Part shown: piece after piece, positions 1 to 43,839 of the stretch | Layout of the letters: the number at the start of each line of letters is the position of its first letter | Numbering within the stretch: position 1 is the first letter of the stretch | Assembly: GCA_013820875.1 (NCBI GenBank) | Contig: JACDHS010000029.1 | Coordinates: forward strand, 1-43,839 | Origin: Verrucomicrobiota bacterium | GTDB lineage: Bacteria; Verrucomicrobiota; Verrucomicrobiia; Limisphaerales; JACDHS01 | Reading direction: 5' to 3' | DNA: 43,839 bases | Translations under genes and position numbers: made by a program | The notes under the pieces: model-generated | Database searches by the model: none | What the model was told of the DNA's origin: nothing | The model's input: the letters and a program-made list of their open reading frames with translations, nothing else

Positions 1-97
1 CGCCTCGTGCGCGATTACGAAACAACAGCAACCAGCGCCCAAGCTTGGATCTATATCGCCATGATACGAATCCAAATCCGCCGCCTCGCTTGATTCC

Positions 98-1186
98 TCA
101 CTTTAACCGACTTTTCAGACAGGCTCTGAGAAAGTCGATGTCCCTGCGGGCAAAAACTTCGAAATTACTGTACCAAACTGCGCGCTCATCCTCAGCCACG
201 ATGTTCTTTTCAAGTAAACCATCGTAGAATTTGATGATTCTGGCGATGAGATCGGCCTTCAATCCAGACACATTCAACCCAATCTCCTCACACCACTTAC
301 TCAGTGTCTCTGTCGCCAAACCATCTCGCGGAGAAATGCCGCCCAAAAGAGTGGACGGCTTGATATGATCAACGCAAAGCTCATGCAACTCTTCCATTGT
401 TGCAGAAGGTGATACGGGTAAATCACACTTCGCCAGAATATCGATCAGGTAAGGTTTCAGCCTGACATGCTTGTATTTCAGCATCTGCCGATATCCGTAT
501 TCCCGCATTTCGATAGCGAAGACTTTGCGAAGAGTCGCTGCCAATTCCTCGGGAATAACATCAAAATCTACTCCGTCGTTGTTTCGGATAGCGAAAAGAA
601 GCCCTTCGGATTGCAACATCCGTCGTGTTTCATCGATTTCAGCGCGGGTGTGTATCTGATTGCCCGGCTTCGGGAACTTGCCAAGCTTCGCTTCTAAAAT
701 GCGATACTCGGTGTCTGTGATGCGCAATCTCAACCTCAGTTTTTCAATGAGGTTTTTTTCATCTGGAGAGATTCCCTCGTTTTGCTGCCACGCTGTTTCA
801 AGCACAAACTGAAACAACTCGTAGCTGCGGCTCCGGTCAGTGTTCCGTCTTGATAAATCTTCGTTGGCCCGATCTACAATGGACTGCTCCCATGCAATCA
901 CCTGGTCCTCTGTTTCCCTCTTGGCAGAGGTAAAATTATCCTTTTCCAAAACTACCCGACGCAGTAGGAGCAAGGAAAGAGTCCTATGCTCTCGGTTGGA
1001 GTGCAGCAAACATTTTCTAATGGATTTACGAACATTTTCTTCGAAGAAGTATTGTGGGGCCGTTTTGATCAGCGCGGCTTTTATTTCATCATCGGTAAGG
1101 TTGCGATAGTCGATTACGTAAGCGCTCGAAATCCGTTTCAATTCCACGACAGTCCCAATATTTTCAACGGCTTTGGAGAAGTTCAC
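98..1186 (-). CDS. SAP-domain-like protein of unknown function
   Basis: This 362-residue protein has no recognised enzymatic motif. Near residues 295-325 there is a SAP-like helix-turn-helix signature: a leucine, then WCEEIGL, then SGLKADLIARI. SAP modules usually bind DNA or RNA. The middle part (about 110-170) is helical and charged and loosely recalls TerB-like or J-domain-associated helical folds, but I cannot confirm that. There is no signal peptide or membrane segment, so it is probably cytoplasmic. The start is GTG; an in-frame stop lies a little upstream and no ATG is available nearby. No good Shine-Dalgarno is visible. It stands alone, tandem with the downstream-facing K+ channel gene on the same strand. 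The coding call is good; the function is unknown. Confidence 0.7.
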   Translation of the reverse strand: MNFSKAVENIGTVVELKRISSAYVIDYRNLTDDEIKAALIKTAPQYFFEENVRKSIRKCLLHSNREHRTLSLLLLRRVVLEKDNFTSAKRETEDQVIAWEQSIVDRANEDLSRRNTDRSRSYELFQFVLETAWQQNEGISPDEKNLIEKLRLRLRITDTEYRILEAKLGKFPKPGNQIHTRAEIDETRRMLQSEGLLFAIRNNDGVDFDVIPEELAATLRKVFAIEMREYGYRQMLKYKHVRLKPYLIDILAKCDLPVSPSATMEELHELCVDHIKPSTLLGGISPRDGLATETLSKWCEEIGLNVSGLKADLIARIIKFYDGLLEKNIVAEDERAVWYSNFEVFARRDIDFLRACLKSRLK

Positions 1187-1280
1187 AGAACGGTTTATAC
1201 GGAAGCGATCGAATATTGTTAAGGTTTATTTGAGCAAGATGCCGAACCTCTGATCATAGATGAAGGCACCGAGTGTGGTT

Positions 1281-2168
1281 CTATTGCTCTTTTCCAATCT
1301 CACTTTCAACATTTTCTCTCCTCTGCAACCGGGCAATCTCCATGCGCAGGCATTTCACTTCTATTAAAAGTTCATCATTGTGCGCGGGTTCCCGTTTTGT
1401 TCCGAGGAAGGCAGATGCAATCAAACCACTCAAAGTTCCGAAAAGCCCCACACCTGAAATCATCAACAACATTGCTATTACCCGGCCTTCCAAAGTCAGA
1501 GGAAACTTATCCCCATAGCCCACTGTAGTAATTGTGGTCACGCTCCACCAGACGGCGTCTTCAGCCGTTTTAATATTTGAGTCCGGGTGTGATTCGAACA
1601 TCAAAATTGCAACGGATGCGAATATGATCAGCAGGCAAGACGAGAGCACCACCGCTCCCACTCCATTTTTGAGTTTATTTCTCAAAACAAGCGAATGCAC
1701 CTTCTGATAAGATCGGACAGCCCGGATAATTCGGATTACGCGCAGAATTCGAACCAATCGAGCCCATCTTAAGAAATCGATTGTCGGAATGCTGGCGATC
1801 AAATCAATCCAGCCCCATCGTATGAACAATCTCTTGTTCTCTGCATGATAAAATCGAAGTGAAAAATCGATAATCAGCAAACCACACACGAGCAGATCCA
1901 GGGATTGCAAGATTCTGTTGGCCTCAGTTGGCAACTCAACCACAGCATCCGCGAGCATGGAAGCGAGCACCACAATCGTGAGGACAAGCACAACGATTTG
2001 AAAGAAGCTTAACCGTTGCTCGTCTGCATGCGCGGAAGGGTTCACGGCAAGACTCTTATTGAAATCGGTTAAGAATACCACCGGGATTTTGGGACCGATA
2101 TTGCCTTCCCCCGTTAACTTGCGCTTTTGATGCGCTTGGCTCAGGTTGCAGTTCGGAAACCGACTCAC
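1281..2168 (-). CDS. Voltage-gated potassium channel (Kch/Kv-like)
   Basis: This is an inner-membrane K+ channel subunit with six predicted segments. S4 is an arginine ladder (RWARLVRILRVIRIIRAV), and the pore loop carries the selectivity filter TTITTVGYGD, followed by a hydrophobic S6. The C-terminus ends in a short charged helix that could be a tetramerisation coiled coil. There is no RCK/TrkA-N domain, so gating by voltage rather than by ligand is the likeliest reading. The longest frame starts with GTG only two bases from the ATG of the divergent gene. GTG codons at 2081 and 2045 are equally plausible and would leave a normal spacing and a normal cytoplasmic N-terminus before S1. The family call is firm; the start is uncertain. 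Confidence 0.9.
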   Translation of the reverse strand: MSRFPNCNLSQAHQKRKLTGEGNIGPKIPVVFLTDFNKSLAVNPSAHADEQRLSFFQIVVLVLTIVVLASMLADAVVELPTEANRILQSLDLLVCGLLIIDFSLRFYHAENKRLFIRWGWIDLIASIPTIDFLRWARLVRILRVIRIIRAVRSYQKVHSLVLRNKLKNGVGAVVLSSCLLIIFASVAILMFESHPDSNIKTAEDAVWWSVTTITTVGYGDKFPLTLEGRVIAMLLMISGVGLFGTLSGLIASAFLGTKREPAHNDELLIEVKCLRMEIARLQRRENVESEIGKEQ

Positions 2169-2170
2169 GT

Positions 2171-2686
2171 ATGAGCGAATGGCTCTTCAAAACGTGTGAT
2201 GTGGCACACCAAACCATTTTATTCAGAACTAAAACGCCCATGTGGATCAAACGCACAGAAATAGAAATGGTTGAACAACGGAAGCGGCAAGGTCGTAAAC
2301 GTTTGAAAGAAGCGATTGCCGGAGGCGCAATTGTGCTGCTGATCGTCACTTTCCTGTTTGACTGGCAGGAGGCTGGTGAACGCAGTCGTTTTTTCATTTC
2401 GATCCAGGAGCTTCTGTCCCGGCTACCATTGGCGGGGATCATTGCGGTCGTCTCTGGTTTTGTAATCTACAAGTTGGAACGCCGGCAACTCCCGATGATG
2501 ATTTGCCCGCGGTGCGAGACCACGAAAATTGAAGACGAGACGGACCAATGCTCCTGCGGAGAGCAATTTGAAGTGATGGAAACATTGAAGCAGGTGAAAA
2601 CGGTCACACCTGCCGCATCCGCAGCGATCCAGGGCAAGGCCCATCCACGTCAACCGAACAGTGATGGGAGTGCTGAGCGCAAGTAA
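2171..2686 (+). CDS. Small membrane protein with C-terminal zinc ribbon
   Basis: The protein has a basic N-terminal segment and two hydrophobic stretches (about residues 50-67 and 86-104). A CPRC...CSCGEQF zinc-ribbon-like motif follows at about residues 114-133, then a polar tail. Topology suggests a hairpin in the inner membrane with both ends in the cytoplasm. The substrate or partner is unknown. The first ATG lies two bases from the divergent potassium channel start. Internal ATGs at 2240 and 2267 (just before the sequence VEQRKRQGRKR) may be the real starts. I do not recognise the family. Confidence 0.6.
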   Translation: MSEWLFKTCDVAHQTILFRTKTPMWIKRTEIEMVEQRKRQGRKRLKEAIAGGAIVLLIVTFLFDWQEAGERSRFFISIQELLSRLPLAGIIAVVSGFVIYKLERRQLPMMICPRCETTKIEDETDQCSCGEQFEVMETLKQVKTVTPAASAAIQGKAHPRQPNSDGSAERK

Positions 2687-2823
2687 ATTGAGCCGAACAC
2701 GTAGCGCTGCGATTGTGCGCGGTTAGCTCAATCGTAGTGCATTGCAGCCGAGGACGGATGCCGGAATTAACCTTGTTAACGTCACCCATCGGAATAGTAT
2801 CGTGTCAAAGACAACCTCTTGCC

Positions 2824-5769
2824 ATGGTATTACGGCGTTTTAGTTTTTGCTGGGTGATTTTGCACTTCATGTGCCTACACGTATCTGCCGACTCAGTGCG
2901 GCTCGTTTCCGTCATGGGCTCATCTGCCCCACCACCTGCAGGTGGCAATGGGGATTCTTTCATTCCCATTGTCAGCGCTGATGGACAGCAGGTGCTTTTC
3001 GCCAGCATGGCGGACAATCTGGTGATAGATACCAACAGCACACCATTAGCCGCATCGTATCCGTTCAAGTTAAACGTATTTCTTCGCGACCGCACCAACG
3101 CTTCCACGATGCTCGTGAGCAAGAACCTGGTCGGAGTTTCCGGAAACGGAGATTCAGTTCCGATGGGCATTTCCACAAACAATCGTTACGTGTTGTTTGA
3201 AAGCAGCGCGAGCGATCTCGTTTCGAATGATACCAACAATGCGTCGGACATTCTTGTTCGAGACCTGACCGCAGGTTCCACAGTTTTGGTCAGCGTCAAC
3301 ACCAATGGTCAGGCAGGGAACAATCTCTCAAGAAATGCTTGTTTCACTCCAGACGGTCGTTACGTCGCCTTTGTCAGCGCCGCCACCGACCTCGTGGAGA
3401 ACGACACTAATGACATTCCGGATATTTTTGTCCGGGACTTGCAGACCGGCGCAACCGTTCTTGTCAGCAGTGGGGCCATGGCAGTGAACGGCGCAAGCAG
3501 TTCGGAAGCACCTGAAATATCCGATGATGGCCGATTCGTCGCGTTCTGGAGCACGGCAACCAATCTGGTTCCAGGAGTCGAAACGTCGGGCGAAATTTAC
3601 GTGCGAGACATCATCGAAGGTACAACAATTTGGGCCAGTTCCGCTGCGGGCGGATTGCTTGAGTCGCTGCACCAGGCGACAAACGGTATTTGTTTCAATC
3701 ATGCTCTCAGCGGGGATGGTAGGTTTGTCGGGTTTCAAATCAGTTCTAATCTCTCGTCTCGCGGGCTTGTTCTTCGTTACGACAGGGAAAGTCAACTTAC
3801 CGATTTGATCCATACCAACGCTTTCGCCTACGGAGCTCCTTACGAGGAGGTAAGGACTTTGGAAATGACGCCGGACGGACGGACGATCGTTTTTATCGCG
3901 AACACGAATGCCGTTTCACCCACAAACACATCCGTTCTGGTTTGGAGTGCCGACACCGGCACGACCACAATCGCGAGCGGTGAATTGAGCAATACGACTG
4001 CGATTGGTGAATGGCCTTCCATTGACCCGACGGGGCGCTTTGTTTTGTTTGTGAGCAATCCCCATCTTTACCTTCACGATCTACAAAACAACGTCACCAC
4101 TCTCGTTAATGCGGATACCAATGGCGTTGGTTCAGACATCGCCATTGGCGCAATTCCAAGCTCAAGCACCAATGGCGGTTTTATCGCTTTTCAAGCCTAT
4201 GACGGCGCTCTCGTGGAGAACGACAATAACCGCAAATACGATGTCTTCCTTCGCGACTTGATTGCCGGAACCACTGAAATGATTTCAGAGCGGCACCCGG
4301 CGTCTGCTTCGAGTTCGCCGAATGGCTCCAGCACTGTGTTCTCGGTTAGCGAAACCGGCCGCTATGTCGCATTCGTGAGTGAAGCTAACAATTTGGTTTC
4401 CAATGATACTAACGGGGTGCGGGACGTATTCGTCCGGGATTTGTCGAACGGAACAAATATTCTCGCCAGTTTCTCGACCAACGGTGTTTCGGCGAATGGT
4501 GTGTCGAGTGATCCCACCATCAGCAGCGATGGTCGCTACGTCGCCTTCACGAGTTCGGCGAGCAACCTTTTGCCTATCGGGGCAAACAGCATCAACGATG
4601 TTTATGTTTTTGATGTGCAGACGGGCACGCTCTCGCTCGGCACCATTTCCACCACAGGCACGGCTTCTGGGAACAACGAATCGGCCGCTCTTTCTATCAG
4701 TGACGAAGGGCGTTACCTCCTCTTCCGCAGCAAAGCGTCGAATCTGGCACCCGGTTCGTTCACCACGGGAACTGAAAACCTTTTCGTGCGCGATCGTCAA
4801 AGTCTCACGACTGTCGCATTAACAACGGCTGGTATGACCGAGGCGATGATGACTGCAAATGGCCGCCATGTGGCGTTTATTGGAAGGCTACCGGGCGTCA
4901 GTAGCACCAATCTCTATATCTGGGATAATGTGTTGCAAACCCGAGTTTTCACCAACACAACCGCTGGCATCCGAGGTATTTCAATCAGCCAGGATGGAAA
5001 CAAAGTGGCTTTCGTTTCAGGCACCAATTTGTTTGTGGCGGATCGAGTGGCAGATACAATCTTTCCTGTAGGTTCTCTCGGGCTAAATGCGCGAGTCGAT
5101 TTGCAGTTTAGCGGAGACGGGCAGTTTCTCACCTATGCCAGTTCGTATCCTCAAGGGTTCAACGATCAGAACGACGCCAATGATGTTTACCTTTACGATT
5201 TCACGTCGCATACCACCACCTTGGTGAGCCACGCTCGCAACACGGTTGAGGCAGCCGATGGCGCCTCCGACCGGCCAAGTATCAGCCATGACGGACGGTT
5301 CATTGTTTATCGCTCGTATGCATCAAACATTATTCCAAATGACAGCAACGGTTTTCCTGACCTGTTTATCTACGATCGACCGAACCAAACGACCACACTC
5401 CTGACAGCGGGGTCATCGAATCAGAGCAACAACTTCTCGTTTGCGGCGAAGTTCAGCGGCGATGGACGCTCGTTGATATTTCCGAGTTGGGCTTCAAACC
5501 TCAATTCCGGCGATGGGAACCACCATGGGAACCTGTTCGTATTTGCCTTTCTATATCTCAACATCTCTTCGAATACCGACTCTCAAGGGACGACGATTTC
5601 ATGGCCTGCAATACCGGCTCAAACTTTCCAGATCCAATATAAGGACCATCTAAACCAGCAGAACTGGGTGAACCTGACCGGCACGATTTCCTTCGAAGAA
5701 GGAACGGCTTCCATCCAGGATCCATCTCCAGAATCTGCCTCCAGATTTTATCGATTACTCGCGAATTAA
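2824..5769 (+). CDS. Secreted PD40/TolB-like beta-propeller repeat protein
   Basis: This large exported protein (981 residues from the chosen start) consists of many PD40-type blades. A recurring pattern is DGRYVAFVSxASNLV, then NDTN, then a DVFVRDL strand and a TTxLVS strand, repeated more than ten times. Such blades are known from TolB and WD40-like propellers and usually mediate protein or glycan binding. The frame is open from 2713, but the ATG at 2824 is preferred because it gives a basic start, a hydrophobic core and a likely cleavage after VSA (signal peptide). The last 75 residues form a fibronectin-like tail (FQIQYKDHL ... RFYRLLAN) that is common at the end of verrucomicrobial secreted proteins. 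The next gene begins 12 bases after the stop, suggesting co-transcription. The function is inferred only at fold level. Confidence 0.85.
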   Translation: MVLRRFSFCWVILHFMCLHVSADSVRLVSVMGSSAPPPAGGNGDSFIPIVSADGQQVLFASMADNLVIDTNSTPLAASYPFKLNVFLRDRTNASTMLVSKNLVGVSGNGDSVPMGISTNNRYVLFESSASDLVSNDTNNASDILVRDLTAGSTVLVSVNTNGQAGNNLSRNACFTPDGRYVAFVSAATDLVENDTNDIPDIFVRDLQTGATVLVSSGAMAVNGASSSEAPEISDDGRFVAFWSTATNLVPGVETSGEIYVRDIIEGTTIWASSAAGGLLESLHQATNGICFNHALSGDGRFVGFQISSNLSSRGLVLRYDRESQLTDLIHTNAFAYGAPYEEVRTLEMTPDGRTIVFIANTNAVSPTNTSVLVWSADTGTTTIASGELSNTTAIGEWPSIDPTGRFVLFVSNPHLYLHDLQNNVTTLVNADTNGVGSDIAIGAIPSSSTNGGFIAFQAYDGALVENDNNRKYDVFLRDLIAGTTEMISERHPASASSSPNGSSTVFSVSETGRYVAFVSEANNLVSNDTNGVRDVFVRDLSNGTNILASFSTNGVSANGVSSDPTISSDGRYVAFTSSASNLLPIGANSINDVYVFDVQTGTLSLGTISTTGTASGNNESAALSISDEGRYLLFRSKASNLAPGSFTTGTENLFVRDRQSLTTVALTTAGMTEAMMTANGRHVAFIGRLPGVSSTNLYIWDNVLQTRVFTNTTAGIRGISISQDGNKVAFVSGTNLFVADRVADTIFPVGSLGLNARVDLQFSGDGQFLTYASSYPQGFNDQNDANDVYLYDFTSHTTTLVSHARNTVEAADGASDRPSISHDGRFIVYRSYASNIIPNDSNGFPDLFIYDRPNQTTTLLTAGSSNQSNNFSFAAKFSGDGRSLIFPSWASNLNSGDGNHHGNLFVFAFLYLNISSNTDSQGTTISWPAIPAQTFQIQYKDHLNQQNWVNLTGTISFEEGTASIQDPSPESASRFYRLLAN

Positions 5770-5781
5770 GACTTTTTGAAA

Positions 5782-6558
5782 ATGAGCATGAAAACGGACT
5801 TCCGAATCGGATATTGCCAAAAACGGCTCGCATTTACTTCCATCGAATTGCTTGTGGTGGTCGGGATTCTTATTTTTTGCACTTTCTTGATCCTACCTGC
5901 TTTCGGCAGAACAAAGAACAATTCTCCCACGGCCCAATGTCTTAACAATCTCCGGCAACTATCCTCCGCGATCAGCATGTATTCAGTGGATAACCAGGAT
6001 ACTTTACCTGGCAGTTGTTGGACAGCAGTGTACGGTCACTACCAATCGAACACCCAGTTGCGTTATGGCCTGATCAACTACATTGCTCCGTATTTGGGGG
6101 GTGAAGCTTCAACGACTACGTTGCAATCAATTGATGCCGCAAATTGTCCGGGTTCTCTGCGTTTTAGAAAAAACCCTCCGAGCAGTACCAATATTTTAGC
6201 CATGAATGTCAGTTATCAACTGCTACGTTATCTCACAAATAACACCTCTAATCCCCCTTTCAGTCTTTGTGACGCGCCTGTGCAGGATCGCTTTCCTTTC
6301 GGCTATCCAAGCAAATCCCTGGGTTTGTCAATATGCGGAAGCTCAGCCTTCGATTACCCTGGCATGAAAATCAGCAATATAAAACTTCCTGGAAGACAAT
6401 GGGCAATGGTGGACGTGGACGCACGAAATAGCATTTCCAGCATAAACGTATTTCCCGGCGGAGCAAACTACGGCCAGAATCTCCCATCCACGCGCGTACA
6501 TCTAAACACTCGCAACTACCTGTTCTTCGATGGTCATGCGGCAACCATCAAGGATTGA
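5782..6558 (+). CDS. Type II/IV pseudopilin-like protein with H-X9-DG C-terminus
   Basis: The N-terminus carries a prepilin-peptidase signature (AFTSIELLVVVGILI) followed by a hydrophobic helix. The C-terminus has the pattern HLNTRNYLFFDGHA, typical of the H-X9-DG pseudopilins that are expanded in Verrucomicrobiota, Planctomycetota and Lentisphaerota. The usual glycine before the cleavage point is an alanine here, so processing may be less efficient. ATG codons at 5782 and 5788 are both possible starts; a TTG at 5776 is also in frame. It directly follows the PD40 protein, so the two may be exported or displayed together. The role in a secretion pseudopilus is inference. Confidence 0.85.
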   Translation: MSMKTDFRIGYCQKRLAFTSIELLVVVGILIFCTFLILPAFGRTKNNSPTAQCLNNLRQLSSAISMYSVDNQDTLPGSCWTAVYGHYQSNTQLRYGLINYIAPYLGGEASTTTLQSIDAANCPGSLRFRKNPPSSTNILAMNVSYQLLRYLTNNTSNPPFSLCDAPVQDRFPFGYPSKSLGLSICGSSAFDYPGMKISNIKLPGRQWAMVDVDARNSISSINVFPGGANYGQNLPSTRVHLNTRNYLFFDGHAATIKD

Positions 6559-6624
6559 ATTCTCCATAGGCCCGCGATAAGACTGCAACACTCCAATCAT
6601 CAACGGCATAAACCGTGTTGCTTG

Positions 6625-8031
6625 CTATCTGACTTTCCGCATCTGCACGGCGCGGACGTATTGGCCATCCACGTCGATCGAACTGATAACCACGACGGTG
6701 TTGCCCTTCTGCAAGGCGCCGCGCGTTGTCAGCATCCCGAGTGCGACGGAAATGTTTTTCTCGCGAGTCATTTCGGACAAATCAGAAACGAAAGCGGAAA
6801 CGCCCCAGTTCAAAGTCAACGAGTCGGCCACACGCTGGCTATCGCAGATCGCCAGGATTGGCGAGTGTTGGGGACGCATCCATGCCGCGTAACGGGCTGA
6901 TGTGCCACTGACGGTGAATACCACGATGGCATCGGCGCGCAATTGATCGGCCATCACCACGGCGCTCTTCACCATCTTTTGCTCAGCATTGGTTAACTCG
7001 GCGTTATCCTGGAAATTCGCTCCACCGCTACGCTCGGTTCGGATGGCGACGCGATTGAAGACTTCCAAACATTTCAGCGGATATTTTCCAACCGTGGTTT
7101 CGCCGCTCAACATGATGGCGTCGGCCTGTTCGTAAACGGCATTGGCAACATCGGTCACTTCTGCTCGGGTGGGAATGGGACTATTAATCATGCTCTCCAG
7201 CATGTGAGTGGCGACGATGACTGGTTTGCCAATCCGCAAACAATATTTCACGGCGCGCCGCTGGATGATCGGGAGTTCTTCATACGGCACTTCGATGCCG
7301 AGATCACCGCGAGCGACCATGACGGCATCGGTTTCCTGGATGATTTCCTTAAGATTTTTAATCGCCTGTTGGTCTTCCAGCTTGGCCACGATTCGCGGCG
7401 GGGTTTTGCAGCTTTGCAGAACCGCGCGAAGCTGCCGGATGTCCTTGGCTTCACGCACAAAAGAAAGGGCCATGAAATCGACGCCCAGTTCCAACCCAAG
7501 CGCGACATCCTCCAAATCTTTGGCAGTCAATGCAGGCAGACTGACTTTGACACCGGGCAAATTGATGTGACGACGGCTGCCAAGCTTGCCGGGGGTGAGC
7601 ACTTCACACTCAATGTGGTTGGCGCTCTTCTTGAGGACTTTCATTTGGATTTCGCCATTATCCACCAGCACCACATCTCCGACATGGATGTCATTCACGA
7701 GGTTGTCGTAATTCACATCCACGGAATGTTCTTCCTCACTTTTTTCTCCGCGCACGGTGAAGGTAAATTTTCCGCCGGGCTTCAGATCTAAAGCGGTGGA
7801 AAGTTCTCCGGTGCGAATCGCCGGTCCTTGTGTATCCATCAAAATGCCAACCGCCACTCCGCGAGCGGCTGCGGCTTCGCGTATATCTTTCACCACACGC
7901 CGGACCCAGTCGTGTTTCGCGTGGGACATGTTTAAGCGGGCGATGTTCATGCCGGCATCGATCATTTTGCCAAGCATTTCTGGTGAATCCGTAGCGGGGC
8001 CGAGGGTGGCAATGATTTTGGTTTTTCGCAT
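6625..8031 (-). CDS. pyk: Pyruvate kinase
   Basis: This glycolytic enzyme transfers phosphate from phosphoenolpyruvate to ADP. At 468 residues it has the normal bacterial length. It starts with MRKTKIIATLGPAT, has RLNMSHA in the N-terminal barrel strand, MDTQGPAIRTGEL before the lid domain, the active-site strand IVAKLEDQQAI with its lysine, the metal-binding segment ARGDLGIE, and the helix MLESMINSPIPTRAEVTDVANA. A typical C-terminal allosteric domain follows. The ATG at 8031 is used; a TTG two codons upstream is unlikely. The gene stands alone and is divergent from the polyprenyl synthase operon. Confidence 0.97.
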   Translation of the reverse strand: MRKTKIIATLGPATDSPEMLGKMIDAGMNIARLNMSHAKHDWVRRVVKDIREAAAARGVAVGILMDTQGPAIRTGELSTALDLKPGGKFTFTVRGEKSEEEHSVDVNYDNLVNDIHVGDVVLVDNGEIQMKVLKKSANHIECEVLTPGKLGSRRHINLPGVKVSLPALTAKDLEDVALGLELGVDFMALSFVREAKDIRQLRAVLQSCKTPPRIVAKLEDQQAIKNLKEIIQETDAVMVARGDLGIEVPYEELPIIQRRAVKYCLRIGKPVIVATHMLESMINSPIPTRAEVTDVANAVYEQADAIMLSGETTVGKYPLKCLEVFNRVAIRTERSGGANFQDNAELTNAEQKMVKSAVVMADQLRADAIVVFTVSGTSARYAAWMRPQHSPILAICDSQRVADSLTLNWGVSAFVSDLSEMTREKNISVALGMLTTRGALQKGNTVVVISSIDVDGQYVRAVQMRKVR

Positions 8032-8252
8032 GAGCAACAGAGGTGAGATTAGGAAAACGTCCGGTGATAGAAAGCGTTTTCAGGAGAATTGATAGATGAA
8101 AAACAAAGCGCCCGCGACATAAACAGCCAATGATCGTGTCAGATTTCTTGTTCCAAACACCGAGGGCCGATTTATACCGCAGGCGCCAATCCACTTAACC
8201 CAGAGCAACGGTAGTCCTCATTTTATCCTTTGCAAGGGGGGAGGAGGCGAGG

Positions 8253-8390
8253 AATTGAAAAATGCAAAATCAGGGCGGCGCGGCACATCGAAACCTCCAC
8301 GTCCAACCGGAGGCCTGATGCCATATCGAACCGTTCTTCCCGCACTGCTTCATTTTGCAATTTGCATTTTCCATTTTTCAATTTGCAATT
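8253..8390. repeat. Extragenic inverted repeat (MITE/REP-like)
   Basis: The 485-base space between pyruvate kinase and the prenyl synthase contains no convincing gene. It does hold an AT-rich inverted repeat. AATTGAAAAATG at 8253-8264 pairs perfectly with CATTTTTCAATT at 8372-8383, and GCAAAAT at 8264-8270 pairs with ATTTTGC at 8352-8358. The right arm is longer and is built from short variations of TTTGCAATT/TTTGCATTT. The GC-rich interior can form its own small stem (CCTCC...GGAGG near 8293-8312). This layout fits a non-autonomous dispersed extragenic element. Copies elsewhere in the genome cannot be checked here. Confidence 0.5.
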
Positions 8391-8477
8391 CCCTCCCAGC
8401 TTGGAAAAACGAGCCCGCAAACGAGACGAACCGCTCCCGTGGTTGGCTTGGCGGCGCTTTGTTTGCGGGAGTTAGGT

Positions 8478-8506
8478 TTTGACTTGAAGTAGGTGCAAAC
8501 CTACAT
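8478..8506 (+). promoter_or_regulatory. Candidate sigma-70 promoter for the prenyl synthase operon
   Basis: TTGACT at 8478-8483 is followed by a 17-base spacer and TACATT at 8501-8506. Transcription would begin near 8513, only a few bases before the ATG at 8517, giving an almost leaderless message. This placement argues against the upstream GTG at 8493 as the start codon, because that GTG lies inside the promoter spacer. Confidence 0.4.
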
Positions 8507-8516
8507 TTTTGGCAAA

Positions 8517-9554
8517 ATGTTGGCCGCTGAAACCAAAGCGCTGGAAATCCCCTCCCCCGAACCGCCGCAACCAGGCGATTCGTGGAAGCGCATCGTTGAA
8601 GGTATCGAGCCTTTCCTCAAGGACGTTTCTTTATTTCTCACCAGGCAAGTCCAGGCATTCGAACCTGAGATCGGTGAGATGGCATCCTACGCACTCGCGG
8701 CGCAGGGCAAACAACTGCGCTCCAGCCTCGTCGCCTTAAGCGCCGATGCCGCTGGCGATCGCAATAAAGATCATATCACTGTTGCGGCGATTATTGAGAT
8801 GGTCCATCTCGCTACCCTGGTGCATGACGACGTGATTGATGAGGCCAAAGTACGTCGCAGCCAACCCACCCTCACAGCCAATTGGGGCAATGAAGTTTCC
8901 GTTCTGCTCGGCGATTGCCTGTTCGCGCATTCGCTGAAATTAGCCGCCAGTTTTCCGACCCCTGAAATTTGCCGGGCGGTTGCGACCGCGACCAATGTCG
9001 TGTGCTCTGGAGAAATTCTCCAGACACAGCAGCGTTGGAAGTTTGATTTTACTCGTAGCGAGTACCTGCGGATTGTGGCGATGAAAACGGCGGAATTGTT
9101 TGCGCTCTCCTGCGAACAAGGTGCTTTTCTCGCCAACGCCAGCCCGGAAATCCGGACTGCTTTGCGCAATTACGGCATGGCGCTCGGAACGGCTTACCAG
9201 ATTTATGATGATTGCCTCGACTTGTTCGGCAGCGAAGCATTTGCAGGCAAATCCCTCGGAACAGATCTCGCAAAGGGAAAGATCACACTGCCCCTCCTGA
9301 TCGTGCTGGAGAATGGCACCGAGAACGATAAGGCACGGTTGCGTCATTTGGTTGAACTGTGGGAAATCGTTTCCCTGCCGGAGATGCTGCATCTCTTGAA
9401 AAAGTACGATGCATTGATCCAATCACGTCGCGTCATCCAGCAACATTTGGCAGCCGCGCGGGCAAGCCTGGCTGTGTTACCCCTTTCCTCGGGCCGTGTG
9501 GCACTGCAGGAATTGACGGAATACCTCGAGCACTTGACCATGGCTTTGGAGTGA
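8517..9554 (+). CDS. Trans-type polyprenyl diphosphate synthase
   Basis: The enzyme elongates allylic diphosphates with isopentenyl diphosphate to make the long-chain prenyl tail used for quinones or similar lipids. Both aspartate-rich motifs are present: DDVIDEAKVRR near residue 104 and YDDCLD near residue 231. GKQLRSSLVALSA, MKTAEL and KGKITLPLLIVLE also fit the family. At 345 residues it has normal IspB/HepT-like size. Product chain length cannot be read reliably. It is the first gene of a tight group, with six bases to the sigma factor gene downstream. That is an unusual partnership and may mean that envelope or quinone status is linked to the sigma regulon. Confidence 0.92.
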   Translation: MLAAETKALEIPSPEPPQPGDSWKRIVEGIEPFLKDVSLFLTRQVQAFEPEIGEMASYALAAQGKQLRSSLVALSADAAGDRNKDHITVAAIIEMVHLATLVHDDVIDEAKVRRSQPTLTANWGNEVSVLLGDCLFAHSLKLAASFPTPEICRAVATATNVVCSGEILQTQQRWKFDFTRSEYLRIVAMKTAELFALSCEQGAFLANASPEIRTALRNYGMALGTAYQIYDDCLDLFGSEAFAGKSLGTDLAKGKITLPLLIVLENGTENDKARLRHLVELWEIVSLPEMLHLLKKYDALIQSRRVIQQHLAAARASLAVLPLSSGRVALQELTEYLEHLTMALE

Positions 9555-9560
9555 TTTCCG

Positions 9561-10169
9561 ATGACCACCCCCGAAACTTTGGAAACACCATCCAACGAAG
9601 GTGCGGATGACTTGACGCTCGCAAGGCGGGCGCAGGAGGGCGACGCTGTTGCTTATGACACCCTGATGCGGAAATATCAGCAGCGCATCTACGCGACGCT
9701 CTATAACATGACGTCCAACCACGAGGATGCCAATGATCTCACCCAGGAAACCTTCATCAAAGCATACCAGGCGCTGAAATCTTTCAAGGGCGATGCGGGG
9801 TTTTACACCTGGGTTTACCGGATTGCGGTCAATAAGACCCTCAATTTCCTGAAACAACGGAAAAACAAGCGTCACATGAGCTTGAACGACCTGGATTTCA
9901 ACGTGGAAAACAACCCGGACCTGGTTGCTCTCATATCAGAAAAAACCCCACGCAGGGATGCGGATTTGACTGAATTGCAGGAGAAATTGAACGAGGCGAT
10001 GCAGAAACTGTCAGAACCTCATAGATTGGTTGTGACGTTGCACGACATTCAAGGCTTGTCGCACGAGGAAATCGGCAAGATTATGGAGTGCAACCCTGGC
10101 ACAGTTCGGTCGCGGTTGTTCTACGCCAGGCAACAGTTGCAAGCCACTCTGATGAATTACCTGAAGTAA
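9561..10169 (+). CDS. ECF-type RNA polymerase sigma factor (RpoE-like)
   Basis: This is a 202-residue group IV sigma factor. Region 2 includes DAVAYDTLMRKYQQRIYATL, the core-binding helix HEDANDLTQETFIKAYQAL and the -10 recognition segment FYTWVYRIAVNKTLNFLKQ. Region 4 (about 150-200) contains LSHEEIGKIMECNPGTVRSRL, the -35-binding helix-turn-helix. The adjacent downstream gene looks like its membrane anti-sigma factor and begins two bases after the stop. The pair probably responds to an envelope signal, which is standard for this family. The regulon is unknown. Confidence 0.95.
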   Translation: MTTPETLETPSNEGADDLTLARRAQEGDAVAYDTLMRKYQQRIYATLYNMTSNHEDANDLTQETFIKAYQALKSFKGDAGFYTWVYRIAVNKTLNFLKQRKNKRHMSLNDLDFNVENNPDLVALISEKTPRRDADLTELQEKLNEAMQKLSEPHRLVVTLHDIQGLSHEEIGKIMECNPGTVRSRLFYARQQLQATLMNYLK

Positions 10170-10171
10170 CT

Positions 10172-10615
10172 ATGAATACGGAACCGGAGAATTTTGAGCA
10201 GTTACGCAAACTTTTGGCGCTAAAGAAACACGAACAACCACCTCCGGGCTACTTCAACAACCTGCCGAACCAGATCTGGACACGAATCGAAAAGGAAAAA
10301 GCCTCACCTGCCCCAACTTTCTTGGAAGAATTGCTGTCGCGCTTCGTTTTGCGTCCGACTGTGGCTTATGGCTTCGCTTTTATTGTTTGTGCAACGTTGA
10401 TCGTCGGGATTGGATCTACGCTAAATCAGGAAGATCAACTGATTGGAGGAGGCACTCCGACGGTTCAGCAGCAAAATCGTGAGGGGTTAACGCCCGGAAC
10501 ACCAGCTTTGGCCCGGGAAATGGAACTGCCTCACACCAACATCTCAAGCACAAATCCAGTGCCCCCGAGTCCGTCCAGCCTACTGCACGTCCAGCCGGTT
10601 ACTTTCAATCCTTAA
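10172..10615 (+). CDS. Probable membrane anti-sigma factor
   Basis: This 147-residue protein starts two bases after the sigma factor gene. It has a charged cytoplasmic N-terminal part (about 1-65, with PPGYFNNLPNQIWTRIE), a single transmembrane helix at about 70-90 and a proline/serine/threonine-rich outer tail. The topology and position fit an anti-sigma factor that holds the ECF factor at the membrane. No HXXXCXXC zinc motif is present, so it is not a classical ZAS protein. The frame extends upstream into the sigma gene, but the ATG at 10172 is clearly the natural start. Its role is inferred from context. Confidence 0.75.
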   Translation: MNTEPENFEQLRKLLALKKHEQPPPGYFNNLPNQIWTRIEKEKASPAPTFLEELLSRFVLRPTVAYGFAFIVCATLIVGIGSTLNQEDQLIGGGTPTVQQQNREGLTPGTPALAREMELPHTNISSTNPVPPSPSSLLHVQPVTFNP

Positions 10616-10797
10616 AAGTTATATTCGGCAGTTCAATACCGCTAATCTATCCTTGTACCCAATGTTGAAACATTGGGCTATTGTCAGGTGTCCCTCCGAG
10701 ACAAAGACCATCATCGGCATTCCTGTTTCACAAGAACACCATTCCACCGAAAACAGCGAAGAACCTGGAGCGGGTGATAAAAGGACGCGACGGAGGT

Positions 10798-11084
10798 CTT
10801 CTAAATTATTTTGGAGCACAGAAAATTCCTTTTTCCGGCCTCCAAATTATTTTGGAGCATAAGAAATTACTTTTTTCGGCCTCCAAATTATTTTGGAGCA
10901 TAGAAAATTGCTTTCGGAGTGCTCGAAACTATTTTGGAGCGCGAGAAATTACTTTTTTTGGCCCCCAAACTATTTTGGAGCATAGAAAATTACTTTTTTC
11001 GGCCTCCAAATTAATTTGGAGCACCAAAAATTGCTTTCGGAGCTCTCCAAATTATTTTGGAGAACGAAAAAAGCTGGCGGCAGG
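10798..11084. repeat. Tandem array of seven 41-bp units with internal dyads
   Basis: Seven consecutive units, each exactly 41 bases apart, begin at 10798, 10839, 10880, 10921, 10962, 11003 and 11044. The core is CTCCAAATTATTTTGGAG, followed by an AT-rich stretch ending in a run of T and CGG. The arms CTCCAAA and TTTGGAG are intact in units 2, 3, 6 and 7; in unit 6 the whole 18-base core is a perfect palindrome. The array sits in the 626-base gap between convergent genes. No unique spacers exist, so it is not a CRISPR. The rest of the gap shows no other recognisable element. Function is unknown. Confidence 0.95.
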
Positions 11085-11241
11085 GCTGTATTGAGGTCAC
11101 AGAGGATACCCGTTCCCCGAGGATGAACCGAAATTGAGGCCACTTGCGGGTTCATTCCCAATGAAATAAGAACTTACGGGAAGATCAGCGGTCAACTGCG
11201 GTTTCGCCTGACATCATCTCCTCCCGATTTGAACGCCGAGA

Positions 11242-12441
11242 TTAGAATTCCCGATTGAACAGCAGATCGGCTTCTCCCCAGGGGAGCACGAGTTTATTCC
11301 CGCCTTCAATCACGACATCAACGTTTCGACTATCAATTGAAACTTTGTAGAAGCCCGTTTCTCTTGTCCAGGTTCCTTCAGCCATAATCCGAGGGGCGTT
11401 CTCCGCACCAGGAGCTTTCTCGCCGCGTTTCAGAATAATTCGGTTTTCGATGGTAGCAACGAGACTCGCATCCCAGAACGGAAGCATCCTTGAGCGCAAT
11501 AGACGCAGTTCGTTAGCAGAGATGCTGGCACGCTTTTTCCTTTCCGCGTTTACCGTGCCGGCGAAATCAAACTGCCAGCGGCCGAGAATCCGTTCATCAC
11601 CGTATTTTTCGGACTCACCGGTTTCCAGGAAGTTCTTCAAGTCCTTGAGGTCAGGGATAAGGATCGCCTGAATGTCTTCCATCAAAGCTGCATTGGTGCT
11701 GATCGCCTGAACTTGCGGATGTTCCAGCAACTGGTTGACGGTCGCGCCGCCTTGCCAAAGATTGTGAAAATCAACGTCGTTGGCCAATTCTTGAAATTCC
11801 GCGCGTTCTGCCAAAGTCAGGAAACTGGGGTAACGGGACAGCCTGCTTTCCAGAACAGGATTATTGTAAACCAATCCAACGATATCGAATGCGTCGTAAA
11901 CTTCCTCTTTGGCCGGGTCAAAGGCTGCCACCACTCGGTCAAACTTTGTATCCCGCAGTTCTTCCCGTGCTTTATTAATGAAACGCATCGAACCTTTGTC
12001 TTCAGCACCGGAAGCGATTTGCACGGTCAGATACCCAAACGTATAAATGGGGATCATTACGAGAACGAACACCGCAGCGCCGCTGAGTAGCCCGAGAGAA
12101 ATGCCGACTCGATCATTCATCCGCTCCACCTTGTAGCGTGCTTTGTCGCCCATTTTATATTTGTAAAAGAGATCGAACTTTTGATTCACCGCATGTGCGA
12201 TGATCTGGAAGACGATGTAAACGATGAGAAATGCAATGGCAGGACCGATCACCTGTTGCATGGCCGGATGTTTCACCCCCACAAGACTGAGTGCGGGCTT
12301 GAGCACCGCCCCAAGCGGCATGGCAGCAACCGCCGCTACCAGCAGTCCAATGAAACTTATTACGCCTCGAAGTGCGCCCTGCTGATAACCGATCCAACCC
12401 ATAAATGCCAAAAGTACAATTGCGGTGATCCAAACTATCAT
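11242..12441 (-). CDS. CvpA-family membrane protein with extended C-terminus
   Basis: The first 160 residues contain about four hydrophobic helices, beginning MIVWITAIVLLAFMGWIGY and including GALRGVISFIGLLVAAVAA, which match the CvpA (colicin V production) family of inner-membrane proteins. The remaining 240 residues are soluble and include a C-terminal beta-rich part starting near GRWQFDFAGT and ending WGEADLLFNREF. This resembles the small verrucomicrobial modules used to test whether a value is retained in a barrel-like fold, but no name can be assigned. The ATG at 12441 is preferred over a start 19 codons upstream because it directly opens the first membrane helix. The exact role of CvpA proteins is not settled; some are linked to envelope homeostasis. 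Confidence 0.8.
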   Translation of the reverse strand: MIVWITAIVLLAFMGWIGYQQGALRGVISFIGLLVAAVAAMPLGAVLKPALSLVGVKHPAMQQVIGPAIAFLIVYIVFQIIAHAVNQKFDLFYKYKMGDKARYKVERMNDRVGISLGLLSGAAVFVLVMIPIYTFGYLTVQIASGAEDKGSMRFINKAREELRDTKFDRVVAAFDPAKEEVYDAFDIVGLVYNNPVLESRLSRYPSFLTLAERAEFQELANDVDFHNLWQGGATVNQLLEHPQVQAISTNAALMEDIQAILIPDLKDLKNFLETGESEKYGDERILGRWQFDFAGTVNAERKKRASISANELRLLRSRMLPFWDASLVATIENRIILKRGEKAPGAENAPRIMAEGTWTRETGFYKVSIDSRNVDVVIEGGNKLVLPWGEADLLFNREF

Positions 12442-12744
12442 GCGTAGAAAATAAAACGACCGGCAAGAAAAGCACCCAAAAAAAGCAGGTTTCTGCACCT
12501 GCGTTCCCCCCTTGGGATCATCCCTCTCGTTTTAATTGTATTTGATTAAGCAAAAGAGCCGTCCTCCATTCAAGGTGCATTGGAGAGGAGAAAGGCGAAT
12601 TAACAAGGAAAGCGGGTGAGGTGGAAGGTGCGGTTACGCCGCGCTCCGTTCCTTCGGAAATCTCATCCACTTTTAATCTCCTTTCGTCGAAGCATCAGGA
12701 CAAACTCGACATCGCGCTTCATCTACAGTTTTATTTTCTTTCTC

Positions 12745-12771
12745 ACCCGATAAACTCGGGTCGCACTTTTT
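12745..12771 (+). promoter_or_regulatory. Hairpin just ahead of the cstA start
   Basis: ACCCGA (12745-12750) and TCGGGT (12756-12761) form a six-pair stem with a five-base loop. It is followed by CGCACTTTTT and the ATG. No Shine-Dalgarno is visible, so the stem sits where ribosome loading should happen. It could act as a translational or attenuation control. The T-run begins several bases after the stem, so it is a poor standard terminator. The remaining 300 bases between the CvpA and cstA genes hold one more small stem (GCAGGT...ACCTGC at 12485-12502) and nothing else I recognise. Confidence 0.3.
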
Positions 12772-14646
12772 ATGCAAACGCTTCTTATCGCGCTCCTTTC
12801 AGGAATAGGCTTCATCATCGCCTATAACACTTATGGGCGATGGCTGGGACGAAAAATCTTTTCGCTTTCTGCCAAGAGCATATGTCCTGCAACACGCCTC
12901 AACGATGGGGTCGATTATGTTCCAACGCCGAAATTCGTCGTGTTCGGACATCATTTCACCTCGATCGCTGGAACCGGACCAATCGTCGGGCCAGCCATTG
13001 CGATCATGTGGGGATGGTTGCCTGCCCTGCTCTGGGTGGTGTTCGGCTCCATCTTCATCGGGGCGGTGCATGATCTCGGAGCGCTCGTGGTCAGTTTGCG
13101 CAATAATGGGCAGACAGTTGGCGACATTGCCGGGCGGGTGATGAATCGGCGGGCGAGACTTTTGTTTTTGTGCGTTCTTGTGATGGCTTTGACGGTGGTG
13201 CTCGCGATCTTCGGAATGGTTATCGCCACCGTTTTCAAACAATACCCGGCTTCCATTTTTCCCTGCACCATTCAGATCCCAATTGCGATCGCGATCGGAT
13301 ACTCACTTTATCGCAAAGGAATCAATCTGCTCTGGCCATCGCTCATTGCCCTCGGATTGATGTATCTGGCTGTTTTCTATGGCGATGTTGGTGTGTTGCA
13401 CGCGATCAACACGACCATGGCCGGATGGTCGATTCTTACCTGGGTCGTGGTGCTTCTGCTCTACGCATACGTTGCCTCTGTTTTGCCGGTCTGGACCCTT
13501 TTGCAACCGCGGGATTACATTAACTCGCTGCAATTGATTTCGGCGCTTGGGCTGATCGTTTTCGGACTGTTCTGGGCAGCCTTCAACGGCGGCGCCCCCC
13601 TGGAGAACGGCGTGCGCCCGGAATTGGCATTGGCCGCGCCAGCAATCGAATGGAATCCGAAAGGGGCGCCAATGATCATGCCGTTTTTGTTCATCACGGT
13701 GGCCTGTGGCGCCATCAGCGGTTTTCATTGCCTGGTCAGCAGCGGCACCAGTAGCAAACAATTGCAAAGCGAACCTGATGCGCGTTTTGTCGCTTACGGC
13801 GGGATGTTGACGGAAGGTTTCCTGGCAGTCCTGGTGATTCTCGCCTGCGCGGCAGGAATCGGCCTGGGAATTTCTTCCGAGGGAGCAACCCTCTCCGGTC
13901 ATGATGCCTGGGCGGCAAAATACGCTTCATGGCCAGCAGTGTCCAAAGGCGCCATATCAGCTTTCGTGGATGGCTCAGCCAATTTTCTCAAAGCTTTCGG
14001 AATGAAACCCGAAATAGCAGTCGCATTGATGGGGGTGCTCATCGCTTCATTTGCCGGCACAACAATGGACACCGCTTGCCGTCTGCAACGTTATGTCGTG
14101 CAGGAACTGGCGGAAACCCTTTCACCCAAAAGATCCGGGCAAGCCGCAAGGAGCAGTCCGCTCGACCTTTTGAAGAACAAGCATGGCGCAACCATCTTTG
14201 CCATTCTGCTCGCTGCATTCCTGGCTGCCGTTCCTGCGCCCGGAAAAGAATGGTCGCTCGCCGAAGCAGGAAAAGGCGGCCTGATCCTGTGGCCAATCTT
14301 CGGGGCCACCAACCAACTCCTCGCTGGATTATCCTTTTTGGTAATCACATTTTATTTGTGGCGCAGAAATCGGCCAGTGTGGTTTTTGGTTATCCCTACC
14401 ATATTCATGCTCGTCATGCCGCTCTGGGCGATGACCGCTCAGTTGTTCTTCGGCAGTGGAGATTCCCCAAGCTGGCTGGTGCAAAAAAACTGGCCGCTGG
14501 TAGTGATTGCTCTCTTTACGATTCTCCTGGAAATCTGGATGATCATCGAAGCAATCAGTATGTTCCCCCGAGCCAAAGGCATTCTCGAAGCGAACGCCGT
14601 GGAAAATAGCGCTCCAGAAGTTTTGAAAACGACCCCTGTAAGCTGA
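12772..14646 (+). CDS. cstA: CstA-family carbon starvation / pyruvate-peptide transporter
   Basis: This is a polytopic inner-membrane protein with roughly fifteen hydrophobic segments. It carries family signatures such as YGRWLGRKIF, GVDYVPTPKFVVFGHHFTS, AGTGPIVGPAIAIMWGW, IFIGAVHDLGALVVSLRN and GAISGFHCLVSSGTSSKQ. Members take up pyruvate or peptides during carbon limitation. At 624 residues it is shorter than the E. coli protein (about 700) but in the range of the shorter subgroup. The nadD gene begins six bases after the stop, so cstA, nadD and rsfS probably share a transcript. The hairpin ahead of the start may regulate translation. Confidence 0.95.
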   Translation: MQTLLIALLSGIGFIIAYNTYGRWLGRKIFSLSAKSICPATRLNDGVDYVPTPKFVVFGHHFTSIAGTGPIVGPAIAIMWGWLPALLWVVFGSIFIGAVHDLGALVVSLRNNGQTVGDIAGRVMNRRARLLFLCVLVMALTVVLAIFGMVIATVFKQYPASIFPCTIQIPIAIAIGYSLYRKGINLLWPSLIALGLMYLAVFYGDVGVLHAINTTMAGWSILTWVVVLLLYAYVASVLPVWTLLQPRDYINSLQLISALGLIVFGLFWAAFNGGAPLENGVRPELALAAPAIEWNPKGAPMIMPFLFITVACGAISGFHCLVSSGTSSKQLQSEPDARFVAYGGMLTEGFLAVLVILACAAGIGLGISSEGATLSGHDAWAAKYASWPAVSKGAISAFVDGSANFLKAFGMKPEIAVALMGVLIASFAGTTMDTACRLQRYVVQELAETLSPKRSGQAARSSPLDLLKNKHGATIFAILLAAFLAAVPAPGKEWSLAEAGKGGLILWPIFGATNQLLAGLSFLVITFYLWRRNRPVWFLVIPTIFMLVMPLWAMTAQLFFGSGDSPSWLVQKNWPLVVIALFTILLEIWMIIEAISMFPRAKGILEANAVENSAPEVLKTTPVS

Positions 14647-14652
14647 GCAAGA

Positions 14653-15231
14653 ATGAAACAACGCATTGGCTTGTTTGGTGGTTCCTTTGATCCCGTTCAT
14701 CTCGGGCATCTGCTGGTTGCCCAGGCAGCGTTCGAAGAAATAAACCTGAGCAGGATCTTTTTCATTCCAACCGCACAGTCCCCCTTCAAACCAGAATCCA
14801 GTCCTGTAGAGCCAAAAGATCGGCTTCGGATGCTACACTCAGCTCTCGCAGGACAAACCTGGTGCGAAGTGGACCGGCAAGAAATTGACCGGGGGGGGAT
14901 ATCATACACCATCGAGACGGCGCGCAGTTATCGGAACAGTTTTCCCGATGCAGAATTATTTTATTTGATTGGCGCCGATCACGTGGCGCAGTTGCCCAAA
15001 TGGCGGGAAGCCAATGCGTTGGCAGAACTGCTCCAATTTATCGTGGTACCTCGTCCGGGAGAGCCTGGAGTGGAATTGCCCAGTCCGTTTCGAGGCAATT
15101 TCCTGCGCGGTTTTCCGCTCGCTGTTTCTTCTTCGACCATCCGAGCCCGTGTAAACGCCAGACTTTCGATCGATCACCTCGTAAAACGGGAGGTTGCCGA
15201 AATCATTCGCAACAATGGACTTTATCTTTGA
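14653..15231 (+). CDS. nadD: Nicotinate-nucleotide adenylyltransferase
   Basis: The enzyme adenylates nicotinate mononucleotide to deamido-NAD, a late step of NAD synthesis. The nucleotidyltransferase signature is complete: GLFGGSFDPVHLGHL with the HLGH motif at residues 16-19. FIPTAQSPFK (substrate-binding loop), GADHVAQLPKW and the C-terminal SSSTIRARV motif also match. Length (192) is normal. It sits 25 bases ahead of rsfS, a very common bacterial pairing. Confidence 0.96.
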   Translation: MKQRIGLFGGSFDPVHLGHLLVAQAAFEEINLSRIFFIPTAQSPFKPESSPVEPKDRLRMLHSALAGQTWCEVDRQEIDRGGISYTIETARSYRNSFPDAELFYLIGADHVAQLPKWREANALAELLQFIVVPRPGEPGVELPSPFRGNFLRGFPLAVSSSTIRARVNARLSIDHLVKREVAEIIRNNGLYL

Positions 15232-15256
15232 CGGCCTTGCGTTAGCTTTTTAGCGA

Positions 15257-15628
15257 ATGGATTCTAAAAAACTGGCGCTGCTCTGCCGCAAACTGGCGGA
15301 GAACAGAAAAGCTGAAAACGTGGTAGTGCTCGATGTCCGAAAATTATCTTCCGTGACGGATTACTTCGTGATCGCTTCGGGATCAAGCGAACCTCATATC
15401 CGCGCAATTGTGGATGAGATTGCCAGCGTACTAGGGAGCGAACATGAAGTGATCCCGCGCGCCATTGATGGAGCAGCCCAAACGCCCTGGCGCGTTTTGG
15501 ACTTTTTTGATGTCATCGTGCATGTGATGCGCAATGACATTCGAGAGAAGTACGACTTGGAAAGCCTCTGGGGAGATGCCCCCATCGTCAAAGCCCCTGC
15601 AAAACGCAGCAAAAAACCGGCAGCATGA
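15257..15628 (+). CDS. rsfS: Ribosomal silencing factor RsfS
   Basis: RsfS binds ribosomal protein L14 and keeps 30S and 50S subunits apart in stationary phase. The 123-residue protein shows the conserved core: KAENVVVLDVRKLSSVTDYF, VIASGSSEPHIRAIVDE, WRVLDFFDVIVHVM and YDLESLWGDAP. A short basic tail follows. The neighbouring nadD supports the assignment, since the two are adjacent in many phyla. Confidence 0.95.
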   Translation: MDSKKLALLCRKLAENRKAENVVVLDVRKLSSVTDYFVIASGSSEPHIRAIVDEIASVLGSEHEVIPRAIDGAAQTPWRVLDFFDVIVHVMRNDIREKYDLESLWGDAPIVKAPAKRSKKPAA

Positions 15629-15640
15629 CTGCCGCCGGTT
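15611..15640 (-). terminator. Rho-independent terminator for the PUR-like gene
   Basis: On the minus strand an AACCGGCGGCAG...CTGCCGGTT stem with a small bulge is followed by six T residues. It lies 28 bases beyond the stop of the minus-strand PUR-like gene and overlaps the last codons of the convergent rsfS. Confidence 0.55.
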
Positions 15641-15667
15641 AGTGAAAATCTAAATCTTCTAAAAAGT

Positions 15668-15985
15668 TTATAGAGGCTGCTGATCCGGATCTTTGGGAGG
15701 GATCTCCGCGCTGGCTTGAACCATCGCGTCGAGGATCTTTTTGAACTCATCCAGGCCTGTCGCAGGAATAATCACGTTATCGCGGCGACCATTCACGTCC
15801 TCCGTAATACGAAGAAACCGACCGCGGGGATTCTCTTTGAGAGTGAAAATGAAAGTCTTCCGCTCAATCTGAATGCGCTCTGTTTTTAGCGTATCCTCTT
15901 GCACTGGAGGCTTTGGCGGCATTCCGCCGTATTGCGAATGAGGGCGGTGACCGCCGTAAGGTGATGGACGTTCGTTTGAAATCAT
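15668..15985 (-). CDS. PUR-alpha-like (DUF3276-type) nucleic-acid-binding protein
   Basis: This 105-residue protein has a flexible, proline/glycine-rich N-terminus and one compact domain beginning at ERIQIERKTFIFTLKEN, followed by GRFLRITEDVNGRRDNVIIP and FKKILDAM. This is the single PUR repeat known from small bacterial proteins, which dimerise and bind single-stranded nucleic acid. The reading frame continues 64 codons upstream, but the ATG at 15985 is favoured because the extension has no family character. A terminator follows in the rsfS tail. Its cellular role is unknown. Confidence 0.8.
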   Translation of the reverse strand: MISNERPSPYGGHRPHSQYGGMPPKPPVQEDTLKTERIQIERKTFIFTLKENPRGRFLRITEDVNGRRDNVIIPATGLDEFKKILDAMVQASAEIPPKDPDQQPL

Positions 15986-16195
15986 ACCAATTTTTTGTTC
16001 TGAATGCTTTCCTCCCGACCCCCACAGGAATGCGTCCGTTATTAATGCAAGGTTTGCCAGAAACGAGACATTGTCAACTCCGATTACGACCCTGCCTGCG
16101 CTCGGAAACAGCCGGTTATTTGAAAAGTCTATACGAAAAGGCGATGGAAGAAAAGCGCGCCCTCCACTTTTTGACAATAACTTTTTTTCATTTTT

Positions 16196-17743
16196 TTAGA
16201 CGGCATCCCCAAACTGTATTCCCTGCGCCAATGGTAAATCGCGCCCGTAGTTAATTGTCACAGTCTGACGACGCATGTAATTCTTCCAGGAATCACTGCC
16301 GCTTTCCCGCCCCCCACCGGTATCTTTTTCACCACCAAATGCGCCTCCGATTTCCGCGCCGCTTGTCCCGATATTAACATTCGCTATGCCGCAATCGCTG
16401 CCGCGCGTGGAAAGGAAGTATTCCGCCTCACGAACGTCATTGGTGAATATCGCCGAACTGAGCCCCTGCGGCACAGCGTTATGTTGCGCCACCACTTCTT
16501 CCAGACTCTTGTAGGAAATGATGTACAGAATCGGCGCAAACGTCTCTTCATGAACGATTTGGAAATCTCCTTTCGCCTTCGCGATACAAGGTGTGACGTA
16601 GCGTCCACCGGGGAAATTTTTGCCTTTTAGCACTTCGCCGCCATACAACACCTCGCCACCCTCCTTCTTAAGTTGTTTAATCGCGCTTTGCATGGTTTCC
16701 ACTGATTCCAGATGGATCAATGGCCCCATTAAAGTCTTGGAGTCCAAAGGATTACCAATCGGCACCTGCTTGTAGGCCGTGATCAGTTGGCGGGTCACTT
16801 CGTCCACCAGGGATTCATGCACAAACAAACGGCGCGTGCTGGTGCAACGTTGTCCGGCCGTTCCGACCGCTCCGAAAAGAGTAGCTCGCGTTGCCAATTT
16901 CACATCTGCCGATGGGGCCACGATAATTGCATTGTTTCCGCCCAGTTCGAGCAACACTTTGCCCAATCGGCGCATTACCACTTCGCCAATCGCACGGCCC
17001 ATCCTGGTGGAACCTGTGGCGGAGATAAGTGCAACACGCTTGTCGCTCACCAATCGTTCGCCCACCGATTGACGATTACCAATCGTCAAACTGAAAATGG
17101 CGGGATCCACTTTGTTCGCACGGCAGACCTTTTCCGCGATTTTAATCGTGGCAATTGCAGTCAATGGAGTGACTTCCGATGGCTTCCAAATGGTGGAATC
17201 ACCACAGACTGCCGCCAAGACACTGTTCCATGCCCAGACGGCCACTGGAAAATTGAAGGCACTGATGATTCCGACCACTCCAAGCGGATGCCACTGTTCC
17301 ATCATGCGATGGTTGGCGCGTTCTGAGGCGATGGTGAGCCCATAAAGCTGCCGGGAAAGTCCCACTGCAAAATCACAAATGTCGATCATCTCCTGCACTT
17401 CGCCTTCGCCTTCTGCAAGGATCTTCCCAGCTTCAAGCGTCACTAAACGGCCCAAATCTTTTTTCGAATCACGCAAGGCATTGCCGAGCTGGCGGATGAT
17501 TTCGCCACGCTTCGGGGCTGGCAGTGTTTGCCATTTTTGAAAAGCTGCCTGAGCGCGGCACACGGTTTTTTCAAATTCAGCAGGGGTGGCCTGGCGAACT
17601 TTGGCAATCACTTTGCCATCGATGGGCGAAACGCTTTTCAGCACGGGCCCGCTTCCGAGCCATTCTCCACAAAACACGCCAGAATTAGTTTCTTTAAGGC
17701 CAAGCTTCTTCAACAACGCAGCCGTCTCTTTCATTGAACTCAT
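16196..17743 (-). CDS. ALDH7-type aldehyde dehydrogenase (aminoadipate-semialdehyde dehydrogenase-like)
   Basis: This 515-residue NAD(P)-dependent aldehyde dehydrogenase has the catalytic cysteine in GTAGQRCTSTRRL and the general-base glutamate in VLLELGGNNAI. The cofactor-binding strand ISAFNFPVAVWAWNS and the segment GTSGAEIGGAFGGEKDTGGG followed by RESGSDSWKNYMRRQT are typical of the antiquitin (ALDH7A1) subgroup rather than of generic ALDHs. That subgroup oxidises alpha-aminoadipate semialdehyde in lysine breakdown or betaine-type aldehydes. No other lysine-catabolism gene lies nearby, so the physiological substrate remains open. Confidence 0.93.
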   Translation of the reverse strand: MSSMKETAALLKKLGLKETNSGVFCGEWLGSGPVLKSVSPIDGKVIAKVRQATPAEFEKTVCRAQAAFQKWQTLPAPKRGEIIRQLGNALRDSKKDLGRLVTLEAGKILAEGEGEVQEMIDICDFAVGLSRQLYGLTIASERANHRMMEQWHPLGVVGIISAFNFPVAVWAWNSVLAAVCGDSTIWKPSEVTPLTAIATIKIAEKVCRANKVDPAIFSLTIGNRQSVGERLVSDKRVALISATGSTRMGRAIGEVVMRRLGKVLLELGGNNAIIVAPSADVKLATRATLFGAVGTAGQRCTSTRRLFVHESLVDEVTRQLITAYKQVPIGNPLDSKTLMGPLIHLESVETMQSAIKQLKKEGGEVLYGGEVLKGKNFPGGRYVTPCIAKAKGDFQIVHEETFAPILYIISYKSLEEVVAQHNAVPQGLSSAIFTNDVREAEYFLSTRGSDCGIANVNIGTSGAEIGGAFGGEKDTGGGRESGSDSWKNYMRRQTVTINYGRDLPLAQGIQFGDAV

Positions 17744-17860
17744 ATGGTGCAGTCTATTTTTTCACAATCGAACAGCAAGAAATCTCCAGTAATTTGGATA
17801 TTTGTCACCTTGTAATTTAAAACCGCTCGCGTGAAGTTCTGAACCCGATACATTGCGCCT

Positions 17861-18136
17861 ATGAAAAGCGCTTACGAACTGGCGATGGAACGCCTGAATA
17901 AATCCGCTCCCACTGTCAAACTCACCGAGAAGCAGAAAAAACAGCTCTCTGACCTTGATTCAAAATACCAGGCGAAAATTGCCCAACGCGAAATTGCCAT
18001 CAAAGGTGAAATCGCCACCGCACAATCCGCCGGTGATTGGGCCAAAGCCGAAGAGCTACAGCAACAACTCGTGATCGAACGCAAGAATCTGCAAAGTGAC
18101 CTGGAAGAAAAAAAAGACAAGTTGCGCAAAGGCTAA
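17861..18136 (+). CDS. Small coiled-coil protein (UvrB/C-motif-like)
   Basis: This 91-residue, highly charged, all-helical protein has heptad-like periodicity from about residue 20 onward. The segment GDWAKAEELQQQLVIERKN recalls the UVR motif of UvrB and McsA, though too little is conserved to claim a DNA-repair link. There is no membrane segment or export signal. It is transcribed divergently from the aldehyde dehydrogenase and convergently with the YfhO-like gene. Function unknown; the ATG start and even codon use support it as real. Confidence 0.7.
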   Translation: MKSAYELAMERLNKSAPTVKLTEKQKKQLSDLDSKYQAKIAQREIAIKGEIATAQSAGDWAKAEELQQQLVIERKNLQSDLEEKKDKLRKG

Positions 18137-18202
18137 ACTTTCAAACGCAGCAACGCTGGAACGAACACATCTCGTTCGTCCAGAGGCTACTATCCCCCCC
18201 AC

Positions 18203-20866
18203 CTAAGCTTTCTTCGTTTCTTTGTCCATGCACTCGCTTGTCTTCTCGTCTCTTTTCGTCGAGACCACCAGGTAACCACAAAGCAAAAGGCCGAGCGCCA
18301 GTGCCGCCAGGCTGATATAGAGGGCGGTTGTGGGGGGCTCAAAAGCAAACACCACTTCATGCTTTCCTGGGGCGAGATAGACGCCGCGCATAATGAAATT
18401 GGCCTGCAGCAGCGGCGCTTCCTTCCCATCCACCGTCACCTTCCAATTGGGATCATATTTGTCATTAAACAGCAGCACGGAAGGAACTGTTGCCTCTGCA
18501 CTAAACACAATCTTTTTCGGAGCATACGAACTAATCTCAACTGTGCCCGCGTTATTGCCGGGAGCAGCAGCGGGTGGAATCTCACGGTCCGAAGAAACAA
18601 TCACTTCCGTCTGCGGATCGAACTCAGGAGATTTGAGTCGCTCCAATGTAACGGCCTGATTAGTCATGACCTGCCAATTTGAATAGAGTTTTGCTCTCGG
18701 CAAAGCGTTCGTGAATTCAATCAGCGCATACTTTCCGTTCGGATTCTGCACGACGGTCAGATCTTCCAGCCGCTTGACCTGGGTTTGTTCGGATTTGGGC
18801 GCGAGGTCAAAGCGCATCGGCGCCTGAAAAGCGTCCGTCTTAAACTGTGCATTCAAGGCTTCAGCCAATCCGGCTGGACCCAGAATATAACGGGTATTCG
18901 TCAACTGCCAGTAGCGCGGCAACACGTCTAGATTCCTGGGATCGATATAGCCGCTTCGGTAAGGAAATGCTCCCGATGTCATTCCCGCGAACGCTGCGTA
19001 ATCCACTGGTTCGCGAGGCATCTGAACGATGTCCAGAGATTGAATGTTATAGAATGGAAAGTGCTGCTGCAGCCATTCGATAGCATAAAGAGAACTGAAA
19101 TTGTCATTCTGTGGAAAGCCCATCGTAAACATCGTGACACGGTTTTTATACGGCTCCTCACGAAGCTTCTCGATGACCGGATTCGTCGCGTACTTATATT
19201 TGTAATCGTAATAAATAATCCACGGCATATTGGCGCGCGCCAAATCCACTACGAGAATTGTTCCCAGTAAAATACCCGCCCATTTGGCCCGCGATCCAGC
19301 GAACCAGCCACTCATCACCGCAAGCACTGCGCCAACTGACAAAGCGAGGAACAAAACAAACAAACCAACTTCACGGATGCTGAATTTCGCCGTGGTCGCC
19401 GCCAATCCCGCATCCAGCCCGGCAAAATCAGTGAGATGCTTTTCAAACGATTTCGCTGACGTATTGAAAATGAGCAACGACAACACCGCAATGGCCAGGA
19501 ACATGATGCAGCCGATGACCCATTTTTGATCAAACGGCGATGCTGTCACCCAAAACTTTTTCCATTGTTCAGAAAACGAACTACTCCGGGTGATGGCGGC
19601 CTCCACATATTGGCGATATAACGCCTGCAAGCCGTACCCAAAGAGAATGATCAGGATCATGTGGAATGGATGCATGAACTTCATCGGATTGCGGATCGTG
19701 GAAAAATAAGGGATTTGATAGACGATCTGATAAAGCGGTCCGAAACGCCCCCACGCCAGCAAAAGCGAGATCAGCGCCAACACACTCCAGAACCAGACGA
19801 ACTTTTTCTCCCGATCTGAATAGACCGATTTCTTCCTTCGCAATGCCTGCGCAATGGCGTAAATCGCCAGCAGCACAACCAGCACCCCTGCGTATTCACC
19901 CGACCCGGAAAAACGCGAGAGGCCTTGCCGATGTGTTTCCCACCCTTCGCTCTGCCCGACGCGCCCCCAATACTGTCCCCCATCCGGAGTATCCATGCGA
20001 TAACCGTGCGAGCCCGGAATCAAGACCCGCAACGTTTCAATCTTCGGCGTGCTCCACTGTGTGGCTTCGGCCCAACGTTTCTCGCGGCCCTCATCCGTTT
20101 GTTCCAGCCCTGCAATCCCTTTGACCTGCGTTCCAATCAAGCTCGTCAACGCATGTGCCGCAATCAAGGCGGCGGCGAGCGCAATCACAGCTACCCGACC
20201 AACTCCTGTCACCGCTTTTACACCCGAGGATTTGTCGGATTGAATCAGGACATAGAAGAACGCGAACCCAGCGACATACAGACTGTAGAGTGCTCCAACA
20301 TCAAACCCTTCCATAATTCCCATACCAATCGCAAAGCCGGCCAGAACCAATTTGATCGCGGTGTGTCGCGATTGGCTTTGAATCGCAGCCAAGGCCAGAA
20401 AAATGGCAGCTTGCGTCAATGGACGGGAATATTGGCCCCAGGCGGCGTTCGAGAAGAAATTTGCATTTAAAGCAGCGGCAATTCCGCCGAGAATGCAAAC
20501 GGCCCAATGAAACCTCAGTTGCCGAAAAAACAAACACGCGGAAAGTCCCAGCAACAGCAGAGAAAACGGCACGATAAATTTTGCAAAAGTTACCGGGCCG
20601 ACGATGGCAAAAAAGAGCAAATCCACCGTTGGCATCGCGCTCGGCTGTTGCCCCCCCAGCCAATTCAAATTCTGCCAATACGCTTTTACATTCCCGATTA
20701 CATAGTCGGCCTGGGCACTGATCGCCCCAAGGGGCCCGTCATTAGAGTGGTGAACGAATCCTTCGTCAAAACTACGTTGAAATAAAACCCCGAAAACGAG
20801 CGCTAATACTGCGATCAAAATGATCCAGCCGGATCGGGAAGTCTTTCCGTCAATCTTTTCTGCCAT
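18203..20866 (-). CDS. YfhO-family polytopic membrane protein
   Basis: This 887-residue protein has about a dozen transmembrane helices in its first 560 residues, followed by an external domain and a final helix. The segment DEGFVHHSNDGPLGAI after the first helix and the C-terminal VLLFNDKYDPNWKVTVDG, PGKHEVVFAFEP motifs match the YfhO family, which is related to GT-C glycosyltransferases and modifies cell-surface polymers in Firmicutes. Here the acceptor and donor are unknown. The ATG at 20866 is favoured over a start 49 codons upstream because it precedes the first membrane helix. It stands between two unrelated genes. Confidence 0.9.
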   Translation of the reverse strand: MAEKIDGKTSRSGWIILIAVLALVFGVLFQRSFDEGFVHHSNDGPLGAISAQADYVIGNVKAYWQNLNWLGGQQPSAMPTVDLLFFAIVGPVTFAKFIVPFSLLLLGLSACLFFRQLRFHWAVCILGGIAAALNANFFSNAAWGQYSRPLTQAAIFLALAAIQSQSRHTAIKLVLAGFAIGMGIMEGFDVGALYSLYVAGFAFFYVLIQSDKSSGVKAVTGVGRVAVIALAAALIAAHALTSLIGTQVKGIAGLEQTDEGREKRWAEATQWSTPKIETLRVLIPGSHGYRMDTPDGGQYWGRVGQSEGWETHRQGLSRFSGSGEYAGVLVVLLAIYAIAQALRRKKSVYSDREKKFVWFWSVLALISLLLAWGRFGPLYQIVYQIPYFSTIRNPMKFMHPFHMILIILFGYGLQALYRQYVEAAITRSSSFSEQWKKFWVTASPFDQKWVIGCIMFLAIAVLSLLIFNTSAKSFEKHLTDFAGLDAGLAATTAKFSIREVGLFVLFLALSVGAVLAVMSGWFAGSRAKWAGILLGTILVVDLARANMPWIIYYDYKYKYATNPVIEKLREEPYKNRVTMFTMGFPQNDNFSSLYAIEWLQQHFPFYNIQSLDIVQMPREPVDYAAFAGMTSGAFPYRSGYIDPRNLDVLPRYWQLTNTRYILGPAGLAEALNAQFKTDAFQAPMRFDLAPKSEQTQVKRLEDLTVVQNPNGKYALIEFTNALPRAKLYSNWQVMTNQAVTLERLKSPEFDPQTEVIVSSDREIPPAAAPGNNAGTVEISSYAPKKIVFSAEATVPSVLLFNDKYDPNWKVTVDGKEAPLLQANFIMRGVYLAPGKHEVVFAFEPPTTALYISLAALALGLLLCGYLVVSTKRDEKTSECMDKETKKA

Positions 20867-20987
20867 AAGTGGTCTCAACCGCCGAAACATACATATAAAC
20901 TGTGAGTCTCCAACTGCAAAAATATCAGCATAGGCCTCTTCCCTTGCCGTCGGGGAACATTTGATTCTCAGCCATCCCGGCAACCTG

Positions 20988-21031
20988 GCGCAAAAACCAA
21001 ACTCCCTCTCCACCTTACAGCAGAGAGGGAG
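20988..21031 (-). terminator. Rho-independent terminator after the cohesin-coding fragment
   Basis: On the minus strand CTCCCTCT pairs with AGAGGGAG (21002-21009 with 21024-21031) across a 14-base loop and is followed by TTTGGTTTTTG. It lies 40 bases beyond the stop of the cohesin gene fragment. It may also belong to the dispersed CTCTCCC-type repeats. Confidence 0.5.
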
Positions 21032-21070
21032 CTGAATATCAATCGTCCAGCGCCGTGGCAGAACGCCTAA

Positions 21071-22524
21071 CTAAGGTCGGCGCAGACGGAAGAATTTCGT
21101 GTCATCCGTTACTGGCAATGTCACGGTCACTTCGCTGCCATTCGTTACCGGAGTGGCAACGACATTGGTCCACACCATCGCAGACAAGGAATTCGTTGCG
21201 GAAACCTGCAAAGCAAACCCATCGACAGTGAGCGGCCACGAAATCACGCTGTTCGTGCCAGATTGCGTGATTTGCAAGGCCGGAACCTCATGCACCACCA
21301 CCGCGCTGGAAACAAAGGAAGCATTCAGCTCATTTGCCCCCGCATCGGAGACAGAACGTTCCACCGGTTGATCGTTAAACGCCACTGATACAACTCCCGT
21401 TGCTGCTGCCAATGGCGTAAAGGTTACCTTAGCGATTTCCTTCAAACCCTCTGGGAATGTGGAACCGATCTGCAGAGCCAGCGCCAATCCGACCCTGCCG
21501 GAAGCAATCTCGTTTGCATTCACGTGCAAGGTTACACCCGCAGCATCATTCCCTGCCACTGCCCCGGTGTAGGTCAGTTTCGCAGGATCAAACACCAGGC
21601 TGAACCCAACCGCATTTTCATTTCCCTGCGCCTGCAACTGGATTGGGACGGTAATCGGCACCTGCTGCAAGGCCATCACTTCCGTCACCCGGATCTCCCG
21701 GTCTTCGGCACTTGCCGTCACCAGAGAACGAGCCGCTGTCCGGCTTGCGACAGTCGGTCCGCCCACGGCGGTGAGAGGATCCAGTCCGGCGGCATAAAGC
21801 CCGGCCTGCACCCAATCAGTCACCTTAATTTTACCGTCACCGAGAGTGGACCGGGGAGCGCAATCCGCACGTTGGAATTCCGCAGCGCTACCGAACTCAT
21901 CGAGGCCCGCGGCAAAGCGCCCAATCTGCACCCAGTCTGTAATGGAAACTCCATAATTGCCACCAGGACGTGGCGCGACATCCGCCTCAAATTCCGTGCG
22001 GGCCAGCGATACCGTGCCATTCGTGTAGAACCCGGTCATTGTTTGTGCCTGAGGATCAGAAATCTGCCGAGCCGTCGGAATATCACCAAAGGTGACGGTT
22101 GCTGCTGTTGCGCTGGTCGTAATTTTGGAAGTAAAACCGATCCGGACAATTTCTCGCGTGCCAGCGGTAAAGGTTGCATTCGCGTTCAGTGCCAATGCCA
22201 CACCCAACTTGCCTGTGCTTGCCTGGTTTGTGTTGATGAGAAGAGTTGCGCCTGAAGCTCCACTTCCCAATACAACATTCGCATAGGTCAATTGGTTCGT
22301 CGGGAAATTGATACTGAAGCCGAGCGCGTTTTCATTCCCATTTGCGATCAACTCAATCGGGAGTGTGACAGAGCCGCCTGCCATCGCATTGGTGCTAACC
22401 ACGCGGACAGCCGAAGGCGGCAAAGCCACTGTGACCACCGCGTTGCTACTGGTGGCAAATCCCAACGCATTCGAAACAACAACCGAGTAACTTCCAGCGT
22501 GGCTGGACTGAACATTGTTAATTA
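21071..22524 (-). pseudogene. 3' fragment: end of Ig domain, two cohesin-like domains and dockerin-like repeats
   Basis: The fragment opens with the second half of the Ig domain (NNVQSSHAGSYSVVVSNALG). A cohesin-like domain contains VTLPIELIANGNENALGFS. Two dockerin-like repeats follow, NYGVSITDWVQIGRFAAGLD and GDGKIKVTDWVQAGLYAAGLD, each preceded by an acidic D-x-A-P-R segment. A second cohesin-like domain carries VPIQLQAQGNENAVGFSLVF, and the tail ends with WTNVV...KFFRLRRP. It has lost its promoter and start through the insertion; only read-through from the element could express it. Confidence 0.85.
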
Positions 22525-24263
22525 GTGTCTGGCCGGAAACTCCCAATTTTGGAAACGGGATCGGCTGTGGAGGGGTCTGGCCCGAGCGGCGGCGGGTTGT
22601 TTATCACGCGAGCACGCTCAAATTGTTGAAATTCTCCGGCGATGCCGACACCGCTCCTGTCGGACTGGGCGGGCCGGGTGTGAGCGGCTTCAGCCGGGCG
22701 CTCGCGCCAGCAGTTCCCTCCCGATCATGTGCAGATTGTAGCTCAGCACGCCGTAGCCCACGTAGCGCAGGTATCCTTTGATCCCCACGTCCAGACACCG
22801 GTTCAAGCCGTGATGTTCCAAACTGTTGATTTCGCTTTCCACCGCGCTGTGTTGTTTCCGGAGCGCCACAAATTGCTTTTCACTTTCACGCTCTGTCTCC
22901 GTCGCGTTCTTTTTCCCGCGCTTGGGCATCACCACTACCGGCACATACAAGTTCAACAACGCCCGGTCTTCTTCCCGCGTGAAGCCTTTGTCGAAACTCA
23001 AACTGGCTACGCTGCCCGCGCCGTATCTTCCCAGCAACCGGTCGGCCACCGGCACGCTCCGGTCCACGTCGGCCACGCCCGCCGCCACGTCGTAGTCCTG
23101 GATCAATTGATTCTGGTCGGTCGCGAGCAACAGGCGATGGCCCAGTTCCACGTTCGGTCGTTGCTTGCCTTTTTGAATCCATTCGGTGTGCGGTTCAAAC
23201 AGCGAAAAGACTTTCTCATGCGACGGAATGGTTTCTTCTTTCAACAACCGGCGCTCGACCAGGTCCAGATGCTTGTCGAGCATCCGCTGGAAGTATTCGA
23301 GGGCTTCCCAGTGCGCGAGTTCCACGGGCTGGTCGCACAGGCTCGAAAGACTTTCCCGCACTTTGGCAGAGAGGTCGCGGCCCACGGCCAGGTAATCGCG
23401 CACGGTGCGTTTCATCCGCGCTTCCTTGTTGGGCCCGCCGCGATAAACCACCTGGCTGGCGGCGCGTTCCAGGTTCTTGAGTTGACGCCGCCATTCCTTG
23501 GCTTTGCGCCAGCCGGGCAAGGCGTAGCCGAACTGGTCGCGATATTTCACGATCAAGTCCACGCACTTACGGCCCGCGTCCCACAACAAATTCAAGTCGG
23601 TGGGAAAATGCACGTCGGTTTCCAGCACATAGGTGTCCACTTTGACTTCAAGCGCCGCGACGGGCGCGCCGCCTTTTTTTGCGAACACCTCGCGTCCTGC
23701 GGCGGTGATGCGCGCGTTGATTTGCTGGAGCAGTACGTCGTCGAGCAGCGCGACGTTGTCCCGCAGCGTCTGATGACCGAACATTTTGGACTCGTCATTC
23801 CACGGCGTGGCTGGCAGACCGAGCATCTGGCGCACGAGCATGTCGTAGTTGGCGATGTGTTCCATGCGATCCCAGTCGGCATCCAGGCCGAGGCGCACGA
23901 CGCCCAACACGAGGATTTGCCAGAGGTCCATGCCGGTGCGGCCCGTGGCTTTTTTGCCGGCGAGGAGTTTGGCTTCCAGCAGGGCGAAGATCTCCGCCTT
24001 GAGAGTCGGGTGCATCCAGACCCATTGCAAACCGGCCAGGATCGGCGGCAACTCGTCGCGGCTCTTGAGGGGCAGGCGAATCTTTTCGATGGGTGTGATC
24101 TGGAGGTCGGGCTGGTGCTGGAAGTGATGGCGCATAGCGGCGAATGTTGCAGCTTTAGACACCAAAATCCCCGCCAACATTCAATCACCACCCCAACATT
24201 CGCACCCGCTCATCCACACCAAACCCTCTGCGGACAAGCTCTTTCACGTTGAACGCCGAACAC
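22525..24263 (-). mobile_element. Insertion sequence of 1739 bp with TAATTA target duplication
   Basis: The element has imperfect terminal inverted repeats: GTGTCTGGCCGGAAAC at the left end, and GTGTTCGGCGTTCAAC read from the right end. It carries one transposase gene. TAATTA occurs on both sides (22519-22524 and 24264-24269). Because A and T can be assigned to either side, the duplication may be 4 to 6 bases (AATT to TAATTA). Its G+C content is visibly higher than that of its surroundings, which fits acquisition from outside. It splits an Ig domain of a large secreted-protein gene. Confidence 0.88.
22690..24180 (-). CDS. Transposase (ISNCY/IS1182-like DDE family)
   Basis: This 496-residue DDE-type transposase appears complete. 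Its segment ALEVKVDTYVLETDVHFPTDLN recalls the first catalytic aspartate region of the ISNCY group (pattern DTTVVETNIHYPTD). Further downstream are DYDVAAGVADVDRSVPVAD, LSFDKGFTREED and a C-terminal LEHHGLNRCLDVGIKGYLRYV with the expected glutamate and YxxxxxNLH element. Placement in ISNCY rather than IS1182 is a judgement by eye. ATG at 24180 is used; a second ATG at 24135 is possible. Codon use is strongly GC-rich compared with neighbours. No frame damage is visible, so the element may still be active. Confidence 0.9.
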   Translation of the reverse strand: MLAGILVSKAATFAAMRHHFQHQPDLQITPIEKIRLPLKSRDELPPILAGLQWVWMHPTLKAEIFALLEAKLLAGKKATGRTGMDLWQILVLGVVRLGLDADWDRMEHIANYDMLVRQMLGLPATPWNDESKMFGHQTLRDNVALLDDVLLQQINARITAAGREVFAKKGGAPVAALEVKVDTYVLETDVHFPTDLNLLWDAGRKCVDLIVKYRDQFGYALPGWRKAKEWRRQLKNLERAASQVVYRGGPNKEARMKRTVRDYLAVGRDLSAKVRESLSSLCDQPVELAHWEALEYFQRMLDKHLDLVERRLLKEETIPSHEKVFSLFEPHTEWIQKGKQRPNVELGHRLLLATDQNQLIQDYDVAAGVADVDRSVPVADRLLGRYGAGSVASLSFDKGFTREEDRALLNLYVPVVVMPKRGKKNATETERESEKQFVALRKQHSAVESEINSLEHHGLNRCLDVGIKGYLRYVGYGVLSYNLHMIGRELLARAPG

Positions 24264-26193
24264 TAATTATGAGCGAAGCATTCGTTGCACCTGTCATAAT
24301 CGTTTCGTTGAAAAACCATTGGTAGGAAAGTTCACCACTCCCCACTGCTGACACAAAGAGGTTTAGGTTGTTACCAAGAATCACTGTCTGTGATTGCGGT
24401 TGCTGAACAATGTCGGCAGCCACGCTCAAACATTTTCCAGCAGAACCGGATACCGCAATGGCAGCGATTTCGTTCGTTGTTAACACCCGATTATAAATCG
24501 ACATTTCGTCCATTTGGCCGACAAACGGAGGGAATCCGAATGACTCAGAACTCCCGCTTGGGCGTTGGCCGAGATTCACTGGAAGTGCTGTTTTCGGCGT
24601 AAAGCTTCCAAGGATTTTAGTAGTGACCAGATTGCCACCAATCAGCAACTGGGCGACCCCACTCGGTTTATCGTACGTCACAGCAACATGCTGCCACTGA
24701 TTTGGAAGTATTAGCCCTCCGGATGTGATAATTTGATGATCGCCATCGTTGATGTCTCGAACGTTCGCAGCCAGCGTTCCGGCTACCGAACCCAATCCGC
24801 CGTTGGGCCGTTCATTGATCCAAAGATGCACACCCGTTTTCCCGGAGGCTGCGCAATAATCGATTACTGGCCGCTTGGTTAAACCATCTGTCGGATTAAT
24901 CCATCCTTCAATCGTGAAACTTTGAACGGTGAGATTGCTGGAGGCCGGCACAATCACGTACCCGTCAGTTCCGTTCATGTTGAAGCTGGTTCCGACTTTT
25001 CCTGGAGAAAAACTCACCCCGGCACTCGCTACCCCGTGATTACCACCGACAGAATCTCCTGCATTATCTTCTCCGCGCCACCACGCAACCATTCCGGAAG
25101 CTGGAGACGAACATCCATCAACCTGCAATGAAAACTGCTGCTCGGCGATTTGCTGCTGTGCATCCGCAACCTGAATTGCAAATGAGAAAGTGCCCACCGT
25201 TTGCGGAATGCCGCTTATCACACCACTGGCTGAAAGAGTAAGTCCGGCAGGCAAAGCGTTCGACACCAGTGTATAGGAAAATGGAGCCGCACCCGAAGCA
25301 GTGAGAGTCTGCGTATAACTGTCGCCCAGAATAGCATTGGGAAGCAATCCACCGACCGTAAAATAAATTCCCTGAAAGCATTTTCCTGCGGCACCGGCCT
25401 GGTAAACTGCCGCAATCTCATTGGAGGAGAGCGCACGATTATAAATGGCCAGCTCATCTATCCCCCCAACATATCTTGCCCCGCTTGTTCCATCCTGGCT
25501 CCCACTCGGGCGATACCCGATGTTTAAAGGATAAGCGGTTGCTGGAACAAAATTTGTTCCCAAACTGGCTTGAGCAACGATTGAACTGTTCTTATATAGC
25601 AGGCCCATTCCGGTCGTACGGTTGTAGGACAGGGTCACATGCTGCCACTGCCCTGTTGCCACAACTCCAGAACCCGTCCCAAAAGAATGACTACCTCCGT
25701 TTATATCGCGGATATTCGCGTAGATTGCTCCGGGCACGGTTACGGCTGAGCCGCTCCCAATCCACAAATGAACACCAGCGGAACTTGTTGCTGTAGCAAA
25801 TTCTACGAGCGGCAATGGAGCACTCACGTTCGACGGATTAATCCACGTCTCAATCGTAAAGCTTTGGACATTCAAATTGCTTGAGGCAGGAACGAGGATG
25901 CTGTTGTTGCCGTCCAGATCAAATGCCTGCCCTACCTTGCCTAATGGATAAGCAACTCCATTTGCAGCTCCGTGATTCCCGTTAATCAAATCATTTGCGT
26001 TTCCTTCTCCTTTCCACCACCCCACGATTCCACTTACTGGCGCTACACATCCCGTCACAGCAATCGAAAAAGCTTTTTGTTGAATATTGCTGAGGGCATC
26101 AGTGACTTGAATTGTGAACTCAAAAAAAACCGGCTGTGGGTACTCCGCTAATCGTTCCGGATGATGCGAGGGACAATCCTTCGGGCAGAGCAC
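24264..26193 (-). pseudogene. Middle fragment: two LamG domains and the first half of an Ig domain
   Basis: The real sequence resumes after the A8 tract with FEFTIQVTDALSN. Two LamG domains follow (starting GIVGWWKGEGNAND and GMVAWWRGEDNAGD), with LPAGLTLSASGVISGIPQ between them. An Ig domain beginning IVQQPQSQTVILGNNLNL breaks off after TGATNASLII at the insertion sequence. The apparent stop is inside the element. No start codon with a ribosome-binding site is visible at its upstream end, so it is not expected to be translated alone. Confidence 0.85.
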
Positions 26194-27043
26194 CAGAGAT
26201 CAAACTATATGCAAATGGCGCGCTACCATCCGAGGAAAGTGAGTAGGAGTAGGCGGCGCCACTAGTTCCACCGGGAAGAACCGATGGAGACGTGATTGCC
26301 AGGCTCTTGCATTTTCCCGACGAGCCCGCGGCATACAGGGCCTGCATTTCCGCCAATGTGAGAGCTCGGTTGTAGAATGAGATTTCATCCAGTTGCCCGG
26401 CAAAAAGACTACTGCCGTTCGAACCGACGCAAGGACCGTTAGCTGCCATCAGGTTACCGGAATTCGAAAAATTGTAGATGACCGGCGCATTGGTGAGCGC
26501 ATGCATCACTCCATCCACCCACAATGAAAGGTTTGTTGACGCCCTCCTGAACACAACGTGATGAAAATCCCCATCCGAAATTGAATTAGTGCTGTTCATT
26601 ACGCGAATCGTCGAGCCCGAAAGGTCGTTCTCCACTTCCAAACCCACCACTCCATTCCCATCCATGGTGATGTTCCAGTAGCTACCGTTCCCGCATGTTT
26701 GCCGTTTGCTCAAAATGTAAACTCCACCTGCTTTCGTCTGAGATATTTTCATCCAAAGCTCGACGGTGAAATCATTTGTTCCGAAGTTCCCGGCGGTTGT
26801 TCCGAATGTGGCGTAATCATTTATCCCGTCGAAACTAAACGCCTGTCCCACTTTGCCAGAAGCAAAGGTAGCTCCATTGTGGAGCGTCCCTTTAACACCG
26901 GTCACCACATCGTTGGTGTGACCATCGGCAGGCCACCAGTTCACCAATCCGGATGGAGCGGGAAGACAGCTCTGCGCGACTGCTTTGTGTTGACCGAAGA
27001 GAGCCAGGATGGCGAGAAGGAGGACTGCGGTTGTTTTTATCAT
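26120..27043 (-). pseudogene. 5' fragment: signal peptide and first LamG domain
   Basis: The first 307 residues start MIKTTAVLLLAILALFGQ with a likely cleavage after AVAQ. A LamG-like domain follows, beginning PSGLVNWWPADGHTND and containing FDGINDYATFG and LDEISFYNRALTLAEMQALY. An Ig-like segment then reads LPEGLSLASSGTISGVPT before the frame runs into a stop at the A8 tract. AAGGGAAA lies about eight bases ahead of the ATG and is a plausible ribosome-binding site. Taken alone it would be secreted but truncated. Confidence 0.85.
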
Positions 27044-27296
27044 TTGATGTTTCCCTTTAGAATTTCTTACGCCTGTAATCTGAACAGATGATGTAAGCGG
27101 CTCATTTGACCCCCGTTTGGACTCTTCTTCAACACTGAACTCTCAGTTATTTTGAGTAGGCATATCCATTAGGCGGAGAAAATCTTTAAGTTTTGCGTTC
27201 GATCGCAGGTCTGTAATCAGCCCTTCGGGAACCTTTCTGATCTGGCAGAATTCACTCGATCTCTTTTTTAAAAGCCCCTTTCACCCGAGCTTTTCT

Positions 27297-27590
27297 GGAA
27301 CATTTTGATACCCGTCTCATCTCGGGAGGCTCTTTTTTGGAACGTTTCGATGCCCACCTCATCTCGGGAGGCTCTTTTTTGAAACGTTCCGATGCTCGTC
27401 TCACCTCGGAAGGTTCTTTTTTGAAACGTTTCGATGCTCGTCTCACCTCGGGAGGCTCTTTTTTGAAACGTTTCGATGCCCGTCTCACCTCGGGAGGCTC
27501 TTTTTTGAAACGTTTCGATGCCCGCCTCATCTCGGGAGACTCTTTTTTGGAACGTTTTGGTGCCTGTCGCAGGTCGTGGAGCTTCTTTCT
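27297..27590. repeat. Tandem array of seven 42-bp units with GAAACGTTTC dyads
   Basis: Seven units of exactly 42 bases begin at 27297, 27339, 27381, 27423, 27465, 27507 and 27549. The consensus runs GAAACGTTTCGATGCCCGTC, then TCACCTCGGGAGGCTCTTTTTT. GAAACGTTTC is a perfect ten-base palindrome and is intact in units 4, 5 and 6; the outer units are more diverged, and a degenerate copy may precede the first. Because 42 is a multiple of three, both strands stay open and encode 14-residue repeats (for example KRFDARLTSGGSFL on the plus strand). The array lies between the divergent starts of the LamG gene and the fibronectin gene. Confidence 0.95.
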
Positions 27591-28045
27591 GAGCGTTGCG
27601 GGGGCAATTTTACCTGAAAATATTTGTTTTTTGATTCGGGGGTTAAATCATTCAGGTACAACAGTTAACATCCCGAACATTTGATCAAATCCGGCACTTC
27701 GCAACATCGCTTAATCGGCAGATCTATCTTATCAACAACAGTTTACGCTGCATTCATTGCAAATCTCCACCAAACAATCCCTCTTATTTTGGCCCCAAAA
27801 TAAAAAAACTTTTACGCATGAAACTCAATAAAGACGGGCCTCCGGAGGGCGGAGGAAATTTGTGGACAAATTTTCCCCTTATGTGACCGGTGCCGTTTAT
27901 GTGAAAAAATACCCGATTCGATTATCGAGTCATTAACCGTCCGGTGAAACGGACAAAAACGGAGTGGAAGAGGCGGATGTTTGAATGGGCCGATTAGTGT
28001 CTGTTGGCATTAGCGACCTCCACTTCGTGCAGAAAGAGAGTCATT
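27591..28045. other. Non-coding stretch with five short dyads
   Basis: No gene is visible in this stretch. It holds five inverted repeats close together: TTATTTTGG/CCAAAATAA (27784-27803), CCTCCG/CGGAGG (27839-27855), AAATTTGT/ACAAATTT (27856-27873), TCGAT/ATCGA (27918-27928) and GTCCG/CGGAC (27939-27954). The last two lie within about 130 bases of the fibronectin gene start, so they could be part of its leader. I cannot match the set to a known riboswitch. An AGAGAG ribosome-binding site is present just ahead of the start at 28046. Confidence 0.5.
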
Positions 28046-28960
28046 ATGAAAAATGCAATTCCGAAGTCCACTTCTGGTCTTCTCGGCGCTTCTGCCGAGA
28101 TGATCGGTGGTGCGACCCAACATGGCGCGGCGATCGGCCTGGTCCGAAACACCGCGGTTCACCTCACGACAGACCGAACGGCGCTCGTCACAAAGCGGGA
28201 CGCCTATGAAGCCGCCAGAACTGTCCTGACAGATAACAAGGACGCCCTGCAAGCCGCGACAGATGCCGGGCACGCCTTCATCACACAAACGCGTGATCTG
28301 TTGAAGCCTCACCTTGGATCGCGTTATTCCTCAGCGTGGGATGTCACCGGGTTGATCAGATCACTGCAAGTGAGCAGCATTCCGATGAAACAGTTGCCTG
28401 TTCTGGAGGCAATGGAGTCGTTCCTGACAGACAATCCGAACCGGGAAAATGCTGAGTTAAACGTCACGGCAGTTCGGGCGGGCGAACTGGCGACCACAGT
28501 CACGGCAGCGCACAACACGGTCAATGCGCAGAAAACCCAGGTGAAAACGGCCCACAACGTCCGGATCGCAGCGGCGAAGGTTTTGATGAAGCGCCTCGCC
28601 GACCTTGTGGCCGAGCTCAAACAGGCGATGCCCGCGCTGGATGAACGTTGGCTCGCATTCGGCCTGAAGATGCCCGGCACCAAGGAACGCCCTGCCACGC
28701 CGACAAACATCATTGCGGTCTTGATCGGAGCCAATGCGGTGTCCGTGAAGTGGAGTGCCGCGGCACGCGCGGAATATTACCGCGTGTGGAAGCGGGTCGT
28801 AGGCTTAGACGACGTCCTGATTGCGGTCGGAAGTCCGGCGGACCTGGACATCATCCTGGAAGGACTGCCTTCCAACAGCACAGTGGAGATCGCCGTTTCG
28901 GCGATGAACAACGGTGGCGAAAGCGCCCTGAGTGTCCTTGCGACCATCCAAACCTTGTAA
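28046..28960 (+). CDS. Fibronectin type III-containing protein of unknown function
   Basis: This 304-residue protein has a long helical N-terminal part (about 40-210) rich in alanine, threonine and charged residues, with GELATTVTAAHNTVNAQKTQ as a typical piece. A fibronectin type III domain (about 220-304) contains AVSVKWSAAARAEYYRVWKR and STVEIAVSAMNNGGES. There is no clear signal peptide, although the glycine/alanine-rich region near residues 10-30 is mildly hydrophobic. The ATG at 28046 has an AGAGAG Shine-Dalgarno seven bases upstream. A strong terminator follows, so the gene is monocistronic. The function is unknown; the helical part could be a phage- or device-associated structural domain, but no neighbour supports that. 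Confidence 0.8.
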   Translation: MKNAIPKSTSGLLGASAEMIGGATQHGAAIGLVRNTAVHLTTDRTALVTKRDAYEAARTVLTDNKDALQAATDAGHAFITQTRDLLKPHLGSRYSSAWDVTGLIRSLQVSSIPMKQLPVLEAMESFLTDNPNRENAELNVTAVRAGELATTVTAAHNTVNAQKTQVKTAHNVRIAAAKVLMKRLADLVAELKQAMPALDERWLAFGLKMPGTKERPATPTNIIAVLIGANAVSVKWSAAARAEYYRVWKRVVGLDDVLIAVGSPADLDIILEGLPSNSTVEIAVSAMNNGGESALSVLATIQTL

Positions 28961-28990
28961 GCAGGTTGTCGCGCACTGTCCTGAACTCAA

Positions 28991-29021
28991 GCCACCCGGG
29001 AAACCGGGTGGCCTTTTTTTT
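28991..29021 (+). terminator. Strong Rho-independent terminator
   Basis: GCCACCCGG pairs perfectly with CCGGGTGGC around a GAAA tetraloop and is followed by C and eight T residues. It lies 30 bases beyond the fibronectin gene stop. Confidence 0.93.
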
Positions 29022-29141
29022 GAGAAACTTCATAGGTCCGTAGAATTTGTCGGACTTGACCCCGCACAGTAGGTGGTTTAACCATTCACTCCTTCTAAAA
29101 CCACGGCTTTTGCTGACTGAAGCTTAGAAGTGACACTTAAG

Positions 29142-30395
29142 ATGAAACGAACACATTGCATGAATTGCAGCGGCACCAGGCTGGCTGAATTCTTTGATCT
29201 CGGCCTTCAGCCGAACGGAAACAATTTCCCCTCTGAAGAGACAAAGAATAACGAGCCGCTATTTCCAATTTCCATGCTCGTCTGCGAAGATTGCTGGCAG
29301 GTTCAGATCGCCGAGTTTCCCTCCCAGGAATTCCTGTTCACAGATCATCCATATATTACCGGAGTAAATGTCCCTGTTGTAAACCACTTCAAGGCCATGA
29401 GCGCTCATATCGTCGAGAAGTTGAATCTGGCGAAAAACTCTCTCGTGATAGATATCGGCTGTAACGACGGAACCCTGCTCCGAACGTTTACAGAACAAGG
29501 CATGCGAACGTTGGGTGTTGATCCCGGCAAGCGTGTTGTGGATTTGGCAAAAAGTCAGGGGACCACAGTTTGCAGAACGTTCTGGAACCTGGAAACAGGC
29601 AAAGCATTGCGCCACCTGAATATTCTTCCCGACGTCATTACAGCGACAGCAGTTTTCTATCATCTGCCGGATCTCCACGATTTCATCGAAGGTCTTCGTG
29701 AGGTGATGACGGACAACACTGTCTTTATCGGCCAGTGTGTTAACTGCCTCGATCTCATTCAGAAGAATCAATTTGATCACTTCTATCACGAACATAGTTG
29801 CATCCATGCGATTGCACCTTTGAAACACCTCTTCGGGCAGCATGGAATGCGCATCCTGGATGTAGAGCATTCAGAAATTCATGGTGGCTCATTCATCGTT
29901 TACGTCGGTTTAGAATCGAACCCGCGCCCGACGTCGGAGTCTGTCCAGAAGGCAATTGATGCTGAGCATGCTGCGGGGCTGAATAAACTGGAAACCTATA
30001 CCGAATTCGCAAAACGTTCCCGGAAGAACGCAGACGATCTGGTGAAGGTGCTCAAAGAGATTAAGGCAGCCGGAAAGCGTGTCGTGGCTCTTGGAGCCCC
30101 GGTAAAGGGAAATACGCTGCTGAATTTCTGCAATATCGGGCCTGATTTAGTTCAAACAGCCACTGAGGTGAACCAGTTCAAGATCGGCCGACTGACACCA
30201 GGAACGCACATCCCTATCGTCCACGAAAACACTCTGGAAGGAACTCCGGATTACTACCTCATTCTGTCCTGGAACTTTTTGGATTACTTTCTGTCGAAGT
30301 ATAAACAATATCTCATGAATGGCGGGAAGTTTATCGTGCCCGTTCCCACTGTTCGCATTCTTTCCTTCGACACAGTCGAGAAGGCGCCGATTTAA
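29142..30395 (+). CDS. SAM-dependent C-methyltransferase (sugar methyltransferase type)
   Basis: This 417-residue protein has three parts: an N-terminal zinc-binding module (CMNCSG ... LVCEDCW), a central Rossmann methyltransferase domain with VIDIGCNDGTLLRTF as the SAM motif, and a C-terminal domain with VVALGAPVKGNTLLNFC and a final strand FIVPVPTVRIL. This is the arrangement of NDP-hexose C-methyltransferases such as those acting on keto-sugars (Methyltransf_13/11/14). It heads a tight operon with a nucleotide-sugar reductase and two glycosyltransferases, which supports a nucleotide-sugar substrate. ATG at 29142 is chosen; a GTG four codons upstream is possible. The exact sugar cannot be read. 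Confidence 0.9.
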   Translation: MKRTHCMNCSGTRLAEFFDLGLQPNGNNFPSEETKNNEPLFPISMLVCEDCWQVQIAEFPSQEFLFTDHPYITGVNVPVVNHFKAMSAHIVEKLNLAKNSLVIDIGCNDGTLLRTFTEQGMRTLGVDPGKRVVDLAKSQGTTVCRTFWNLETGKALRHLNILPDVITATAVFYHLPDLHDFIEGLREVMTDNTVFIGQCVNCLDLIQKNQFDHFYHEHSCIHAIAPLKHLFGQHGMRILDVEHSEIHGGSFIVYVGLESNPRPTSESVQKAIDAEHAAGLNKLETYTEFAKRSRKNADDLVKVLKEIKAAGKRVVALGAPVKGNTLLNFCNIGPDLVQTATEVNQFKIGRLTPGTHIPIVHENTLEGTPDYYLILSWNFLDYFLSKYKQYLMNGGKFIVPVPTVRILSFDTVEKAPI

Positions 30396-30406
30396 GTTTT
30401 TTCCAC

Positions 30407-31345
30407 ATGAAGAACATCCTGGTTACAGGGGCCACGGGCTTTATCGGTAGAAGCCTGACCCGCAGACTTCAGGAATTGGCCGGACCTGATGGTCGGGTGA
30501 TCGGGCTGGGATCTCAGGCGGTTGATCTTGCAAATCGCACGGCAACGTTCGACTGGTTCGACAAAAACCATTGGGGCTGGGATTGCGACCACATCTTTCA
30601 CCTGGCTGCCTTGTACAAGGCTGGCGGATGGCCGGTGGAACACCCAGCCACACAGTTCTTCGTCAACATGTCGATCAACGTCAATGTGTTGGAAGCGTGG
30701 AAGCGCTATTTTCCAAAAGCGCGCTTCACCAGCATTGTCTCCTATTGCATGTATCCTCCTCACGACAATGCTCATCCCGAAACTGAATTGTGGGGAACGG
30801 AGCCTGAGGAATATCTGTTTAGCTACGCGATGACGAAGAAGGCTTTGCTGATCGGACAACGTGCCTATCAGCAGGAATTCAAGCTTGCTTCGACGAGTGT
30901 TGTTTTGCCGACCGTCTACGGCCCCGGCGATAGCTTCGCAGAGAACTCCCACGTGATGGGGGCTTTGATTGGAAAGTTTGTCCGGGCCGCTCAGAACAAC
31001 CTTCCCAGGGTTGAAGTTTGGGGCACCGGCTCTCAAGAGCGTGAATATCTTTTTATTGAAGATGCAGTGGATGGAATTTTAGCCGCAGCTAAAAAATCGG
31101 ACAGGGATGTTTTAAACCTGGGACCCGGCAGAACTTACACAATTCGAGAAATTGTAGAATTCATCCGAACTGCTTCCGGGTTCAAAGGAGAAGTTGTTTA
31201 TAATCCTACCAGGTTTACCGGCGTGCAAAAGCGATTGCTGGATGTACGTCTCGCAAAAGAAGCAATCGATTGGTCGGCGGAAACCACAATCGAAGCAGGA
31301 ATCGCCAAAACTGTGGAGTGGTATAAAGCTGCCTCAGCGCAATGA
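30407..31345 (+). CDS. GDP-L-fucose synthase-like NAD(P)-dependent epimerase/reductase
   Basis: This 312-residue short-chain dehydrogenase carries TGATGFIG (7-14), S112 with C114 in SYCMYP, and the catalytic pair Y140/K144 in YAMTKK. H182 in SHVMGALIGKF is a further match, as is GTGSQEREYLFIEDAV. These match the GDP-L-fucose synthase (Fcl/WcaG) pattern, including the cysteine and histidine used for epimerisation. A GDP-mannose 4,6-dehydratase, which makes its substrate, is encoded convergently two kilobases away. It lies 11 bases after the methyltransferase gene and overlaps the next gene by four bases (ATGA). It could instead act on another NDP-keto-sugar. Confidence 0.85.
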   Translation: MKNILVTGATGFIGRSLTRRLQELAGPDGRVIGLGSQAVDLANRTATFDWFDKNHWGWDCDHIFHLAALYKAGGWPVEHPATQFFVNMSINVNVLEAWKRYFPKARFTSIVSYCMYPPHDNAHPETELWGTEPEEYLFSYAMTKKALLIGQRAYQQEFKLASTSVVLPTVYGPGDSFAENSHVMGALIGKFVRAAQNNLPRVEVWGTGSQEREYLFIEDAVDGILAAAKKSDRDVLNLGPGRTYTIREIVEFIRTASGFKGEVVYNPTRFTGVQKRLLDVRLAKEAIDWSAETTIEAGIAKTVEWYKAASAQ

Positions 31346-32214
31346 CCCAGGTCTCCACAGGAAGTGAGCCAGAACCGAAACCGCTTGTAACGGTTATCAT
31401 TCCAACGTTCAACAGGGCACGTTTCCTGGAGCGCAGTGTCCGGAGTGTGCTCGATCAAAGCTATCGCAATATTGAATGCCTCGTTCTGGATGGAGGCTCC
31501 AAGGATGGTTCGGTCGAAATTCTAGCGCGTTTGGCTGCAGAAGATTCCCGTTTGAAATACATTTCCGAGCCAGACAAAGGTGAGGTTTTCGCGACCAACC
31601 GTGGATTGGATATGGCCAAAGGCGAGATAGTCGCTTTCCAGGCAAGTGATGACCGTTACATGCCTGAGGCCGTTGCGACATCAGTCCAATTCTTACTGGA
31701 TCATCCGACGTGCATCGGTGTCAGCGGCGATTCGCTTTTTGTGGATGAACATGGGAACGACCTCGGACGTGGAATGATCACCTATCGCGGGCGAATGGCA
31801 AAAAGCACTCTTAAAAAAGTGCTCATTCTTCGCTTCGCGATGAGCCCCTTAAATCATCAAGCCTTTTTCGGATGGAGAGAACGCTTGCTGAAGCACGGAA
31901 AGTTCAACCCGGAATTTTCACTTACCACGGATCTGGAATTTTATCTTCGGTTATTGGCCGCGGGTGAAGAAATCGGTTGCATCCCCCGTGTCCAGATTCA
32001 ATCCACGCAGCACCCTGAGATGGGCGGACAGAAGCATTTCGCCAAAGCGCAAGCCCAACGAATGCATATTTATAAAATCCATGGCCTCACGTCGGTTGAT
32101 CAATTTCTAAGAATTTCCGTCGGACGAATCGCCAGCTATTTTGCCAATCCGTATCGGACTCCACTCTTTTCCGGACTAAACAGAGAAATCAAACAGTGGC
32201 TCTCTCGTTCTTGA
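31342..32214 (+). CDS. Family 2 glycosyltransferase
   Basis: This is a GT-A fold enzyme of 290 residues. VTVIIPTFNRARFLERSVRSV is the nucleotide-binding entry, ECLVLDGGSKDGSVEIL follows, and FQASDDRYMPEAV contains the metal-binding DxD-like acidic motif (SDD). There is no membrane segment. The start overlaps the stop of the reductase gene by four bases, indicating translational coupling. The donor sugar is unknown; the operon suggests a 6-deoxyhexose or its methylated form. Confidence 0.92.
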   Translation: MTQVSTGSEPEPKPLVTVIIPTFNRARFLERSVRSVLDQSYRNIECLVLDGGSKDGSVEILARLAAEDSRLKYISEPDKGEVFATNRGLDMAKGEIVAFQASDDRYMPEAVATSVQFLLDHPTCIGVSGDSLFVDEHGNDLGRGMITYRGRMAKSTLKKVLILRFAMSPLNHQAFFGWRERLLKHGKFNPEFSLTTDLEFYLRLLAAGEEIGCIPRVQIQSTQHPEMGGQKHFAKAQAQRMHIYKIHGLTSVDQFLRISVGRIASYFANPYRTPLFSGLNREIKQWLSRS

Positions 32215-32233
32215 TACGGAACGCCTCAGAACA

Positions 32234-33331
32234 ATGCCGCAACTCTCCCTCACATTCTCGCTCGCTGAACAAAGCTTCTCCTGGACGCGGTCCATTGGGT
32301 TGCTGAATCTTTCGATGGGGATGCTGGAGCATGTGGCACGGCGGCCGGAGGTTGGGAAAGTCACACTGCTGAGCAATGACACGTTTGCAGGAGCGTTGAA
32401 TTTGCCGGCCAATGTCGAAACACTTATCCACAATGAAGCCAACGGACGCGGCTTGAGCCGGATGTTTTGGGATCAGTGGAAGGTTTATAGTGCGGCAAAA
32501 GATGCCGGGAACGAATGGCTCTTCATGCCAAAAGGATTCGTTTCGTTTCTTCGGAAATGTCCTGTAAAACTCACGGCTTATGTCCCAGATGTTGTCTTTG
32601 ATCATTATGAACGCAATTACCCAGGCAAGTTCAGCAAACTAGAAGTTCTTTACCTGAAGCAAAGTATCAAAGCAGCGTTGCGTCAATCGAAAGTCATTTT
32701 TACCTGCAGCGAGTTTACCAATTCTGAACTGACGCGAGTGGCACAAAAATGGGGAATCACACCTCCACCACTGGTAGCTATCGGAACGGGCTTTACGCGC
32801 AAGTTGAAGCTCGATGTTCCAAAAGATGATCGCATCGTCGTTCTTGCCAGCCCCTTTGCGCACAAGCGGACTGATCTCGCGCTCAAATACCTGGAGCGTT
32901 GGTGCAAGGAGACGAGTTTCCAAGGTCGCGTCGATTGGGTGGGCGGGTTTGAAAAAGGAGTTTCCCTGCCGAAACTTCCCAACTGGCAATTGCATCAGCG
33001 TGTTCCGGAGAAAGAGTTTCGTGAGATGGTGGCTCGCGCAAGGGCGCTCGTTTATTTCACGGAATACGAAGGGTTCGGCATGCCTCCGGTGGAAGCGATC
33101 ATTGCCGGGACTTGTTCGGTTTACTCGGATATTCCCTGCACTTTTGAAGTCATGCAAGGAATGGGTGCGCCATTTAAAAACGAAAGTTACGAAAGCTTCG
33201 CACAGGCATTGGAAACCGCGATGAAAACTTCTCCAGAGCAATTGGATGCGTGGACCAACAAACTACTTGAACGTCACAACTGGGATGTCGGCGCGGAAAA
33301 AATTGTAAAGGCGTTGCTGGCCGCGAAGTAA
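32234..33331 (+). CDS. Glycosyltransferase family 4-like (GT-B fold)
   Basis: The 365-residue enzyme shows a GT-B layout. VIFTCSEFTNSELTRVAQKWG lies at the domain hinge, followed by FTRKLKL, WVGGFEKG and YFTEYEGFGMPPVEAIIAGT, the E-x7-E region that binds the nucleotide sugar. CSVYSDIPCTFEVMQGMGAPF is typical for mannosyl- and rhamnosyl-type GT4 proteins. It lies 20 bases beyond the GT2 gene and closes the operon. No membrane segment is visible. Confidence 0.92.
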   Translation: MPQLSLTFSLAEQSFSWTRSIGLLNLSMGMLEHVARRPEVGKVTLLSNDTFAGALNLPANVETLIHNEANGRGLSRMFWDQWKVYSAAKDAGNEWLFMPKGFVSFLRKCPVKLTAYVPDVVFDHYERNYPGKFSKLEVLYLKQSIKAALRQSKVIFTCSEFTNSELTRVAQKWGITPPPLVAIGTGFTRKLKLDVPKDDRIVVLASPFAHKRTDLALKYLERWCKETSFQGRVDWVGGFEKGVSLPKLPNWQLHQRVPEKEFREMVARARALVYFTEYEGFGMPPVEAIIAGTCSVYSDIPCTFEVMQGMGAPFKNESYESFAQALETAMKTSPEQLDAWTNKLLERHNWDVGAEKIVKALLAAK

Positions 33332-33332
33332 C

Positions 33333-33348
33333 ACCCTGTGGGGTTTTT
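33333..33348 (+). terminator. Weak terminator candidate after the sugar operon
   Basis: ACCC and GGGT form a short stem around TGTG, followed by five T residues, starting two bases after the GT4 stop. The stem is only four pairs long. Confidence 0.3.
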
Positions 33349-33379
33349 AGTCAGAGACTTCTCACGTCGCCTGCTACGA

Positions 33380-34375
33380 TTATTTGGACAAAGCCTTCAA
33401 CTCACATTGCGTCATCTCGGCGATGAGTTGTTCAAAGGTGTGAGTTGGCTCCCAGCCAAGGACTCGTTTGGCTTTCGCGGGATTTCCCACCAGCTTGTGC
33501 GGTTCGGCTGGGCGCATGAACCTCGGGTCGCGCTTCACGTAAAGTTTCCAATCGAGCCCCACTGTCGCAAAAGCGATTTCGATGACGTTCTGCACGCTGT
33601 GCAGTTTGCCTGTGGCGAGGACGAAATCATCCGGTTCATGCTGCTGCAAAATAAGCCACATTCCCCGGACGTAATCCGGCGCGTAGCCCCAATCACGCTC
33701 GGCACTGGTGTCGCCAAGCAGAAGTTCATTTTGTAAACCGAGCTTGATGGCGGCTGCGGCATGGCAGATTTTGCGGGTAACAAAGTTTTCACCACGCCGG
33801 GGGGATTCGTGATTGAACATGATCCCATTACACGCAAACAGGCCGAATGAGTTGCGGTAAATCTTCACCATCTGCGCGGCGAACGCTTTCGCGCATCCGT
33901 ACGGATTCACCGGTGCGTAAGGCGTGTTCTCGTCCTGGGGCACCGTTTCCGGATTGCCAAACATCTCACTGGAAGTGGCGTGGAAAAGTTTTGGCGGTGT
34001 TGGTAAATCCCGAATCATTTCCAACAAACGCAACGTCGCCATTGCGGTTAATTCACAGGTGGATTCCGGAATCTCGAAGCTCAAGCCAACATGGCTTTGC
34101 CCGGCGAGATGATAAATTTCATCTGGCGCAGCTTTGGTCAGGACACGCCGCAACGTGGTCGGGTCGTCGAGATCCGCGTAATGCAGGAAGAGCCGTTTAC
34201 CGTAAAGCTCTGGGTCTGAATAGAGATGCTCCAAACGCGAGCGATGCAATGTGCTGGTGCGCCGCACGCTACCGTGAACTTCGTAGCCCTTCTCCAATAA
34301 CAGTTCGGCCAGGTAAGAACCGTCCTGACCGGTGATGCCGGTGATAAAAGCTTTGCGCATTGCGCCTATTTTCAT
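33380..34375 (-). CDS. gmd: GDP-mannose 4,6-dehydratase
   Basis: The enzyme converts GDP-D-mannose to GDP-4-keto-6-deoxymannose. TGITGQDGSYLAELLL near the start is the NADP-binding turn. TSSEMFG (134-140), PYGCAK (Y159, K163) and LLLGDTSAERDWGYAPDYV are family hallmarks. At 331 residues it is slightly shorter than the E. coli enzyme (about 370), as is common outside Proteobacteria. The ATG at 34375 is chosen because GGAGAG lies six bases upstream; ATG at 34360 is an alternative. It is convergent with the GDP-fucose synthase-like operon and probably supplies it. Confidence 0.96.
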   Translation of the reverse strand: MKIGAMRKAFITGITGQDGSYLAELLLEKGYEVHGSVRRTSTLHRSRLEHLYSDPELYGKRLFLHYADLDDPTTLRRVLTKAAPDEIYHLAGQSHVGLSFEIPESTCELTAMATLRLLEMIRDLPTPPKLFHATSSEMFGNPETVPQDENTPYAPVNPYGCAKAFAAQMVKIYRNSFGLFACNGIMFNHESPRRGENFVTRKICHAAAAIKLGLQNELLLGDTSAERDWGYAPDYVRGMWLILQQHEPDDFVLATGKLHSVQNVIEIAFATVGLDWKLYVKRDPRFMRPAEPHKLVGNPAKAKRVLGWEPTHTFEQLIAEMTQCELKALSK

Positions 34376-34475
34376 GCACGACTCTCCGATTGCCACAAGA
34401 AATTATGGCCAAAATAATAAGGCGCCCACCCGTTGCCAGGTGAACGCCTCGGTTCCTCCGAAAAGTTTGTCCGTT

Positions 34476-35480
34476 TTATTGTGCGGACATTGCCATGTCT
34501 TCCATCAGCGCAAGTGCGGTCGCTTCGGCAATTTCCTGCACATCGAAATTGCGGACGATGCGCCCGGCGAAACGATCCTTGCCCACGACGTCACGGGATG
34601 AAGCCTGGCCGATAATCTTCGAGTCGCTCAAGCGAATCGCCGTGGCCTGGATGTCAGGCGCGCTGTGAATTCTGTCGCCCGACACTTCCTGCACCACGAT
34701 ATCGCGTGAGGTAATCAGAATCTCAATCACCACGTCGGTGATGTTCCGCAATGCGTCCCGATCTTTGCGCGCCTGTTCGCCTTCGCTGTTTGCCATCATT
34801 TGCTTGAGCGGACGATTAGCGATCAATTGCGTGGCAACGCCCTGGTCGGCCATGGCCACTCCGGAAGCGCGCAAGGGACGACCGAAGAGACGTTCGATGT
34901 CTCGGACGGTTTGGCGATCAGTCAAAGTCTCTTTGCGTTCCGTGGTGGAGTAACGATTCTCGCTTCGGATATTGTCGGTGCGCTTTGATACTTTGCCTTT
35001 GCCGACGTATTCCCATCCCTGGTCACCTGTAACTGTCGCATCACGACCGGCATTGATCGTGACCTGGCTGCCGGCGGAGTTGCGCGGGGGATTATCCACC
35101 GTGCTGTTTACTCTACTGCGCGTGGTATTCACCGTCTCAGTGCGCGAGGTCAGGCGCATACCGGTTTGGGTATCCACCAGGTCGCGGTTTACATAAACAA
35201 GGATTCGCGGGCTGCCGAGCCTGGGGTAAGCGTCTTTGAATTTGCTGACGACGCCATCTGCCTGTTCCCTGGTCACCAGGGCCGGATAGCCGGGCAACGG
35301 CTGCTGATCGTAAACGTAGCCATTTGTGACGCCATTCACTTCAGTTCTCACTGTCACTTCCGTTTTCACGGAGTAGGCAGGCGCCTGGTTCGACCTTGGC
35401 GCCGGAGGTGGCGCGGGGGAACGCTGAGCATGCAACAACGCCGGAAAGGCAACGAGACTCAGGATGACAATAGTTTTCAT
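34476..35480 (-). CDS. Secreted protein of unknown function in an LpoB-type cluster
   Basis: This 334-residue protein has a signal peptide (MKTIVILSLVAFPALLHAQ) and a low-complexity proline stretch. Its central region is rich in threonine, serine and arginine and includes VDNPPRNSAGSQVTINAGRD. The C-terminal domain contains RNITDVVIEILITSRDIVVQ and IQATAIRLSDSKIIGQASSR, which recalls the CsgG/LpoB-like fold in which a strand ends with a statement such as 'variable state in use'. That similarity is only by pattern. It is last in a set of minus-strand envelope genes that includes YcfL-, COG3014- and LpoB-like proteins, suggesting a shared envelope role. I cannot name the family. Confidence 0.7.
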   Translation of the reverse strand: MKTIVILSLVAFPALLHAQRSPAPPPAPRSNQAPAYSVKTEVTVRTEVNGVTNGYVYDQQPLPGYPALVTREQADGVVSKFKDAYPRLGSPRILVYVNRDLVDTQTGMRLTSRTETVNTTRSRVNSTVDNPPRNSAGSQVTINAGRDATVTGDQGWEYVGKGKVSKRTDNIRSENRYSTTERKETLTDRQTVRDIERLFGRPLRASGVAMADQGVATQLIANRPLKQMMANSEGEQARKDRDALRNITDVVIEILITSRDIVVQEVSGDRIHSAPDIQATAIRLSDSKIIGQASSRDVVGKDRFAGRIVRNFDVQEIAEATALALMEDMAMSAQ

Positions 35481-35553
35481 AACTTCAGATTAGACGAGTG
35501 ATATTTGTTTTCCTTCAATGGGCTTCAACGAATGCATGAAGCGAAATGCACAA

Positions 35554-36018
35554 TCAACGCGCCTGGCGAACCCGGATGGTGTATCGCACCGCCTGGTTGT
35601 TCATGGACAGGAACCGCAGATCTTCCTGGGAATTCTCGGTAAGGATCACGTTCTGCCATGGCGTTTCGTCGCCGGTGGAGAATCCCTGCGCATCTTTGAA
35701 AACGCAGCTCACCTGCACTTGAATGCGGCGGTTCTGGCGGTTGCGAATGTGGGTGACCACTTCCAAACGACCATCTTCCAGGCGACGCTCCTGCACACCA
35801 GAAGTAGTGACGGAAACCTGGGTCGGCTTGTCCATCAGCACGAACACACCCTGGTTTTCGAGATCATACTTAGTCGTATTGCGAGGCTCATACGCGCCAC
35901 CGGCATGACCGGTTATAACTGTGCGGCGAACATTTTCATGTTTCTCGCGCACTTCCATGCAACCCGCGAAAGCGAGTCCAAAAAGTGCAACTGCTGCTAA
36001 TTGAAGTTTATTTTTCAT
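35554..36018 (-). CDS. YcfL-family (DUF1425) lipoprotein
   Basis: The 154-residue protein starts MKNKLQLAAVALFGLAFAGC, a clear lipobox (LAFAGC). The mature domain carries YDLENQGVFVLMDKPTQVSV, EVVTHIRNRQNRRIQVQVSC and WQNVILTENSQEDLRFLS, as in the YcfL family. Its start overlaps the stop of the COG3014-like gene by four bases (ATGA), so the two are translationally coupled. YcfL, COG3014 and LpoB are neighbours in many Gram-negative genomes, where LpoB activates peptidoglycan synthesis; YcfL's own function is unknown. Confidence 0.85.
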   Translation of the reverse strand: MKNKLQLAAVALFGLAFAGCMEVREKHENVRRTVITGHAGGAYEPRNTTKYDLENQGVFVLMDKPTQVSVTTSGVQERRLEDGRLEVVTHIRNRQNRRIQVQVSCVFKDAQGFSTGDETPWQNVILTENSQEDLRFLSMNNQAVRYTIRVRQAR

Positions 36019-37187
36019 GTAGATTTCGGGATTGATTTGTCGGAAATAAATATGACGGCGTCTCTATCCGTCGGAACATTGACGGAAATGGTTTTAGTTA
36101 AGTTCGGTAAGTTTTGGCCACGTTGCCCTTGAAATTCCACGATCAAGGTGTGTTCACCCGGCGGCAATTCCAAAGCAGCAAAGCTCAGATACTGCGGCAG
36201 GTTATCCCAGTAACGTGTATCCGCTGTTGGCGTGGTGGCGGATGACACAATCTTGTTCAACACACCAAACGCGAGGAGACCGAAGCCCACTTCATCTGCC
36301 TTGCTGCCGCGACCCTGCTGGGTACCGGCCAGGACAGCGCCGCTGATAATGCTGGCATCACCAATCGTGTCCGTCGTGGCTTTGAAACCGGCTTTATTGG
36401 CCAGGATCTGGTCCATCACACGCCCTCCACGAGTTGTCGCCTGGTAATACAAATCATCGTAAGCAGGCGCAGGAATAGTTTGGCCATTAACGCGAACAGT
36501 GGCGCTGCGGGCGCCCGTTTTACCCTGGGAAAATAAAAGCGTTTCCCGATATTCACCGGCCGCGTATTTCATGGGACCATCGCCCGCCTCGATGAATACC
36601 AAAACATTCGCTCGCGAGTTGTAATCGGGCAGAGAAGCCGCCGAGAATTTACGGGCGCGCTGCAATGCGTCTGAACCGTCGCCGCTCATCTTCACGCTTG
36701 CGAGTCCGTCCAGGTACTCGAGCAGGGTGTAATCCGCGGCGTAAGCTTTGTTCTCCACATCGCTATCGATGAACATCGCACTACGGAAACAAGCGCGTGC
36801 GTTATCCGGTTCGCCATCCATCCAGTAAAGAATGCCGCGATAATAATAAGCCATCACCCGTTCATAGGGTTCACCGATAAACGTTTTCTTCGCTTCACCA
36901 TGAAACAAACTCCGCGCCTGCCGGGCCGCTTTGTCGTTGGTGATGATTCCACCCATCGAAAGGATGGCGTCATCCAGCAATTCTTTGGCTTGTGGATAAT
37001 TGCCCTGCCGCATCGCCGTAAGCGCATTGCGATACGCCCAAAGAACCTTGTCGCGCGGTTGCCCGTAATAGGTCTGTCCGCCGATCACAGGACGCGGTGA
37101 TGAGGTGTGACTCGACTGCGTCGTCGCACAACCGGCAATGACGAGTAGAGAGACCCCGAGTGTTCCTGTTAGAAAAAGCGATTTCAT
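36015..37187 (-). CDS. COG3014-like tetratricopeptide lipoprotein
   Basis: The 390-residue protein has a signal peptide ending in LLVIAGCA (lipobox) and a helical repeat part with ALTAMRQGNYPQAKELLDDAI and RVMAYYYRGILYWMDGEPDNA, resembling TPR units. Its second half contains VLVFIEAGDGPMKYAAGEYR and a C-terminal beta domain with ELPPGEHTLIVEFQG. This matches the COG3014 lipoproteins that sit next to YcfL and LpoB. The ATG at 37187 is preferred to upstream starts because it opens the signal peptide; the upstream extension is a translated repeat element. Cell location: probably outer-membrane inner leaflet. Confidence 0.83.
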   Translation of the reverse strand: MKSLFLTGTLGVSLLVIAGCATTQSSHTSSPRPVIGGQTYYGQPRDKVLWAYRNALTAMRQGNYPQAKELLDDAILSMGGIITNDKAARQARSLFHGEAKKTFIGEPYERVMAYYYRGILYWMDGEPDNARACFRSAMFIDSDVENKAYAADYTLLEYLDGLASVKMSGDGSDALQRARKFSAASLPDYNSRANVLVFIEAGDGPMKYAAGEYRETLLFSQGKTGARSATVRVNGQTIPAPAYDDLYYQATTRGGRVMDQILANKAGFKATTDTIGDASIISGAVLAGTQQGRGSKADEVGFGLLAFGVLNKIVSSATTPTADTRYWDNLPQYLSFAALELPPGEHTLIVEFQGQRGQNLPNLTKTISVNVPTDRDAVIFISDKSIPKST

Positions 37188-37236
37188 TTCGCGAACGGGC
37201 AAACTTAACAATCTAAATTCAGGCGGTGCGCTTCGC

Positions 37237-37350
37237 TCCTCCCTCTCCCAGCGGGAGAGGGGTTGGGGTGGAAGAAACGGCAAACCAACACATCATCAGC
37301 AGGTCCAACGTTTCCACCCTCACCTGTGTCATCTCCCTGAGGGAGAGGAA
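37237..37350. repeat. Composite extragenic palindrome (REP/BIME-like)
   Basis: CCCTCTCCC and GGGAGAGGG form a perfect nine-pair stem (37241-37261). A second, inverted copy has TCTCCC/GGGAGA at 37332-37346. GGTGGAA and TTCCACC between them also pair, so the two copies face each other in the spacer between the LpoB-like and COG3014-like genes. CTCTCCC-type elements of this kind are widespread bacterial intergenic repeats. Confidence 0.7.
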
Positions 37351-37373
37351 ATGAAGCAGACCCATCAGGCATC

Positions 37374-38003
37374 CTACCGGTAAACAGCGTCTTCGAGACC
37401 TTGCTTCTTAATCTCGGCGGAATCTTCCCAGATAATGTCGCTGGTGCGGGCATCCACGAGTTGGAAACTATACAATATGTAATCGCTCGTTCCTTTGGAC
37501 GTGCGGGTCGTCATCCCCTGCAACTTGCCAGTCAGGAAAAAGTCCGCGCCTTTAAATTCCACGATATTCGGGTCGCTGTTGCTTGTGACAGCGCCTGCCT
37601 GTTTTAAATCACGTTCACGCTCCAGGGCGGCCATGTGTTCGCGCGCCAGGAACCGAACTTTGCCGAGCGACTTCGAATTCAACTGGGTGCGAATGCGTGT
37701 AAGAAAAATATCTTTATTGATCGGGAAACGGGTTTCGTTTTGCACCGGGATCAACACGACACGCGGGACGCCCTGCGCCCGAAGGATTTCCGGCGTGTTC
37801 AAAACACTGCGCGCCATCTTGTCAGTCACCGCAACCAGATCCTGCGATTCCACACCTGTCCCTGCGACGAACCCTTGTTCATCAGGATTCATCTGCGTGA
37901 CCCGCACACCGGAGGGATTTCGCACACCCTGGGTGGCGCATCCGACGAAAACCGCCGCGAGTGCGATAGATAAAAACGGAGCAAAGAATTTCTTAACGTT
38001 CAT
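37374..38003 (-). CDS. LpoB-like lipoprotein (penicillin-binding protein activator family)
   Basis: The 209-residue protein has a lipoprotein signal (ALAAVFVGC). The mature domain carries DLVAVTDKMARSVLNTPEIL, VPRVVLIPVQNETRFPINKD, IFLTRIRTQLNSKSLGKVRFL, ADFFLTGKLQGMTTRTSKG and YSFQLVDARTSDIIWED, all diagnostic of the LpoB family. In Escherichia coli LpoB is an outer-membrane lipoprotein that stimulates PBP1b; verrucomicrobial targets are not established. It lies 62 bases after the glycine-zipper gene, and the repeat element separates it from COG3014. The ATG at 38003 opens the signal peptide. Confidence 0.9.
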   Translation of the reverse strand: MNVKKFFAPFLSIALAAVFVGCATQGVRNPSGVRVTQMNPDEQGFVAGTGVESQDLVAVTDKMARSVLNTPEILRAQGVPRVVLIPVQNETRFPINKDIFLTRIRTQLNSKSLGKVRFLAREHMAALERERDLKQAGAVTSNSDPNIVEFKGADFFLTGKLQGMTTRTSKGTSDYILYSFQLVDARTSDIIWEDSAEIKKQGLEDAVYR

Positions 38004-38065
38004 AGTTTTTGAATGGGGAACAAATAGACCGACTGTAAGTTTCTGCAAAATGGAAAAGCACGACA

Positions 38066-38587
38066 TCAACGGCCAAACAAAGAGTTCGCGCCACTCATCG
38101 GTGTGCTCGGAGTGGAATTATAATAATAGTTATTGATGATTGTCGTTTGCGGAGCCGGGGCAGCAGGCGCCTGGTAAATCACTGGCTGCTCAACTACCGG
38201 CTGAACATAAGTTGGCGCCACGTAATAGGGCTGGTGATAGCTATAACGCGGGGATCCGTAGTAAGAATAAGAATAGGGACGATAATGCGGCCGATAATGA
38301 CGATGACCTGTGGAATAGTAGCCGCCAACGGAATAACGAGGCGCATAACGCGGTGAATCGTAGTAGCCACTCCGTTCGCGCGAGTCACGAACCAGCGCAC
38401 CTGCCAATAAACCTACCCCCGCACCAATCGCGGCCCCTTCAGCACTGTGCCTGCCATTGTTGTGGCCGATCACCCCGCCAGCGATTGCGCCGACAGCAGC
38501 ACCGGTAAGCGATTCCGGACTAAACAGTTGAGCCTGAGCCGGCAAAATGGTTGCGGCCACGAGAATTGTAAGCAAAAGCTTTTTCAT
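38066..38587 (-). CDS. Glycine-zipper secreted protein with Tyr/Pro-rich tail
   Basis: The 173-residue protein has a signal peptide (MKKLLLTILVAATILPAQAQ). A glycine zipper follows at about 30-65 (GAAVGAIAGGVIGHNNG, GAAIGAGVGLLAGALV), which can form a membrane hairpin. A long tyrosine-, histidine- and proline-rich tail includes HRHYRPHYRPYSYSYY. Such proteins usually sit in the outer membrane or periplasm. It starts the minus-strand envelope series that includes the LpoB-like lipoprotein. Exact role unknown; the ATG at 38587 is clear. Confidence 0.8.
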   Translation of the reverse strand: MKKLLLTILVAATILPAQAQLFSPESLTGAAVGAIAGGVIGHNNGRHSAEGAAIGAGVGLLAGALVRDSRERSGYYDSPRYAPRYSVGGYYSTGHRHYRPHYRPYSYSYYGSPRYSYHQPYYVAPTYVQPVVEQPVIYQAPAAPAPQTTIINNYYYNSTPSTPMSGANSLFGR

Positions 38588-38673
38588 ACTTCTACAAAGT
38601 TTGACGACGCCCAAAACTCCTTATTCGACGCAGATGGTATCATCTTTTCACTTAAGTGCAAATGAGCCTTCCT

Positions 38674-38698
38674 TGAATTATATCAATTATGCTATAAA
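38674..38698 (+). promoter_or_regulatory. Candidate extended -10 promoter
   Basis: An extended -10 (TGCTATAAA, with TATAAA at 38693-38698) lies nine bases ahead of the ATG at 38708. TTGAAT at 38674 is too close (14-base spacer) to be a good -35. Transcription would begin near 38705, so the message would be almost leaderless. Confidence 0.3.
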
Positions 38699-38707
38699 GA
38701 ACTCTGA

Positions 38708-39076
38708 ATGAAAATTGATAAGCTCAAACAGTTCGTCGCATTGCGCCAGTCGCTCCTCACCGAAAAGGCCCAACTCGAAACACGCCTCGCCCAGATCAAC
38801 AAAGCGCTTGGTGAAGAAACAGGAACAACCAAAACGGCGACCCCTGCGCCAGCACGCGCCTCTGCTTCGCCGCAAGTCACCAATCCCATGTCTTTGAAAG
38901 CAGCCGTACGCAAAGTCACCAGCGCTCGTTCTCTGACCAAGAAAGAAATTCTCCAGGCGATCGGCAAGCTCGGCTACAGATTCAGCGCCAAAGATCCAAT
39001 GAACTCGCTTAACGTCGTTCTCTACACCAAAGGCCAATTTAAGAACGACAGCGGAAAGTTTAGTCCGGCGAAATAA
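38708..39076 (+). CDS. Small protein with coiled coil and winged-helix (HARE-HTH-like) domain
   Basis: The 122-residue protein has an N-terminal coiled coil (LKQFVALRQSLLTEKAQLET), a threonine/alanine-proline linker and a C-terminal helix-turn-helix-like segment: MSLKAAVRKVTSARSLTKKE, ILQAIGKLGYRFSAKDP, NSLNVVLYTKGQFKN. The C-terminal pattern resembles the HARE-HTH fold that links DNA modification to transcription in eukaryotes and bacteria. Dimerisation through the coiled coil and DNA binding are inferred. It is monocistronic on current evidence, with a promoter immediately upstream. Confidence 0.65.
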   Translation: MKIDKLKQFVALRQSLLTEKAQLETRLAQINKALGEETGTTKTATPAPARASASPQVTNPMSLKAAVRKVTSARSLTKKEILQAIGKLGYRFSAKDPMNSLNVVLYTKGQFKNDSGKFSPAK

Positions 39077-39170
39077 ATAAATAGTTACTTCGTTGAATGG
39101 TTGCATTGTTGAATGGTGGGGCGGTCCCGACACCATGTACGATGCAACAGTTCAACTGCTTCAAAAGGCC

Positions 39171-39947
39171 ATGTTAGCCAAACGCGTCATTCCCTGCCTC
39201 GACGTTCACGACGGCAAAGTCACTCGCGGCGTTCAATTCGGCAAAGCTGAGGCCGGCGAACTCCGCAACGTCGGTGATCCCGTTGAACTCGCCATCCGCT
39301 ACAACCAGCAAGGCGCCGATGAAATGGTGTTCTTCGACATCACCGCCAGCGCCCATGGTCGCGCCACCATGGTCGAGGTGATCGAACGCGCCGCTGACGA
39401 ATGTTTCATGCCGCTTACGGTCGGTGGGGGAATTAAAGCGGTGGACGATATGCACCAGATGCTTCGTGCCGGGGCCGACAAGGTGAGCATCAATTCTTCG
39501 GCACTTGCAAATCCTGAACTCATCCGCCAGGGCGCAGAGAAGTTCGGCAGCCAATGCATTGTTGTTTCCATCGATGCCAAGAAGGTTGCGCCCGATCGCT
39601 GGGAGGTCTTCTCCCATGGTGGACGCAAATCCACCGGATTCGATGCCATCGAATGGGCCATCCGCGCCGTTGGTCTGGGAGCAGGCGAGATTGTGCTGAA
39701 CAGCATTGACGCCGACGGAACCAAAAAGGGATTCGATTTAGTCATCACCCGCCGGATCAGTGAATCGGTGGGAGTGCCAGTCGTCGCCAGCGGTGGCGCA
39801 GGGAATCTTCAACATATGGCCGACGTATTACTGGAAGGCAGAGCCGATGCCGTCCTCGCCGCCAGCATCTTTCATTTCGGCGAATACACCGTGGACGACG
39901 TGAAGAAATTCCTGGCCGAACAAAAAATTCCAGTGCGGTTAACTTGA
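39171..39947 (+). CDS. hisF: Imidazole glycerol phosphate synthase cyclase subunit HisF
   Basis: The 258-residue (beta/alpha)8 barrel closes the imidazole ring in histidine synthesis with HisH. The catalytic aspartates lie in [16 protein letters not shown] (D11) and [12 protein letters not shown] (D135). Phosphate-binding loops are [12 protein letters not shown] and [26 protein letters not shown] is also conserved. The ATG at 39171 is chosen because it directly precedes [11 protein letters not shown]; the 26 upstream codons have no family counterpart. No other his gene lies nearby, so the pathway is scattered. Confidence 0.97.
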
Positions 39948-40011
39948 TCAAACGGCTTCACCAACAGTGCGGCGAAGCTGAGTAAAGCCGCAATGATGCG
40001 TTTTTTGATCA
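39945..40011 (+). terminator. Terminator-like hairpin after hisF
   Basis: An outer stem (TGATCAAACG with CGTTTTTTGATCA, one bulge) encloses an inner GCGGC/GCCGC stem. A run of six T residues lies at 40001-40006. The stem begins inside the stop codon. Confidence 0.45.
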
Positions 40012-40013
40012 CG

Positions 40014-40238
40014 GGATTCTGGATTCTGGATTCTGGATTCTGGATACGGGATGCGGTCAAGTGACCTGGCTACTGAATACGAGGCGTGTCGGCAGTGAAC
40101 GAGATGGCCGTGAGACCACCCTCAGTGCATCAATTTCAGTGCATCAATAATGGTGCAGACGCTCGCAGAGGCAGTGTTCGGTGTCCAGATCCAGCATCCA
40201 GTATCCAGCATCCAGAATCCCGCATCCCGTATCCAGCC
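40014..40238. repeat. Pair of inverted heptamer arrays
   Basis: The 350-base gap after hisF holds two facing tandem arrays. The first (40014-40055) is six 7-base units, four GGATTCT, then GGATACG and GGATGCG. The second (40189-40237) is seven units of the type ATCCAGC/ATCCAGT/ATCCCGT, which is the complementary pattern. Together they can form a long imperfect hairpin. A stretch of 130 bases without recognised content separates them. Arrays of this ATCCAGA type are common extragenic elements. Confidence 0.85.
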
Positions 40239-40297
40239 CTGCCGTGGACTAAATTGATCTATGTGTTAGAATTAGTAAGGGAGGTTATTGGCCACTT

Positions 40298-40519
40298 ATG
40301 AAAGTCTATTTGGTGAAAGAACACATGGCTCTGCCGGATGGCCAGCGGGAAACCATCACCGCCGCCTATCTGGATCGAAAGAATGCAGAGGAAGACGCTC
40401 ACAGCCATCTTCACGGGCATTACACCCATTGGATGGTCGATGAGGTTGAAATCAAAGATGCGCGCCGCGTCATGAAAATACATGACGAAAAGGTGATGCA
40501 ACGATCCAGGAGACACTGA
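40298..40519 (+). CDS. Small conserved-looking protein of unknown function
   Basis: The 73-residue protein begins MKVYLVKEHMALPDGQRETI and is rich in histidine and acidic residues (HSHLHGHYTHWMVDEVEI). The histidine cluster could bind metal. There is no export signal. GGGAGG lies 13 bases ahead of the ATG, a slightly long spacing. I do not recognise the family. Confidence 0.55.
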   Translation: MKVYLVKEHMALPDGQRETITAAYLDRKNAEEDAHSHLHGHYTHWMVDEVEIKDARRVMKIHDEKVMQRSRRH

Positions 40520-40541
40520 GCGTTCTCTCCGCCATACGGCT

Positions 40542-42170
40542 TTAAGGCGAGGTCGCCCTGGCCAATTCAGGAGCGTATTCCACCCGAACGATCTGTGTGT
40601 CCTTATTTTTGCCCCACGCCGTTCCCCACTCAATCAGGTAAAGACATCCATCCGGACCAAGCTCCATATCCATGGGGCGTTTGAATGTCATGTTTGGACA
40701 GAAACGCTCCATCTTTTCAATCTTTCCATCCTGGTCCAGTTTCACGGCGATAATCCAACTGCGCGACCATTCGTAGATGAACAGTGTGCTATCGAATTCT
40801 TTCGGCAACTTCCGGTCTGATTTCAGGCTCTCGTCGTAATAGTAAACCGGTCCCGCCATCGCGGTCCGTCCGCCTTCACCATTTAACACGGGAAATCTTG
40901 CGGAGGCGCTGTGCGGATACCAGATGAACGCCGGCTGTGCGGGTGGCAAGTTTTTCAACCCTGTATTGTTCGGTGAACGGTTGAGCGGTTTCAGCGGATC
41001 AAATCTCGTTTTGACAACAGCATTGGTCGGGGCGGCGAAGTTGCGTTTCCAGTAGGGCTTATTTTCGGCGATGAAATGGGGCCAACCAAAGTTACCGGCA
41101 GCACGGACCTGGTTTATTTCGTCAAACCCGGCTGGTCCACGCTGTTCCTTGAACTCCGCGGCGTCCGGACCGACATCACCGAAATAAAGAAAATCGGACT
41201 TCGGATCAATGGAGATCCGGAAAGGATTCCGGCAACCCATTACATAAATCTCCGGGCGACTCGCGCCACTGGCCGATGCAGTTGCAGATGAAATTCGTCT
41301 AAGCAGTTCAGCCCCTTTGGCTGCGGGTGCTGTTTTCGATTTTCCAGCGGCAAACAGGTTGCCGTCAGGGATGGTGTAACTGCCATCCGCTTGCGGGCGG
41401 ATACGCAAAACCTTGCCGCGCAGATCATTGGCATTAGCGGAAGATTTTTGCGCATCCCACGGAGAACGATCCGGACGCTGATCGACCGGAGAGAACCCAT
41501 CCGAGTCAAACGGGTTCGTGTTGTCACCGGTTGAAATATAAAGATTTCCGTGACGGTCGAAGGCCAATGAACCGCCAGCATGACAACATTGTTCGCGCTG
41601 AGTTGGGATTTCGATTAGCGACTTTTCAGATTGGATATCCAGCTTCTCAGCCGTAAACGTAAATCGAGAGACCCGATTGATGCCGACCTTCTTTCCTGCC
41701 GCGTTGGTGCCAGTTTCCGGCAACGAATACATCAGGTAAATCCAACTGTTCACCGAAAATTTCGGATCCAGGGTGATCCCAATCAAACCGTCTTCCAAAC
41801 CCGTAAACACTTCAATCTTTCCGATTTCAACCGAAGTTTCAGTATCAGGCCTCCACATTTTGACTTTGCCAGCGCGTTCGACAAAGAAAACCCGGCCATC
41901 CGGCGCCACGGTCAATTCCATTGGATCACTCAAAGTGTCTTCGTATTTGTCGCCAACTTTCTGATCCACATCCAAAACGACTTTGCGGAACCTGCCATCG
42001 CTTTGCGGCCCGGACGGCGGTGGGGAGGGCTTTTCCTCTTCCTTTTTCTCCTCCGCAGGTTTGGGAGCCTCGTCCTTGTTCTCCGTGGCGGGCGTTGCGG
42101 CTGGTTTATCGTCGGCATAGGCGGCGAAAGCAGCGATGCAGATGATCGACAAAATCAGGAGGTGTTTCAT
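40542..42170 (-). CDS. Secreted glucose/sorbosone dehydrogenase-like protein
   Basis: The 542-residue protein has a signal peptide (MKHLLILSIICIAAFAAYA) and an acidic/proline-rich linker with EKKEEEKPSPPPSG. A PQQ-type propeller follows with PMELTVAPDGRVFFVERAG, EDGLIGITLDPKF, CCHAGGSLAFDRHGNLYIST and RPEIYVMGCRNPFRISID. This is the GSDH (sorbosone dehydrogenase) fold, usually using pyrroloquinoline quinone in the periplasm. Cofactor and substrate are not proven here. The frame runs 98 codons further upstream, but the ATG at 42170 opens the signal peptide and is preferred. The same kind of protein is common in Verrucomicrobiota polysaccharide degraders. Confidence 0.85.
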   Translation of the reverse strand: MKHLLILSIICIAAFAAYADDKPAATPATENKDEAPKPAEEKKEEEKPSPPPSGPQSDGRFRKVVLDVDQKVGDKYEDTLSDPMELTVAPDGRVFFVERAGKVKMWRPDTETSVEIGKIEVFTGLEDGLIGITLDPKFSVNSWIYLMYSLPETGTNAAGKKVGINRVSRFTFTAEKLDIQSEKSLIEIPTQREQCCHAGGSLAFDRHGNLYISTGDNTNPFDSDGFSPVDQRPDRSPWDAQKSSANANDLRGKVLRIRPQADGSYTIPDGNLFAAGKSKTAPAAKGAELLRRISSATASASGASRPEIYVMGCRNPFRISIDPKSDFLYFGDVGPDAAEFKEQRGPAGFDEINQVRAAGNFGWPHFIAENKPYWKRNFAAPTNAVVKTRFDPLKPLNRSPNNTGLKNLPPAQPAFIWYPHSASARFPVLNGEGGRTAMAGPVYYYDESLKSDRKLPKEFDSTLFIYEWSRSWIIAVKLDQDGKIEKMERFCPNMTFKRPMDMELGPDGCLYLIEWGTAWGKNKDTQIVRVEYAPELARATSP

Positions 42171-42372
42171 GCAGGAGCAGACTTTGAATCGTGAATTTGA
42201 ATTCATCCTGCCGAAGGGAGATAGGGAAGGCCATGTAATTTCATGAAGGGAAATTATCCGTCGGATTGCGCAGATTGTCGCAGATTTTGGGGACAGGAAC
42301 GGAATGGCGGCGAACGAAAGCAAAAGTAATCGGCCGCAGGATAAGCCAGAAGAAAACTTAAACGAACAAACT

Positions 42373-42747
42373 TTACCCTCCGGCGAACACCGGACGAAAT
42401 CCGGCTTCTTCGAGGATGCGAGCGACTTCTTTTCGTTTATCACCCTGAATCTCGATACGCCCATCCTTCACAGTGCCGCCTGTGCCGCAGGCTTTCTGCA
42501 TTTGTTTGGCGAGCTTCTCTTTTTCAGGAAGACCGATTCCGACGAAGTTTGCAACGACCGTCACGGTTTTGCCACCGCGATGGGCGGTTTGGCGTATGAT
42601 GTCCACCCTGCCCCGGGTTTTTCGCGCTTTTGCCGGGGGAGGTTCTTGTTCAGCGGGACCGGGCGGCAACCCATCAGCGCTTAGCTTCTCAAAGGGATTG
42701 TGCCCGAAATGTTTGGAATCTTCGGGAATGTACTCGCTGGCAGCCAT
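42373..42747 (-). CDS. SUI1/eIF1-like translation factor (YciH family)
   Basis: The 124-residue protein ends in the SUI1 domain: VDIIRQTAHRGGKTVTVVAN, KLAKQMQKACGTGGTVKDG and IEIQGDKRKEVARILEEAGF. Bacterial YciH helps start-codon fidelity in vitro. The N-terminal 45 residues are variable and proline-rich. The ATG at 42747 (AASEYIP...) is preferred to the longer frame. Confidence 0.93.
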   Translation of the reverse strand: MAASEYIPEDSKHFGHNPFEKLSADGLPPGPAEQEPPPAKARKTRGRVDIIRQTAHRGGKTVTVVANFVGIGLPEKEKLAKQMQKACGTGGTVKDGRIEIQGDKRKEVARILEEAGFRPVFAGG

Positions 42748-42838
42748 GGCAAGGTTTTTGCCTGATATTGGTCGCGGAAACGAGAAGCAACGGGGCATGC
42801 ATCATAACGCCTGGTGCGTTATGAGCAGGCCAAGAGAC

Positions 42839-43165
42839 TTACACCTTGGCGGGTGTTCTTGAAGCTTTCGCCGCAGTAACTTTTACAGGGGCTGTTTTCA
42901 CAACCAAAGTAGAGATTTTCGACAGCACTGCCTTGTTCTCAGTGAGGTACGTTTCGAGTACCGGAATGGAAGCAATAGACAGAGGTGCGCGTTTGATTTG
43001 TCCCTTAAAATGCTTATAGTGGACAAGTCTTTTTCCAACGATACCGATTTGGATGCTGGAATCCTTGAGTTCCCACTTTTGACCTTTTTCTAACTGGGCA
43101 CGTGGTGCAGCGGTGTTTCTTTTCAAGACATCACTGTAACACAGGTGTCTCGCTTTTCCAAACAT
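42839..43165 (-). CDS. Small protein of unknown function
   Basis: The 108-residue basic protein contains KWELKDSSIQIGIVGKRLVH and PVLETYLTENKAVLSKI, followed by an alanine/lysine-rich tail (VKVTAAKASRTPAKV) like those of DNA-binding proteins. It is cytoplasmic by sequence. No family recognised. Confidence 0.6.
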   Translation of the reverse strand: MFGKARHLCYSDVLKRNTAAPRAQLEKGQKWELKDSSIQIGIVGKRLVHYKHFKGQIKRAPLSIASIPVLETYLTENKAVLSKISTLVVKTAPVKVTAAKASRTPAKV

Positions 43166-43285
43166 GTTCTAAAAATAAAGTGCACTTCCCCTCGCAATTG
43201 CCACTGCAATAAACGATTATGCTCAATTGCTGTGATTCGCCTTGAATGGTTTTAAGGCGGTTTTTGCCGCTCAATCATTCATTTC

Positions 43286-43468
43286 ATGAAAAATTCCACT
43301 GTTAAAAATACTGTAGTTGACGAAGCGAACAGCATCACCTACCAGGTTAACGCGAACCGCATTTTGACTGACGGAGAGGTTTACAGCGCGATCCGCATCG
43401 CCCTGTTGCTGCGCGGCGGCAAACGCCGCACCAAGGGTGAAACCATTGAGATCACCTGGAATAAGTAG
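43286..43468 (+). CDS. Small protein of unknown function
   Basis: The 60-residue protein (MKNSTVKNTVVDEANSITYQ ... EITWNK) has a short amphipathic helix with IRIALLLRGGKRR and no export signal. The ATG has no strong ribosome-binding site. Coding status is plausible but not certain. Confidence 0.45.
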   Translation: MKNSTVKNTVVDEANSITYQVNANRILTDGEVYSAIRIALLLRGGKRRTKGETIEITWNK

Positions 43469-43839
43469 GCCAACTCCGTCCTGCTCTGTATTGCTGAAGA
43501 AAATCTCTCGGGCCGATATTGCGAGGCCAAACGCTCTTCGTTTCGTTTAAAAGGTTCTCCGGATAACCCTCACGGAAACGCCCCACGACTGTTTAGAACG
43601 ATTACCAAAAGTAATTTCCGAAAAGAATGGATTCAGAGAAATTATTGGCTCGCCCTGATATGAATTCCAAAGTTATTCATCAGACTGGGGAGCGATCCCT
43701 CATCCTAACCTTCTCCCCACTGCCATTTAGTTAAGCCGCGATCACTCCCTTTCAGGGCTGAAAGCCCGGCATGTGATAGCCTGGGCTGCAGCGAGTCCGA
43801 CGAGCAAGGCCCAGGTAAAGATCATCGGAAACCCAAAGC
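43469..43839. repeat. Intergenic stretch with extragenic repeat fragment
   Basis: No gene is visible to the window end. GGGCT/AGCCC (43755-43767) and CCTGGGC/GCCCAGG (43780-43786 with 43809-43815) form two neighbouring stems, as in the widespread extragenic elements based on AGGGCTGAAAGCCC. The stretch at 43690-43725 resembles the CCTCATCCTAACC type. The window ends inside this gap. Confidence 0.5.

Follow-up and report, generated by a model that had tools for sequence, protein, structure and literature searches.

The genome of this Verrucomicrobiota bacterium carries a class of intergenic tandem arrays that share one narrow repeat period, 41-43 bp, across unrelated sequences. The arrays recur directly upstream of an undescribed gene family, distant relatives included, and their sequence is replaced in place. 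Repeat families are normally recognised through a common sequence; this class is visible by its period alone, and sequence-based surveys would therefore miss it. No description of such arrays was found in the open-access literature, and their novelty holds within that scope. If the period is what is selected, these genomes would serve as a natural test of which properties of DNA, other than its sequence, a bacterial chromosome responds to. The tentative reading placed first here is that an array is a cis-acting, satellite-like scaffold with a spacing of four helical turns, whose sequence is free to change.

The array and its surroundings

The window, the whole stretch of 43,839 nucleotides that was analysed, is contig C14 of the genome designated G000 (5.7 Mb in 239 contigs). 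Tandem Repeats Finder places the array at 27290-27568 (period 42, 6.6 copies, 89% match, 0% indels, score 404), and a worn seventh and last unit carries it to about 27590. The array (27290-27590, assigned to neither strand) has the consensus CTTTTTTGAAACGTTTCGATGCCCGTCTCACCTCGGGAGGCT. The palindrome GAAACGTTTC is exact in three of the seven units, and the remaining units have GGAACATTTT, GGAACGTTTC, GAAACGTTCC or GGAACGTTTT in its position, so the seven-unit, 42-bp array with palindromes that had been described from the letters alone is real. Its units are contiguous, head to tail, and not split by unique spacers as CRISPR repeats are. A related array with 86% identity lies between another gene pair (C109:17673-17938); this copy elsewhere in the genome, together with the abundance of arrays of similar period described below, places the reported array far beyond chance. 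A blastn search of 57 further genomes from the order gives no match to its DNA sequence, and Rfam has no match in the window or at 12 loci.

As had been noted, divergent starts flank the array, at 27043 (-) and 28046 (+). The right-hand open reading frame as listed starts at 28004, and the start taken here is the methionine at 28046, as in homologues. The left-hand frame (26120-27043, -) encodes LamG (Laminin_G_3) and He_PIG domains. ORFs 24244-26193 and 26120-27043 (-) overlap in different frames and both have LamG and He_PIG, so they may be a single gene split by a frameshift or by an assembly error.

The second, sequence-unrelated array expected in the same window is present at 10803-11072 (neither strand, 6.6 units), with a period of 41 rather than 42. 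It belongs to another sequence family, related to arrays at L067:4532-4798, L079:371-637 and L084:18943-19209. Those three have the same length (267 bp) and a period of 41, and lie at different loci within near-identical non-coding stretches of 530-850 bp, which make up a dispersed repeat with an array inside it. Short arrays of 7-bp units (GGATTCT, TCCAGCA and others) form a second class, found in the window at 40014-40052 and 40184-40237 and also at L195:10006-10245, L213:8275-8394 and L206:11483-11535. Two of the 7-bp unit types are common to the window and L195, and some of these arrays lie directly 3' of genes of the family described below. A CRISPR-like array with 61-bp spacing and a repeat of about CGGACCATCCCCACGTGTGTGGGGAGAAC occurs on contig C160 of G000 (L077:14242-16532).

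A genome-wide class defined by period

Within a 746-kb sample of G000, Tandem Repeats Finder yields 49 merged arrays, 38 of them with periods of 41-43 bp (41 in 22 arrays, 42 in 13, 43 in three); none of the 49 has a period of 20-40 or 44-60 bp. Extrapolation gives about 290 arrays of 41-43 bp per genome, a rough figure because the sample was drawn partly from the beginnings of contigs, and array counts vary with the thresholds of the program. Gene calls are our own and hexamer-based, and the genomes are mostly drafts. In 167 kb of G001, a genome of the same family, six of seven arrays have a period of 41 and the remaining one has 21/42. No such arrays occur in 400 kb of two complete genomes from other families (G065 and G086) or in 61 kb of G017. 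Isolated 42-bp arrays in G017, G152, G243 and G273 were met partly because the repeat query led there. In further families of the order the same query located arrays with periods of 21, 42, 63 or 84, at L058:2054-2665 (G152), L057:2726-2933 (G243), L059:2507-2772 (G273), L060:2493-2792 (G087) and L053:7251-7465 (G017); none of these five loci has a match to the gene family downstream of the reported array.

The sequences themselves are diverse. The 61 arrays from G000 and G001 fall into 39 sequence families, and at least 30 sequence-unrelated families are represented among the 41-43 bp arrays of the G000 sample. When each of the 39 families is counted by a single array, the periods are 40 (two families), 41 (22), 42 (12) and 43 (three), and the period is mostly kept even in low-identity arrays (64-72%). 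Most of the arrays are intergenic (33 of 38 are below 20% coding, against 10.5% under random placement), and they are almost confined to gaps longer than about 500 bp, with no strong preference for gene orientation in G000.

One alternative is a neutral or selfish satellite. On that account slippage, template switching or rolling-circle copying, advancing by a fixed step, fills roomy intergenic gaps with functionless repeats, which lie near the gene only since its upstream gaps are long. The lack of a strong orientation preference in G000 favours it, as do the dispersal of one array family as near-identical non-coding stretches of 530-850 bp and the changes between units of the reported array, which are mostly transitions.

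Coding potential

The original prediction also held that the period keeps both strands open, so that 14-residue repeats could be translated. The first half stands, with one open frame per strand in both the reported array and its 86% relative, as any 42-bp repeat allows, and these frames are what speaks for a repetitive 14-residue peptide encoded on one strand. The second half fails. Comparison of 13 units from the reported array and its relative gives 48 substitutions, spread 16/18/14 over the codon positions, synonymous changes are near expectation in all six frames, and Pfam has no match for either array ORF. Sister arrays mostly have a period of 41, the commonest class, and at that period the reading frame is broken. 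A coding repeat is thus refuted at the level of the class, by the absence of codon-position bias and the predominance of period 41; the reported array is non-coding, and a peptide product is highly improbable. A match in Candidatus Scybalocola (L083) was set aside, as its unit sequence suggests a coding coiled-coil repeat.

The downstream gene family

The gene to the right of the array (28046-28960, +) encodes a protein of 304 aa, for which AlphaFold2 predicts a helical bundle (residues 9-205) followed by a C-terminal fibronectin type III (fn3) domain, with a mean pLDDT of 96. The family has about 50 matches in G000 and 75 in G001. G003, G004, G017 and G021 each have one to five, those in G007 and G022 are weak or broken, and further full-length homologues occur in G553, G385 and G331. 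The N-terminus is variable and the C-terminus more conserved. Pfam detects chiefly fn3, in 29 of 45 members, and in PHROGs the fn3 part matches tail proteins. NCBIfam and PADLOC have no match for the family, no toxin match was found in Pfam or NCBIfam, and no Pfam transposase match occurs among 45 members. Fold searches covered the helical bundle and fn3 together; their lists are filled by fn3 matches, with no ToxN match among them. The 304-aa protein has no match in 72,556 plasmid records, and a viral or plasmid origin of the gene was rejected, since phages, plasmids and viral contigs gave nothing similar. The family belongs to no specific described family. With about 50-75 paralogues per genome, for which Pfam offers only the generic fn3 and for which NCBIfam, PADLOC and (for the leader) Rfam have no match, it is itself undescribed.

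Association of arrays with the gene

For 53 homologues the flank extends to 700 bp or more; a 41-43 bp array lies upstream of 27 of them and downstream of none. Seen from the arrays, 24 of 77 in G000 and G001 have a family match within 2 kb, all 24 on the 5' side (one of them, L118, is a short fn3-only match), and the distance from array to gene ranges from 139 to about 1100 bp. In the G000 sample, which was drawn without regard to the gene, 35 of the 38 arrays are of the solo kind, with no family gene within 2 kb. Decayed gene copies beside solo arrays were not found in the 2-kb flanks of 40 of the genome's own 54 arrays.

That the majority of arrays are solo favours a neutral satellite, as does array occupancy, which grows with gap length for all genes; the gaps upstream of the helical bundle and fn3 gene are long. 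Within G000 alone the link between array and gene is weak evidence, since long gaps generally hold arrays. Stronger evidence comes from homologues outside the bacterial family of G000: of the seven full-length homologues in G003, G004, G017 and G021, which represent three further families in the order, six are preceded on their 5' side by a 41/42-bp array (L166, L168, L169, L174, L175 and L176). A neutral process fits this poorly, since the 61 kb of G017 and the 400 kb of G065 and G086 are without any array. The proposal that the reported array could influence both neighbouring genes is accordingly retained in part: position matters for the right-hand gene, where arrays recur 5' of homologues and never 3', but no link of an array to the left-hand gene was shown.

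Turnover at a fixed place

Close paralogues (89-91% protein identity) have array sequence in common. Pairs whose proteins are 86, 80 and 60% identical, however, have essentially unrelated units (scores of 0.26, 0.24 and 0.15, with the 99% point of the null at 0.26), while the period is kept and the gap between the gene and the near edge of the array measures 505/633, 307/303 and 672/672 bp. Slight unit similarity persists in some of the pairs near 70% protein identity, which is consistent with turnover in place. Since diverged pairs hold distance and period with unrelated units, it is period and place that are conserved and not sequence, and the comparison of homologous intergenic regions proposed at the outset thus yields conservation of position and period without conservation of the repeat. 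A fixed place and period with changed sequence are hard to obtain from a neutral satellite without constraint or a site-specific mechanism.

Structure of the repeat units

Although the sequences differ, the units have structural tendencies in common. In 17 of 45 arrays the signal of A peaks at the fourth harmonic of the period (10.4 bp), and in 13 that of purine does. Predicted curvature is above that of unit shuffles (z +0.79 +- 0.18, with provisional curvature parameters), predicted fold energy is lower than in unit shuffles (z -1.63 +- 0.27), and whole-unit dyad symmetry is raised on average (z +1.83 +- 0.29 over 39 families). Dyad symmetry and the 10.4-bp signal stand out against shuffles or against the other harmonics, which again tells against a neutral satellite, and that explanation is considered rather unlikely overall.

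Recurring at even intervals on the same side of the helix, the units would offer a scaffold for the cooperative binding of a protein, which may be of the nucleoid or regulatory kind or else a regulator belonging to the gene family itself. The units would be kept alike by unequal exchange or gene conversion, with fast sequence turnover as the result, and the period would be held by the spacing that the bound complex requires. An array beside the gene would set the expression of that gene, and solo arrays would serve the same role elsewhere, for example as architectural sites. The scaffold is supported by the period peak, the 10.4-bp signal, curvature, fold energy, dyad symmetry, intergenic location, the 5' link to the gene and turnover. 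Against it, helical phasing alone leaves the absence of 31- and 52-bp periods unexplained, 35 of the 38 sampled arrays stand without a family gene, and the link in G000 is confounded by gap length. Conservation in palindromic stem columns barely exceeds that in other columns (9.3% mismatches versus 10.9%), and the reported array itself is without whole-unit dyad symmetry (z -0.42).

The better folding of units than of shuffles could also reflect RNA. In a repeat-RNA module like type III toxin-antitoxin systems, transcribed array units would bind or restrain the protein encoded downstream. Changes in stems on the gene strand lean towards G-U over A-C (40 versus 22, p 0.03, relatedness uncorrected), as such a module would have it, but the lean vanishes over all arrays. 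Terminator-like units (a hairpin with a T run) number three strands over the 39 families, against 2.4 expected from shuffles, and the reported array accounts for one weak match on the + strand; a cluster of intrinsic terminators is ruled out on these counts.

Leaders between array and gene

The 5' leader of the window gene (27780-27970, +) holds hairpins, and its DNA is 81-89% identical to the leaders of L203, L204, L205 and L201, behind which the proteins are just 40-42% identical to the window protein. Its single-sequence fold is no better than shuffles (z -0.04), and it differs from the leader in G001. There, an 86-nt RNA with a three-way junction and covariation lies between array and gene: both partners have changed in 10 of the 28 pairs, pairing holds in 95% of cells against 33-52% in slid controls, and the column-shuffle z is -10.6, statistics that are favoured by an alignment fitted to the structure. 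The model finds 48 copies in G001 (for example L223:4063-4149, +, and L217:3470-3555, -) and one in G000 (C1:32650-32745, -), the latter outside the first training set. When coordinates are compared by eye, 44 of the 48 G001 copies precede a family gene by no more than about 350 nt. With strong covariation and without an Rfam match, this leader element is an undescribed structured RNA.

Leader hairpins are followed by a CTGTCATAAT-like sequence and not by a T run, and no terminator-like site occurs on the + strand between the window array and its gene. A long palindrome followed by a CTGTCATAAT-like sequence occurs four times in about 1 Mb (L091:12786, -; L194:2565, +; L196:13092, -; L200:6135, +), in each case directly upstream of a family gene; the two parts are possibly an operator and a -10 element.

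The structured leader on G001 genes favours a repeat-RNA module, as does the similar layout of a short-repeat array, a palindromic hairpin and a protein gene. The 304-aa helical bundle with fn3, as predicted, is nevertheless unlike the small type III endoribonucleases, the hairpins have no T run, terminator-like units are not enriched over shuffles, the distance from array to gene is variable, most arrays are solo, and there is no match to a defence family or in Rfam. The repeat-RNA module is judged unlikely, below the neutral or selfish satellite, and both rank behind the cis-acting scaffold, itself held at somewhat less than an even chance. A broader proposal, that repeat length is selected rather than sequence and that the arrays form an undescribed, fast-evolving recognition module together with the many-copy helical bundle and fn3 family and the structured RNA leader, is likewise doubtful, at roughly a one-in-three standing.

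Comparison with known systems

Bacterial minisatellites (VNTR, MIRU) are likewise intergenic tandem repeats with tens of bases per unit. Their period varies between loci; here a single narrow period extends across unrelated sequences and a gene family is linked to it. In eukaryotic satellite DNA, unit length is conserved and sequence turns over rapidly by concerted evolution. The present arrays, by contrast, are short (about 280 bp), dispersed and bacterial, and partly tied to one gene family. REP/BIME elements with RAYT resemble them in being many intergenic, palindrome-bearing repeats, some tied to a gene family. However, REPs share sequence, while the 61 arrays comprise 39 unrelated families sharing period alone, and the linked gene family has no Pfam match to a Y1-type transposase.

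Type III toxin-antitoxin systems (ToxIN, CptIN, TenpIN) also combine a short tandem array, a palindrome and a protein gene, and 27 of the 53 homologues have the array upstream. Their repeats diverge in sequence and copy number with monomer length conserved (34-36 nt in 2.8-5.5 copies; PMC5086642), a likeness that counts for the repeat-RNA module. The array layout is thus present, but the Rho-independent terminator between array and gene is absent. The systems further differ in that the protein here has another predicted architecture, the distance is longer and variable, and each genome has dozens of gene copies and hundreds of solo arrays.

The working idea has a parallel in plasmid iterons and partition centromeres. 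In Rep/iteron, ParR-parC and TubR-tubC systems, arrays of direct repeats beside a gene are spaced at whole helical turns and bound cooperatively by a protein. The present arrays share the direct repeats, the place beside a gene and the whole-turn spacing, and cooperative binding is what the scaffold reading would ask of them. They depart from these systems in their longer units, in the lack of a protein match among plasmid records and in a copy number on the scale of the chromosome.
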